DNA from: Deltaproteobacteria bacterium
Lineage (GTDB): Bacteria > JAUYMQ01
Direction: 5' to 3'
DNA length: 43,151 bases
Assembly: GCA_030698575.1 (NCBI GenBank)
Contig: JAUYMQ010000519.1
Coordinates: 1 to 43,151 of the forward strand
The notes under the pieces are model-generated. The model ran no database searches. It was given only the letters and a program-made list of their open reading frames with translations, and was not told the DNA's origin. Numbering within the stretch: position 1 is the stretch's first letter; each line of letters starts with the position of its first letter. Shown piece after piece: positions 1-43,151 of the stretch. Made by a program: the position numbers and the translations under genes.

Positions 1-821
1 GTCGCCAGAATCGCGCCGCCCACGCCGGTCGTGTTACCCAATCCGCCGGTGATCGTGACACCACCACCCGCGCCGGTCGCTTCGCCCGCTGCGCCGCCCA
101 CCAGGGACGCCACACCGCCCGTGCCGGAGCCCATGCTGCCCCCACCCGTGACGCTCGCCAGACCGCCCGCCGAATCCCCATCGGTGGCCGCCCCGCCTGC
201 AAGGACCATCGCCCCGCCTGCGCCGGAAGTCGCCCCACCCGCGCCGCCAGTGACCGCGATCGCGCCACCCACGCCGGTCGCGCCGCCCGCGCCGCCCACC
301 AGGGACGCCGCACCGCCCGCCGCGCTGCCCGCGCCGGCACCGCCTGTCGCGCTGATAAGCCCGCCCGCACGGTTTCCACCGCCGGCCGCACCACCCGCCA
401 TGACGGCCGCGCCGCCCACGGCATCGTTACCACCCGCCCCGCCCGTGACGGCAATCGCGCCGCCCGCGCCGGTCGTATTCCCTGCCCCGCCGATCAGCTT
501 GGCCGCCCCACCAACGCCCGTGGCCGCGCTGCCCGCGCCACCCGTGACCGTCGCCACACCGCCCGTGCCGGACCCGGTGGACGCCCCACCGGTCACATCG
601 ACCGCGCCGCCCGCCGTGGCGCCCGCCGAGGCCGCACCACCGATAAGTTTGGCCGCACCACCCGCGCCGGAGCTCGATCCGCCCGCGCCGCCAGTAACCG
701 TGACCGCACCGCCAATGCCGGTTGCGCCGCCAACGCCGGGTGTGATACCCAGCGCCTCTCCGGCGCCCGAGCCGCTACCCGCGGCGGTCTTGATGTCGAG
801 AACAGTGATGATGACGGACAT
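1..821 (-). CDS. Glycine-rich repeat virion protein, N-terminal part (runs off the window start)
   Basis: This is the N-terminal 273 codons of a Gly/Ala-rich protein; the reading frame leaves the window at base 1 in the middle of a Thr codon (AC-). The start MSVIITVLDIKTAAGSG has an AAGGA ribosome site 8 bases upstream. From about residue 25 onward the protein is a chain of 16-17 residue units of the form GGa-x-h-x-h-x-GGa plus a variable, Gly/Ser/Ala/Asn-rich stretch (examples: GGAVTVTGGAGG, GGAAKLIGGAA). Such alternating hydrophobic positions between Gly pairs suggest a stacked beta structure (inference). The matching C-terminal half is at 42438-43151, and the two ends join in repeat phase with one added base. 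It sits among virion genes on the same strand, between the capsid region and the tail tubular genes, so a head-decoration or fibre role is likely. No catalytic motif is visible. Confidence 0.75.
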   Translation of the reverse strand, partial: MSVIITVLDIKTAAGSGSGAGEALGITPGVGGATGIGGAVTVTGGAGGSSSGAGGAAKLIGGAASAGATAGGAVDVTGGASTGSGTGGVATVTGGAGSAATGVGGAAKLIGGAGNTTGAGGAIAVTGGAGGNDAVGGAAVMAGGAAGGGNRAGGLISATGGAGAGSAAGGAASLVGGAGGATGVGGAIAVTGGAGGATSGAGGAMVLAGGAATDGDSAGGLASVTGGGSMGSGTGGVASLVGGAAGEATGAGGGVTITGGLGNTTGVGGAILA

Positions 822-845
822 AGAATGTTCCTTGCGAAAAAATTA

Positions 846-1061
846 CTACGATGGCCAATTCACAACGCGAAGCTCGCCGTCAACGGTCACACCCCCGTCG
901 ATGGTGAAACTCGAAAAAAGAGCGATCTGCGTATTCGTCGCCACGGTCAAAAACCGGGCAGTCGGCACGGTCGAATAGTTCGCGGCCAGACCCAGGAATT
1001 CGTCTACCTGTCCCTGCTCCGCATTGACCTGCGCCAAACCCCCCGGAAATGTCCGAGCCAT
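846..1061 (-). CDS. Small virion-associated hypothetical protein (71 aa)
   Basis: A 71-residue protein begins MARTFPGGLAQVNAEQG and ends with a beta-rich stretch (ALFSSFTIDGGVTVDGELRV) typical of small phage structural proteins. A GGGGG run 4 bases upstream of the ATG serves as ribosome site. It lies 24 bases before the Gly-rich repeat gene and 9 bases after the 167-residue gene, all on the same strand, so it belongs to the structural operon. I do not recognise the family. Its place between capsid and repeat-protein genes suggests a minor capsid or decoration role (inference). Confidence 0.6.
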   Translation of the reverse strand: MARTFPGGLAQVNAEQGQVDEFLGLAANYSTVPTARFLTVATNTQIALFSSFTIDGGVTVDGELRVVNWPS

Positions 1062-1070
1062 GAATCCCCC

Positions 1071-1574
1071 TTACAACACGAATTCCACGCGCATCGCGAT
1101 CGTGCCTGCACCCGTGCCCGCGGTGACTGCCGTCAGGCAAATGTCGTACTCGGTGTGCGGATCGGCCGCGAGGCCCAGCAACTCCCACACCCGCTTCTCG
1201 ATATCCGCGATGTCGGTCTGGTCGAACGTCACCTCGACCGGCACCGTGTTCCCTGAACTGAAATCCAGCGCGTCGCCGAACAGGTTGTCGTCCACCACCG
1301 CGCCCTGCCCGGTGTAGGCCGGCTTGTAGAGGCCCAGGTTGTAATCCGTGCCGCCGGCTATTGCGTCTGACAGCAGCTCAATCTTGTGAACGCGCGCCCC
1401 CGAAGAGATGCGCACCAGCCGATACACCGAGGTGTCGTCGTCGGCGGCCGCTACTTCAACCTTGCCAACCGCTATCTTGGCGTCACCCCGCTCAATCCAG
1501 CTTTGCGTGTAGGCGCGGGGCTGCGTCTCGTCGGCGTTGGTGATTGCCGTGGATTTCGTATTGACAATGGACAT
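1071..1574 (-). CDS. Putative virion protein, paralogue of the 170-aa protein at 1781-2293
   Basis: This 167-residue protein has no signal peptide or catalytic motif. Its C-terminal two thirds matches the 170-residue protein two genes upstream. Shared positions include an I-x-L/D strand, D-x-N/D-x-G-x-Y/K, the block GAVVDxxxF, an acidic linker, WExxGLxADP and LTxVTxxTGTGA. The two genes therefore arose by duplication and lie one small gene apart. The Met start at 1574 gives MSIVNTKSTAITNADE; the ribosome site is weak. A location directly downstream of the major capsid gene suggests a capsid-associated or decoration protein, but I cannot name a family. Confidence 0.7.
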   Translation of the reverse strand: MSIVNTKSTAITNADETQPRAYTQSWIERGDAKIAVGKVEVAAADDDTSVYRLVRISSGARVHKIELLSDAIAGGTDYNLGLYKPAYTGQGAVVDDNLFGDALDFSSGNTVPVEVTFDQTDIADIEKRVWELLGLAADPHTEYDICLTAVTAGTGAGTIAMRVEFVL

Positions 1575-1580
1575 GCGCGC

Positions 1581-1769
1581 TTACGCCGGAGCGTCACCCT
1601 TCTCGATGTAGTTGCGAATCGCCTCGATGCCGTTCAGCATTTCCTGCTTGGTCATGCCGGTGCCCGTCTCGATCCGCAACTCGATCGCCTCGCCCGACGT
1701 GGACGTGTCAGTGGTCACTTGGGAGTCGTCCTGCTCCCCGTGGACCACACTCCAAAAAGTGTCAGCCAT
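1581..1769 (-). CDS. Small hypothetical protein between the two paralogues (62 aa)
   Basis: The start at 1769 (MADTFWSVVHGEQDDS) is preceded by a GGGGGG run at a suitable distance; longer in-frame extensions overlap the upstream gene and look non-coding. The protein is acidic in the middle, then ends in an amphipathic helix (KQEMLNGIEAIRNYIEKGDAPA). It lies 11 bases after the 170-residue paralogue and 6 bases before the 167-residue one, so it is co-transcribed with both. No family is recognised. It may be a partner of the duplicated virion proteins. Confidence 0.55.
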   Translation of the reverse strand: MADTFWSVVHGEQDDSQVTTDTSTSGEAIELRIETGTGMTKQEMLNGIEAIRNYIEKGDAPA

Positions 1770-1780
1770 GAGGCCCCCCG

Positions 1781-2293
1781 CTACGCGACGTAGCTGGCGT
1801 CGAGCTTCACCGCGCCGGTGCCGGTCGTGACATCGGTCGTGACCACGGTCAGCGCCAGGTCGAGCGTGCCGCCCGGATCGGCGGACAGCCCGGCCGCTTC
1901 CCACAACGGCTGCATCTGCTTCGCAGTCGTGTTGGTCGTGGACTCGTTCAGCACGTCGGTCTTGACAACCGCCGAGGCGCAGTCCACGGCGGACGCGAAA
2001 AAGTCCTGGTCCACCACCGCGCCGCCATCGTCGTTGTTCCGATACACGCCGATGTCGAACTTGCCGGCGGTCTGCGCGGCCGACTGGAAGTACAGGTCGG
2101 TGATGACCGCGTTCGACGGCACCTCGCACATGCGGATGATCGAGGTGATCGACAGCGACGCCGGGACCGAAGCCAGGTAGCCCGACACGTGCTTCTTGAG
2201 GCCCTGCCCGCCAGCCCCCGGATTGGAAAGCGTCGGGGGCGAAGCTTCGCGCGCGGTGATCGAGACGGATTTGAGAGTGAGATCGATAGCCAT
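1781..2293 (-). CDS. Putative virion protein, paralogue of the 167-aa protein at 1071-1574
   Basis: The 170-residue protein starts MAIDLTLKSVSITARE, with a GGGGG ribosome site just upstream. It is the first gene after the major capsid protein (12 bases apart). It shares with the protein at 1071-1574 the core pattern GAVVDxxFF, a middle acidic segment, WEAAGLSADP and a C-terminal LTVVTxxxxTGTGAV strand. The fold looks beta-rich and no enzyme motif is seen. Position and duplication fit a capsid decoration or head-completion protein; this is an inference from order only. Confidence 0.7.
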   Translation of the reverse strand: MAIDLTLKSVSITAREASPPTLSNPGAGGQGLKKHVSGYLASVPASLSITSIIRMCEVPSNAVITDLYFQSAAQTAGKFDIGVYRNNDDGGAVVDQDFFASAVDCASAVVKTDVLNESTTNTTAKQMQPLWEAAGLSADPGGTLDLALTVVTTDVTTGTGAVKLDASYVA

Positions 2294-2305
2294 GTGTACC
2301 CCCGA

Positions 2306-3202
2306 TTACGCGCGATACGATTCGATGTTGAACACCTTCTCTTCGTCGAGCCGGGTCGCACCGATCGTGATGTAGACGTAGGCTTGCCAGGGTTCGCCCT
2401 GCAAGTCGTTACGCTTGGAAATGCTGGTCTGCACGTCGTTCCAGAGGCCCAGGTGCATACCGGACTTCGCCCACACCGGCACGTTGACTTCGTTCGTCCC
2501 CGTGGCGACCGACTCGATCAGCTCACAGTAGATGAAGTTCATGCCGAGAAAGCGTTCCAGCTTGCCCTCGCGCAGTACGGGCATATCGGCGCCCGAGTAG
2601 TCGCGGTTTGAAATCTGGATTTCCTTCAGCAGCGCCGACTCGTCCTTGGCGGTGAGCCCAACGTAGATCGGATCTTCGTCCGGATCGATGTGCTTCGACC
2701 GAATGAGTTCCTTGACCGAGTGCAACTTCTGCACGTTCAGCCGGGAATTCGACCCGCCCACAGCCACGTCAACCTCGTTACCGGCGGTGAAGCTGGTGTT
2801 GGACGCACCCGCAACGCCGGTTTTCGCCGTCGCCTGGAACGCCGTGATGATGACGTTGTCCATCTTGCGGCCGGCCGCGAACACCGCGTTCTGAACGTAC
2901 TGCGATTCCGGGTCCGTCAGCATGCGCAACTTGTCGAACTTGTCGATCAGTTGCGGCAGATCGTAGTCGGTGGGGAAAACCCAACGCCGAGCGGTCGCCG
3001 CGTCAATACGGGGCATCGCGCCGAAGCGGGTCGTGACTTGCTGCATTTCCACCGAGTCGATCTGATCGACCGGGGACGCCTGATCGCCGACGTACGAACC
3101 GACGGTGACGGCGCCGCGCAGCTTGCTTCCCTTTTGCTGCAGAAGCAATTGGACGTTCGTGGAATACTCACGAACGTAATGGGTGGGGAGATTGACGGAC
3201 AT
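2306..3202 (-). CDS. Major capsid protein
   Basis: This 298-residue protein forms the head shell. The chosen start (MSVNLPTHYVREYSTNV) has a GGAGGG ribosome site; an upstream in-frame start would add a poorly conserved, Phe-rich stretch. Sequence features resemble HK97-fold podovirus capsid proteins of the Phage_capsid_2 type. These are an N-terminal QLLLQQKGSKLRG, the phrase RRWVFPTDYDLPQLIDKFDKLR, a central DPIYVGLTAKDE and a C-terminal HLGLWNDVQTSISKRNDLQG with IGATRLDEEKVFNIE. It directly follows the scaffold gene, separated by 230 bases, matching the T7 order gene 9 then gene 10. The long upstream gap may carry separate control for this highly expressed gene. Confidence 0.85.
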   Translation of the reverse strand: MSVNLPTHYVREYSTNVQLLLQQKGSKLRGAVTVGSYVGDQASPVDQIDSVEMQQVTTRFGAMPRIDAATARRWVFPTDYDLPQLIDKFDKLRMLTDPESQYVQNAVFAAGRKMDNVIITAFQATAKTGVAGASNTSFTAGNEVDVAVGGSNSRLNVQKLHSVKELIRSKHIDPDEDPIYVGLTAKDESALLKEIQISNRDYSGADMPVLREGKLERFLGMNFIYCELIESVATGTNEVNVPVWAKSGMHLGLWNDVQTSISKRNDLQGEPWQAYVYITIGATRLDEEKVFNIESYRA

Positions 3203-3432
3203 AGAGCCCTCCAAGAATCGAAAAACGAATTTTTCGAAGGGCTTGCCCGTTGACACGGGGCCGACTTCTTCGCCAATACAGACCTGGCGCGAGTCGCAGT
3301 ACTATTCACTGCCGTCAACCGGACTGCGAACGCAGCTTCCCGGTAAACCGTCCTGGTCCCGCCGGGTTCCCTTTGCAGGCCCGGCGGAATTCAAGATATT
3401 GCGATTATCCGCCGCGGTTGCGGAAATGTCAA
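3203..3432 (-). other. Scaffold-capsid intergenic region with hairpins
   Basis: This 230-base gap has no convincing gene. It holds a perfect 8-bp stem (CCGCCGGG at 3359-3366 pairing with CCCGGCGG at 3380-3387, 13-base loop) and a smaller stem near 3407-3424 (TCCGC/GCGGA). No T-run follows either stem on either strand, so these are not classic terminators. A role in message processing or in boosting capsid expression over scaffold is possible but not shown. Confidence 0.4.
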
Positions 3433-4308
3433 CTACAGCACCGTGTCGCCCGGATACGCCAATTGGTGCAGCTTCTTCATCTCGGCGCGCGCCTCGGAAT
3501 CCCCCGTCGCAAACCGCTTGACAAAGCTCTTGTCCTCGCGCAACGCCGCGATCCGCGCCTTGGCCGCCTCGGGCGTGCTGAACGACGTAGCGCCAGGCTT
3601 ACCATCCCCGGTGACGAAATCGCCCTCCACGCCCAGCTTCGAGCCGATCGAGTGCATGAACTTCATCGCGCCCGAAGGCCCCATGACTTCCTTCAGCGCC
3701 CGGAGCTGATCCTCGGTCATGCCGAAGGTTTTCGCCGCAGCATCGACCACCTTCACGTTGTCATCGAACTTCGGACCCCAATCGGTTTTTAGCGCCTTGC
3801 CGGCCTCGACCTCGGCGGCGGCGCGAACATCGGCCGCCTTCCTCGTCTCGTCGACGACGTAGGCGTTCCACTTCTCAGCGACACCGCGAGCCGCCTTGCC
3901 CGACACCCCGAACTCGTGGAACCAGTTGGCTGCGACTTCGTGAAAGCCGCTCTTGTCCCCCTCGGGCACCGGTAGGCCGTAATCCTTAGCCTCTTTCGGG
4001 CGGCCCATCTTCTCGTAGACCGGCGCCCACGACTCAGGCTTGTCGTCTTTTGGCAGCCGCACGATCTGGTCGGCCGGCACGCCCAGCAGTTTCTCCTGGT
4101 TGAGCGCGGTCTGGGCAAGCGCCGCGGGATCCTTGAACCCCTTGGCCGTCACCCAGGTTCGCACCCCCTCGTCGGTGATGCCCGTGTTCCAGTCGAATGC
4201 GGCAGGCGCGCCGGCCCCGCCAGCCCCCGTTGCGCCCGCGCCCGTACCGTCCGACCCTGTGGCGCCCGCGCCGTCCCCGGCACCCTGTCCCGCGCCTGCT
4301 TCAGCCAT
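3433..4308 (-). CDS. Scaffolding protein (T7 gp9-like position)
   Basis: The 291-residue protein starts MAEAGAGQGAGDGAG with AAAAGG about 10 bases upstream; a TTG six codons earlier is less likely. The first 40 residues are a low-complexity Gly/Ala linker. They are followed by FDWNTGITDEGVRTWVTAKGFKDP, then a long, mostly helical, highly charged body (EKWNAYVVDETRKAADVRAA and similar). This matches phage scaffold proteins of podoviruses, which carry an N-terminal flexible part and an extended helical body. Placement between portal and major capsid genes supports it. The start overlaps the end of a possible 17-codon leader frame (4301-4354). Confidence 0.8.
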   Translation of the reverse strand: MAEAGAGQGAGDGAGATGSDGTGAGATGAGGAGAPAAFDWNTGITDEGVRTWVTAKGFKDPAALAQTALNQEKLLGVPADQIVRLPKDDKPESWAPVYEKMGRPKEAKDYGLPVPEGDKSGFHEVAANWFHEFGVSGKAARGVAEKWNAYVVDETRKAADVRAAAEVEAGKALKTDWGPKFDDNVKVVDAAAKTFGMTEDQLRALKEVMGPSGAMKFMHSIGSKLGVEGDFVTGDGKPGATSFSTPEAAKARIAALREDKSFVKRFATGDSEARAEMKKLHQLAYPGDTVL

Positions 4309-4354
4309 GGCTGTTGACCTTTTCAAAAAATAATGGGAGAATCACAATCTTCAT
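4301..4354 (-). CDS. Possible leader peptide ahead of the scaffold gene
   Basis: An ATG at 4354 follows an excellent AGGAGA ribosome site (7 bases apart) and opens a 17-codon frame, MKIVILPLFFEKVNSHG. It stops 8 bases inside the scaffold gene. The scaffold start itself has only a moderate AAAAGG site that lies inside this frame. The arrangement looks like translational coupling: ribosomes ending the leader can restart on the scaffold ATG. A T6 run in the leader is a possible slip site, but the scaffold lies in the +1 frame, which makes programmed slippage less likely. Confidence 0.35.
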   Translation of the reverse strand: MKIVILPLFFEKVNSHG

Positions 4355-4380
4355 GGTGCGTTCTCCTGTGTAGGCTATTT

Positions 4381-4408
4381 CCCCCGGGGTCAACTCGGGG
4401 GATTTTTT
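4381..4408 (+). terminator. Rho-independent terminator pointing right (antisense to the structural operon)
   Basis: An 8-bp stem (CCCCCGGG at 4381-4388 pairing with CTCGGGGG at 4394-4401, one G-U pair) with a 5-base loop is followed by A and TTTTTT at 4403-4408. The T-run is on the + strand only, so it stops rightward transcripts, although all genes here run left. It lies between the 56-residue gene and the scaffold leader. Confidence 0.6.
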
Positions 4409-4577
4409 ATTCCTCGCCAAAATCCATTATCTCGCACAGCGCAATCATCACTTCTCGGCGTACATACTCCTTGATTGCCTCCCCCGGTGTATCTGTGTGC
4501 TTGTGCGCCCGGTTGTAACCTAACGCCACACCCTCGTCCACCGCGCGCTCAACCACGGTGTAGGCTTTGATTCTCAT
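4407..4577 (-). CDS. Small hypothetical protein (56 aa)
   Basis: The frame starting at 4577 (MRIKAYTVVERAVDEG) begins one base after the stop of the Bbp19-like gene, a spacing typical of coupled translation; an earlier start would overlap that gene. The protein is helical and acidic at its end (YVRREVMIALCEIMDFGEE). No family is recognised. It lies in the packaging/head operon between portal-associated and scaffold genes, and its stop abuts the antisense-oriented hairpin at 4381-4408. Confidence 0.55.
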   Translation of the reverse strand: MRIKAYTVVERAVDEGVALGYNRAHKHTDTPGEAIKEYVRREVMIALCEIMDFGEE

Positions 4578-4578
4578 A

Positions 4579-4857
4579 TTATTTTTCACGATCAACACCA
4601 CCGTATAGCCGGTAGAGTTCGGCCGTCGTCAAGTTGAGATGCTGCTGAATCCGCAGCCATGTCTCGCGCCGACCATCCAGGCGTGCGGCAACGTAGGGGT
4701 CGGCGTGCGCGGTCGATCGGTTGGCCCGGCAGAACCGCGCCAAGTCCGCCAGCACCACCCGAACATCCCGATTTGCCGGATTGAATGCGCGCCGGTACGC
4801 CAGTGCGCGCGACGTAAGAAACTGCAACGTCCTCTCGTACAGGTCAACGAGCGCCAC
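4579..4857 (-). CDS. Bbp19-like phage protein (92 aa)
   Basis: The preferred start is a GTG at 4857, overlapping the end of the portal gene by 14 bases, giving (M)ALVDLYERTLQFLTSRA. The body matches my recollection of the Bbp19 family named after Bordetella phage BPP-1. It has a YRRAF segment, DVRVVLADLARFCRANRST, an HADPYVAARLDGRRE block and RIQQHLNLTTAELYRLY. The function of the family is not established to my knowledge. The gene is regularly found next to portal and scaffold genes in podoviruses, as here, which suggests a head-assembly accessory role (inference). An upstream Met start would add an Arg/Pro-rich stretch antisense in character and is rejected. Confidence 0.75.
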   Translation of the reverse strand: MALVDLYERTLQFLTSRALAYRRAFNPANRDVRVVLADLARFCRANRSTAHADPYVAARLDGRRETWLRIQQHLNLTTAELYRLYGGVDREK

Positions 4858-6496
4858 CGGCCGGCATCCCCGCCTGTTTTGCGACGGACGCCATCGCGGG
4901 CGCCGCGTCCACCATCTGCTGCTCGGCGCGCGCCTGCGCCCGACCATCACGAATCGCCTTGACCTGCTCGGCGGAATTTTGCCACCGGGTCGGCACCGCC
5001 TGAATATCCATGATCGCGGGCACCGCCTCGTCGAAGTTGATGTGATCCAGCGGGCTCGGGTCCTGCGTGATGTTGATGGCCTGCGTCAACCAGTCCACCG
5101 TGCGGAAAAGCCCGGCGGCATTCTCGGCCTTCTGCGCCCGGGACAGCGGAGAGTCGTACTCGATCTGATACTCGCCCTGGGCGTCACGTAGCATCGGCGG
5201 CATCGGCGGCAGTAGTCCCTGCTGCGCCAGCACGTCAAGCTCGCGCTCGATCAGCGGCCCCAGGAACTCGGATTGCTGCCGGCCCATCGTCGGCGACAAG
5301 AGCATCCCCTTCTCACGAGTGCGCTCGAGCACCTCGGTCGCGGTCATCTGCGGAGTCTCGACGAGAATCTGGAACAGCGTAATCAAGAACGCATCGTTGA
5401 TGGTGAACCGCTCGGCGTCCATCATCTCGCGGGCAAGCGCCAAATTACCCACCGGCAACGCATGCACCAACAGCTTGCCCTCGTCCGTGACACCACCGGC
5501 ATTGACCGCCCCGGGCTTCAGACTGAGCGTGTCAACCACCCCGTCGTCGTGCGCAAGCAGCACCGGATCGACAGCCCTGTGACCCTGCTTCAGCACCGTG
5601 CGCTTCTCTTCGTTCAGGGTCTTGATCGCGGGCAGCGCCAGCATGGCAGGACTGCGCCCATAGAGCTCGCCCGGCGCCTGCACATAGCGCCCAATCGGGT
5701 ACGGGAAGGTGTTGTACCCCTCTTCCTTCACCGTCACCTTCTCTTCGAAGTTGACGTACTCGGAGGCGAAGGCCATGCCCGCCAGATCGTACCGACCGGC
5801 GTCATAATCCTCGCGCGGCTTCACGCAATGCACGAACCAGAATTCTTTGTCCTGGTCGGCGGGCTTGTCGCTCGCCAGCGCGGTCTTGATCTTGCTCGGC
5901 AGCCGCTCTTCGCCGAACCATTGTCGGGCCTGGCGCGCGGTCAGCGGGAACTTACGAAACGCCGTGTCGATGATCCCCTGATGATTCTCGATAAAGAAAA
6001 TCTCGCCCAGGTGGATCGACCGATACCGGATGCCCCCCTGCTTCAACTTGTCGACGAAAAGCGTGCCGGTGCCGAACGCCCCGAGCGATTGATACCCCTC
6101 GAACGCCTGTGCGGCAAAATTGGCCCGCGGAGCGTACCGGTAGTTGAACAGGATGTCGGTCGCATCCTCAAACCACAGGCGCGTCATCCGGTTCTTGAGC
6201 AGCGCCCGGTCGGTCGGCACCAGCCGATGCCAGCGCGACGAACGCGGCGTCAACATCGACTCCATCACACTCGCGAACTTGGGCAACGCCAAAGCCGCGG
6301 TCGCGTCCACCATGTCCTCGGTGCGCTTCTCGCCCTGCGAGCGCGTCATACCCTGCGACGTAAACGACCCAGAGTAGTTGGGTAGAACGCGCTTGGCGAT
6401 CTCTTCCCAATGCGATTCCCAATTCCCGCGCAGGCCGACGGCGTGCTCGAACCGCCGAATGATGCCCTCGGCCGCGGAATCGGTGACCATCGGCAT
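4844..6496 (-). CDS. Portal (head-to-tail connecting) protein, T7 gp8-like
   Basis: At 550 residues this matches the size of T7-type portal proteins, the dodecameric ring at the DNA entry vertex. Hallmarks include the N-terminal ESHWEEIAKRVLPNYSGSF, DSTAA-like DMVDATAALALPKFASVM, LTPRSSRWHRL, EGYQSLGAFGTGTLFVD, and the central GRYVQAPGELYGRSPAMLALPAIKTLNE. There is also an MTATEVLERTREKGMLLSPTMGR crown region. These fit the head-to-tail connecting protein family. The start at 6496 overlaps the stop of the preceding 76-residue gene (TAATG). The order terL, small gene, portal, scaffold, capsid follows the standard podovirus layout. Confidence 0.92.
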   Translation of the reverse strand: MPMVTDSAAEGIIRRFEHAVGLRGNWESHWEEIAKRVLPNYSGSFTSQGMTRSQGEKRTEDMVDATAALALPKFASVMESMLTPRSSRWHRLVPTDRALLKNRMTRLWFEDATDILFNYRYAPRANFAAQAFEGYQSLGAFGTGTLFVDKLKQGGIRYRSIHLGEIFFIENHQGIIDTAFRKFPLTARQARQWFGEERLPSKIKTALASDKPADQDKEFWFVHCVKPREDYDAGRYDLAGMAFASEYVNFEEKVTVKEEGYNTFPYPIGRYVQAPGELYGRSPAMLALPAIKTLNEEKRTVLKQGHRAVDPVLLAHDDGVVDTLSLKPGAVNAGGVTDEGKLLVHALPVGNLALAREMMDAERFTINDAFLITLFQILVETPQMTATEVLERTREKGMLLSPTMGRQQSEFLGPLIERELDVLAQQGLLPPMPPMLRDAQGEYQIEYDSPLSRAQKAENAAGLFRTVDWLTQAINITQDPSPLDHINFDEAVPAIMDIQAVPTRWQNSAEQVKAIRDGRAQARAEQQMVDAAPAMASVAKQAGMPAGGAR

Positions 6497-6726
6497 TACG
6501 CGCCCGCCCCGAGAAGAACTTTCCTGGCGGACTTCGACTCTTCCTCATCCAGCCCACCAAGGCCGGTCAGCACGGTGGACGCACGGCCCCTGCCTGATCG
6601 CCGGCGCCGCTCATCCTCGGCCGCCTTCGTCACCGTCTCATCGGAGATAGCCGGTGCAGGCGGGGGTGCGGGCGGGGGCGTCGGCGCGCTACCGCCAAGA
6701 CCAAACGCCTTCGTTATGAAACCCAT
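6496..6726 (-). CDS. Small Pro/Ala-linker protein between terminase and portal (76 aa)
   Basis: The protein starts MGFITKAFGLGG, has a Pro/Ala linker (TPPPAPPPAPAIS), then a charged helix (DETVTKAAEDERRRRSGRGRASTVLTG) and a short tail ending LLGAGA. Small proteins with this layout recur between terminase and portal genes in podoviruses of proteobacteria (recollection). Their function is unknown to me; a minor head protein or packaging aid is possible. It lies 33 bases after terL and shares a base with the portal start, so the three are one transcript. Confidence 0.65.
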   Translation of the reverse strand: MGFITKAFGLGGSAPTPPPAPPPAPAISDETVTKAAEDERRRRSGRGRASTVLTGLGGLDEEESKSARKVLLGAGA

Positions 6727-6759
6727 GCGAATACCTCACGCCATTGTGAACTCAACATT

Positions 6760-8307
6760 CTACTCTCCGTGCATATTTTCTTCAACGCCGTCGGCGATCC
6801 GCGACCGGCGCATACCCCGGCGACCACGCGAGGCAGCATCGCGCCGAGAAACCTTGGTGGCGAAAGTCAACGCCAGGGCGTCGCCATCGTCCGGACTGTC
6901 CAAACCCCGCTCGCGCAAATCCTCTTTGCTCTCGAGCTTGATACGCTCATTCGCCTTGCCGACCCGCCGCTTCTCGCGGGAAATCAGGTCGCGCTCGAGC
7001 GCCGGGTCATTGTCGATCGCCCCGCTCGGCAGCCACCCCTTCATGTCCGCCCACATCTCAGTCGCCTTGTCGTCCCACTGCGGATCGCTCGACGCCGAGC
7101 CAAACATGATTTCGTGAACCTTGTACCCCTTGTCCTTCAGGATGTCGCAGATCGCCCCGCCCAGGTCGCCGCCGTCGATGTTCACGCAATCGGGATCCTC
7201 GTCGTTGATCGCCTGCGCGATCCAGTCAGCGAGCTTCACCGAATCGCGCTCCATGCAGCGCCGGGGCGGCAGGCTGCGGCCATCGCGACCCTTGCGGAAA
7301 CGGATCACGCTCTTGTCCTTTCGGCCGCGGGAAAGGTCTACGCCCATGATGAGCGCCGCGCCCATGTCAAGGGCCACCTCCCGCTCACGCGCCCCCTGCA
7401 CATACTCGGCCGGGATGAACTGCATGTCGCCCTGATTGGGAAACTGCCCGTAGACCTCGACCCGGGCCTCGTCGGAATCCGGGCCGTGCATGTCGATGAT
7501 CTTCTGATACCGATTCGGGTCGGTGCCTTCTACGGTACGCGCATCCAGGCATCGCCGCCGCCACATCCGCGCGAACTTGTGGTGCGTATCGTAGAAGGCG
7601 CCGGAGTTGCGCCGGCCGTTCGAGAACACGAACCAGAAGCGATCCAGCACGGGCTCGGTGAAAAACCCCTCGCAAACCGTCCAGATCGGGGGCGGGATGC
7701 CGCTCGCCTCGTCCATCAGCAGCATCAGCCCGTGCGGGTTGTGCGCCCCGGCGAAGGCGTCAGGCGCCTCTTCGCGCCAAAGCTGCGCCTGGGCGTAGTA
7801 GTAGCCGGTGTCGATCTTCAAATCGCGCTTCACCGCCTCGGCAAACCACGCCTGCGGGCGCAGCGATGTTGCCTGATAATCGAACCAGTGCTCGTTGATG
7901 GAGAGCGTGTGCCACTTGCCCACCTCCGGCCATGTGCGCGAACGCAGTTGGGGCTCGCCGTTCGCCGTCACGATGACCGTCGAGCCGATGCGGGTCGTGG
8001 CGAACCAGTGCACCAACCAACTGACCTCCGCGGACTTGCCGGGTCCGCGGCCGGAAACGGTGGATTTCTGGAACACTTCGGGCAACTGGTCGAGCGCGAG
8101 GCGGCCTTTGTTGTCCTTGATGTGCTGGCTGATTTCGTCCAAGTCCTCCGCTTGCCACTTGCGGGGGCCGTTGATGCCGGCTAGAGGCGTGTTTGCCTTG
8201 CCCCAGGGGTAGACGTAGCGCACGAAGGCGAGCAAGTCGTCAGTGATCGCGGGCGTCCACAGGTCGCGCATCAGTTCTTGCTCTTGCTGGGGAGAGTGCT
8301 TCATCAT
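6760..8307 (-). CDS. terL: Terminase large subunit
   Basis: This 515-residue motor protein packages DNA into the prohead. The N-terminal ATPase carries a Walker A motif GRGPGKS (residues about 86-92) and Walker B LMLLMDEASG. The C-terminal RNase H-like nuclease shows its acidic residues in GVDLSRGRKDKSV, VNIDGGDLGG and the late DGDALALTF. Two adjacent Met codons at the start (MMKHSPQQEQ) leave the exact start open by one codon; no strong ribosome site is seen. It is followed by the 76-residue gene and portal, and preceded, after a 218-base gap, by the small subunit. Confidence 0.93.
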   Translation of the reverse strand: MMKHSPQQEQELMRDLWTPAITDDLLAFVRYVYPWGKANTPLAGINGPRKWQAEDLDEISQHIKDNKGRLALDQLPEVFQKSTVSGRGPGKSAEVSWLVHWFATTRIGSTVIVTANGEPQLRSRTWPEVGKWHTLSINEHWFDYQATSLRPQAWFAEAVKRDLKIDTGYYYAQAQLWREEAPDAFAGAHNPHGLMLLMDEASGIPPPIWTVCEGFFTEPVLDRFWFVFSNGRRNSGAFYDTHHKFARMWRRRCLDARTVEGTDPNRYQKIIDMHGPDSDEARVEVYGQFPNQGDMQFIPAEYVQGAREREVALDMGAALIMGVDLSRGRKDKSVIRFRKGRDGRSLPPRRCMERDSVKLADWIAQAINDEDPDCVNIDGGDLGGAICDILKDKGYKVHEIMFGSASSDPQWDDKATEMWADMKGWLPSGAIDNDPALERDLISREKRRVGKANERIKLESKEDLRERGLDSPDDGDALALTFATKVSRRDAASRGRRGMRRSRIADGVEENMHGE

Positions 8308-8525
8308 CGATATGTAAAAGGCTACAAAAAATAAAGATTTTTGCGTGGCGGATGGGGTTGCGAAAATCGCAATAAGTTGTTGAAATTATTAAAAAATTTT
8401 ATAGGAGTAGCACGGGGCGCTTGCGCCACTCCCCTACAACATGGCGGGCGGCGGAAATCCGCCCCCACCCCCACCCGGCGCCCCCCGGTCGCGCCTGGCC
8501 GACCGCACCACCAAATAAACTCGAG
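8308..8525 (-). other. terS-terL intergenic region with hairpins
   Basis: This 218-base gap holds no convincing gene. On the - strand it contains a GGCGC/GCGCC hairpin near 8417-8435 flanked by imperfectly pairing TAGG/CCTA arms and then an AT-rich run with T6 around 8393-8400. There is also a perfect TTGCGA/TCGCAA stem near 8358-8374 and a GGCGG/CCGCC stem near 8448-8462. The first could be a weak leftward terminator or processing site between the two terminase genes. The AT-rich part contrasts with the GC-rich flanks. Confidence 0.4.
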
Positions 8526-9038
8526 CTAGTCAAATGGATTCACAGCCGGCGAGGATGCGACGGATTCACTATCCGTTGTCACGCTTGGCGCTATCATCGT
8601 GTATTCAGCGTCTTGCACTGGCAGTGCGGGCGCTAGGTCGCAGCCCGGTAGCACCGTACGCTTGCGCGCCTCGATCAGCGTGCCACCCAAATCAACACGT
8701 TCGGTGAGGGTCATGTCGATAGCCTGGCCATAGTCCTTGCGGTTACGCCGCTCTGCAGCCCATTGCCGGGCCGTGATCATGTTACGAGCTCGATGCGGCT
8801 CGATAGTCTCATCGTCCGCTATGGCGATCGACTCATCGATCAGAGTGTGCGCACCCTCGGCGCGCGCTGAAATGTAAGCGCTTTCAAATAGAGGATGTAA
8901 GCGCTTCCATTTGTAGATAGTCTGCCGGGTAATGGATAGCTCATTAGCTATCATTATCAAAGTCTTACCCTCGCGCAACCCGGCGCAAACATACTCGCCA
9001 AGATCATCAGTAAACGGTGCCAGAACGCCTGCAGTCAT
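8526..9038 (-). CDS. terS: Terminase small subunit (Sf6-type)
   Basis: The small terminase recognises phage DNA and loads the large subunit. The protein has an N-terminal helix-turn-helix (LREGKTLIMIANELSITRQT followed by IYKWKRLHPLFESAY) and a helical stretch ARAEGAHTLIDESIAIADDE. It then has the RARNMITARQWAAERRNRKDYG element typical of Sf6 gp1-like small terminases. The tail is low complexity. I prefer the ATG at 9038 (170 aa), just beyond a dyad at 9046-9075. A GTG at 9101 would add 21 residues and run through the dyad and into the iteron array. Neither start has a strong ribosome site. It heads the leftward operon, immediately beside the divergent control region. Confidence 0.8.
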   Translation of the reverse strand: MTAGVLAPFTDDLGEYVCAGLREGKTLIMIANELSITRQTIYKWKRLHPLFESAYISARAEGAHTLIDESIAIADDETIEPHRARNMITARQWAAERRNRKDYGQAIDMTLTERVDLGGTLIEARKRTVLPGCDLAPALPVQDAEYTMIAPSVTTDSESVASSPAVNPFD

Positions 9039-9045
9039 TTGGTAA

Positions 9046-9075
9046 ATACTATCGACGCCGTGAAGCCGATAGTAT
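9046..9075. promoter_or_regulatory. Inverted repeat ahead of terS
   Basis: A perfect 9-bp inverted repeat (ATACTATCG at 9046-9054 and CGATAGTAT at 9067-9075) with a 12-base spacer lies directly upstream of the preferred terS start. Arms 21 bases apart centre to centre would place both on the same face of DNA, as expected for a dimeric regulator. It could alternatively be an RNA stem in the terS leader. Confidence 0.5.
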
Positions 9076-9089
9076 ACGCCTATCAGCGG

Positions 9090-9146
9090 GTTAGTAAACA
9101 CTCACGTTAGCGATCACTCACGTTAGCGATCACTCACGTTAGTAAG
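9090..9146 (+). repeat. 16-bp iteron array in the divergent control region
   Basis: The motif GTTAG recurs at 9090, 9106, 9122 and 9138, exactly 16 bases apart. Two full copies of CACTCACGTTAGCGAT lie at 9099-9114 and 9115-9130, a variant copy at 9131-9146, and partial copies on both sides (9090-9098 and 9147-9156). Regular phasing over five units suggests a protein-binding array. Candidates are small-terminase recognition (pac) or repressor operators; the same GTTAGCG half-site recurs in the palindrome at 9192. Confidence 0.7.
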
Positions 9147-9191
9147 CACTCACACAGACCGTTTGCGGCACATTGTGACAATTTCGGGCAC

Positions 9192-9207
9192 GTTAGCGTC
9201 CGCTAAC
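9192..9207. promoter_or_regulatory. GTTAGCG palindrome, probable operator
   Basis: GTTAGCG (9192-9198) and CGCTAAC (9201-9207) form a perfect 7-bp inverted repeat around TC. The half-site is the core of the 16-bp iterons 50-100 bases to the left, so one protein likely reads both. The palindrome sits 35 bases upstream of the promoter-like elements for the rightward early genes. Confidence 0.55.
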
Positions 9208-9241
9208 CGGCTCAACTACCCGCGTTGACCCTGTTTCGGCT

Positions 9242-9257
9242 TGGCACGCTTCATGCA
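9242..9257 (+). promoter_or_regulatory. Sigma-54-like -24/-12 promoter for the early operon
   Basis: TGGCACGCTTCATGCA matches the sigma-54 consensus TGGCACG-N4-TTGCA at every fixed position but one, with the essential GG (9243-9244) and GC (9255-9256) correctly spaced. The predicted start is about 12 bases after the GC, some 48 bases before the first early gene. A competing sigma-70 reading (TTGACC at 9225-9230, 18-base gap, CTTCAT) has a poor -10 box. The match is by eye only. Confidence 0.45.
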
Positions 9258-9315
9258 TGCATTGCGTTTACCGCAACATTGCGGGACAATCGCACCACCA
9301 ACCAAGGAGCAAACC

Positions 9316-9498
9316 ATGCTACGAGGCACATACAGAATTGACGGATCTTGGGTAGGGTACGACTACGATCGGCAAGCCTGGATTGATACGTCCCCGACCG
9401 CATCGCGAAACCCGCAATTCGCCGCGGGGACCGCAAGCAACCCGCTACCGGAGAAACCCGCCGTCGACGAGTCCACCCGAGTTACCGACATCAATTGA
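9316..9498 (+). CDS. First early gene, hypothetical protein (60 aa)
   Basis: The ATG at 9316 has an AAGGAG site 6 bases upstream; longer in-frame extensions run into promoter DNA. The protein (MLRGTYRIDGSWVGYDYDRQ) is small, hydrophilic, with a Pro/Ser-rich tail. No family is recognised. As the first gene of the rightward block it would be made immediately after infection or induction, a usual place for host-takeover or control proteins (inference). Confidence 0.55.
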   Translation: MLRGTYRIDGSWVGYDYDRQAWIDTSPTASRNPQFAAGTASNPLPEKPAVDESTRVTDIN

Positions 9499-9515
9499 CA
9501 ACAGGAGCCCACACC

Positions 9516-9995
9516 ATGAAACGGATCACCCTCACTCACTTACGCGGCGCGTGCCGCGATCAACGGCGACTGTTCCAGCAGTTGTTCCCCGACGGCGCGC
9601 CGGTCACTGTCCGCGCCGCGCGGAAGGCCGTAAAGGCGCGGTTGGATATTCAGTGGCTAACGCGCTTGCTACCCGCCGACGCGCTGGCAGTCTACCGCGA
9701 GGCCACCGCCACCGCGTGGGCAGCCTACGACGAAGCCACCACCCCCGCGTGGGCAGTCTACCGCGAGGCTACCGCCCCCGTGCGGGCAGTCTACTGCGAA
9801 GCCACCGCCCCCGCGCGGGCAGCCTTCGACGAAGCCATCGCCCCCACGTGGGCGGCCTACGACGAAGCCGTCGCCACCGCGCGGGCAGCCTTAGACGAAG
9901 CCATCGCCCCCGCGTGGGCAGTCTACCGCGAGGCTACCGCCACCGCGCTAGTTAAGGCGCTCCGCGCAGTCCCTGAAAAGGATTCGGCACCATGA
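9516..9995 (+). CDS. Early protein with 11-residue tandem repeats
   Basis: The ATG at 9516 follows an AGGAG site. Residues about 1-55 form a basic, helical head (MKRITLTHLRGACRDQRRLF). From about residue 60 to 145 the protein is eight degenerate copies of an 11-residue unit of the type AxAPAWAVYRE, encoded by 33-bp DNA repeats (about 9690-9945). The alternating small/aromatic pattern suggests a long amphipathic helix or coil. Similar repeat proteins are scattered in phages of proteobacteria (recollection), but I know of no function. Repeat number may vary by slippage. The stop overlaps the next start (ATGA). Confidence 0.65.
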   Translation: MKRITLTHLRGACRDQRRLFQQLFPDGAPVTVRAARKAVKARLDIQWLTRLLPADALAVYREATATAWAAYDEATTPAWAVYREATAPVRAVYCEATAPARAAFDEAIAPTWAAYDEAVATARAALDEAIAPAWAVYREATATALVKALRAVPEKDSAP

Positions 9996-10426
9996 CAAAA
10001 CTTAAGATAGCCCCTTACACGAACTTGCACGGCGCGGACTTGTACGGCGCGGACTTGCACGGCGCGGACTTGCACGGCGCGAACTTGCGCGGCGCAAAAA
10101 ACATACCTGCATATATCATTGCCAATACAACGATATGCGCGGAGGGCGCCCTTACGGTCTACAAAAATACACTGGACGGAATTGTTACGTTGCACATTCC
10201 GGCCGCCGCTGCGCGGTCAAACGCGACCGGTCGTAAATGCCGCGCTGAGTTCGCACTGGTGTTGGAAACACCCCAGCATAAGCCCGCACAATCGAAACAT
10301 AACCCCGCCTTCCTGTACCGTGAGGGGGAAACTGTGCGCCCGGACACGTGGTGCGCTGATCGTTGGCAAGAATGCGCGGGGGGCATCCACTTCTATTTGA
10401 CGCGTTACGAAGCGGAAAACAATTAA
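9992..10426 (+). CDS. Short pentapeptide-repeat protein
   Basis: The gene overlaps the previous stop by 4 bases. The 144-residue protein begins MTKLKIAPYTNL, then has five A(D/N)LxG pentapeptide repeats (about residues 11-35, encoded by 15-bp DNA repeats at 10022-10095). It continues with AKNIPAYIIANTTICAEG and a globular domain resembling the C-terminal DUF5758-type domain of phage pentapeptide proteins. Long pentapeptide proteins mimic DNA, but five repeats are too few for that. The lower-GC globular part differs from its neighbours. Function unknown. Confidence 0.65.
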   Translation: MTKLKIAPYTNLHGADLYGADLHGADLHGANLRGAKNIPAYIIANTTICAEGALTVYKNTLDGIVTLHIPAAAARSNATGRKCRAEFALVLETPQHKPAQSKHNPAFLYREGETVRPDTWCADRWQECAGGIHFYLTRYEAENN

Positions 10427-10446
10427 AGATCGCAGAGGGCAACACT

Positions 10447-10623
10447 ATGAGTTCCTACCTTGACCACAGTCGAGCCTCAGACATGCTCACGTTGCACGCC
10501 GATCTCGAGCAACTAGTATCAGACGTACTCGCCGGCCGGCTTGCTGATGATTGGCAAGCCTGGCGCGAGCGGGCCGAACAATGCCTGAACGCGCTGGACG
10601 CATCGCGCGGCACGTTGGGGTGA
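10447..10623 (+). CDS. Small acidic helical protein (58 aa)
   Basis: The ATG at 10447 lies 21 bases after the previous stop, with GAGGG upstream. The protein (MSSYLDHSRASDMLTLHADL) is helical and acidic, with DDWQAWRERAEQCLNAL near its end. No family is recognised. It belongs to the early block of small genes. Confidence 0.5.
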   Translation: MSSYLDHSRASDMLTLHADLEQLVSDVLAGRLADDWQAWRERAEQCLNALDASRGTLG

Positions 10624-10629
10624 GCAACC

Positions 10630-10731
10630 ATGCGCCACAAAACCCGAACCGCACTGCGCGAAGTCTCCTTAATCCTGGCGGCGTTCATTGCCGCTTGGAT
10701 CCTTTGGCTAGTTAACAACCTTTGGAGGTAG
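10630..10731 (+). CDS. Single-pass membrane micro-protein (33 aa)
   Basis: The 33-residue frame reads MRHKTRTALREVSLILAAFI and continues with AAWILWLVNNLWR. It has a basic N-terminus (inside) and one hydrophobic helix of about 20 residues. It starts 6 bases after the previous gene, and its last codons contain the GGAGG site of the next gene (10736), so both are translated in tandem. Function unknown; small membrane proteins of this type occur among early genes of many phages. Confidence 0.5.
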   Translation: MRHKTRTALREVSLILAAFIAAWILWLVNNLWR

Positions 10732-10735
10732 CACC

Positions 10736-11032
10736 ATGAAATCGAAACTTAGAAAATTTACGCTTTGGACATACGACGTTTGGGGAAATGCCCGGGATGG
10801 TTTCGATGTTAACGACCGATACAAACACGGCGATATAGCCATACGATGCAAGCGCGAGGTCTTCAACGCTGGCACGCCCTGTGAGTTTGAAACCTTTAAC
10901 CCGACTGACCTGCAGTTATCCCGCGCGGCCGGCTTCAGCCGCGTATCGTGGGAAACCCACGGCGACGGGTATTACACTGCGACAACGGCGAACGGCCGTC
11001 CCGTCGGTGAACTGGTGGAAAACACAGACTGA
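10736..11032 (+). CDS. Hypothetical early protein (98 aa)
   Basis: A TGGAGG site 5-10 bases upstream supports the ATG at 10736. The N-terminal block FTLWTYDVWGNARDGFDVND resembles short phage proteins I have seen without a function. The rest is mixed, with two Cys residues (C42, C52 region) and a final GDGYYTATTANGRPVGELV strand pair. It is the last gene before the terminator at 11044-11068. Confidence 0.6.
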   Translation: MKSKLRKFTLWTYDVWGNARDGFDVNDRYKHGDIAIRCKREVFNAGTPCEFETFNPTDLQLSRAAGFSRVSWETHGDGYYTATTANGRPVGELVENTD

Positions 11033-11043
11033 CGAAAGTGAAT

Positions 11044-11068
11044 CGGCGCCCATCGCGGCGCCGGTTTT
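11044..11068 (+). terminator. Rho-independent terminator after the small early genes
   Basis: CGGCGCC (11044-11050) pairs perfectly with GGCGCCG (11057-11063) around a 6-base loop and is followed by GTTTT. It lies 12 bases after the stop of the 98-residue gene and closes the first rightward transcript. Confidence 0.7.
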
Positions 11069-11088
11069 CCGCCGCAACCGCCCGCCCA

Positions 11089-11132
11089 TCATGCTTATAG
11101 GTCGGCCCGTTCATGCTTATAGGTCGGCCCGT
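11089..11132 (+). repeat. 22-bp perfect tandem repeat
   Basis: Two identical 22-base units lie head to tail at 11089-11110 and 11111-11132; each begins TCATGCTTATAGG and ends CGGCCCGT. They sit between the early terminator and the AT-rich iteron region, in DNA without a gene, and may be binding sites. Confidence 0.75.
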
Positions 11133-11134
11133 CT

Positions 11135-11413
11135 GTTCCAATCATTGATTAGAACATTCATTTTCTTTGGAACATTTTATCTCTTTGTTTTATATATATT
11201 GTTCTTATTGTTCTAATTGTTCTAATTAAAATATAACATACTGTACATATAAATATATAACGCCGGTCGCACTGGTCATTAATTAATTTATGCAAATGCG
11301 CGCCCGTTTTTCCCGCCGTAACCGGCAAAAATCAACTAGAACAATTGGAACAAAACAGCATCAAGGACTTACAATCGGAACTTAAAGTGCCGCAATTGGA
11401 ACAATTGGAACAA
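11135..11413. repeat. AT-rich region with 9-bp iterons, candidate origin or operator cluster
   Basis: In this GC-rich genome, bases 11135-11300 are strongly AT-rich. TTGTTC boxes lie at 11199, 11208 and 11217 (9 bases apart, unit ATTGTTCTA). The inverted form GAACAA lies at 11339 and 11348, and again at 11399 and 11408 (also 9 apart, unit GGAACAATT). The two orientations flank about 110 bases of AT-rich DNA (TATATATA, AATTAATTTA). Phased iterons around AT-rich DNA are typical of replication origins and of operators; the sequence cannot decide between them. Confidence 0.55.
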
Positions 11414-11501
11414 AAGTCGTCAAAAGGCCGTTTTAAGCCACAATATAGGCGACGCCGACGCTACTGCGTGGGGGATGTTTGCTGCAGGTTTAGCACAACG
11501 C

Positions 11502-11530
11502 TTGACACGTTGCGATTTCTACAATACGAT
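11502..11530 (+). promoter_or_regulatory. Sigma-70 promoter for the regulator/replication operon
   Basis: TTGACA (11502-11507, perfect -35) and TACGAT (11525-11530, 4 of 6) are 17 bases apart. The expected +1 at about 11537 coincides with the G of an in-frame GTG, so the message would be leaderless. Confidence 0.55.
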
Positions 11531-11536
11531 GCGCCC

Positions 11537-11812
11537 GTGGCACCTACGAATCCTTTCGATGACCCCCCGCCAAGCCAGGCCGAACGTATCATCGCCAAGT
11601 TCGGCGGCGTGCGCAACCTGATGCGGGCATTGCAGCGTCTCGATCCGGGCAAGCACCGTGATCCAGTGAGCATTTATCGCTGGACCTACAGCCGGGAGCG
11701 AGGCGGGACTGGCGGGCTGATCCCTACCGCGGCGATTCCGGACGTGATGGAAGCGGCGCGGCTCGAGGGCATTTTTCTGTCATCCGACGATTTTGACCCC
11801 CGGAGAAAATGA
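11537..11812 (+). CDS. Cro-like small DNA-binding regulator, probably leaderless
   Basis: The 91-residue product from the GTG at 11537 reads (M)APTNPFDDPPPSQAERIIAK, then FGGVRNLMRALQRLDPGKHR, SIYRWTYSRERGG, IPTAAIPDVMEAARLEGIFL and SSDDFDP. The pattern FGGxxxLxxAL, a recognition helix with W, a Pro-x-x-hydrophobic turn and a final GIxLxxxDF is that of the small Cro/YdaS or carph-isopro HTH regulators of phages. The frame is open upstream to 11345 (TTG) and includes a GTG at 11387 with GGAA, but those starts would include the iterons. No other repressor candidate is seen in the window. Its end overlaps the next gene (ATGA). Confidence 0.65.
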   Translation: MAPTNPFDDPPPSQAERIIAKFGGVRNLMRALQRLDPGKHRDPVSIYRWTYSRERGGTGGLIPTAAIPDVMEAARLEGIFLSSDDFDPRRK

Positions 11813-12315
11813 TGGCGGTTCTCGGTATCGATCCTGGTTTGGACGGCGCCCTGGTTCTCTACGGCGGGGACGACGACATTTTGTTGTTCGACATGCCAAC
11901 AGTTGAAACCGTTGTGCACAAGAAAAAGAAACGCCAGATCGACGCCTATCAGGTGGCCAATATGATTGAGCGGCATCGAGATCGCATCACGCACGCCATT
12001 GTCGAGCAAGTCGGATCCATGCCCGAGCAAGGTATCACCAGCGCATTCAACTTTGGGTATGGCGCCGGCGTGCTTTACGGCGTGTTGGCGGCCAACGTGG
12101 TGCCCGTGCAGTTCGTCGCCCCGGCAGTGTGGAAGCGGCAGTTCGGGCTGATCGGCAAGGGCAAGGATGCAAGCCGGATCGCCGCCTCGAGGATCGCGCC
12201 GCACTTTTCCGGCTACTGGCCGCTGAAGAAGCACGATGGGCGGGCGGAAGCCTTTTTGCTGGCCGCCTGGGGCATGCTCCGGGGCGTGCCGGCTAACTTT
12301 GGAGGAACTGACTGA
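11809..12315 (+). CDS. RuvC-like Holliday junction resolvase
   Basis: This 168-residue protein has the RNase H fold signature of RuvC nucleases: the first acidic residue in VLGIDPGLDGALVL (near residue 8), Glu in HAIVEQVGSMPEQG (near residue 66) and a late Asp in KKHDGRAEAFLLAAWG. It also has the FNFGYGAGVLYGVL helix typical of phage RuvC-like proteins. It would cut four-way or branched DNA arising during replication and packaging. Two ATG codons (11809, 11812) overlap the regulator's stop, with GGAG upstream. It leads the replication/recombination operon. Confidence 0.85.
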   Translation: MMAVLGIDPGLDGALVLYGGDDDILLFDMPTVETVVHKKKKRQIDAYQVANMIERHRDRITHAIVEQVGSMPEQGITSAFNFGYGAGVLYGVLAANVVPVQFVAPAVWKRQFGLIGKGKDASRIAASRIAPHFSGYWPLKKHDGRAEAFLLAAWGMLRGVPANFGGTD

Positions 12316-12494
12316 TGACCGATCTGGATTTCACGCATTTCCCCGCGTCAGCCGGCGCGTACAACATGGGCGGCGTGGGTATTTTCCTCGCCACGAAGCC
12401 AAGCGCATTTCACCGCGCCGCCGTCAAGTTCTTTTTCGGCTGGGTGTGGGTGGACAACACCATCAACGTTGCCGCCGCCCCTGACGCGCAATGA
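12315..12494 (+). CDS. Small hypothetical protein (59 aa)
   Basis: The ATG at 12315 shares a base with the resolvase stop (TGATG), and the stop overlaps the next ATG (ATGA), so both junctions indicate coupled translation. The product (MTDLDFTHFPASAGAYNMGG) has a hydrophobic centre (VGIFLATKP, VKFFFGWVWVDN). No family is recognised. Confidence 0.55.
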   Translation: MTDLDFTHFPASAGAYNMGGVGIFLATKPSAFHRAAVKFFFGWVWVDNTINVAAAPDAQ

Positions 12495-12838
12495 GCGCCC
12501 TCATCCAGTGGATATCCCCCGCCGCGTTGTGGGGTCTCGCTGCCGCGTTACCTGCAGTGTTCGCCGAGTACATGTACCGCACGGTCAAGGGTCCGTGGTG
12601 GGAGTGGCTGTGGCTGTGGATTCCGCTGCAACTTGCCATTGGCTACTGCATCTACCGCCTCGTCACGATCCCGAATACGACGCTACTCGACGCTTTCGTG
12701 ATCTGGGCGTTCTCGACGACGTTCATGCGGGTCATCATTTCGGTGACGATTCTGCATGACGACATCAAACCCGGCACGTGGTTCGCATTGGGGCTGCTGC
12801 TGATGGCGCGTATCGCGCAAACTTTTTGGGGACGATGA
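12491..12838 (+). CDS. Membrane protein with about four helices (115 aa)
   Basis: The start overlaps the previous stop. Hydrophobic segments lie at about residues 5-25, 40-60, 66-86 and 94-112, separated by short polar loops (MYRTVKGPWWEW, LHDDIKPG). This is an integral inner-membrane protein inside a replication operon. It could be a superinfection or membrane-anchoring factor, but no motif supports any role. Its end overlaps the next gene (ATGA). Confidence 0.65.
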   Translation: MSALIQWISPAALWGLAAALPAVFAEYMYRTVKGPWWEWLWLWIPLQLAIGYCIYRLVTIPNTTLLDAFVIWAFSTTFMRVIISVTILHDDIKPGTWFALGLLLMARIAQTFWGR

Positions 12839-13140
12839 TGCCACTCCCATCCGATTCGAAAGCACGCAAGAACCTGCCACTCGCTCGGGGGTTGCTCGAC
12901 TACTTCCCCGACGCGCTGGTCGCTGTAGCGGAACTCTCCCAGCGGGGCAACGACAAGCACAATCCGGGCGAAGCCCTCCACTGGTCCCGCGAGAAGTCCA
13001 ACGACCACGCGGACTGCATCGTGCGGCACCTGATGGAGCGTGGTGTCGTGGACCCCGAGGATGGGATTCTGCACGATGTCAAGGTGGCCTGGCGGGCGCT
13101 GGCGATGGCGCAACTGGCGATCGAGGCACGGCGCGATTGA
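12835..13140 (+). CDS. dATP/dGTP diphosphohydrolase N-terminal-domain-like protein
   Basis: Start at 12835 overlaps the previous stop. The 101-residue protein (MMPLPSDSKARKNLPLARGL) carries LDYFPDALVAVAELSQRGND, KHNPGEALHWSREKSNDHAD and VKVAWRALAMAQLAIE. The conserved His/Asp/Glu pattern (NxKHNPG, WxREKSxDHxDCxxRHL) matches the small domain found at the N-terminus of some phage dATP/dGTP diphosphohydrolases and also as stand-alone phage proteins. A nucleotide-pool role is likely; metal-dependent catalysis is inferred only from the His/Asp residues. Confidence 0.7.
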   Translation: MMPLPSDSKARKNLPLARGLLDYFPDALVAVAELSQRGNDKHNPGEALHWSREKSNDHADCIVRHLMERGVVDPEDGILHDVKVAWRALAMAQLAIEARRD

Positions 13141-14533
13141 AACGCTCTTCCCCTTCCAGCAAACCGGCGCCGACTGGCTTTCCGGCAAACGGGTTGCGCT
13201 CTTGGCTGACGAGATGGGCCTTGGCAAGAGCGCGCAGGCGATCACCGCGGCCGACCAGATCAACGCACAGAGGATTCTAGTCATATGCCCGGCGAGCGTG
13301 AGGATCAACTGGCTCCGCGAGTTCGAGAAGTTCTCAACGCGCGGATTGATATGTGGGCTCGTCTTACAGAGTTCGGACTTGGAAATTTGCTTACGGAAAA
13401 CGGTTGCCGGCGGTATCGTAGCCTGCTCTTACGACTTAGCGACGCAAATCGACGTCAATTTGAAACTGAGTGCGTGGTTAACCGCCGGTACGACATCTAT
13501 ACTCATACTCGATGAAGCGCATTTCCTCAAAAGCACGACAGCCAAGCGCAGCCACGCGATTCTGGCCAAAGGTGGACTCGTTCATCAGGCCGCTCGGGTC
13601 TGGGCTTTATCTGGCACGCCTGCCCCGAATAACCTCGCCGAACTCTGGCCGATGCTCCGGGTATTCGGGATTTGGAACAAAAGCTACGACGCATTTGTTT
13701 CAAAATTCTGCCAAACCCGCCACACCCCGTACGGGCAAGCGATCAGTGGCCACCAAAACATCCCGGAGTTTCGCGCGCTCATCAAGCCGATCATCCTCCG
13801 GCGCAAGAAGGCGGACGTGATGCGTGATCTGCCAAAGATCATGTTTGCCGACGTAACGGTGCCCGCCGGCCCGGTTGATGTAGAGTTGCTATTCCCCGAG
13901 TACTACATCTTCAAGCGGGACGCCGAGTTCCGCGCCGACCTGGAAAAGCAGCGCCGGCTGTTGACCGCCGCCGTGGATCTGGGCGGAGGTGGCATGGGCG
14001 GCTTGAAGATGCTCGAATCGCTGACGATGACTCAGGTCGATCAACACAAGATATCGACGCTGCGGCGCTACACCGGGGCGCAGAAGGTGCAATCCGTTGT
14101 CGACTTGGTCAAGGACGAGCTGGAAAGCGGTCTCGAGAAGATCGTGCTTTTCGCGGTCCACAGGGACGTGATCGAGGGGCTGCGCGAGGGGTTGAAGGAT
14201 TATGGTCCCGTGGTGGTTTACGGCGGCACCAACCCAACCCGGCGGCAGCGCAACATCGACAAGTTCCAGCGCGATCCGAAAACCCGGGTGTTCATTGGGA
14301 ACATCCAAGCGGCCGGCACCGGGATCAATCTCACGGCGGCGCACCACTGCTTGTTCGTTGAGCAGGATTGGGTGCCGAGCAACAACGCTCAGGCCGCAAT
14401 GCGGTTGCACCGGATCGGGCAGACGAAGCCCGTGACCGTGCGGATTGTGCTACTCGAGGATGACGAGCTCGACCGGCGCATTCAGATGACGCTACGGCGC
14501 AAGACAAAAGACTTGGTGGCCGCTTTTGACTGA
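13076..14533 (+). CDS. SNF2-family DEAD/DEAH helicase
   Basis: The protein has all SNF2/RecA-like helicase motifs: LFPFQQTGADWL, Walker A DEMGLGKS (about residues 45-52), ICPASVRINW, DEAH box LILDEAHFLK, ALSGTPAPNN, then the C-terminal lobe with FAVHRDVIEGL. Motifs V and VI are in AAGTGINLTAAHH, DWVPSNNAQAAMRLHRIGQT. It is an ATP-driven DNA translocase likely used in replication or recombination. The start is uncertain: the ATG at 13076 adds a Trp/Arg-rich 20-residue leader that overlaps the upstream gene by 65 bases. The domain itself begins at an ATT codon (13136) overlapping the upstream TGA. Length is normal for phage SNF2 proteins. Confidence 0.88.
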   Translation: MSRWPGGRWRWRNWRSRHGAIETLFPFQQTGADWLSGKRVALLADEMGLGKSAQAITAADQINAQRILVICPASVRINWLREFEKFSTRGLICGLVLQSSDLEICLRKTVAGGIVACSYDLATQIDVNLKLSAWLTAGTTSILILDEAHFLKSTTAKRSHAILAKGGLVHQAARVWALSGTPAPNNLAELWPMLRVFGIWNKSYDAFVSKFCQTRHTPYGQAISGHQNIPEFRALIKPIILRRKKADVMRDLPKIMFADVTVPAGPVDVELLFPEYYIFKRDAEFRADLEKQRRLLTAAVDLGGGGMGGLKMLESLTMTQVDQHKISTLRRYTGAQKVQSVVDLVKDELESGLEKIVLFAVHRDVIEGLREGLKDYGPVVVYGGTNPTRRQRNIDKFQRDPKTRVFIGNIQAAGTGINLTAAHHCLFVEQDWVPSNNAQAAMRLHRIGQTKPVTVRIVLLEDDELDRRIQMTLRRKTKDLVAAFD

Positions 14534-14548
14534 CATGGAGACCGAGCG

Positions 14549-15121
14549 ATGAGCGATACGCCGAGAACGCCTAGTGGCTATGAAACGGCTGCACGGCTAG
14601 GCAACGAGATCGACCTGCTCCGGTGCGAACTCAGCGAGTTGCGGGAGGATGCCGCCGTCGGCCGGAAGTGGCGCACTAACTCAAGCCTCGAAGAGTGGTT
14701 TCCGCTTAGCGCCGAAGAAATAGTGAGGCTCCGGCGCGAACTCGCCGACGCTAAGGAGCGCATCACGGAATTGATTAATGAGGTCCTACGTCGAGCAGAT
14801 AGTTACCATCACTGGCGACACCACTTTGAGCGCGCGGAGAAAGCAGTGGCCGCCCTGGCCGAGCGCGATGAACAGTTGCGGGCGTCGAGGGAGGGAGCGT
14901 ATGGCCTGCTGAAGATTGCCGAGCATCAACGCGAGCGCGCCGAGAAAGCCGAGGCCGCGCTAGCCGCTGAGTGGGAGCGGGCGCGAGAGGAGTGTGCGAG
15001 GGTATGTGAAAGCCGCTGGCACGGAGGGGGCTATCGAAATGAACACGAGCGGTTTGGCGCCAATCAAGAGCTGAGCGCGTGCGCTTCAGCCATCCGCGTC
15101 CTCAAGCGCAAGGAGGCGTGA
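14549..15121 (+). CDS. Coiled-coil hypothetical protein (190 aa)
   Basis: A GGAG site precedes the ATG. The start MSDTPRTPSGYETAARLGNE is followed by two long charged helices (residues about 18-75 and 80-150; many Glu/Arg/Ala heptads such as LRRELADAKERITELINEVL). A C-terminal block follows with three Cys residues (CARVCESRWHGGGYRNEHE). Phage early regions often carry coiled-coil proteins of this kind with no known function. It follows the helicase by 15 bases, and its stop shares a base with the next start. Confidence 0.6.
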   Translation: MSDTPRTPSGYETAARLGNEIDLLRCELSELREDAAVGRKWRTNSSLEEWFPLSAEEIVRLRRELADAKERITELINEVLRRADSYHHWRHHFERAEKAVAALAERDEQLRASREGAYGLLKIAEHQRERAEKAEAALAAEWERAREECARVCESRWHGGGYRNEHERFGANQELSACASAIRVLKRKEA

Positions 15122-15399
15122 TGAGAAAACGTGCCTACACAAAACCGTATCGCGGGGAACTGCCTAGCGCCATGACCCCGTACGAAGCGCGGGCCTTATG
15201 TTTTTGGGCCGCAATAGGGATTGCAAAATCCGATTCTGGAAGTTATCCCGATGCGGCGGGGGTGGGCACAGACGGCGATATGGGAATTGTAGACTCTTGG
15301 GCGAGAGCACTTAAACTTAAATTGCCGATTCAACCGCGATTCGGTGAAGCTAAAAGAAATGCCCGCTACACAGCCAAGCGCAAGGATATCGAGCGATGA
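15121..15399 (+). CDS. Hypothetical protein (92 aa)
   Basis: The ATG at 15121 shares a base with the previous stop and has an AGGAGG site 5 bases upstream, a strong signal. The protein (MRKRAYTKPYRGELPSAMTP) is basic at both ends, with a central AGVGTDGDMGIVDSWARALK. No family is recognised. Its end carries the sequence repeated at 15869-15916. Confidence 0.55.
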   Translation: MRKRAYTKPYRGELPSAMTPYEARALCFWAAIGIAKSDSGSYPDAAGVGTDGDMGIVDSWARALKLKLPIQPRFGEAKRNARYTAKRKDIER

Positions 15400-15890
15400 G
15401 TGATGACCGGGAGTTGCTGAGACGAGTCTTACTGTCGGCCGATCCCGATTGGGAAACTCGGAAGCTCGGGCATGATTGGCCGGAACTTATACGAGATATT
15501 CGCACCGCATTGACCCACGAACCCGCCCCGCCGCAACCCTCGACTGCCAACCAATCGTCTGCGCCCTCTCCCGAGGGCGTAGGGCAGGGAGAGATTGCGG
15601 AAGGGGGCGGGCCTACGTCGAGAACGGACGCGGAGGAATTCTGGTCATATGAGGCGTCAAATATCAAATGTGTTCGCGCCGAGTTTGCCCGCAACCTTGC
15701 ACTCAAACTGCGCAATGCGGAGAAGGACGCAGAACGGTATCGCGCCAACCGTGAACGATCATACGAAAACCTGTGCGCGCATGCTCGCTCTATGGGGCCA
15801 CAAATGCAGACGCCGGATCGTGATGCGTTCATCCGCTATTACGATGATATTGCCGACCGCGCCCTCGTGCGCAAGGAGATCGAGCGATGA
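15396..15890 (+). CDS. Hypothetical protein with Pro/Ser linker (164 aa)
   Basis: The start overlaps the previous stop. An N-terminal helical part (MSDDRELLRRVLLSADPDWE) is joined by a low-complexity linker (about residues 50-80, Pro/Ser/Gly-rich) to a charged helical C-terminal half (FARNLALKLRNAEKDAERYR). The end (ADRALVRKEIER) mirrors the end of the previous gene (AKRKDIER). The linker and mirrored ends suggest assembly from recombined pieces. Function unknown. Confidence 0.55.
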   Translation: MSDDRELLRRVLLSADPDWETRKLGHDWPELIRDIRTALTHEPAPPQPSTANQSSAPSPEGVGQGEIAEGGGPTSRTDAEEFWSYEASNIKCVRAEFARNLALKLRNAEKDAERYRANRERSYENLCAHARSMGPQMQTPDRDAFIRYYDDIADRALVRKEIER

Positions 15891-15964
15891 GCGCTGACCG
15901 GGAGTTGCTGAATCCTGAGAGATCGCGCTCTCAAATGCAAGGACTCGGTCTTGTGATTTTCTAA
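15887..15964 (+). pseudogene. Truncated repeat of the MSxDRELL gene start
   Basis: About 45 bases around 15869-15916 nearly duplicate 15379-15425: the end of one gene (CGCAAGGAxATCGAGCG) followed by the start of another (ATGAGxGxTGACCGGGAG). The second copy encodes MSADRELLNPERSRS and stops after 25 codons. This looks like a remnant left by recombination between repeated gene junctions, although a 25-residue peptide could still be made. Confidence 0.5.
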
Positions 15965-15979
15965 ACGGGATGCTAATCT
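15951..15979 (+). promoter_or_regulatory. Weak sigma-70 promoter ahead of the AT-hook gene
   Basis: TTGTGA (15951-15956) and TAATCT (15974-15979) are 17 bases apart, with TG at 15971-15972 giving an extended -10. The 42-base gap after the remnant is one of the few untranslated gaps in this operon. The boxes are only 4/6 and 3/6 matches. Confidence 0.3.
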
Positions 15980-16006
15980 AGCGCCCATCAACCCGGAGAT
16001 AAAAAC

Positions 16007-16423
16007 GTGATTACACTGAAACTGACATTCAACACCATCGAAGAAGCACTCGTTTTCCTGCAGCCCAAGATCAATGCTACGGCACCGGTATCGGCCGGCC
16101 CCGACAAGGGATCACCGTCCGTAGAGGGGGACAAAGATAAAGTCCTAACCTCCATGCCGGCTGCTGTGGCCCCCATCACGCCCGCCCCGGCGCCCAAGAA
16201 TAAGCCCGGACGGCCCCGGAAGCCCGCCGCTGCTGCCGCCGCCGCTGGCCCGACGGAGGCGGACGTTCGCGCCGCGCTGATGAAGGTGAACGACAAGTTC
16301 GGCGCCAGTGGACTTGCCAAGGTCGCCGAGGTCATCAAGCCGTTCGGTGTGACGCGCGTCGGGGAACTGAAGCCCGTGCAATACCTCGAGGTGATCGCCG
16401 CTGCCGACGGTGCGCTGGCGTGA
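16007..16423 (+). CDS. AT-hook-bearing hypothetical protein (138 aa)
   Basis: A GTG start follows a GGAG site. After MITLKLTFNTIEEALVFLQ comes a Pro/Ala linker containing NKPGRPRKPAAA, an AT-hook-like minor-groove binding motif. A helical C-terminal domain follows (TEADVRAALMKVNDKFGASG, then EVIKPFGVTRVGELKPVQYL). Similar C-terminal domains occur in small phage proteins near DUF2815/DUF2800 genes (recollection). A DNA-binding accessory role in replication or recombination is plausible. The stop overlaps the next start (GTGA). Confidence 0.6.
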   Translation: MITLKLTFNTIEEALVFLQPKINATAPVSAGPDKGSPSVEGDKDKVLTSMPAAVAPITPAPAPKNKPGRPRKPAAAAAAAGPTEADVRAALMKVNDKFGASGLAKVAEVIKPFGVTRVGELKPVQYLEVIAAADGALA

Positions 16424-17607
16424 TTAAACCTCAGAAAACGCATTCCGCGATAGGTGCGTCAAGCATGCACCGCTGGGCTGCGTGCCCGGGCTCGGTCGCC
16501 CTGTCCGACGGCATTCACGCCCCGACCAGCCGCTACGCCGCCGAGGGTACCTGCGCGCATGATCTGGCGGCGGGGTGTTTGATTGCCGGTGTAGATCCGG
16601 ACGTTTATTTCGGCGCCAAGCGGGCCGCCGACGGCTTCGAGTTTACAGTCGACGAGGAAATGGTTGACGGTGTGCGGCTTTACATCGAGGCCGGTGCCGA
16701 TCTTTTCGACAAGGCCGCTGGTGACGAGATGCACGTCGAGCGCAAGTTCGACCTGTCCCATGTCTACCCAGGCCTGTACGGCACCAACGACCGCATCATC
16801 TGGAAGCCGGCGCAACGGCGCCTGATCGTGGACGACTTCAAGTACGGAGCGGGGACGCCGGTCGAAGTCAAGGGCAACAAACAATTGCGATACTACGGTT
16901 TGGGCGCGGTGCTGACGCTGAATCTGCCGGTGATGGAGGTCTGGAATCGCATCATCCAGCCCCGATGCCCGCACCCGGACGGCCCGATCCGCGAAGAGAA
17001 GCTGAACGCGCTCGATCTGCTGGACTTTCGGGGCGAACTCATTGCTGCGGCCAAAGCCACCAAGGCCGCCGACGCGGGCTTGGTTGCGGGCGACCACTGC
17101 CAATTCTGCCCCGCGGCGGGCGTGTGCCCCGAGCTCGCGAAAAAGGCGCAGCACGCTGCGGCGCTCGCGTTCGAGAACGTAGTGCCGCCGACGCCCGAGA
17201 ATCCGAAGGGCATTGACTACGACAAGCTAGCCGAGGCGCTGCGCCTTGCGCCGGTGGTCAAGTCCTGGGCGACGGCGGTGGATGAACTTGCCTACGCCGA
17301 GGCCGAGTCGGGCAAGACGATCCCCGGCTACAAGCTGGTCGACAAACGGGCGAACCGCACGTGGGTCGACGTGGCCAAGGCCGAGCAAACGCTGAAGGAA
17401 CTCGGCTTGGGCGAGACGCAGATGTACCCGCTGCCGGTGCTGAAGTCGCCGCCGCAGATCGAGAAGGTGCTGGGCAAGAAAGAATTCGCCGTGATCGCGC
17501 CCGGTCTGGTGGAGCGGAAGTCGTCGGGTCATGCGTTGGTGCCCGACTCCGACAAACGGCCGGCAGTCACGAAGCAGAGTGCCGCCGACGTGTTCACTAA
17601 CGCTTAA
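16420..17607 (+). CDS. DUF2800 protein, Cas4-like PD-(D/E)XK nuclease
   Basis: The 395-residue protein matches DUF2800, a family of the PD-(D/E)XK nuclease superfamily. An early Cys (HRWAACPGSVALS) and a late cluster (DHCQFCPAAGVCPEL) together give the four Cys expected for an iron-sulfur cluster as in Cas4/AddB nucleases. Catalytic residues are in YGTNDRII and LIVDDFKYGAG (D-x-K). The helical QLRYYGLGAVL follows, as in the superfamily. It likely processes DNA ends in recombination with the SSB-like partner next to it. GTG start overlaps the previous stop. Confidence 0.85.
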   Translation: MIKPQKTHSAIGASSMHRWAACPGSVALSDGIHAPTSRYAAEGTCAHDLAAGCLIAGVDPDVYFGAKRAADGFEFTVDEEMVDGVRLYIEAGADLFDKAAGDEMHVERKFDLSHVYPGLYGTNDRIIWKPAQRRLIVDDFKYGAGTPVEVKGNKQLRYYGLGAVLTLNLPVMEVWNRIIQPRCPHPDGPIREEKLNALDLLDFRGELIAAAKATKAADAGLVAGDHCQFCPAAGVCPELAKKAQHAAALAFENVVPPTPENPKGIDYDKLAEALRLAPVVKSWATAVDELAYAEAESGKTIPGYKLVDKRANRTWVDVAKAEQTLKELGLGETQMYPLPVLKSPPQIEKVLGKKEFAVIAPGLVERKSSGHALVPDSDKRPAVTKQSAADVFTNA

Positions 17608-17627
17608 CGCTGAAAAGGAAATTTGAA

Positions 17628-18191
17628 ATGCTCGAAAACGTCATTACATCGCCGTTCCGCGTGTCGTACCCGCAGGTGTTCCGGTCCAAACACAACGACC
17701 TGAACGGCAAGGATGAGTACTCCGTCGTCGCGCTCTTCCCTAAGGGCGCCGACCTGTCCGTGCTGCAAAAGGCCGCGAACGACGCCATCGTGGATAAGTG
17801 GGGTGCGGACAAGGCCAAGTGGCCGAAGCCGTTGCGTTCGCCCTTCCGCAAGCACGAAGAGAAGGAAAAGGACGGCAAGCTGCCAGAAGGTATGGAGCCG
17901 GGGGGCATTTTCATATCCCTGCGCTCGATCCAGCGGCCCGGCCTGGTGGACGGCGACCGGCAGCCGGTGATCGACGAGACGGGGTTCTACGCCGGGTGCT
18001 ATGCGAGGGCGCAGGTCCGGGCGTATGCCTACGACATGAAGGGCAACAAGGGCGTCGCCTTCGGGCTGCAGAACTTGCAGAAGATGGCCGACGGCGACCC
18101 GTTGAGTGGGCGGCAGAAGGCGGAAGATGCCTTTGAGCCGGTGGCAGGCGTGGCGGCGGACGCTGACGCCGGCGATCCGTTCGGCGCGTAA
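17628..18191 (+). CDS. DUF2815 ssDNA-binding-like protein
   Basis: The 187-residue protein (MLENVITSPFRVSYPQVFRS) matches DUF2815, a family regarded as OB-fold single-strand DNA-binding proteins akin to T7 gp2.5. Recognisable parts are FRVSYPQVF, EYSVVALFPKGAD, the PGGIFISLRSIQRPGLVD strand and GCYARAQVRAYAYDMKGNKG with GLQNLQKMADGD. The acidic C-terminal tail (ADADAGDPFGA) is typical of SSBs that recruit partners. It lies between the nuclease and DNA polymerase genes, with a GGAAA site upstream, and is followed by a terminator. Confidence 0.82.
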   Translation: MLENVITSPFRVSYPQVFRSKHNDLNGKDEYSVVALFPKGADLSVLQKAANDAIVDKWGADKAKWPKPLRSPFRKHEEKEKDGKLPEGMEPGGIFISLRSIQRPGLVDGDRQPVIDETGFYAGCYARAQVRAYAYDMKGNKGVAFGLQNLQKMADGDPLSGRQKAEDAFEPVAGVAADADAGDPFGA

Positions 18192-18213
18192 GCACTGATG
18201 CGATGAACCTCTG

Positions 18214-18237
18214 CACCGCCCTTCGGGGCGGTGTTTT
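18214..18237 (+). terminator. Strong hairpin terminator directly before the DNA polymerase gene
   Basis: CACCGCCC (18214-18221) pairs perfectly with GGGCGGTG (18226-18233) around a stable TTCG tetraloop and is followed by TTTT. It ends 5 bases before the polymerase ATG. Besides ending the upstream transcript, the stem holds the only purine-rich stretch that could serve as ribosome site for that gene. Confidence 0.8.
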
Positions 18238-18242
18238 CCCGA

Positions 18243-20243
18243 ATGACCGCCTACCTTCACGTTGACTTCGAAACCCGCAGCACTCTCGACCTGCGCAAAG
18301 TCGGGCTGCACAACTACGCCCGGCATCCGACGACGGATGTGTGGTGCTGCGGGATGGCGTTGGGGGATGGCAAGATCGGGATGTCCACGCTGGCCGATAA
18401 GCATTGGATTCCGCCCGATTTTGCTGTGCATGTTAAATCGGGTGGCACAGTCGTTGCCCACAACGCCGCCTTCGAGCTCACGATCTGGAACGAGGTCATG
18501 GTGCCGCGCTACGGCTGGCCTGTTCCGAAGCCCGGGCAGTGCCAATGCACGATGGCGATGGCTTACGCGATGGCGCTGCCGGGCGCCCTCGAGAACGCGG
18601 CTGCGGCTGTCGGGCTCGACGCGCGCAAGGACATGGCGGGGCACCGGCTGATGCTGCAGATGGCCGCGCCGCGCTCGCTCGATCCGCTGACGTGGTGGGA
18701 CGACCCCGCCCGCTTAGAGCGCCTGTACGACTACTGCAAGACTGATGTGGAGGTGGAGCGCCAGCTTTACAAACGGCTCTTGGCGCTGCCGCCAACAGAG
18801 CAAGCACTGTGGCTTCTCGATCAGCGCATCAACAACCGGGGCGTCTACGTAGATCGGGCTGCTGTTCAGGCAGCGATCGAGATCGTGGAGTCCGAGCAGA
18901 CCCGGCTCAACCAGGAAATGCGCCGTGTCACGAACAACGCCGTCGCCACCTGTTCCGCCGTCGGCCAGTTGGGCGACTGGATCCGGTTCCGGGGCGTAGC
19001 GATGCCCGGCGTGGCGAAGGCCGACGTGCTGGACGCGCTCACCGACGACACGTTGCCGCCGGATGTCGCCAAAGCGTTGCGATTGCGACAAGAGGCAGCA
19101 AAAACCTCGACGGCGAAGCTGAAGAAAATGATGGAGTCGGCGTCCGGGGACGGCCGGCTGCGCGGCATGTTCCAGTACCACGGGGCGGGCACCGGCCGAT
19201 GGGCCGCCCGTAAGGTGCAATTGCATAATTTACCCCGCCCCAAGATTGGGCAGCCGGAGATTGACGGGATTTTCCATATCCTGAGCAAGCCCGATCCGGC
19301 GCCGCACAAAGCCCGCCTGATCGACATGATGTACGGGCCGCCGCTCGACAACATCTCGTCCTGCCTGCGCGGCATGCTGACCGCCGGCCCAGGCAAGCAC
19401 TTGATCGCGGGCGACTTCGCCAATATCGAGGGGCGGGGTATTGCGTGGCTGGCGGGCGAGCAGTGGAAGCTCAATGCCTTTCAGGCGCATGACAACGGTG
19501 TTGGCTCCGGCATTTACGAGCTTGCTTATGGCAGAGCCTTCGGAGTGGATCCCGCCGAAGTGACGAGTGAGCAGCGTCAAGTCGGCAAGGTGATGGAGCT
19601 CGCTCTGGGGTATCAGGGTGGGGTGGGCGCATTTCAGATGATGGCGAAGGGGTATAACGTCGCCGTGCCCGACGCGCAGGCCGAGGAATTCAAGCTCCGC
19701 TGGCGCGAGGTGCACCCAGCAGTCGTGAATTACTGGTACGCGCTCGAGGCCGCCGCGATCGACGCCGTGCTGCATCCCGGTGTCGTGACGACCGCCGGCC
19801 CGGCCGAGTGCGAAGTGAAGTTTCGCGTCAAGGGGTCGTTCCTGTGGTGCAAGCTGCCGAGCGGCCGCAATCTCTGCTACCCCTACCCGAAGATGAAGCC
19901 GCGGGAAACCCCGTGGGGTGAGATGAAGGACCAGATTCACTACATGACGGTGGACGGGCAATCGAATAAGTGGGTCGAAACGCACACCTACGGCGGCAAG
20001 CTCTCCGAGAACATCACCCAGGCGATCAGCCGGGACATCTTGGCGCACGCGATGAATGAGCTTGAGAAGCGACATTACGATATCGTGCTGCACGTTCACG
20101 ACGAAGTCGTAGTCGAGGTGCCCGAGGATGCGAAGCCATCGACGATGGAGAATGTCGCGCGAATCATGGAGCTCGTGCCGGAGTGGGCGTTTGGGTTCCC
20201 GATCAAGGTCAAAGCGTGGCGTGGGGTGAGGTACCGCAAGTGA
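18243..20243 (+). CDS. DNA polymerase, family A, with 3'-5' exonuclease
   Basis: The 666-residue enzyme replicates the phage genome. The exonuclease domain is intact: motif I HVDFETRST (D8, E10), motif II VVAHNAAFEL, motif III YDYCKTDVEVE. The polymerase domain has motif A GDFANIEGRGIAWLAGE, motif B RQVGKVMELALGYQGGVG and motif C LHVHDEVVVEVP. There is no 5'-3' nuclease domain, as usual for phage enzymes. The ATG at 18243 gives MTAYLHVDFETRS; an earlier GTG lies inside the terminator hairpin. No free ribosome site is visible, so translation may need hairpin opening. The end overlaps the methyltransferase start (GTGA). Confidence 0.93.
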   Translation: MTAYLHVDFETRSTLDLRKVGLHNYARHPTTDVWCCGMALGDGKIGMSTLADKHWIPPDFAVHVKSGGTVVAHNAAFELTIWNEVMVPRYGWPVPKPGQCQCTMAMAYAMALPGALENAAAAVGLDARKDMAGHRLMLQMAAPRSLDPLTWWDDPARLERLYDYCKTDVEVERQLYKRLLALPPTEQALWLLDQRINNRGVYVDRAAVQAAIEIVESEQTRLNQEMRRVTNNAVATCSAVGQLGDWIRFRGVAMPGVAKADVLDALTDDTLPPDVAKALRLRQEAAKTSTAKLKKMMESASGDGRLRGMFQYHGAGTGRWAARKVQLHNLPRPKIGQPEIDGIFHILSKPDPAPHKARLIDMMYGPPLDNISSCLRGMLTAGPGKHLIAGDFANIEGRGIAWLAGEQWKLNAFQAHDNGVGSGIYELAYGRAFGVDPAEVTSEQRQVGKVMELALGYQGGVGAFQMMAKGYNVAVPDAQAEEFKLRWREVHPAVVNYWYALEAAAIDAVLHPGVVTTAGPAECEVKFRVKGSFLWCKLPSGRNLCYPYPKMKPRETPWGEMKDQIHYMTVDGQSNKWVETHTYGGKLSENITQAISRDILAHAMNELEKRHYDIVLHVHDEVVVEVPEDAKPSTMENVARIMELVPEWAFGFPIKVKAWRGVRYRK

Positions 20244-20842
20244 AATATACGACTGTCGTAGCGGACCCACCATGGCCCATTGAATGGGTAGGCGGGGGCG
20301 CGTACCGAACGAATGGCAGGGGTGAAAAACACCTAAATGCGAAGTTCAAAGCCCCTCTCCCATACTCCACTCTTAGCATCAACGACATTTGCGCTTTCAG
20401 GGTTATTGATTTTGTGGCGTCAGATGCGCACCTGTACTTGTGGGCACCAGACAAGTTTTTGATTTCGGGTGATGCTGCGCGCGTTGCGATAGCGTGGGGG
20501 TTCAAACCGCTGCGGTTGTTTGTGTGGGCAAAAAACGGTTTTGCTCTCGGTCGTTTTCCACGGCCGCAGCACGAGCAGGCTTTGATTTGCCGACGGGGAA
20601 ACCTCGCCTTCCGGGTTAACAATGTTGGTAGCGTGCAAACATGGAAGATGCCGTACGCCCGAAGTGGGCGGTCATTTGCGCGGGTGCACTCTCGCAAGCC
20701 CGATGAATTTCTGGATCTTGTAGAACGCGCCAGCCCAGGGCCGTATTTGGAACTATTTGCACGGCGCAATCGTCGTGGTTGGGCTGCGTGGGGGAACGAG
20801 TGTCATTCAGAAAATCTTGACATGACGGGTGTTTTTCTGTGA
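20240..20842 (+). CDS. MT-A70-type adenine-N6 DNA methyltransferase
   Basis: The GTG at 20240 overlaps the polymerase stop and opens (M)KYTTVVADPPWPIEW. DPPW is the catalytic motif of the MT-A70 family, which methylates adenine N6. Further family blocks are HLYLWAPDKFL, AWGFKPLRLFVWAKNG, HEQALICRRGN, and the SAM-pocket end ASPGPYLELFARRNRRGWAAWGNE. At 200 residues it is normal for phage stand-alone enzymes. It probably protects phage DNA from host restriction. Codon use is less GC-rich than in the polymerase gene, which may mean separate acquisition. Confidence 0.88.
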   Translation: MKYTTVVADPPWPIEWVGGGAYRTNGRGEKHLNAKFKAPLPYSTLSINDICAFRVIDFVASDAHLYLWAPDKFLISGDAARVAIAWGFKPLRLFVWAKNGFALGRFPRPQHEQALICRRGNLAFRVNNVGSVQTWKMPYARSGRSFARVHSRKPDEFLDLVERASPGPYLELFARRNRRGWAAWGNECHSENLDMTGVFL

Positions 20843-21036
20843 GCGACATCGCTGACCAAGGCAACGACACCGCCGAGATGTTCCTGAGTGCCAGCCTGCG
20901 TAATCTGAAGCCGGTCCCACCGGCACACGGAATAGGGATGTGCCTCAACTGCGGGGCCGCCGTGCCAGGCGAGCAGCAGCGTTGGTGCGACATCGAGTGT
21001 CGGGAGGATTGGGAACGTGCGAATCATCGTCGGTGA
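20839..21036 (+). CDS. Small zinc-finger protein (65 aa)
   Basis: The GTG start overlaps the previous stop. The N-terminal half is flexible; the C-terminal half has Cys35, Cys38, Cys50 and Cys54 (CLNCGAAVPGEQQRWC followed by ECRE), a CxxC-x11-CxxxC zinc ribbon or knuckle. It probably binds nucleic acid or protein. Such small zinc proteins are common next to phage methyltransferases and primases (recollection). It stands alone, without a catalytic domain. Confidence 0.6.
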   Translation: MSDIADQGNDTAEMFLSASLRNLKPVPPAHGIGMCLNCGAAVPGEQQRWCDIECREDWERANHRR

Positions 21037-21068
21037 CGTGCCGCTGAGATGGCGCGAAAGAGGTGCGC

Positions 21069-23267
21069 GTGACCAAAACTAAACTCGACCACGCTCTCGA
21101 ATTGGCGGCGCAGGGCTTCTACGTTTTCCCCATCGTGGCGGGGAAGAAGGCCCCGCCCTATTTTAAGGAGTGGCAGAAAATTGCAACAAGAGACACCACT
21201 ATTTTAAGGGACTGGTGGGCGAGTCGTGATTTCAACATCGGCATTTCAACGTCCACTTTCGCGGAGGGGCAAGCCCTCCTTGTCGTGGACGTGGACAATA
21301 AAGGAGACAAGCATGGAGATGAAACCCTGCTGCGGCTTGAACTTGAAGGTCGGGAACTGCCCCGCACTTACTGTCAGCTTACGCCAACGGGCGGTCGGCA
21401 TCTTGTATATCGATGTGACACACCCGTGCGCCAAGGCGCAAACGTACTCGGTTCGGGGCTCGATATCCGAAGCCGGGGTGGCTACATTGTCGCTGCGGGA
21501 AGCCAGGTTCCCGTCGGAACCTACGTGGTGGGACTGCCCGGAGACGTTTCGCGCGCGCCTGCATGGCTCATTGACCGATGCGGTCGGCCCCGCGAACGGG
21601 TTCGGCAAAATCAGCCTGCCCCCGCCGGAGTAGACGCCGCGAGTGCAATCGCGCGCGCCAAACACTACCTCGAGTACGAGGCACCTCTGGCCGTTGAAGG
21701 ACAAGGGGGCGACGAGACGACGTACAAAGTCGCTGCGCGGCTGAAGGACTTTGGCGTGTCCCTCGATTGCGCTGACGATTTGATGGCTTTGCACTGGAAT
21801 CCTCGCTGCTCTCCCCCGTGGGATCCTGACCCGATGTTCGAAAAGGTCAAAAACGCCTACGCCTACGGGCAGGATCCGCCGGGGGTCGCTGCGCCCGAAG
21901 CGGTGTTTCCCCTCGTAGACGTGTCACAAAAAGACCCCCAAATTGAGGGCAAGATCACGTCCAAAACCCACCCTTTCGACAAACTGAATCAGGAATTCGC
22001 CTTCACTATCGCTGGCGGCGGGTCGCACATCTTGTGGGAAACAACCGACGCCAAGGACCGGCCAGTGTTGCAGCACCTTGACACCGGCACGTTCCACAAA
22101 AAGCATGCCGCGTGGAAGATGAACTTGGGAAAGCGCGACGAGCCTGTGACCGAGCTCTGGATGCAGGCGCCCCGGCGGCGCAGCTACGACGGCCTGGTTT
22201 TCATGCCGGCGCAGAAAGCACCCACCCGATTCTACAACCTTTTTCGAGGATTCGCATATGAACCTGCCAGCCACCGATACGAGTCTCACCCCGCCGTCGA
22301 AGCCTGGTTGGAGCATGCCCGAGTTAACATCTGTCGAAATGACGGCGCGCTATTCCGATGGTTCGTCGGGTACTTTGCACATTTGGTTCAACGCCCCTGG
22401 GAAAAACCCCTCGTGGCACTGGTGCTTCGCGGGGGCAAAGGAGTTGGAAAGAATGCCGTCATCGAAAGAATTGGCGCTCTTCTCGGCGGCCATTTCCTAC
22501 TGTCGTCGAATCGTCGGTATCTAGTCGGCAACTTCAACGGGCATCTGGAAAACTTGCTCCTGTTCGCGCTTGATGAAGCGTTCTGGTCGGGCGACAAGCA
22601 GGCCGAGGGACAACTGAAGGACTTGATCACGGGGAACTGCCATGTCATCGAGCACAAAGGTAAAGAGCCGTACACCGTCGAAAACCGCACCCGCATCGCC
22701 ATCATCGGGAATGAGACATGGCTTGTCCCCTCTACGCACGATGAAAGGCGTTTTGCCGTATTCGATGTGGGTGACGGACGACGGGAAGATCGTGGGTTTT
22801 TTGATTCAATGCGGCGGGATATGGAGACCGGCGGATACAGATCACTGTTGCGTTACCTTCTCGACTTCGATGTTGAAGGACTTGATTTCAGCCACGCCCC
22901 CAGCACGACCGGCTTGCTTGAGCAAAAGCACGCCAGCCTCGAACCGCTCGAGCAATGGTGGCTCGATTGCCTTACCGAAGGACGAATTGTGGCGGGCGAT
23001 TTCGCACACACCTTTGGGGCGCAGGTTGAGTGCGAACGTTTCCGGCAAGCGTTCCGGCGTTACGCGCGGGACCGCAATATCCGCAGCCGAATTGTTGATG
23101 ACAAAACCTTCGGTCGAATCATGAAGAAGGTGTGCCCGATCATCGTGCCAGGCAGGATGCGCGAAGCCGGGGCGCTGATAAACACCTACCGCCTGCCGTT
23201 GCTGAAAGAAGCGCGGGCGTGCTGGGACACATTCATTGGCCATAAGGTGGAGTGGCCCGCGGAGTGA
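21069..23267 (+). CDS. Primase-polymerase / helicase fusion
   Basis: The 732-residue protein combines an N-terminal prim-pol domain with a C-terminal SF3-like/VirE-like helicase. The prim-pol domain (about residues 1-190) has GFYVFPIVAGKKAP, catalytic LVVDVDNKGD and TPTGGRHLVYR. The helicase (about 420-600) has Walker A LRGGKGVGKNAVIERIG, Walker B LLFALDEAFWSGD and sensor RIAIIGNETW with DERRFAVFDVGD. It would unwind the origin and prime synthesis for the family A polymerase. The GTG at 21069 has a GAGG site 5 bases upstream and is preferred over the GTG at 21063. Its end overlaps the next start (GTGA). Confidence 0.88.
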   Translation: MTKTKLDHALELAAQGFYVFPIVAGKKAPPYFKEWQKIATRDTTILRDWWASRDFNIGISTSTFAEGQALLVVDVDNKGDKHGDETLLRLELEGRELPRTYCQLTPTGGRHLVYRCDTPVRQGANVLGSGLDIRSRGGYIVAAGSQVPVGTYVVGLPGDVSRAPAWLIDRCGRPRERVRQNQPAPAGVDAASAIARAKHYLEYEAPLAVEGQGGDETTYKVAARLKDFGVSLDCADDLMALHWNPRCSPPWDPDPMFEKVKNAYAYGQDPPGVAAPEAVFPLVDVSQKDPQIEGKITSKTHPFDKLNQEFAFTIAGGGSHILWETTDAKDRPVLQHLDTGTFHKKHAAWKMNLGKRDEPVTELWMQAPRRRSYDGLVFMPAQKAPTRFYNLFRGFAYEPASHRYESHPAVEAWLEHARVNICRNDGALFRWFVGYFAHLVQRPWEKPLVALVLRGGKGVGKNAVIERIGALLGGHFLLSSNRRYLVGNFNGHLENLLLFALDEAFWSGDKQAEGQLKDLITGNCHVIEHKGKEPYTVENRTRIAIIGNETWLVPSTHDERRFAVFDVGDGRREDRGFFDSMRRDMETGGYRSLLRYLLDFDVEGLDFSHAPSTTGLLEQKHASLEPLEQWWLDCLTEGRIVAGDFAHTFGAQVECERFRQAFRRYARDRNIRSRIVDDKTFGRIMKKVCPIIVPGRMREAGALINTYRLPLLKEARACWDTFIGHKVEWPAE

Positions 23268-24382
23268 GCCACCGGGCGTACTACAACGAGATCGATCCTT
23301 ATGCGGCCGAGTGGTTGCGAAATCTCATGCGCGAGGGATTAATCGCGCCGGGGGATGTTGATGAAAGATCCATCCGACAACTACACCCGATCGATCTTAT
23401 CGGGTACACCCAATGTCACTTCTTCGCAGGAATCGGCGTCTGGTCCTACACGCTCAGGCTCGCTGGTTGGCCCGACGACCGCCCCGTTTGGACCGGCTCT
23501 TGCCCCTGCCAGCCGTTCAGCGCGGCGGGGAAAGGGAAAGGTGCCGCCGACGCCCGGCATCTGTGGCCTGAGTGGTTCCGGCTCATACGAGAGCATCGCC
23601 CTGTCGCAATCTTTGGCGAGCAGGTTAGCGCCGCGATTCGTCACGGCTGGCTCGACCTTGTTTCAGCAGACCTGGAAGGTCTTGACTACGCCATCGGGGC
23701 GACAGTTATGGGCGCACACAGCGTCGGGGCGCCGCACATCCGGCAGCGGCTTTACTTCGTGGCCGACTCCCAATGTGCCGAACGGCGGTCGATCGATCAC
23801 GCACGCGGAAACGAAGGGCAACACGGCATATTTCAACGGGAAGAAAGTGCAGATCGGATTGGAAGCCGTATCGAAACTAGCATCGGGGCCGACGCCATGC
23901 CAGCAGGACGGCCCGAACGGCGGCCCGGCGCAAGGGACGGACAGACTACCGGGAGCGGCTGCGCTTGCCGGCTGGAACACGCCCACGGCGCCGGTAAAGA
24001 CGAACGGCCACCAAGCGGGCAACAATCGCTTTGTGACGAACACGGTGCGTGCGGTGTCGCCCAGGGCGACACCGAGCAGCCGGGATTGGAAGGACACGGC
24101 GGGCATGGCGTTGACGGGAACCAACCCGGACGGATCAGAGCGCATGAGGCTGGATCAATTGGCGCGGCAGGCGCAGTTGGCGGATTCTGGCGAGACGCCG
24201 ACTGGATTTACTGCCGAGGATTCGGAACCATCCCGCCCAGTTACCGACCCGTTGAGCCCGGATCATTCCCGCTGGTTGCAGGGATTGCCGCCAGAATGGA
24301 CAAGCTGCGCGCCTTTGGAAACTGCATCGTTGCTCCGCAAGCAACGGAGTTCGTCCGAGCCTACTGCGGCGTGACGGATTAG
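23264..24382 (+). CDS. C5-cytosine DNA methyltransferase
   Basis: The 372-residue enzyme has the C5-methyltransferase motifs in order: an N-terminal substrate-like block (YYNEIDPYAAEWLRNLM), motif I HFFAGIGVWSYTL, motif IV with the catalytic Cys GSCPCQPFSAAGKGKG, motif VI FGEQV (usually ENV), motif VIII PHIRQRLYFVA and motif X AFGNCIVAPQATEFVRAY. The target-recognition region (about residues 175-310) is low in hydrophobic residues and Gly/His/Arg-rich. That region coincides with a second open frame (23355-24374). The GTG at 23264 overlaps the primase stop. It probably protects phage DNA or alters host marks. Confidence 0.87.
   Translation: MSHRAYYNEIDPYAAEWLRNLMREGLIAPGDVDERSIRQLHPIDLIGYTQCHFFAGIGVWSYTLRLAGWPDDRPVWTGSCPCQPFSAAGKGKGAADARHLWPEWFRLIREHRPVAIFGEQVSAAIRHGWLDLVSADLEGLDYAIGATVMGAHSVGAPHIRQRLYFVADSQCAERRSIDHARGNEGQHGIFQREESADRIGSRIETSIGADAMPAGRPERRPGARDGQTTGSGCACRLEHAHGAGKDERPPSGQQSLCDEHGACGVAQGDTEQPGLEGHGGHGVDGNQPGRIRAHEAGSIGAAGAVGGFWRDADWIYCRGFGTIPPSYRPVEPGSFPLVAGIAARMDKLRAFGNCIVAPQATEFVRAYCGVTD
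23355..24374 (+). CDS. Overprinted frame nested in the methyltransferase gene (339 aa)
   Basis: A second frame stays open for 339 codons almost entirely inside the methyltransferase gene. It starts MLMKDPSDNYTRS, with GGGGG in front (ATG at 23355 or 23361). The product is rich in Ser, Thr, Pro and Gly. It shows patterned blocks: SGPTRSGSLVGPTTAPFGPAL, GSTLFQQTWKVLTTPSGRQL, repeated W-x-TP motifs (SWPTPN, GWNTPT, ATPSSRDWKD), LADSGETPTGFTAEDSE and HSRWLQGLPPEW. I recall phage proteins with the same W-x-TP and SRWLMGxPxxW motifs linked to cytosine methyltransferases, which argues for a real gene. Function unknown; expression is unproven. Confidence 0.5.
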   Translation: MLMKDPSDNYTRSILSGTPNVTSSQESASGPTRSGSLVGPTTAPFGPALAPASRSARRGKGKVPPTPGICGLSGSGSYESIALSQSLASRLAPRFVTAGSTLFQQTWKVLTTPSGRQLWAHTASGRRTSGSGFTSWPTPNVPNGGRSITHAETKGNTAYFNGKKVQIGLEAVSKLASGPTPCQQDGPNGGPAQGTDRLPGAAALAGWNTPTAPVKTNGHQAGNNRFVTNTVRAVSPRATPSSRDWKDTAGMALTGTNPDGSERMRLDQLARQAQLADSGETPTGFTAEDSEPSRPVTDPLSPDHSRWLQGLPPEWTSCAPLETASLLRKQRSSSEPTAA

Positions 24383-24418
24383 CGGTAAATGGAATCATGT
24401 ATATAATTCCCAATTATT

Positions 24419-24465
24419 TGGTAGGCGGTGGGGGACTCGAACCCCCGACCAACGGATTAAAAGTC
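24419..24465 (-). other. 3' half of a tRNA-Lys gene, probable attP core
   Basis: On the - strand these 47 bases read as a tRNA from the anticodon loop to CCA. They give loop CTTTTAA (anticodon TTT, Lys), TCCGT of the anticodon stem, a 5-base variable loop, T-arm GGGGG-TTCGAGT-CCCCC, acceptor strand ACCGCCT, discriminator A and encoded CCA. The 5' half is absent: the bases before it do not pair. A tRNA 3' end in a phage with a tyrosine integrase is the usual attachment core, which restores the host tRNA after integration. The rest of the 218-base gap (24383-24600) holds no gene; a TATAAT lies at 24402. Confidence 0.75.
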
Positions 24466-24600
24466 AGGTGTTGTGCTTTCCGCATCAACCACTTGCGAAA
24501 GGGCTTGCGGAGAAAGTGATATTGCGTTACGGTAGTAACTGCGTGTTGTGAAAAGCAAAACGGTGAAATCGAAAAACTGCTACCCAGGAGCGACCTGACC

Positions 24601-24903
24601 ATGAAAACGGAATGGATTAGTACGAGAAAACAAATGCCCGCGCCCGGTCAGTTTGTGTTGGCCTACGGTGACGCTTGTGAAGGGAGTTATATGATTGACA
24701 AACCCAATAACCTAGGCCCACTATCTGGCCGACAGGCCGGTATCGAAGCCGCTTACTTGCGCTTGCGTGGCTTCGCTTTCTTCTTCGCCAGCTCCGTCCG
24801 TTCCTTGGGCGGTGTGGCGAGCATCCGCCGTGCCAGTTCTTCCAAAGACATGGGTGGCTGCTGTGGCTTGGGGTTAGCGGTCATGGGGGGGTCCTGTGGC
24901 TAA
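24601..24903 (+). CDS. DUF551-like protein, apparently truncated and recombined
   Basis: The first 30 residues, MKTEWISTRKQMPAPGQFVL plus AYGDACEG, match the start of DUF551 proteins (WIsxxxxxPxxGxxVLxY), small phage proteins of unknown role. After about residue 45 the DUF551 pattern is lost, including the usual C-terminal HWxPLP. The frame then crosses a possible opposite-strand gene (24753-24884). The likely history is a DUF551 gene whose 3' part was replaced. An AGGAG site lies 11 bases upstream of the ATG. Confidence 0.45.
   Translation: MKTEWISTRKQMPAPGQFVLAYGDACEGSYMIDKPNNLGPLSGRQAGIEAAYLRLRGFAFFFASSVRSLGGVASIRRASSSKDMGGCCGLGLAVMGGSCG
24753..24884 (-). CDS. Small basic protein on the opposite strand (43 aa)
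   Basis: The frame MTANPKPQQPPMSLEELARR continues MLATPPKERTELAKKKAKPR and ends KRK. It is a short helix (SLEELARRMLATPPKE) plus a Lys/Arg tail, a layout common in small phage proteins. It lies opposite the degraded end of the DUF551-like gene and would be the only leftward gene in the rightward block. The ribosome site is weak. It may instead be the coding source of DNA that recombined into the DUF551 gene. Confidence 0.4.
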   Translation of the reverse strand: MTANPKPQQPPMSLEELARRMLATPPKERTELAKKKAKPRKRK

Positions 24904-25159
24904 CGATAAATCAATCGAAGCTATTGCGACCGAAATAAATAACGCGGCCAATGATGCCCTATGCGGCATGTTGGACATTGAGGGCGGTGTCATGGCTACG
25001 GATTGGACGTCAACGAGGGTGGCACTTGGTGTATTACGAGTTTTGGCGCGTTATGAACTTGGAAATCCTGAAGTGCTTGAGAGAGTGATGCAATCCTGTC
25101 AACAACCTTTTGCACATCTTGAGGAGTTAGATCGCATGCTTCCCGGAAAGCATTCTTAG
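24896..25159 (+). CDS. Hypothetical helical protein (87 aa)
   Basis: The GTG at 24896 has a run of G just upstream and overlaps the previous stop. The protein reads (M)ANDKSIEAIATEINNAAND and ends LEELDRMLPGKHS, largely helical and acidic. No family is recognised. Lower GC than the replication genes marks the 24.6-25.4 kb segment as cargo between attP and integrase. Confidence 0.5.
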   Translation: MANDKSIEAIATEINNAANDALCGMLDIEGGVMATDWTSTRVALGVLRVLARYELGNPEVLERVMQSCQQPFAHLEELDRMLPGKHS

Positions 25160-25187
25160 TATTCCCGTGCAGCGTATTCGGAAATCT

Positions 25188-25394
25188 ATGGAGAGCATGC
25201 TTATCATTCCCTGCGGCCCACGTAGCGTGAATGTATGCATTTCTCTCGTGGCTCGCCGGGAAGCACGGAAGGCGCATCGCGACATGCTGCTGTTCGGGAC
25301 GGGCGTCGTGTGGTGCCCTAATGACGGTGGCGATCCAAAGCACATCCCAATCGAGGAATTTCAGTGGCCGGTCGGGGTGTCCCGTGGCGACTAA
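25188..25394 (+). CDS. Hypothetical protein ahead of the integrase (68 aa)
   Basis: The ATG at 25188 (GGAA nearby) is preferred over a GTG at 25167. The product (MESMLIIPCGPRSVNVCISL) has a C-terminal part, LFGTGVVWCPNDGGDPKHIP plus IEEFQWP, that looks like a small folded domain. It ends 11 bases inside the integrase gene, so the two are likely co-translated. Function unknown. Confidence 0.45.
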   Translation: MESMLIIPCGPRSVNVCISLVARREARKAHRDMLLFGTGVVWCPNDGGDPKHIPIEEFQWPVGVSRGD

Positions 25395-26526
25395 AACACT
25401 GACGGACTCCGCGATCAAGGCGCTTTCACCAGGAGAAACGGTATGGGACAAGGCGGTGGCGGGGCTGCACGTGCGCGCCAGCAAGACGGCGAAAAGTTTC
25501 TACCTCTTTTTCCGCACCAAGGCGGGCGTCTCGAGGCGGCCGAAGCTGGGTGGCACCCGTATCTTGACCATCGCGCAAGCGCGCGAGATCGCCCGGGCGC
25601 ACCTGGCAGCGGTGTCGGCCGGCCAGGATCCGGTGGCGGAACAACGGCAATCTCGGGGCGAGCCGACGGTATCGGTGTTTTTCGAGAGGTGCTGGCGTGA
25701 GCACTGGTCGTGCAAGAAGGATGCTCGGAATGTACGACGACTCTACGAGAGTCGTGTTGCCCCCCGGCTCGGTCATCAACGAGTGCGTGAACTATGTTAC
25801 CGCGACATCGCTGGGCTTCATTCTGCGCTTGCAGCTACCCCCGTCGAGGCCAACCGGACTCTTGCTTTGCTCAGCAAACTGCTCAATCTGGCCGAGCGAT
25901 ACGGTGAACGAAATCTTGGTACAAATCCCTGCCGACATGTACCCCGATACCCTGAACTGAGCCGGCGGCGCTTCGCCACGGTCGACGAGCTCGCCCGTCT
26001 CGGTCCCCTGCTCGACGCATCGTGGGCTGTCCTGCCCGATTCCGTGGCCTTCATCGGCCTTATGGTGTTCACAGGGATGCGCCCGGGCGAGGTGGAGGCG
26101 GGCCGGCGGGAGTGGATTCACGACACCATCCTGCGCCTTCCCGACAGCAAAACAGGGCAGCGCGACATATACCTGCCCCCACAAGCCTTAGCGATTCTCG
26201 AGCGGTTGCCGGCGCCACCCAAAGCGCCTGACGGGTTGATCCCGCTGGTGGGCGTCAAATATCCCCGGACGCTGTGGGAACGGTTAAGGGACGCAGCAAA
26301 GTGCCCGGATTTGCGGCTATACGACCTGCGGCGCACCTTCGCCACGGTGAGCCTGGCCGGGGGCACATCCATCAGTCTGATCGGGGAAATGCTGGGGCAC
26401 AAGACGGCCCAAACCACGAAGGTCTATGCGCGCCTCATGAGTCAGGCAGCACAGGGGGTGGCGGCGGACACCGGGCAGCGGATGCAGGGACTACTTGGCG
26501 GCCCAGATAAACCCGACATTGGCTAG
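25384..26526 (+). CDS. int: Tyrosine integrase
   Basis: The 380-residue recombinase starts at a GTG: (M)ATKTLTDSAIKALSPGETV. It has a DUF4102-like N-terminal arm-binding domain (VAGLHVRASKTAKSFYLFFR, IAQAREIARAHLAAVSAGQD), a core-binding domain and a catalytic domain. Catalytic residues are Arg in FTGMRPGEVE, Lys in LPDSKTGQRDIYL, the HxxR box as LYDLRRTFA (Tyr in place of the usual His), LGHKTAQTTK and the nucleophile in VYARL. It would integrate the phage at the tRNA-Lys site. Its 3' end overlaps a leftward gene (26491-26634) by 36 bases, the convergence point of the two blocks. Confidence 0.9.
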   Translation: MATKTLTDSAIKALSPGETVWDKAVAGLHVRASKTAKSFYLFFRTKAGVSRRPKLGGTRILTIAQAREIARAHLAAVSAGQDPVAEQRQSRGEPTVSVFFERCWREHWSCKKDARNVRRLYESRVAPRLGHQRVRELCYRDIAGLHSALAATPVEANRTLALLSKLLNLAERYGERNLGTNPCRHVPRYPELSRRRFATVDELARLGPLLDASWAVLPDSVAFIGLMVFTGMRPGEVEAGRREWIHDTILRLPDSKTGQRDIYLPPQALAILERLPAPPKAPDGLIPLVGVKYPRTLWERLRDAAKCPDLRLYDLRRTFATVSLAGGTSISLIGEMLGHKTAQTTKVYARLMSQAAQGVAADTGQRMQGLLGGPDKPDIG

Positions 26527-26634
26527 GGCGTAGGCCGCGAACACCAGCGCCATGCCCGGGTTGTCGTGGCTCAGGTAGCGCGCCCCGACGCTGAGGTATA
26601 GCACCCCCGCAAGGGCGAGCTCCCACGGCGTCAT
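26491..26634 (-). CDS. Small membrane protein at the end of the late operon (47 aa)
   Basis: The frame reads MTPWELALAGVLYLSVGARY, then LSHDNPGMALVFAAYALANV and GFIWAAK. It has two hydrophobic helices (about residues 4-19 and 26-45) joined by a polar turn. Its start overlaps the lipoprotein stop by 4 bases (ATGA). As the last gene after the endolysin and a lipoprotein, it could be a second holin, antiholin or spanin partner (inference). It overlaps the integrase 3' end on the opposite strand. Confidence 0.55.
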   Translation of the reverse strand: MTPWELALAGVLYLSVGARYLSHDNPGMALVFAAYALANVGFIWAAK

Positions 26635-26750
26635 AGGTCAGCGGCCACGCACACCTGCACAGGGCCGGTGACAGTCACGGTCGTAATGTGCGTGACAGTG
26701 ACGCAGCCGGATAGCAGCAGGATACTACAGAGCGTAGCGATCGATTTCAC
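26631..26750 (-). CDS. Tiny lipoprotein, candidate outer-membrane spanin (39 aa)
   Basis: The GTG frame reads (M)KSIATLCSILLLSGCVTVT followed by HITTVTVTGPVQVCVAADL. The lipobox LLSGC places the lipid-modified Cys at residue 16, leaving a mature peptide of only 24 residues. Rz1-type outer spanins are comparably small lipoproteins next to endolysin genes, but are usually Pro-rich, which this is not. No inner-membrane spanin with a long periplasmic coil is seen. It overlaps the hydrolase gene by 26 bases and the next gene by 4. Confidence 0.6.
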   Translation of the reverse strand: MKSIATLCSILLLSGCVTVTHITTVTVTGPVQVCVAADL

Positions 26751-27309
26751 GGCGTGCTCGGCTGGCGATCAGTGGGTGCCAGTAGAACTTCTTGGCAAAG
26801 AGGTCGGAGTGCCCGTGGGCGGGGGCTCGACCGCGCCCGCAGTCATAGTTCCGCACGCGCGGGTCATCGCCCGTGTGTCCGCGGGCGCCCATGTCGCCCC
26901 ACAGTTTGTTCAGGAAGTCGGGAATGATTTGCGCCCAACGTACCGCCCGGTCCCCTTTGTTCCAGTACACATGGATCCACTTCAGTTGCGGGGGAAAATT
27001 GATGTCGTGGTCCAGGGCCGGATTGATGAGAATCAGACCCGCGAACATGGCGGCTTCGTAGACCGCTGCCCGGACCAGAACGGTGCAGCCGTTCGAGTGC
27101 CCGCACCCGATGTCCCCGGGCTCGACATGGTCGGCGATGCCCCGGGCGATTACTGGATTACCGAACCACGCGCCAAACAGGCCAATTGTGCCGTAGTCGT
27201 GCTCGAGTGTGCTGAACCCCTCTTCGTTCAGGTAGGGGATGAGCGTATCCGTAGTGCCCGCCCCGCCATCGTGGACATTGAATCCATGCACAAGATGTAC
27301 GGTGGTCAT
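26725..27309 (-). CDS. Alpha/beta hydrolase of the lysis cassette (194 aa)
   Basis: The ATG at 27309 overlaps the endolysin stop (ATGA). The protein (MTTVHLVHGFNVHDGGAGTT) has the oxyanion-side HGFN motif, a nucleophile elbow GHSNG (Ser72), a candidate acid Asp120 (NKGDRAVRW) and a His in APAHGHSDLF (His165 or His167). The catalytic triad therefore looks complete. There is no signal peptide. Substrate is unknown: an esterase or lipase acting on envelope lipids or acylated polysaccharide is possible. Mycobacteriophage LysB is a functional parallel, but there is no sign of a mycolate host. Confidence 0.75.
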   Translation of the reverse strand: MTTVHLVHGFNVHDGGAGTTDTLIPYLNEEGFSTLEHDYGTIGLFGAWFGNPVIARGIADHVEPGDIGCGHSNGCTVLVRAAVYEAAMFAGLILINPALDHDINFPPQLKWIHVYWNKGDRAVRWAQIIPDFLNKLWGDMGARGHTGDDPRVRNYDCGRGRAPAHGHSDLFAKKFYWHPLIASRARREIDRYAL

Positions 27310-27857
27310 GCTTGCGCCTCGCTGGCTATGATGAACAGACGTTTCAGCCACCCCGGTCCGAACACGTCAAAATTCCGGGTGCCGGTGTAGCGCAGCACCC
27401 GCCGGGTCATGAATACGGCGCCGAGCTCCTGCTGCTCCGCGCGGGAGATCGACACCAGAGCGTTGTTGCTCAATACGCCGTCCTGCGGCATGCGGGCGGC
27501 TTGCTGCAACATCTTCACGGCCGGCTCGACCCCCTGGTTCACCGCGCCGTCGAACACGTACAGGGCCAGCGGCCAGGGCAGCATGTCGCAACGGGCGGGC
27601 AGCCAGTACGCCTGAGTCAACCGCTCCCGCGCCTGTGCCAGCGTGGGCTCGCCGTTCTCCCACAAGTCCGGGTGATCCCTGAATGTGACGCCGTAGCAAG
27701 TCTTGCCGCCGGGGTCGCGCGGGTGATCGGCGCATTCCTTTTCGATCACCCGGATAACAATGTCCAAGGCACGTGCCAGAGGCGACTCAGGCACGCCGGT
27801 ATTCCCGGAAAACAAGGTCACGGCGCCTGCTGCGAGAAAGGTGCGGCGAGTCCACAT
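27306..27857 (-). CDS. GH108 endolysin with Tat-like export signal
   Basis: The 183-residue enzyme cleaves peptidoglycan (N-acetylmuramidase, glycoside hydrolase 108). After MWTRRTFLAAGAVTLFSG comes the catalytic region VIEKECADHPRDPGGKTCYG. This corresponds to the family motif EGGYxxxPxDPGGxTxxG, with the catalytic Glu kept (E39) but GGY replaced by KEC. A C-terminal PG_binding_3-like part follows (YVFDGAVNQGVEPAVKMLQQ, DGVLSNNAL). The N-terminus has a TRRTFLA twin-arginine pattern and a hydrophobic stretch, so it may be exported without a holin, or act as a signal-anchor. The start shares a base with the previous stop (TAATG). Confidence 0.85.
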   Translation of the reverse strand: MWTRRTFLAAGAVTLFSGNTGVPESPLARALDIVIRVIEKECADHPRDPGGKTCYGVTFRDHPDLWENGEPTLAQARERLTQAYWLPARCDMLPWPLALYVFDGAVNQGVEPAVKMLQQAARMPQDGVLSNNALVSISRAEQQELGAVFMTRRVLRYTGTRNFDVFGPGWLKRLFIIASEAQA

Positions 27858-28183
27858 TAATCGTGCTGGCCACCCAGCAAGTGCAGTACCTCGTGGCCGA
27901 GAATCATCAGCGCACGCCGGTCGTTGAAGTCTTTCGGCTTGGGCGTCACGATCAGGTCGGTGCCACCAGTGGCGCTTTCCAGGTAGCACGCGCTGCCGGC
28001 GCCGCAGTAGCCGTCCGCCCCGACGTTCTCCGTCTCGGTCCAACGCACTTGGAAGCAGGCTTGCTCCTTGTCCGGCGCCCGGTAGAACTTGTAGGGAATG
28101 GCCTCGTCGGCAGCACCCGCAAGAGCGTTCCACAGCAGCATCAGCACCAGAAGGGCGACAATGACCCAGCGGTCGCGGGTCAT
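27857..28183 (-). CDS. Exported mini-metalloprotease-like protein (HExxHxxGxxH)
   Basis: The 108-residue protein has a signal peptide (MTRDRWVIVALLVLMLLWNA, cleavage probably after AGA). Three Cys residues follow (C43, C60, C66), and the extreme C-terminus is ILGHEVLHLLGGQHD. HExxHxxGxxH (H97, E98, H101, H107) is the zinc motif of metzincin-type proteases. The protein stops right after it, so the Met-turn and substrate wall are missing. It may be a minimal hydrolase, a zinc-binding relic or part of a complex. Both ends overlap neighbours in the lysis cassette. Confidence 0.65.
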   Translation of the reverse strand: MTRDRWVIVALLVLMLLWNALAGAADEAIPYKFYRAPDKEQACFQVRWTETENVGADGYCGAGSACYLESATGGTDLIVTPKPKDFNDRRALMILGHEVLHLLGGQHD

Positions 28184-28905
28184 GGTTTATCTGCGACGGG
28201 ATTCACTCTCATTAAGTACGACTTGTAATTCGCAGGTGTTGCAAAAATTACCGGCAGCCCCACGAACGCTTGATGGGCCGCCACCAAAATCCCGATGATT
28301 TCCCCGGTAGTTTGGTCAATTACCGACGAACCACTGGATCCCGGACTGCCGAAAATCTGTAGCGTGAGATACCCATCCAATCCCGAGCCGGGACGTTCCA
28401 GACGCCCGGACACGATGCCGCTGTAGCGCACCTTTGTTACCCCCAAAGGAAACCCGACGGTGACGATCGGCCGCCCGGGCGCCACATTCGTATCGCTTCC
28501 AAAGCGGAGCACCGATACGTTGAGCGGTTCGTCAACGGCGAAAAACGCCAAGTCCACATCTGGTGTGCCGAACGCTTTTCGATATTTTTGCGGGTCCACT
28601 TCCCAGCGGGGTACACTCCACACTCGCGCGGCGTAGAATTGTTTTCCGTCGAAGCTCACTAGGTACGAAACGTCTTTTTCGACGCAGTGATACGCCGTCA
28701 CAAGTAGGGTTCTGTGTTCAGTTTTTTCCGCGGCTGTGGTCGAACACAAAAATCGCAATGACCCGTTATTCTCCTGTGCGTACAAGGCAGCCACGGCGGG
28801 TGATGTGCGCTCAAACATCGATTCCAGAGACTCGGCGGCCCGCACCATTCCGGCGGCGCCCATCAGCAAAGCTGCGGCGAGAAGCAGTAAGGGTTTGATC
28901 TGCAT
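28180..28905 (-). CDS. Exported trypsin-like serine protease
   Basis: The 241-residue protein starts with a clear signal peptide (MQIKPLLLLAAALLMGAAGM, cleavage near VRA-A). The chymotrypsin/HtrA-like triad is visible: His73 in VTAYHCVEKD, Asp118 in DVDLAFFAV and Ser191 in GSPGSSGSSV. The latter part has GVTKVRYSGIVSGRLE and GEIIGILVAAHQA. It has no PDZ domain. It would act in the periplasm, perhaps processing virion, envelope or lysis proteins. Exported serine proteases are rare in phage genomes. It overlaps the next gene by 4 bases. Confidence 0.8.
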   Translation of the reverse strand: MQIKPLLLLAAALLMGAAGMVRAAESLESMFERTSPAVAALYAQENNGSLRFLCSTTAAEKTEHRTLLVTAYHCVEKDVSYLVSFDGKQFYAARVWSVPRWEVDPQKYRKAFGTPDVDLAFFAVDEPLNVSVLRFGSDTNVAPGRPIVTVGFPLGVTKVRYSGIVSGRLERPGSGLDGYLTLQIFGSPGSSGSSVIDQTTGEIIGILVAAHQAFVGLPVIFATPANYKSYLMRVNPVADKP

Positions 28906-28922
28906 GATGTGATTTCCTCAAG

Positions 28923-30140
28923 TCATCCCGCGAACGAAACCCACGCGGTTTTGGGCGCCGCCCGCTGGCGGTCGACGTACACGGGCATTCGATATGTGAT
29001 TTTATACTTCGGATGCGTAATCCACAAGGCTTGTTGCGGATGCTCGAACGGGAAATTGTAGTTGTAGGCGTACTCGTCATAGCCCTTGAGCGAGCCGTTG
29101 ACAATGAGACGTGTTAAGTGGATGTACTGGTGCCAGTGGCCGCAGATCATCACGTCGAAGTCCATGTCGATCGCCGCGTTGCGGCTCGCCTTCTTGTGGC
29201 TGCCGCGGGTCAGTGGACCCAACGCGCCAATCATGGAATCGCCACCCCGGAACTGGTCGCCATGCGTGAGCAGGTAGCGATGCCCGTAGACACGGTAATA
29301 GGCGTCGGGACCGTCGGGAATGTAAAAGCGAATACGCGCATCGCCTTCGAAGCTCTTGGCGAGGAAACGGTAGAGCAACCAATCGAACGAGGTATGGTGC
29401 CGGTCCTTCGCCCAAATCTTGTGCGTGTCGCGCCCGTGGTTGCCGGTGACGCAGGGCAGAAACACCGAGCCGAAGGCGTTGGCCAACTGCGTGATGACGC
29501 CGCGTAGCACGCCGTACAAGTCCTCAATCGCGGGCATGGAGTTGATCTCGTTGCTGGCGGTGAGTTCTTCGTGGATGTTGCCCGATATCATGTCCCCACC
29601 CAGGGGCACGACGATGCCCGGATAGTCCATCTTCGGGGAGAGGATTTTCAGCAGATGCACCGCGGAATCGACGCAGGTCTGCATGCGCTCGCGGGCAATC
29701 CGTAGATTGTATTGGTTTACCCCGTTGATCTGGCTCGGATGCACTACTTCAGCCCAATGCAGATCCGACAAAAACAGGGTGGGCACACCCGGGCTGCCGT
29801 GCTGCTTGCGTGGGTTGATAATGAACTCCGGCGGGTCCAGATCTTCGACTTTGTGCCGGATATTACCAACAACACCTTTGATGATGTCGATGTCGGCGCT
29901 TTGCTTCTCCTTCGCCCGCAGTGCCGCCTCGAGCCGAGTGATGGTGGATTTGAGTCGCCCGGGACTGTCAGGGCGTTCGATGCCGGAGGCTATGCCCGCT
30001 CGGTTAGCCGCGCGGAGCCGTTCTCTCAAAGTTGAACGGGGGATTTTTATTGCTTTTACGGCAGCGACTTCGGATCCATATTTTGCCACCGCGTCGACAG
30101 CCTCCTGCATCTTCTCGACGGACATGGGGGGTTGTGCCAT
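28923..30140 (-). CDS. HTH-fused calcineurin-like phosphoesterase
   Basis: The 405-residue protein joins an N-terminal helix-turn-helix (about residues 8-45, ASEVAAVKAIKIPRSTLRER type) and a short coiled coil (60-85) to a metallophosphoesterase domain. Metal ligands are in FLSDLHWAE (D126, H128), GGDMISGN (D183), TGNHGRD (N234, H235), THGDQF (H293) and CGHWHQY (H335, H337). The fusion suggests a nuclease or phosphatase directed to DNA. Similar proteins are found in T7-like phages late in the genome (recollection). GGAGC precedes the start; the SprT-like gene ends 15 bases upstream. Confidence 0.82.
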   Translation of the reverse strand: MAQPPMSVEKMQEAVDAVAKYGSEVAAVKAIKIPRSTLRERLRAANRAGIASGIERPDSPGRLKSTITRLEAALRAKEKQSADIDIIKGVVGNIRHKVEDLDPPEFIINPRKQHGSPGVPTLFLSDLHWAEVVHPSQINGVNQYNLRIARERMQTCVDSAVHLLKILSPKMDYPGIVVPLGGDMISGNIHEELTASNEINSMPAIEDLYGVLRGVITQLANAFGSVFLPCVTGNHGRDTHKIWAKDRHHTSFDWLLYRFLAKSFEGDARIRFYIPDGPDAYYRVYGHRYLLTHGDQFRGGDSMIGALGPLTRGSHKKASRNAAIDMDFDVMICGHWHQYIHLTRLIVNGSLKGYDEYAYNYNFPFEHPQQALWITHPKYKITYRMPVYVDRQRAAPKTAWVSFAG

Positions 30141-30154
30141 CAGTGCTCCTGTCG

Positions 30155-30583
30155 TTAGAATTTGATGTTGAACATAGCCATTCCCAGCCGGAGCTCGCCT
30201 TCCTCGCAGCCGGCGTATTCGACCAGCAGATCGACATACTTGCGCACAAACCCGCGCCCGTGGGTGCCGTATCCCATCGCGTGAACCAGCTCGTGCAGCA
30301 GCACGTCGATGGTGTCGTGGCGCAGCCCTTCGTGGGTGTCCGCGCGCCGGGTGATCCTGATCTTGCTGAAGCCAACGCAGTAGGAGTATTTGACCCGCCG
30401 GGTGAAACCCACCGACGGGCAGGGCAAGCCTTTACGCCCGTGCTTCGACCACACGTTCGCAGCGATCGCGCGCAAGTCCTTGAGCGGTCGCGGGCGGAAG
30501 GCGTTATCTTGCATGAACATGCGCTCGAACTTATAAAGGCGTCGGGTCTCGACGCCGCGCAGAATGTTGGGGGCGCGGGGCAT
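30155..30583 (-). CDS. SprT-like zinc metalloprotein (142 aa)
   Basis: The preferred start at 30583 lies one base after the holin stop (TAGCATG). The protein has SVGFTRRVKYSYCVGFSKIR followed by the zinc motif LLHELVHAMGYGTHGRGF: H97, E98, H101 and probably H108. This HExxH...HG arrangement is that of SprT/Spartan-type minigluzincins. There is no signal peptide, so it would act in the cytoplasm. Spartan proteins cut DNA-bound proteins; a role in clearing or processing late proteins here is speculation. Longer upstream starts would overlap the holin. Confidence 0.72.
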   Translation of the reverse strand: MPRAPNILRGVETRRLYKFERMFMQDNAFRPRPLKDLRAIAANVWSKHGRKGLPCPSVGFTRRVKYSYCVGFSKIRITRRADTHEGLRHDTIDVLLHELVHAMGYGTHGRGFVRKYVDLLVEYAGCEEGELRLGMAMFNIKF

Positions 30584-30584
30584 G

Positions 30585-30749
30585 CTACCGTCGGCGCCGC
30601 TTCTCGAACCAACTGAAGATTTGCAAACAGCCCCACACGATTGCCACCAGACTTGCGATAGGCGCGAGCCATGACGCCGCGGCGCTGCCACCAATGACCA
30701 GCCAGTTCAACCAGCCCGGTGTGCTGTCAGCAACTTGAGAGATAGTCAT
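30585..30749 (-). CDS. Holin-like small membrane protein (54 aa)
   Basis: The frame reads MTISQVADSTPGWLNWLVIG, then GSAAASWLAPIASLVAIVWG, CLQIFSWFEKRRRR. It has a polar N-terminus, one long or two short hydrophobic helices (about residues 13-46) and a strongly basic tail (EKRRRR), the layout of small class II/III holins. It lies directly after the tailspike, as the T7 holin gene 17.5 follows gene 17. It would form inner-membrane pores that time lysis. Only 27 bases separate it from the tailspike stop. Confidence 0.75.
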   Translation of the reverse strand: MTISQVADSTPGWLNWLVIGGSAAASWLAPIASLVAIVWGCLQIFSWFEKRRRR

Positions 30750-30776
30750 CGTGGCACCAACGAGTTGTGTTGAGCG

Positions 30777-32900
30777 TCAATTCACGCTTCTGGCGATTTC
30801 ATACCATGTCGATGATCGGCAAACGAGCGTCAGCGTATCCCCCGCGCTTGTGGTGAAGTTTCCGGCCAGTGACAGGTTGCTGCCATCCGTAACGGTTAGA
30901 ACACCGTCGAAGATCAGGGTCACGATGCGGCCAGAGACGGTTGACGCGGTACTGATCGAAGTGATGCCCGTTGTCCCGGAGATGTAAAAAACATTCCCTG
31001 TCGCGCTGTTGCCGCTCAGGTCCAGGTCTGCGGCGGACGCGACGGTTGCCGCAAGGGGCTTGATACCACCATACCCCACCCTTGCGGCATCACCGCTTCC
31101 GTTACTGACGGCTCTACACGCCACGGTCAGCGCACCCGAACCCATGTTGCTCAGGTCAACCGTATCGACGTTCTCCATCAGTGTGAGCTGGCTGGCTGCG
31201 TTGAACGACAGCGCCATGTTGCTATTGCGGATAATGGACTGGCTTGTGCGCAGACTAAGCGTCACTACGCCAGCCCCTTGGTTGTAAAGGGTGTCAAACT
31301 CCATCCAATCGCTCCGGTTGGTGACGTTCTCCACGCACACGTGCGCGTTGCCGGAAGTGTTGTTTGTCGTGATGTTCTTAATGCTTCCTGCGAACAGTCC
31401 GTTCGTCAGGAAGTAACGCCGTGCAGCCGCAGACACCGCATCGTTGATCTTTACCCCATCTATATGAACGCCGATGGCGTTGGTCAGGCGGAAAAAGGCG
31501 GTTGTCCCTGCGCTGGTCGTCACTTGCGATGCGCGTCCACCCCTTACGAAAATGCCGACAATTTCTGTACCCGTGGCTCCGTCAACTACCAGAAGCTCGT
31601 TCGCATCGTCGAACTCCCCGGAGAGGTTGCGGAAGTTAATGTTCGACACCCCGTCGTTAAGATACACGCCCTTTCCGCCCTGAACGTAGAAGTCGTCAAT
31701 CGAAAGCGTGTTGGAATCCGAAATCTTCATGCCGTATTGGCTCAGGTCGCCGGTAGTCTGCGCGAAAAATAATTTGTTGAATCTAGAATACAGTGCGCCG
31801 TATCCAATGGCGTCGGCATCATCCAGCAGCACACCTCCATAGCAAGTCCCCGAAAACCGGATGCGCTCGATAAATGACGCATTCACTCCCGTGCAGTGAA
31901 TGCCGTAGGAGGTCCCGCCCTGATTGTGAATCACAATGTCGTGGATATTGCTGTTGTGCATCCCGGTCTTGATCGCGCTCCCGCCGAGAGAGTTTTGATC
32001 GAAGCAGATGCCGGATATCTCCACGCCCTCGGTATAGGTGGCAATGGTGACCCCGATAGACGTGCCGCTGAGCTTTTTCAGCACCGTGCCATCAGTCGGC
32101 TCGTTCGTTACGTCCGTAACGCCAGCGCCGATCAGTTTCTGCCCGTAGGTATCCAGCGTGATGCCCCCGGACCATCCGTAGACGCCCTTGGGGAACCAGA
32201 CGTTTTGACCAGTAGCAATTGCCGCAGCAATCGCCGCAGTATCGTCCGTCACCCCATCCCCAACCGCGCCGAAGTCATTGACGCTGACAATCTCCCGCGC
32301 TTTCGCTTGTACCGTCCGCGCAACCGACCCGGTGCCGGATTGGATGAAACCGCTCAGAGCCGAACCGCCGGAGGCCGCAAGGTCAGTGCGCAGGCTGGTG
32401 TCGGTGCCGCTGCCGGCCGATGCCGACGGATTACCATCAGCATCGTACACGAAGTACTTGCTCGCCCGTGCGGCCTTCGTCGGCATCGGGTCGATATCCG
32501 TGACATCCCCGTCGGGCTGGCGCAGAGTCCTGTCCACCCGATTGTCCAGACGCTGCGCGATGAGGGTGAGCCGGTCCAACGGTTCCTCAACCTGAGTTTC
32601 CACCGCGAGTTCATCGCCGTCCACCAGGTCGACCGCTTGCGTGATGTCGGGATCCTGGTAGATCAGCAGCGTCTCGCCCGTAGCCGGCGCCGTGACCATC
32701 GTGACCGTGCCGCCGCCCGCGTCGCCCGCGCCCGTCACCGTGTAGTGCGTGGTGATGGTCTGCACCGTCTCGACTTCATCGGCGTCGACCAGCACGACAA
32801 CTATGTCGCCGTTCGCCAAGAACTTGCTCGAATAGGCGAACGCCGTGGTCGTGCCGTTGCCCGAGTACGTATACCGATTGGTGGTGGTGGAAATGGTCAT
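30777..32900 (-). CDS. Tailspike with T7-fibre-like N-terminus and pectate-lyase fold
   Basis: The 707-residue protein has three parts. Residues 1-150 (TNRYTYSGNGTTTAFAYSSK, LTLIAQRLDNRVDRTLRQPD) resemble the T7-type tail-fibre head that docks to the tail. A linker (SASAGSGTDTS) follows. From about residue 205 comes a pectate_lyase_3 signature (VNDFGAVGDGVTDDTAAIAA, then VWFPKGVYGW) and a long right-handed beta helix with many short G/N-turn strands. Such tailspikes bind and often cut capsule or O-antigen. GGTGA precedes the ATG. Confidence 0.85.
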   Translation of the reverse strand: MTISTTTNRYTYSGNGTTTAFAYSSKFLANGDIVVVLVDADEVETVQTITTHYTVTGAGDAGGGTVTMVTAPATGETLLIYQDPDITQAVDLVDGDELAVETQVEEPLDRLTLIAQRLDNRVDRTLRQPDGDVTDIDPMPTKAARASKYFVYDADGNPSASAGSGTDTSLRTDLAASGGSALSGFIQSGTGSVARTVQAKAREIVSVNDFGAVGDGVTDDTAAIAAAIATGQNVWFPKGVYGWSGGITLDTYGQKLIGAGVTDVTNEPTDGTVLKKLSGTSIGVTIATYTEGVEISGICFDQNSLGGSAIKTGMHNSNIHDIVIHNQGGTSYGIHCTGVNASFIERIRFSGTCYGGVLLDDADAIGYGALYSRFNKLFFAQTTGDLSQYGMKISDSNTLSIDDFYVQGGKGVYLNDGVSNINFRNLSGEFDDANELLVVDGATGTEIVGIFVRGGRASQVTTSAGTTAFFRLTNAIGVHIDGVKINDAVSAAARRYFLTNGLFAGSIKNITTNNTSGNAHVCVENVTNRSDWMEFDTLYNQGAGVVTLSLRTSQSIIRNSNMALSFNAASQLTLMENVDTVDLSNMGSGALTVACRAVSNGSGDAARVGYGGIKPLAATVASAADLDLSGNSATGNVFYISGTTGITSISTASTVSGRIVTLIFDGVLTVTDGSNLSLAGNFTTSAGDTLTLVCRSSTWYEIARSVN

Positions 32901-32938
32901 AGATCACCCATTATCTCAATATGATGCGGTTTTAGCAA

Positions 32939-35900
32939 TCAGGGAGCGGACGAACGCAGCATTTCCTTGCCGGCCTTCGCCAACTCGATCATCTGAAAAT
33001 ACAATGTATCAATGAGTTGCCGCTGCTCTTCCGCGGGAATATCCGGGTTTTTATTGACCAACCGGATCGACTGACTGATGACCCCCAGCGAGTCCACGAT
33101 ATCGTCAAGTTGGACAAACAAATCGGGGTCAATCTTCTGAATGCGGTCCAGCGCGTCCATGTCCCCTTTTTCGGCGGCGTGCATGTATGTGTCGAACACC
33201 TTTTTGCGCGCCGTGTAGTCGTCGTAGAAGGTCTGGATCGACGCTGCTGTTGCGGACGGATAACGCACCACGAACGCCTTTACCACTGGAATGTCGGCCA
33301 GCGTCGCCAGTGGCTTCACCGGGTCCGGCAGCACCCCTGTCTCGCGCAGCCCCTTGTCCAAAAGCTGAACGACGTAGCTGCCCAAGCCCCCGGTCCATCC
33401 GCGAATATAGTTATCGAGCAAAGCCGGCGACGTGATGGCCCGCGCCACACCCCCGGTAATCATCGCCTCTTCGTCCAGGGACCGCGGGACCACGCCGGGA
33501 ATTCGCCCGATCAGGCCCCCAACGGCCTTCGTGAGTTCGGTCGTGTAGTCGTTGTACTGATACTCGCCCAGCAGCCGCTCCTTGCTGTAGGGGATGATCG
33601 GGTTGCCGGTGAACATGCTGCGGTTGGCGAACTGGTCGATGATCGGCGAAATGAACGTCGGCACGAACGACAAGCCGAACACCTGCTCAAATGCGTCGTC
33701 CATCCGGCGCAGCGCGTCGGGGTTGTCCGTGAAAAACGATTCCAGCAGCCGCTCGGGTATGGTCCCAAACAGGACGCCGATCTCAAACGGCTTCGGGACT
33801 CGGTATACGGTGTCATCCGTCATCACGATCCAAAACAGGTCTTTCTGCCACTGCGGAATCTCGCGCCAACGCGGATCTTCGTGGTTGGCCCACCACAGCA
33901 GCACCGACGGCAACGTGATGGACGCAACCGCTTTCCCCGTAAAGTTCAGGGGATTGTCCTTGGCGGCTCGCGCGGTGCGGTCAATCCCCTCAACCCGCGC
34001 ATTCCAGAAGGCGACCAACATGTTCACCGCGCGCGTCTGCGCGCCGATGCGCGCAAAGTCCAGTGTGACTTCCCGCGACTCGAATCCCGCGGCCAGGATA
34101 TCCACCTTGGCTGCGCCCTTGCCGCCGCCCGCTCTCTTGAATTCCCCGACCCGCGTGGCGTTCTCGAACAACTCCGATGCGATGCGCAGCACCTCGATCG
34201 GGGACTTGGCTACGTTCCATCCACGCTCGAACAGTCCGGCGCTTTTGTAGGCGTCCAGACTGAACAGCCGCTCCTGCAGGTAGGCTCGGTCCATCGAAAC
34301 GAGCGTCGCGTTTGCCCCACCCGACTTTAGCCAGTTCTGGTAGGTTTCACCCGATTTGGCGATTTCAGTGACACCGCGAATCGCGTCCAGCACAGGCACG
34401 TACCCGTTCTTGGAGAATATGAACGCCGACAGTTGGTCGCGCGCTACGTTCCGCAGCATGAAGTCGGGCGTCAGCACGGCACCCGCCCGTAGCGTGCGTG
34501 CCGGCGTCGCGAGAATACGCGCCCATATCGGGGCGCTTTCCCGGTCCAAAGCCTTCATAGCCTCGGCCGCCTCAAACGGGACTTCGTAGACTTCCCGCTT
34601 GCCGTCTCGAAACACGGCGATCTGATTGTCCTTGGGGTTGAACGCATTCGCCCGGAACACAGTAAAGGATTCCGCCTGCGCCTCCGTGACCCCGTACTCT
34701 TTCAGAAGCGCCACCACTTCCTTGTCCGTGAGCTCGATCGGTTTGACAGGCGTCTTGACCCGCTGCACCAGGGCTTCGCCTTTCGGGGATTGCTCGGCCA
34801 ATTTAACAAGCGCCAACCCGGCCGCATTGCGTTCCGCGAGTGTCGAGTAGAGATAGGTGTTCTTTATGATGGACTCGATCGGGTCGACAATCGTTCGTTC
34901 CGATCCCCGGATCCCCTTGATGGGGTTGCGCACGGTCATCCCCGCACCGGCGCCCGCCTTGGACTCTCCCGGCTCCATGACCCGGAAGAGCGGCACGTAG
35001 TCCTTGTTCGCTTCCTTGATGACTTCGAAGGCGTCCCGCGACAGCACCCCGGAGTCGCGCAGGAATGTGAGCAGCGAGTCCTGATAGTCCTGCAGTTCCT
35101 TGAACACCGACTCGTACTTTTTACCGGCCTTCACCGTCTCGGCCGCCTCTTTCAGCGGCACGCCAGTTTCGATACCTCGTTTTTGCAATTCCAGCGCGCG
35201 GCGGCTGACTGCATAGGCCCGCATGCCATCGAGATCACTCTTCACAGGGTCAAGCACCTGGCGCAGCCCCTTGCCCACTGTCTTGTAGTCGCCGAATCGG
35301 TACGCCCCGTATTCAAGAAACTGGTCGGCGCGGCCGAACATCCCTCGGGTCAGCCGTGCCAGTTTGTACGGATCCTCAATCGCGGGCAGCTTCTTTCCTT
35401 CGGCCAGTTCATCTACCAACCGGCGGATCGGAAACAGATCGTCCTTGACCTGTGTGTAGAAACGGTCCAGTGTGTAGGCTCGCTCCTTTGGCTGTCCGAC
35501 GCTGATTCGGTCCAACACCGCCTGCTGCGCGGCGACAGGCTCGGCATCCGGCTTCGCTTCCGGCTCCGCGCGCGGGGGCGGCTTCGGCTCCCCGGCGTAC
35601 GCGCGCGGCACCTCGATGTTCTTGGATGCCAAGTCCTGTGAGACGGAAGGCTTTGCCTCTGCGTCCACGACAACCTGCTCCGGTTTCACTCCGAAGCGTT
35701 TGTACCCCTCGCGCAGCTTCGCCGCCCCCTTAACTGCACCCTTCGCGCCGACCAGGATCACGGCAGCGTCCACAAAATCAGTTGCCTTCGGAACTTCCCC
35801 TTCAAGCGCGCTGCCCACCGTAACAAGGGTTGTGACTTCGCTGCCCAACACCGCAGCGCCTCGCACCACGGAAGGCAACGGCTTCGCCAGCTGCGCGACC

Positions 35901-36526
35901 TTGCCCCCGACCGCTCCCGTTGCGGCACCCGTGATCCACGCCTTGCTAGTATCCCACAGGACGCCAGCAGTGCGCTCCCAAAAATCCCCAAAGCTGGTGA
36001 ACTCCCCCTTTTCGTAGGCGTCCATCAGCGTCGCACGCAATCCGGCGGGCAGCGCAAACGCGCCCCCCACGGCTGTTGCCAAAGCCAGCGGACCTCCGGG
36101 TGCGCCGCCCGCACCGCCCAGCAGCGCACCCACGACCATCGCGGGTGCGTCCCCTGCCAATGTACTCGCGTTCGACGTAATCCGCTGCGCCATGCCCGCA
36201 TCCTCGGGCATCACAACGTCGGGAGCCTCGCCCCGAGCGACCAGACCGGAAACTGAAATCTGTAGCCCCGCCTCGATCGCGTCCAACATCGTGCGCGCGG
36301 TGCGCGGGCCGTCGGTCTGCTTTGCGTCCTCGGCCGCCAGATTCTCCCGAATGAGTTGCCGCACCGGCTCCATGTTCGGCTCCGGCTGCCCGAACCACAC
36401 GTTTATATCGGCGTCGGCAAACCCGGCGGCCTGCATCTTGGCACGCTCGGATTGCTGCCACTGACCGACTTCCTCTTGCGTGAACCCGGCATCCAACATT
36501 GTGCGCGTTTCAGTGAGCCCGCTCAC
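32939..36526 (-). CDS. Large internal virion protein, T7 gp16-like position (1195 aa)
   Basis: The GTG at 36526 overlaps the upstream stop (GTGA) and has AGGA 7 bases upstream; a GTG at 36547 is the alternative. The protein has an N-terminal MLDAGFTQEEVGQWQQSERA, a small hydrophobic region (about residues 120-190, MVVGALLGGAGGAPGG-type), a long helical middle, and a conserved C-terminal part. That part has LATPARTLRAGAVLTPDFML with NVARDQLSAFIFS, as in large polyvalent proteins (LPD38-like) of tailed phages. In T7 the equivalent protein is ejected to form the DNA channel. I see no lytic transglycosylase motif, unlike T7 gp16. Confidence 0.8.
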   Translation of the reverse strand: MSGLTETRTMLDAGFTQEEVGQWQQSERAKMQAAGFADADINVWFGQPEPNMEPVRQLIRENLAAEDAKQTDGPRTARTMLDAIEAGLQISVSGLVARGEAPDVVMPEDAGMAQRITSNASTLAGDAPAMVVGALLGGAGGAPGGPLALATAVGGAFALPAGLRATLMDAYEKGEFTSFGDFWERTAGVLWDTSKAWITGAATGAVGGKVAQLAKPLPSVVRGAAVLGSEVTTLVTVGSALEGEVPKATDFVDAAVILVGAKGAVKGAAKLREGYKRFGVKPEQVVVDAEAKPSVSQDLASKNIEVPRAYAGEPKPPPRAEPEAKPDAEPVAAQQAVLDRISVGQPKERAYTLDRFYTQVKDDLFPIRRLVDELAEGKKLPAIEDPYKLARLTRGMFGRADQFLEYGAYRFGDYKTVGKGLRQVLDPVKSDLDGMRAYAVSRRALELQKRGIETGVPLKEAAETVKAGKKYESVFKELQDYQDSLLTFLRDSGVLSRDAFEVIKEANKDYVPLFRVMEPGESKAGAGAGMTVRNPIKGIRGSERTIVDPIESIIKNTYLYSTLAERNAAGLALVKLAEQSPKGEALVQRVKTPVKPIELTDKEVVALLKEYGVTEAQAESFTVFRANAFNPKDNQIAVFRDGKREVYEVPFEAAEAMKALDRESAPIWARILATPARTLRAGAVLTPDFMLRNVARDQLSAFIFSKNGYVPVLDAIRGVTEIAKSGETYQNWLKSGGANATLVSMDRAYLQERLFSLDAYKSAGLFERGWNVAKSPIEVLRIASELFENATRVGEFKRAGGGKGAAKVDILAAGFESREVTLDFARIGAQTRAVNMLVAFWNARVEGIDRTARAAKDNPLNFTGKAVASITLPSVLLWWANHEDPRWREIPQWQKDLFWIVMTDDTVYRVPKPFEIGVLFGTIPERLLESFFTDNPDALRRMDDAFEQVFGLSFVPTFISPIIDQFANRSMFTGNPIIPYSKERLLGEYQYNDYTTELTKAVGGLIGRIPGVVPRSLDEEAMITGGVARAITSPALLDNYIRGWTGGLGSYVVQLLDKGLRETGVLPDPVKPLATLADIPVVKAFVVRYPSATAASIQTFYDDYTARKKVFDTYMHAAEKGDMDALDRIQKIDPDLFVQLDDIVDSLGVISQSIRLVNKNPDIPAEEQRQLIDTLYFQMIELAKAGKEMLRSSAP

Positions 36527-38010
36527 AGGCCGGTCCTTTTCTTCCACTCGGCGATCGACTCATCTGGCTTGCGCCGCTTGTCCTCGGCAAGAGGCTTCGC
36601 CCCGCCTGTTATGCGGCGCCGCGCCGTGGCCAACGAGTCCTGCATCGACGTGTAGTAGGCCGGAACATAATTGCCGATGAAGGCCGGGCTCTTCGGCCGG
36701 TAGAGGTCGTGGGGGTCGTCTCCCGCTTGCCGCATTTTTTCCTCTTGGTCCCGCGCGAACACCTGAAACTCGGCGAACTTGGCGGCCCCCGTCGGGTCGA
36801 GTTTGCCCATAAGGGGGTTGCTCTTGTCGATCTGCGGCTTGAATCCGTCCAGTATGATCTTGCGCCGCTCGACCAATTTGCTCCCGGCGTCCGTCCGCGC
36901 GTCCGTGAATTCTTTGCGCAGCCGATTCATGTCCTCGAAAGAAACCTGCCCCTTTTTCCCGTACAAATCCTCGATTTGCGAAATCGTCGTGATCTTACCA
37001 GATCGAATAGCCTCGAACGCGCCAGTCATCACACTCGGCACCGTTTTGATCGGTTTGTCCAGTTGCTCTTTCGCCCGGGTCTCCATCAACCGCAAAAAAT
37101 GCTCTTGGCGTTCCGCCGGCAAACCCGACTTCAACACGTCATTCACCCGCAACGGATTTCCGTCGGGGTTAAACATACGCGCGACAAACTGCGACGCGAC
37201 GGCATCCTGCTTCTCTTTCTCCGCGGCTTTCAATTCCGCCACGATTCGCCGCGCCTCGACATCCTTACCCCGAATCCCCACGGCGGCCTTGTCGATCAAC
37301 TCGGCTTTCTTGTCCGCGTCGAGATACTGGTCCCACTGCCCGCCGTCCAGTTGCCGCCTCGCCAGTTCCGGGGCGCCGTTCTGGATCAGGCCGCGCACCG
37401 CCGACATGGCCAATTCCTGCTGCGTCTGAATCGTCAGCTTCTCTCGGTCAGCGACGGGCATCTTGGCGTACACGCCCGCCGGGTCGTTCAAATCCCCGAT
37501 GGCGGCCACCAGCAACGCCTGAAACTGCGTTGGATCACTTAGCAACTCGGCGCGGCGCGCGTCCAGTGACACCAGATAGTCCTGCGACGCCTTCGCGCCC
37601 ATAGACTGCGCCTGATACACGCCCGCCTTCTCGACGAAGTGGGCCGCAAGCCCCGCTGCCCCCTTACGAAACGCGTTCTGCCCGGCACGTGTTTGCGCCT
37701 GCCCTTCAAGCTGCTGCAGGTAGGTGTTGAAATCCTCGTTGAACTTGCCCGCGAATGTCGCGTCCCCCGGAGAAGTCGCCTGCGCCCGCTCGACCAAATG
37801 CACGGTCCACTCAGCGCGGGCTTTCGCCAATTTCGCCTGAATATCAGATACTTCTTGCCGCTCTGCGGTGTCCTGCAGGAGGTCCGACACGCCGCCAATC
37901 GCCCGCCCGAGCTCCGGCCCAAGCGCAAACGAATCCCCCGGCGCCGCGCGGCGGCCCTGAATCGCGCCTTGCGCTCCGATCTGCTGCGTATATTCTCTAA
38001 CTCGTGGCAT
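36523..38010 (-). CDS. Internal virion protein, T7 gp15-like position (495 aa)
   Basis: The protein (MPRVREYTQQIGAQGAIQGR) is almost entirely helical and charged: AKARAEWTVHLVERAQATSP, LQQLEGQAQTRAGQNAFRKG, ERQEHFLRLMETRAKEQLDK. It has no catalytic motif. Size, composition and position between the 185- and 1195-residue genes match the T7 gp15 class of ejected core proteins. The end overlaps the next start by 4 bases. Confidence 0.75.
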   Translation of the reverse strand: MPRVREYTQQIGAQGAIQGRRAAPGDSFALGPELGRAIGGVSDLLQDTAERQEVSDIQAKLAKARAEWTVHLVERAQATSPGDATFAGKFNEDFNTYLQQLEGQAQTRAGQNAFRKGAAGLAAHFVEKAGVYQAQSMGAKASQDYLVSLDARRAELLSDPTQFQALLVAAIGDLNDPAGVYAKMPVADREKLTIQTQQELAMSAVRGLIQNGAPELARRQLDGGQWDQYLDADKKAELIDKAAVGIRGKDVEARRIVAELKAAEKEKQDAVASQFVARMFNPDGNPLRVNDVLKSGLPAERQEHFLRLMETRAKEQLDKPIKTVPSVMTGAFEAIRSGKITTISQIEDLYGKKGQVSFEDMNRLRKEFTDARTDAGSKLVERRKIILDGFKPQIDKSNPLMGKLDPTGAAKFAEFQVFARDQEEKMRQAGDDPHDLYRPKSPAFIGNYVPAYYTSMQDSLATARRRITGGAKPLAEDKRRKPDESIAEWKKRTGL

Positions 38011-38015
38011 ATCCG

Positions 38016-38573
38016 TTACACCCCGTCAAACGAGTAGTCGGACGCGCCGTAGTCGCCCAACTGATACCCGGTCTGCGCCGTCTTGGCCGGCTGGCTGCCA
38101 TAATACTTCCCGGCCCCCATCAAGATCGCGCTGCCCGCCTGCATATACCCTTGACGAGTTGCAGCTTTTCCGCGTGCCCGGTCGAGCGCCGCCGTTTCCT
38201 GATAGCCCATCGCCCGAAGCTCGCCCTTGTAGAGAATGTTCTGGCGGTCAAGCTCGGCTGCCGCGGCGCTCGATTCCAGCACGTCAAGGGGCGACCCCTC
38301 GACCGTGATGCCGGATGCGCCGTAGGCCGCGCGTGCCGCGCCGATCGCGCGCAGGGTACCCCGCTTCTGCGCGTCGGCATCCCGCGCCGCCTGCTCGCGC
38401 GCAATCCCGGCATCGCGCTCGGCGATCCCGGCGTTATACTCGCTGGCTTTCCGGGCGCTCGACGCCTGACTAATCGCACTTATGACGGTAAGAGCAGTCC
38501 CGGCCAGCAGCACACCCCCCGCAACAGCCGAGCCGCCACCTACCGCGGCAAGAAAAGGAGCAGCAAAGGCCAT
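38016..38573 (-). CDS. Internal virion protein, T7 gp14-like position (185 aa)
   Basis: The ATG at 38573 has a GGGGG site; upstream starts overlap the gp13-like gene. The N-terminus is hydrophobic (MAFAAPFLAAVGGGSAVAGG, VLLAGTALTVISAIS), followed by a long Ala/Arg helix (ERDAGIAREQAARDADAQKR), then YGASGITVEGSPLDVLESSA and a tail. This layout, hydrophobic head plus long helix with the SGI..GSP-L motif, is typical of gp14-type ejection proteins, which form the outer-membrane part of the channel. Confidence 0.78.
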   Translation of the reverse strand: MAFAAPFLAAVGGGSAVAGGVLLAGTALTVISAISQASSARKASEYNAGIAERDAGIAREQAARDADAQKRGTLRAIGAARAAYGASGITVEGSPLDVLESSAAAAELDRQNILYKGELRAMGYQETAALDRARGKAATRQGYMQAGSAILMGAGKYYGSQPAKTAQTGYQLGDYGASDYSFDGV

Positions 38574-38575
38574 AA

Positions 38576-39007
38576 CTACCCCCTGATCCTCACGTAGCCG
38601 ACACAATCCGTGCCGTCTACCTGAAAGCGTCGCTGCAGCGGTGCCTCCACTTCAAAACCCAGCATCTTCATCCACCTGTGCCCCTGCTCGAATCCAACAT
38701 CCACCGACGCCTCGAGCCGCCTGATCGGTAGTGCGTCCAGAAACCGCATTGCTTCGCGGTGAACTACCGCCATGTTCCGCCGGCCCACCCGGCTGCTCAG
38801 AAACGACCAAACCAGCGCCCGGTCCTTCCAGTAGAGCAATGCCCCGGCGCATATCAGCGGTTTTCCGTCATCCATCAGCGTAACCGCATATGGCCCCTCC
38901 AAACTCTTCAAGTCGGCGGCCGCCACCAACTGCCGCATACGCTCCTGCGCGGGCTGAATTTCCATTTGCCCGTAGTGCTCTGCTTCGAAAGGCACCACGT
39001 AAAACAC
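38576..39007 (-). CDS. GNAT-like protein in T7 gp13 position (143 aa)
   Basis: The GTG at 39007 shares a base with the upstream stop (TAGTG). The protein (FYVVPFEAEHYGQMEIQPAQ) has an acetyltransferase-like build: AVTLMDDGKPLICAGALLYW, then VVHREAMRFLDALPIRRLEA and VDVGFEQGHRWMKMLGFEVE. The last phrase is the GNAT C-terminal motif. Proteins of this size and kind hold the gp13 place between tail tubular B and gp14 in many T7-like phages. A catalytic role is unproven. Confidence 0.75.
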   Translation of the reverse strand: MFYVVPFEAEHYGQMEIQPAQERMRQLVAAADLKSLEGPYAVTLMDDGKPLICAGALLYWKDRALVWSFLSSRVGRRNMAVVHREAMRFLDALPIRRLEASVDVGFEQGHRWMKMLGFEVEAPLQRRFQVDGTDCVGYVRIRG

Positions 39008-41214
39008 TATCGATCCTGTGTATGCATCTGCGGCATCACCGCGACAATCGTGCCCGGACCCCCGGTATCCATGCGCCAGCAAACATAGTTTTCTGTCGTG
39101 TAATCCCCGTTCCACGCCACTTCGCGGTCCCCGGTGAACAGCGGCACCGCCGTCCCCGTCGCGTCATCAGTTTGCCGAAACGTCAAGTTGGTGAGTTTTC
39201 CGCTACCCGTAGTGTTGAAATTGGCCCCCACCTTGATACCCGCCATGTCCATGAACCGGAAAATAATCCGGTGCGACCGCTGCAGCTTGCCCTGCGCCGT
39301 GCCGTCCGCCGCCCCGGCTTCGGGCCGCAGCATCTTCCCGTCTGAATTATACCCGTATCCGACGTGTACCACCGACGCCGAACGGGCCAACGTGATGACG
39401 CCCCCGGCGGAAACCACCGCGTCCGGCTGGCTCGCACCGTCGGCCCATATTTTGACTGTCTCGCCGGCCAGGTGATCCGCGCCGGTCAGCGAGGTCGTGG
39501 TCACACCGTCGTAAGTCAGAGCGCCATCCCAGTGAACGGCATCCTCTGCCTCGTCCCCTTGGTCCCAGGCTTTCGTCATGTATTCAACATACCGTTTGCT
39601 GCCCCCGTTGATGTAGCGCCGCACAACCAGCCACACCTCGTCGCGCACCCCATCCGAAGCAGGAATTACGGCGACCGACTCCACGACCGGATCCGCAGTC
39701 TGGGCCGCGTCGGAGTAGCCGCCGATAATGTGCCGGTGCCACCCGATCACCTTCTGGTCGCGCTCGTAGGTGAAGGCCGCCAGCACGCCGTCGTTGCGCA
39801 CGCACCACAGAATTGAATGGGGATCCTGCTGATACGCCATTTCCTTGATGCCGCCCTGCGTGACGTGCTCGGCAAGCAGCGTCATGTCCGGCGACCGAAA
39901 ACCGTCCAATTCGTACACGTAGGCGAGCTCGCGCAATTTCCGGCCCGACCGCTGCACAAAGAGCGTCGCCTTACCCGCCTTGACCGGGGACACCGCCGCA
40001 CTGCCGTGGAATGTAGATTCCTTGGCCGCGACATTGGTGGGCGACAACGCTTCGCTCTGCGTGCTCGGGCGCACGATCCACTCCGAACTCGACGTGCCAA
40101 CCATCAGGCCCTTCTCGTCGTTCGTCATCCAACGGATGTACTGCACGTCGTTCGAGTTCAGCGTGATCGACACGGCATTGTCGTCCGTCACTGTGCCGTC
40201 GGCCGCTGTCGGAGCCATGTTTTCGTAGTCACCCGTTTTCGACATATCGATGCGCTGCGGGTAATCACGCGTGCCGCCCCAGCACAGCCGGTCCTCGTAG
40301 AACACCACGGTACTCGGATACCCGGTCGTGTCCGACCAGAGGCCGAGCCGCCAGTTGGCCGTCGCCGTAGTCGCGGACGCATCCGGCCCGGAGATTGTCG
40401 CCGTCACGACCGTCGTGCTGGTGTAACCCGTGATGGTCAACCATGTCCAGTTGTTGGCTCCGTCTTTCCAGCGGATGAGCCGCCCGATATCCGTCAACAG
40501 AAAGCCGTCCCCGCCGTTGATCCCGACGGTTGACGACGCCGTAACCGACACCGATCCGGTCGTGCCCCCGAGCGTCAGCGTCGTGTCCTCGGCGTTGACC
40601 GGCAGGTACGGGCCGTCGAGAAACGACAGCGTGTCCAGCGTCCACGTGTGCGTATTCACCACCTGCACTTCGCCGTTGACCGTCAGCGAGCCGCCGGGAG
40701 CGATAGTCAGCGAATCGTACGCGACCTCGATCTCCCCGATGGCGACGGTGACCGCCGAGCTGATCGTGCTGGCCAGCGTCGCCACTTTGTGGCGGGATAA
40801 TTTTCGGTTGGTGTAATCCTTGTGCGCGATATAGAGCACGTCGGCCGACTGGACATGGTTCAGTTCGAAAATGTCGGCCTCGAGGTAGGGCGTCGATATC
40901 TCGTACGCCGCACCGCCCTGCGTGATCTGGGTGTTGTTGGTGAAGAACCGGGTGTACAGATCCCCGAATTCCAGCACGTAGGCTTGCGCGATGGAAAACT
41001 CGAAGCGCACCAAACGGGTCGCCTTGGCGGAATCTTTCACTTCCGCGGCGAAGTAGGTGCCCGGGCGCCGGATGATCGGCCCCTGCACCGTTGGAATCAG
41101 GTTCAGGCAAGTAGCGAGCGCAGTCCGGTAGGCGTCAAGGTCCACCCGCCCGTACATCAAGGGCGACCACTCGCCCGAGTTGAAACTGGTCTGAATGGGA
41201 CTTACTTTGGGCAC
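39007..41214 (-). CDS. Tail tubular protein B (T7 gp12-like)
   Basis: The 735-residue protein starts at a GTG (PKVSPIQTSFNSGEWSPLMY) with GGAG upstream. It has the conserved N-terminal block SGEWSPLMYGRVDLDAYRTA, CLNLIPTVQGPIIRRPGTYF and FSIAQAYVLEFGDLYTRFF. Further on come DRLCWGGTRDYPQRIDMSKT, TSSEWIVRP, AGKATLFVQRSGRKLRELAY and LWCVRNDGVLAAFTYERDQK. These are typical of the nozzle protein that caps podovirus tails. It fixes the tail identity as T7-like. Confidence 0.9.
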   Translation of the reverse strand: MPKVSPIQTSFNSGEWSPLMYGRVDLDAYRTALATCLNLIPTVQGPIIRRPGTYFAAEVKDSAKATRLVRFEFSIAQAYVLEFGDLYTRFFTNNTQITQGGAAYEISTPYLEADIFELNHVQSADVLYIAHKDYTNRKLSRHKVATLASTISSAVTVAIGEIEVAYDSLTIAPGGSLTVNGEVQVVNTHTWTLDTLSFLDGPYLPVNAEDTTLTLGGTTGSVSVTASSTVGINGGDGFLLTDIGRLIRWKDGANNWTWLTITGYTSTTVVTATISGPDASATTATANWRLGLWSDTTGYPSTVVFYEDRLCWGGTRDYPQRIDMSKTGDYENMAPTAADGTVTDDNAVSITLNSNDVQYIRWMTNDEKGLMVGTSSSEWIVRPSTQSEALSPTNVAAKESTFHGSAAVSPVKAGKATLFVQRSGRKLRELAYVYELDGFRSPDMTLLAEHVTQGGIKEMAYQQDPHSILWCVRNDGVLAAFTYERDQKVIGWHRHIIGGYSDAAQTADPVVESVAVIPASDGVRDEVWLVVRRYINGGSKRYVEYMTKAWDQGDEAEDAVHWDGALTYDGVTTTSLTGADHLAGETVKIWADGASQPDAVVSAGGVITLARSASVVHVGYGYNSDGKMLRPEAGAADGTAQGKLQRSHRIIFRFMDMAGIKVGANFNTTGSGKLTNLTFRQTDDATGTAVPLFTGDREVAWNGDYTTENYVCWRMDTGGPGTIVAVMPQMHTQDR

Positions 41215-41217
41215 GGG

Positions 41218-41793
41218 CTATCTCCGCGCCGCGAGCCAGGGGTCCTCGGGTGCCTCTTCCGAAATATTCTCGAAGGCATTGATGCGCCGAGCCTCGGCCC
41301 GGGCGACCCTGTAATCCAACATCGCCTTCTCACCCTTGGCCTTCGACTGTGTCAGCGACTCGCTCAAATGGTCGGCGATACGGCAGGCCAGCATCTCGGC
41401 AAACAGCGCGTCGAACCGGACGGGATCTGTCACCCGGAAAATGTAGTTGACTTCCAGAGTAGCCCCGTCGTTGGTCAGAATGCTGCTCTGCCCCTCGTGG
41501 CTTTCAATGCGCCAATCGAGCCCATGCACAGCCGGCGGCAGCAGCCGCAGGCAGTCCGCCGGCAGCGGGAATGCGTAGTCGTAATCGAAGTCGGGATCAA
41601 CAGCCGACGGCGCGAGCGTCACCCGTTTGCGCGCGAAGTTCCAGTTGTGCCGGCGCAGCTCCGCATCACGCAGCACTTCGTAGCAGGCGTTGATTTCCTC
41701 CGCATTCTTGGTGTCATCCGAGAACGACCCAATGCGCGCAGCACCGAGCTTCTGCAGCCCCATGTTGGCGATTTGAACGTCGGACGTGGCCAT
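41218..41793 (-). CDS. Tail tubular protein A (T7 gp11-like)
   Basis: The 191-residue adaptor connects portal and nozzle. The start MATSDVQIANMGLQKLGAAR has a strong GGAGGTG site. Family features are IANMGLQKLGA, ACYEVLRDAELRRHNWNFAR, the YAFPLPADCLRLLP block and a late NYIFRVTDPVRFDALFAEML with ACRIADHLSESL. Its stop lies 3 bases before the gp12-like start. Confidence 0.9.
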   Translation of the reverse strand: MATSDVQIANMGLQKLGAARIGSFSDDTKNAEEINACYEVLRDAELRRHNWNFARKRVTLAPSAVDPDFDYDYAFPLPADCLRLLPPAVHGLDWRIESHEGQSSILTNDGATLEVNYIFRVTDPVRFDALFAEMLACRIADHLSESLTQSKAKGEKAMLDYRVARAEARRINAFENISEEAPEDPWLAARR

Positions 41794-41851
41794 GTCACAC
41801 CTCCGGCGTCGGTATCGGCACGCAGATGGCGACTTTCACCATGCGCGCCCC

Positions 41852-42424
41852 TTACTGCCCGGCTTCGATGTCGATCGTGATACCGAAGGTGTTGACGATG
41901 CCGGTCGGATCCCACGCCGCCAGAGCCCGCAGAACTGCGGTAAACGTACGTGTATCATCATCCAGGAACTCGAATGCGAACCCCTGCGGCCACGGATATT
42001 GCAACACGTTGGTCGCAAGCGGCTGAACCACGTGCGCCCCGACCGCCTGAACCTGCGACGCGCCGGCGGCGACCGTGCCCAGCGGGCCGGTCCACCCGGT
42101 GTCGTCAAAGCGAAACCCGCCGACGGCCAATGCGCGCGTTGCCGCGGCGATCGGGTGCGTTACGTTGTCACCCACCGCGGCGGGCACATCGCCGGTCTTG
42201 AAAATAAGCAGTTCCAGGTCTGCGTTCGTCGTCACGACGTTGCCGGACGCCGCGGTAAAATCAAGCATCGCCGCAAAGATACGCCCGCGCCGGAACCCGG
42301 CCAAGTTGAAGGTCGCACGCACCACCGAGCCCGCCGAAGCGTTGTTCGATATCTCGTCGCCCGCCGTGTACGCCGTGGCGACTGCCGGGCGAGCGATGGT
42401 GCTACGAAGCCGGATGATCCTCAC
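41852..42424 (-). CDS. Putative virion protein between Gly-rich protein and tail genes (190 aa)
   Basis: The GTG at 42424 has GGGGG upstream and lies 13 bases after the Gly-rich protein's stop. The protein (RIIRLRSTIARPAVATAYTA) is beta-rich: AGSVVRATFNLAGFRRGRIF, DLELLIFKTGDVPAAVGDN, PWPQGFAFEFLDDDTRTFTA. A region resembling ...LLIF...DVP...D....  recalls small capsid-decoration proteins. No family is named with confidence. The 58 bases after it hold only a 15-codon frame and the ribosome site of the tail gene. Confidence 0.65.
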   Translation of the reverse strand: MRIIRLRSTIARPAVATAYTAGDEISNNASAGSVVRATFNLAGFRRGRIFAAMLDFTAASGNVVTTNADLELLIFKTGDVPAAVGDNVTHPIAAATRALAVGGFRFDDTGWTGPLGTVAAGASQVQAVGAHVVQPLATNVLQYPWPQGFAFEFLDDDTRTFTAVLRALAAWDPTGIVNTFGITIDIEAGQ

Positions 42425-42437
42425 TGCCTACCCCCGA

Positions 42438-43151
42438 TTAAACCGGATTCATCAGGACTGTCACGACAATGCCGTCACTCGACTGGATGGCGTTGGCGTA
42501 TTTCACTGCCAAGCGATCCCCGGCGGCCATCGTCAGCGTCGCCACGGTTGTCGAAACCGTCGCGGATTGCACCGTGTTAGCGGTCGCATTCAGATCGAAC
42601 GATCCCGACTGATGCAGACTAGTGCCGGCCCCCGGTGCAGCCGTGCCGGTGTCTTTGATGACAGTCATGGTGCTGGTACCGCCCGCCGCAACGGCGTGCA
42701 CTTCCTTGATAGCCACCACGCGGCATGCGCGCGGCGCAACGAAGAATACCGCATCCGTCGCTTCCGGCGTGCTTCCCCCGACGTACGACGCGGCGAAGAT
42801 GCCGGACGCGCCGTTAACCTGCACCTCGCCCGGAACCCCGGTCGATACCGCAGCACCCGGAACCAGGTCCACGTTGCCGCCCGCCGCCGTGCCGCCCGCG
42901 CCGTCGCCGCCCGTGATCGTGACATCCGAACCAGCACCCGCCGTCGCCGCGCCCACCGCGATATTGACCGCACCCGCCACGCCCGTCGCACCCGCCGCGC
43001 CGGAAGTGATCGTGATCGCGCCACCCGCAGCCGATCCGGCCCCGGCACCGCCGGTAAGCACCGCAGCGCCACCCGCACGATTGCCGCCCCCGGCCGCACC
43101 GCCGATCAAGCTGGCCGCACCGCCGACTGCATCGTTTCCACCCGCGCCGCC
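42438..43151 (-). CDS. Glycine-rich repeat virion protein, C-terminal part (enters from the window end)
   Basis: The frame is open from the last base (43151) to a TAA at 42438. Its first 85 or so residues continue the 16-17 residue repeats (GGAGGNDAVGGAASLIGGAA, GGAGAGSAAGGAITIT). A non-repeat C-terminal domain of about 115 residues follows (ATDAVFFVAPRACRVVAIKE, DRLAVKYANAIQSSDGIVVT). The C-terminal domain has a beta-sandwich look seen at the end of several phage structural proteins. Joined to the left-end part (1-821) with one extra base, the whole protein would be 511 residues. Confidence 0.75.
   Translation of the reverse strand, partial: GGAGGNDAVGGAASLIGGAAGGGNRAGGAAVLTGGAGAGSAAGGAITITSGAAGATGVAGAVNIAVGAATAGAGSDVTITGGDGAGGTAAGGNVDLVPGAAVSTGVPGEVQVNGASGIFAASYVGGSTPEATDAVFFVAPRACRVVAIKEVHAVAAGGTSTMTVIKDTGTAAPGAGTSLHQSGSFDLNATANTVQSATVSTTVATLTMAAGDRLAVKYANAIQSSDGIVVTVLMNPV

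Follow-up and report, generated by a model that had tools for sequence, protein, structure and literature searches.

A nine-gene block between the tailspike and integrase genes of a temperate podovirus-like phage carries lysis genes, a probable DNA-processing pair and predicted exported proteins

The stretch of DNA analysed here (the window, 43,151 nucleotides) is one entire contig from a metagenome-assembled genome, and positions 26491-30749 hold a block of nine coupled genes, all on the minus strand. The block lies between a tailspike gene (30777..32900, minus strand), which is the final structural gene ahead of it and encodes a pectate-lyase-like fold (Pfam Pect-lyase_RHGA_epim, E 3e-12; phrog_13893 tail protein, E 1e-40), and a convergent tyrosine integrase gene that bounds it (25390..26526, plus strand, start approximate; Arm-DNA-bind_3, E 3.9e-12; Phage_integrase, E 4.6e-7). 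Because an integrase is present, the phage is temperate, and it is podovirus-like. Genes in the block are separated by gaps of 1-27 nt or overlap by 1-26 nt, and those for a serine protease, a small zinc-motif protein and the endolysin overlap one another. A search for a sigma-70-like promoter on the minus strand inside the block returned none, which is a weak negative. Given the coupling, a single late transcription unit is likely, in agreement with an earlier sequence-only reading of this DNA; the ten close or overlapping genes which that reading placed after the tailspike are a real coupled block, but one of nine genes, or ten if the tailspike is counted.

The gene at 30585..30749 encodes a 54-aa membrane protein that matches no family; against an unknown PHROG it reaches E 0.025. 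We retain the name of probable holin because homologues occupy the same position after the tail gene in related phage loci (at or near it in L007, L019, L025, L028 and L030). It is followed by genes for a 142-aa cytoplasmic zincin of SprT/WLM-like type (HELVH...HGRGF; 30155..30583) and a 405-aa calcineurin-like metallophosphoesterase (28923..30140; phrog_284 'exonuclease', E 6.6e-49). The zincin carries HExxH with a downstream HxxxF third ligand, HELVHAMGYGTHGRGF, as expected of the SprT-like protein claimed earlier, but its Pfam matches to WLM (E 0.007) and SprT-like (E 0.065) are both under cut-offs, with scores of 13.5 and 16.9 bits against the SprT-like/WLM profiles. Pfam SprT-like proteins fill its slot in relatives, and the counterparts in L006 and L030 pass the SprT-like/WLM cut-offs. 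A profile comparison between the zincin and relatives gave no meaningful alignment, and no usable close relatives of it were found in annotated phages. The phosphoesterase had been named a DNA-phosphoesterase, to which we add an N-terminal HTH-like segment; it is 62-64% identical to its counterparts in L006, L007 and L011.

A SprT-like gene directly adjoins the phosphoesterase gene, in either order, in 13 of 43 phosphoesterase clusters. The pair stands among DNA genes or apart from the endolysin in L087, L080 and others, and at some loci the endolysin is about 7 kb away on the opposite strand while the pair adjoins ssDNA-binding-protein-like and nuclease-like genes. Because the pair recurs in many phages, often apart from lysis genes, the two proteins most likely form a DNA-processing pair outside lysis. 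This argues against their role as envelope or lysis enzymes, and with it against the view that all ten genes make up one programme of envelope attack. The recurrent pair may be a phage module acting on protein-bound DNA, of which we found no description in the literature searched.

The endolysin of the block, named as such before, is a 183-aa GH108 muramidase (27306..27857; GH108, E 1.4e-14, 54.8 bits against a cut-off of 21.2; phrog_315 endolysin, E 3.6e-28) that matches solved GH108-like structures (2is5, 2ikb) at E about 7e-22. At the N-terminal EGG(Y) motif of GH108, which holds the catalytic Glu, it reads E39-K-E-C, so that the Glu is kept if the alignment is anchored on DPGG and the GG is not. 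Its N-terminal extension, absent from the sister enzyme in L031, carries MWTRRTFLAAGAVTLFSG, with RR and a weakly hydrophobic Ala/Gly-rich stretch; we infer an export signal or signal-anchor, although a Tat signal fits equally. The enzyme has cysteines at positions 42, 54 and 90, two of them extra relative to the L031 enzyme.

Overlapping the muramidase gene is that of a 194-aa alpha/beta hydrolase with a GHSNG nucleophile elbow (26725..27309). Its conserved S-D-H triad falls, by inspection, at S72/D120/H167, and no signal peptide is seen. In Pfam it matches Hydrolase_4 (E 4.9e-6, a score 0.6 bit under the cut-off) and Ndr alone, and it has no match in PHROG or NCBIfam. In Shewanella phage S0112, L132, L136 and L149 its homologues adjoin an endolysin gene or lie close to one, and in L019 a homologue belongs to the lysis end. 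The order is hydrolase then endolysin in S0112, GH108 then hydrolase with 1 nt between them in L132, and GH108, small genes and hydrolase in L136 and L149. Around the homologues, endolysin-type families make up 8 of 107 near neighbours and 0 of 106 far ones (p 0.007), and the family is thus significantly linked to endolysins in other phages. An esterase-like hydrolase in the lysis cassette, as first proposed, is therefore backed by its associations elsewhere, with its family assignment just under threshold.

The remaining small genes encode a 39-aa lipoprotein with a GTG start and an LLSGC lipobox (26631..26750), as already noted from the sequence, and a 47-aa membrane protein, probably with two TM segments, that may be holin-like or lysis-regulatory (26491..26634). 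In L025 and L031, homologues of the latter directly follow Holin_3TMs-like genes (named by inspection), and the L006 homologue comes after the endolysin. The Holin_3TMs-like gene of L031 and L025 sits between the endolysin and the 47-aa membrane gene, where the window has the hydrolase and the lipoprotein. In a looser screen, which recovered the Rz1-type lipoprotein genes of the relatives L006, L007 and L087, the 39-aa protein was the sole candidate lipoprotein on the minus (late) strand of the window. It is encoded near the endolysin, as the lipoprotein of an Rz/Rz1 pair would be, and it may reach the outer membrane. No linked i-spanin (N-terminal TM and periplasmic coil) was found in the block, which is weak evidence because the screen caught 1 of 3 control Rz genes; one N-terminal-TM candidate lies outside it (38016-38606). 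In L019 a lipoprotein is paired with the hydrolase, again with no i-spanin candidate. The idea that the block goes beyond the usual holin-endolysin-spanin set is supported in that no conventional spanin pair is recognisable, but not in the part it gives to the SprT-like protein and phosphoesterase.

Two further genes encode predicted exported proteins. The first is a 241-aa trypsin/HtrA-like serine protease (28180..28905; Trypsin_2, E 1.8e-18, 68.1 bits against a cut-off of 27.6; HtrA structures, E about 1e-5) in which inspection reveals an intact H73/D118/S191 triad and a Sec signal peptide, bearing out the earlier description. It consists of the catalytic domain alone, without a C-terminal PDZ, and it does not fall in the DegP/DegQ type, since the highest-scoring NCBIfam HtrA profile gives 32 bits where 416 are needed. 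The second is a 108-aa protein (27857..28183) that ends in HEVLHLLGGQHD, a metzincin-type zinc motif at the extreme C-terminus. Residues 97-107 of this mini-zincin, HEVLHLLGGQH, fit the pattern HExxHxxGxxH/D, and its sequence bears out the motif and is in keeping with the export claimed previously. However, the chain terminates one residue past the third His, with no Met-turn and no C-terminal subdomain, and for that reason we regard enzyme activity as doubtful. It has no family match above cut-off (the metzincin profile Reprolysin_5 scores 15.5 bits against 27) and no match among PDB sequences.

No relatives of the protease were found among 95 loci that carry the phosphoesterase, nor in the collections of phages and viral contigs searched; the mini-zincin had none in the same loci, in phage and viral-contig collections, in plasmids or in a 369-genome sample from another class. 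Searches of the class and phylum around the window's genome returned that genome alone. AlphaFold models made without alignments had mean pLDDT of 56 (mini-zincin) and 34 (protease), too poor for a fold search. A distant trypsin match in MW462191 was rejected as a parallel because the genes around it are of bacterial type (cytochrome c biogenesis, an HtrA protease/chaperone), two others are in faecal phage records without annotation, and a match in L009 was dismissed as a spurious antisense frame. Since neither protein occurs in the searched collections, gene-order conservation does not back them, and because both are absent from every relative found, any role in lysis would rest on one genome. 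Parts of the gene order do recur in other phages, namely the SprT-phosphoesterase pair and the hydrolase-endolysin link, but not the exported protease-like proteins.

We tentatively favour, at somewhat below an even chance for the explanation as a whole, a three-layered 3' end of the phage's late operon. In the first layer, the SprT-like protease and HTH-metallophosphoesterase would handle protein-bound or broken DNA rather than lysis. The second would be the lysis core, in which the two small membrane proteins trigger or depolarise the inner membrane, the muramidase could wait in the periplasm by virtue of its own export signal or signal-anchor, the hydrolase is freed along with them, and the small lipoprotein takes part. 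The HtrA-like protease and mini-zincin, both predicted to be exported, would form the third. Without a recognisable spanin pair, the second and third layers would together weaken the outer envelope, the hydrolase acting on lipid esters and the protease on envelope proteins. On this view the lysis locus is of the ordinary kind, and exported accessory enzymes would possibly aid or replace the outer-membrane step. The stronger version, a non-spanin route in which a periplasmic protease (with the mini-zincin) cuts tethering proteins and the co-released hydrolase cleaves lipids beside the exported muramidase, we consider quite unlikely.

A cargo role for the protease and the mini-zincin, and perhaps for the hydrolase too, is somewhat unlikely, though worth weighing; these proteins would serve lysogenic conversion, superinfection exclusion or competition and be carried in the late operon of a phage whose lysis is conventional. 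The temperate lifestyle and the absence of both exported proteins from all relatives would fit, as would the protease gene's own Shine-Dalgarno-like AGGA and its GC3 of 0.62, under the 0.69-0.90 of the other block genes. Against this, the exported protein genes have no minus-strand promoter-like site of their own, they and the endolysin gene overlap each other, and the hydrolase family is tied to endolysins elsewhere. Lysis might also be of the ordinary holin-endolysin kind, with the outer-membrane step performed by a spanin that escaped recognition, such as the 39-aa lipoprotein together with an unlinked partner, or dispensable in the host. In a published survey (PMC6139136), spanins could not be recognised in 91 of 677 phages (13%), and 31 of these genomes encoded a lipoprotein with no i-spanin linked to it; moreover, in the stretch examined L031 and L025 have neither spanin candidates nor extra enzymes, so a lack of spanins need not call for a replacement. 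Yet the mature lipoprotein would be merely ~24 residues, and the lone other N-terminal-TM candidate lies among structural genes. We consider this reading rather unlikely. Distinctly improbable is a releasin-like regulator, in which the protease frees or matures a membrane-anchored periplasmic muramidase or degrades a host inhibitor. The muramidase's RR-containing, weakly hydrophobic N-terminus and extra cysteines would suit such a step, and proteolytic release is among the models discussed for Mu releasin (PMC9239132), but for that protein, a member of a different family (DUF2730), the proposed site of action is the cytoplasmic side.

It is an open question how the outer membrane is breached by phages in which no spanin can be recognised (PMC6139136). 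With a putatively exported muramidase, a lysis-linked hydrolase and a putatively exported protease, the locus offers a testable, unproven candidate for an alternative way of opening the outer membrane.

Among related loci, Podoviridae sp. ct7QV12 (MW202713; L006) shares the SprT-like protein, the HTH-phosphoesterase (64% identical), an endolysin, a small membrane gene and the convergent integrase, but its endolysin is chitinase-like (GH19-looking), it has an Rz/Rz1 pair, and it lacks the serine protease, mini-zincin and hydrolase. The IMG/VR viral contig L031 has the same order of SprT-like gene, phosphoesterase, GH108 endolysin, 47-aa homologue and integrase; it differs in that its GH108 enzyme lacks the N-terminal extension, in having a Holin_3TMs-like gene and in carrying none of the extra enzymes. 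In Shewanella phage S0112 (MK675901), a homologue of the hydrolase, with 42% identity over the alignment and the triad kept, adjoins an annotated endolysin, which by our scan is not GH108; no exported proteases were seen, and the genes adjoin the terminase rather than a tailspike. Mycobacteriophage LysB is likewise a hydrolase encoded with an endolysin, against an ester-containing outer layer (PMC5707550); the likeness is functional, since no family match was found and the context here is diderm and of Gram-negative type. SAR endolysins such as gp22 of phage Mu, whose signal-anchor is released on depolarisation, offer a functional comparison as lysozyme-type endolysins with a basic, weakly hydrophobic N-terminus (PMC9239132); the muramidase may work in a like manner, although its N-terminus fits a Tat signal equally well.

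The window spans contig C69 (43,151 bases) from end to end, one contig of a fragmented metagenome-assembled genome. Copies of one Gly/Ala-rich repeat at both contig ends (1-738 and 42966-43151) suggest a circular genome broken within a repetitive gene. Given these end repeats and genes for a capsid, an Sf6-like small terminase, an LPD38 protein, a Prim-Pol replication protein and a tyrosine integrase, the window most probably represents a temperate phage that is close to complete. A tRNA-Lys(TTT)-like sequence (24419-24494) adjoins the integrase and probably serves as the attachment site. It occurs only once in the assembled genome, and therefore the true host may be an organism other than the one binned, whose genome has LptD matches consistent with a diderm organism. 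The same bin holds a second related phage fragment (contig C114); its phosphoesterase is 63% identical, its zincin is a different one, and it also has an integrase end. Elsewhere in the window, two genes at 9495-10426 have internal repeats, and one product is pentapeptide-repeat-like (LHGADLYGADLHGADL).

Directly after the tailspike (30777-32900, minus strand), nine minus-strand genes run to 26491, where the plus-strand integrase converges. Gaps between these genes are at most 27 nt, overlaps occur at five junctions inside the block, and codon-position GC backs the minus-strand reading, with GC3 lower in the serine protease (0.62) than in the other block genes (0.69-0.90). A weak scan for minus-strand sigma-70-like promoters gave its sole match upstream of the tailspike and none inside the block. 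A 39-aa lipoprotein and membrane proteins of 47 and 54 aa complete the block. The sequence-only reading had proposed a ten-gene programme of envelope attack here; the gene block stands in outline, but the reading as such a programme does not.

Viral and genome contigs were scanned with the phosphoesterase (28923-30140), yielding 95 loci, with 43 clusters at 90% identity. The gene directly adjacent, upstream or downstream, matched an SprT-like profile in 13 of the 43 clusters, and two further clusters had an SprT-like gene within 1.1 kb. The pair, often overlapping, lies at 28923-30583 in the window and also occurs at relative loci L006 (podovirus MW202713, the closest annotated relative found bearing the phosphoesterase), L024, L025, L028, L030, L031, L051, L080, L087 and others. 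The L006 and L030 proteins exceed the Pfam SprT-like cut-off. Among solved structures, the family profile matches human Spartan best (E 0.045); the window's own protein is a diverged or different zincin occupying the same slot. In L087, genes that by inspection are ssDNA-binding-protein-like and nuclease-like adjoin the pair, with GH108 on the other strand at a distance of approximately 7 kb, and no lysis gene was recognized within the stretch read around the L080 pair. We conclude that SprT-like protein and phosphoesterase form a recurrent two-gene module of their own, often apart from lysis genes, which argues against their proposed part in envelope attack. DNA-protein crosslinks are targets of Spartan/Wss1 proteases as well as of Mre11/SbcD-type nucleases, which makes a DNA-processing role the likeliest; the pair possibly acts on such crosslinks. 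A sequence search of solved structures returned no structural relative of the phosphoesterase, and its link to Mre11 is hypothetical.

The muramidase scored above the GH108 cut-off, matched the phrog_315 endolysin family and has homologues of solved structure (2is5 and 2ikb). Its N-terminus, MWTRRTFLAAGAVTLFSG, and Cys 42 and Cys 54 close to the active site are all missing from the sister enzyme of L031, an IMG/VR viral contig (start taken at MTDFDK), and these features fit a periplasmic, disulfide-bearing enzyme that would be exported through a Tat signal or SAR anchor. The alpha/beta hydrolase carries GHSNG, and S72, D120 and H167 are invariant relative to its homologues in Shewanella phage S0112 and locus L019. 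A scan with a three-homologue alignment identified 63 viral contigs; distinct loci, counting the two seed loci, numbered 46. Among 107 near neighbors (same strand, within 0.9 kb) endolysin-type families were M15 peptidase (3), GH108 (3) and phage lysozyme (2), whereas none of the three was among the Pfam families listed (25 of 29) for 106 proteins more than 1.8 kb away (Fisher p 0.007). Small near proteins also more commonly had a TM segment (31/91 versus 15/83 far, p 0.025). The hydrolase family is lysis-associated in this sense, by guilt by association, which is not proof of function. GH108 followed by this hydrolase family was seen in L132 (3466-4585; immediately, as in the window), L136 (3094-4591) and L149 (2899-4573), where no spanin pair was apparent nearby by eye.

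The two remaining enzymes are an HtrA-related serine protease (Trypsin_2 match, intact triad, no PDZ, cleavable-looking signal peptide) and a mini-zincin (27857-28183) with a signal peptide and C-terminal HEVLHLLGGQHD, to which no family was assigned. Around the 95 phosphoesterase loci, no relative of the protease or mini-zincin turned up. Close-relative searches of 50,697 phage records and viral contigs gave no helpful relatives of either, and the mini-zincin had none in plasmids or a 369-genome sample. Consequently, their link to lysis rests on position and gene coupling in one genome. As for the mini-zincin, it may lack activity or bind zinc without cutting.

With a loosened lipobox screen, which picks up the Rz1-type lipoproteins in L006, L007 and L087, a single hit came from the late (minus) strand of the window, namely the 39-aa lipoprotein, and an i-spanin screen that caught one of three control Rz genes found no candidate in the block. 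Because of that recall, and because L031 and L025 showed neither a spanin nor extra enzymes, it is only possible that enzymes replace spanins in this phage. This leaves a lysis locus in a phage that has no recognizable spanin pair; the locus encodes a muramidase that appears to be exported, a hydrolase of a recurrent family linked to lysis, and two further exported proteins that are unexplained. The literature searched held no published account of this combination, and spanin-less phages are themselves a recognized open problem (PMC6139136).
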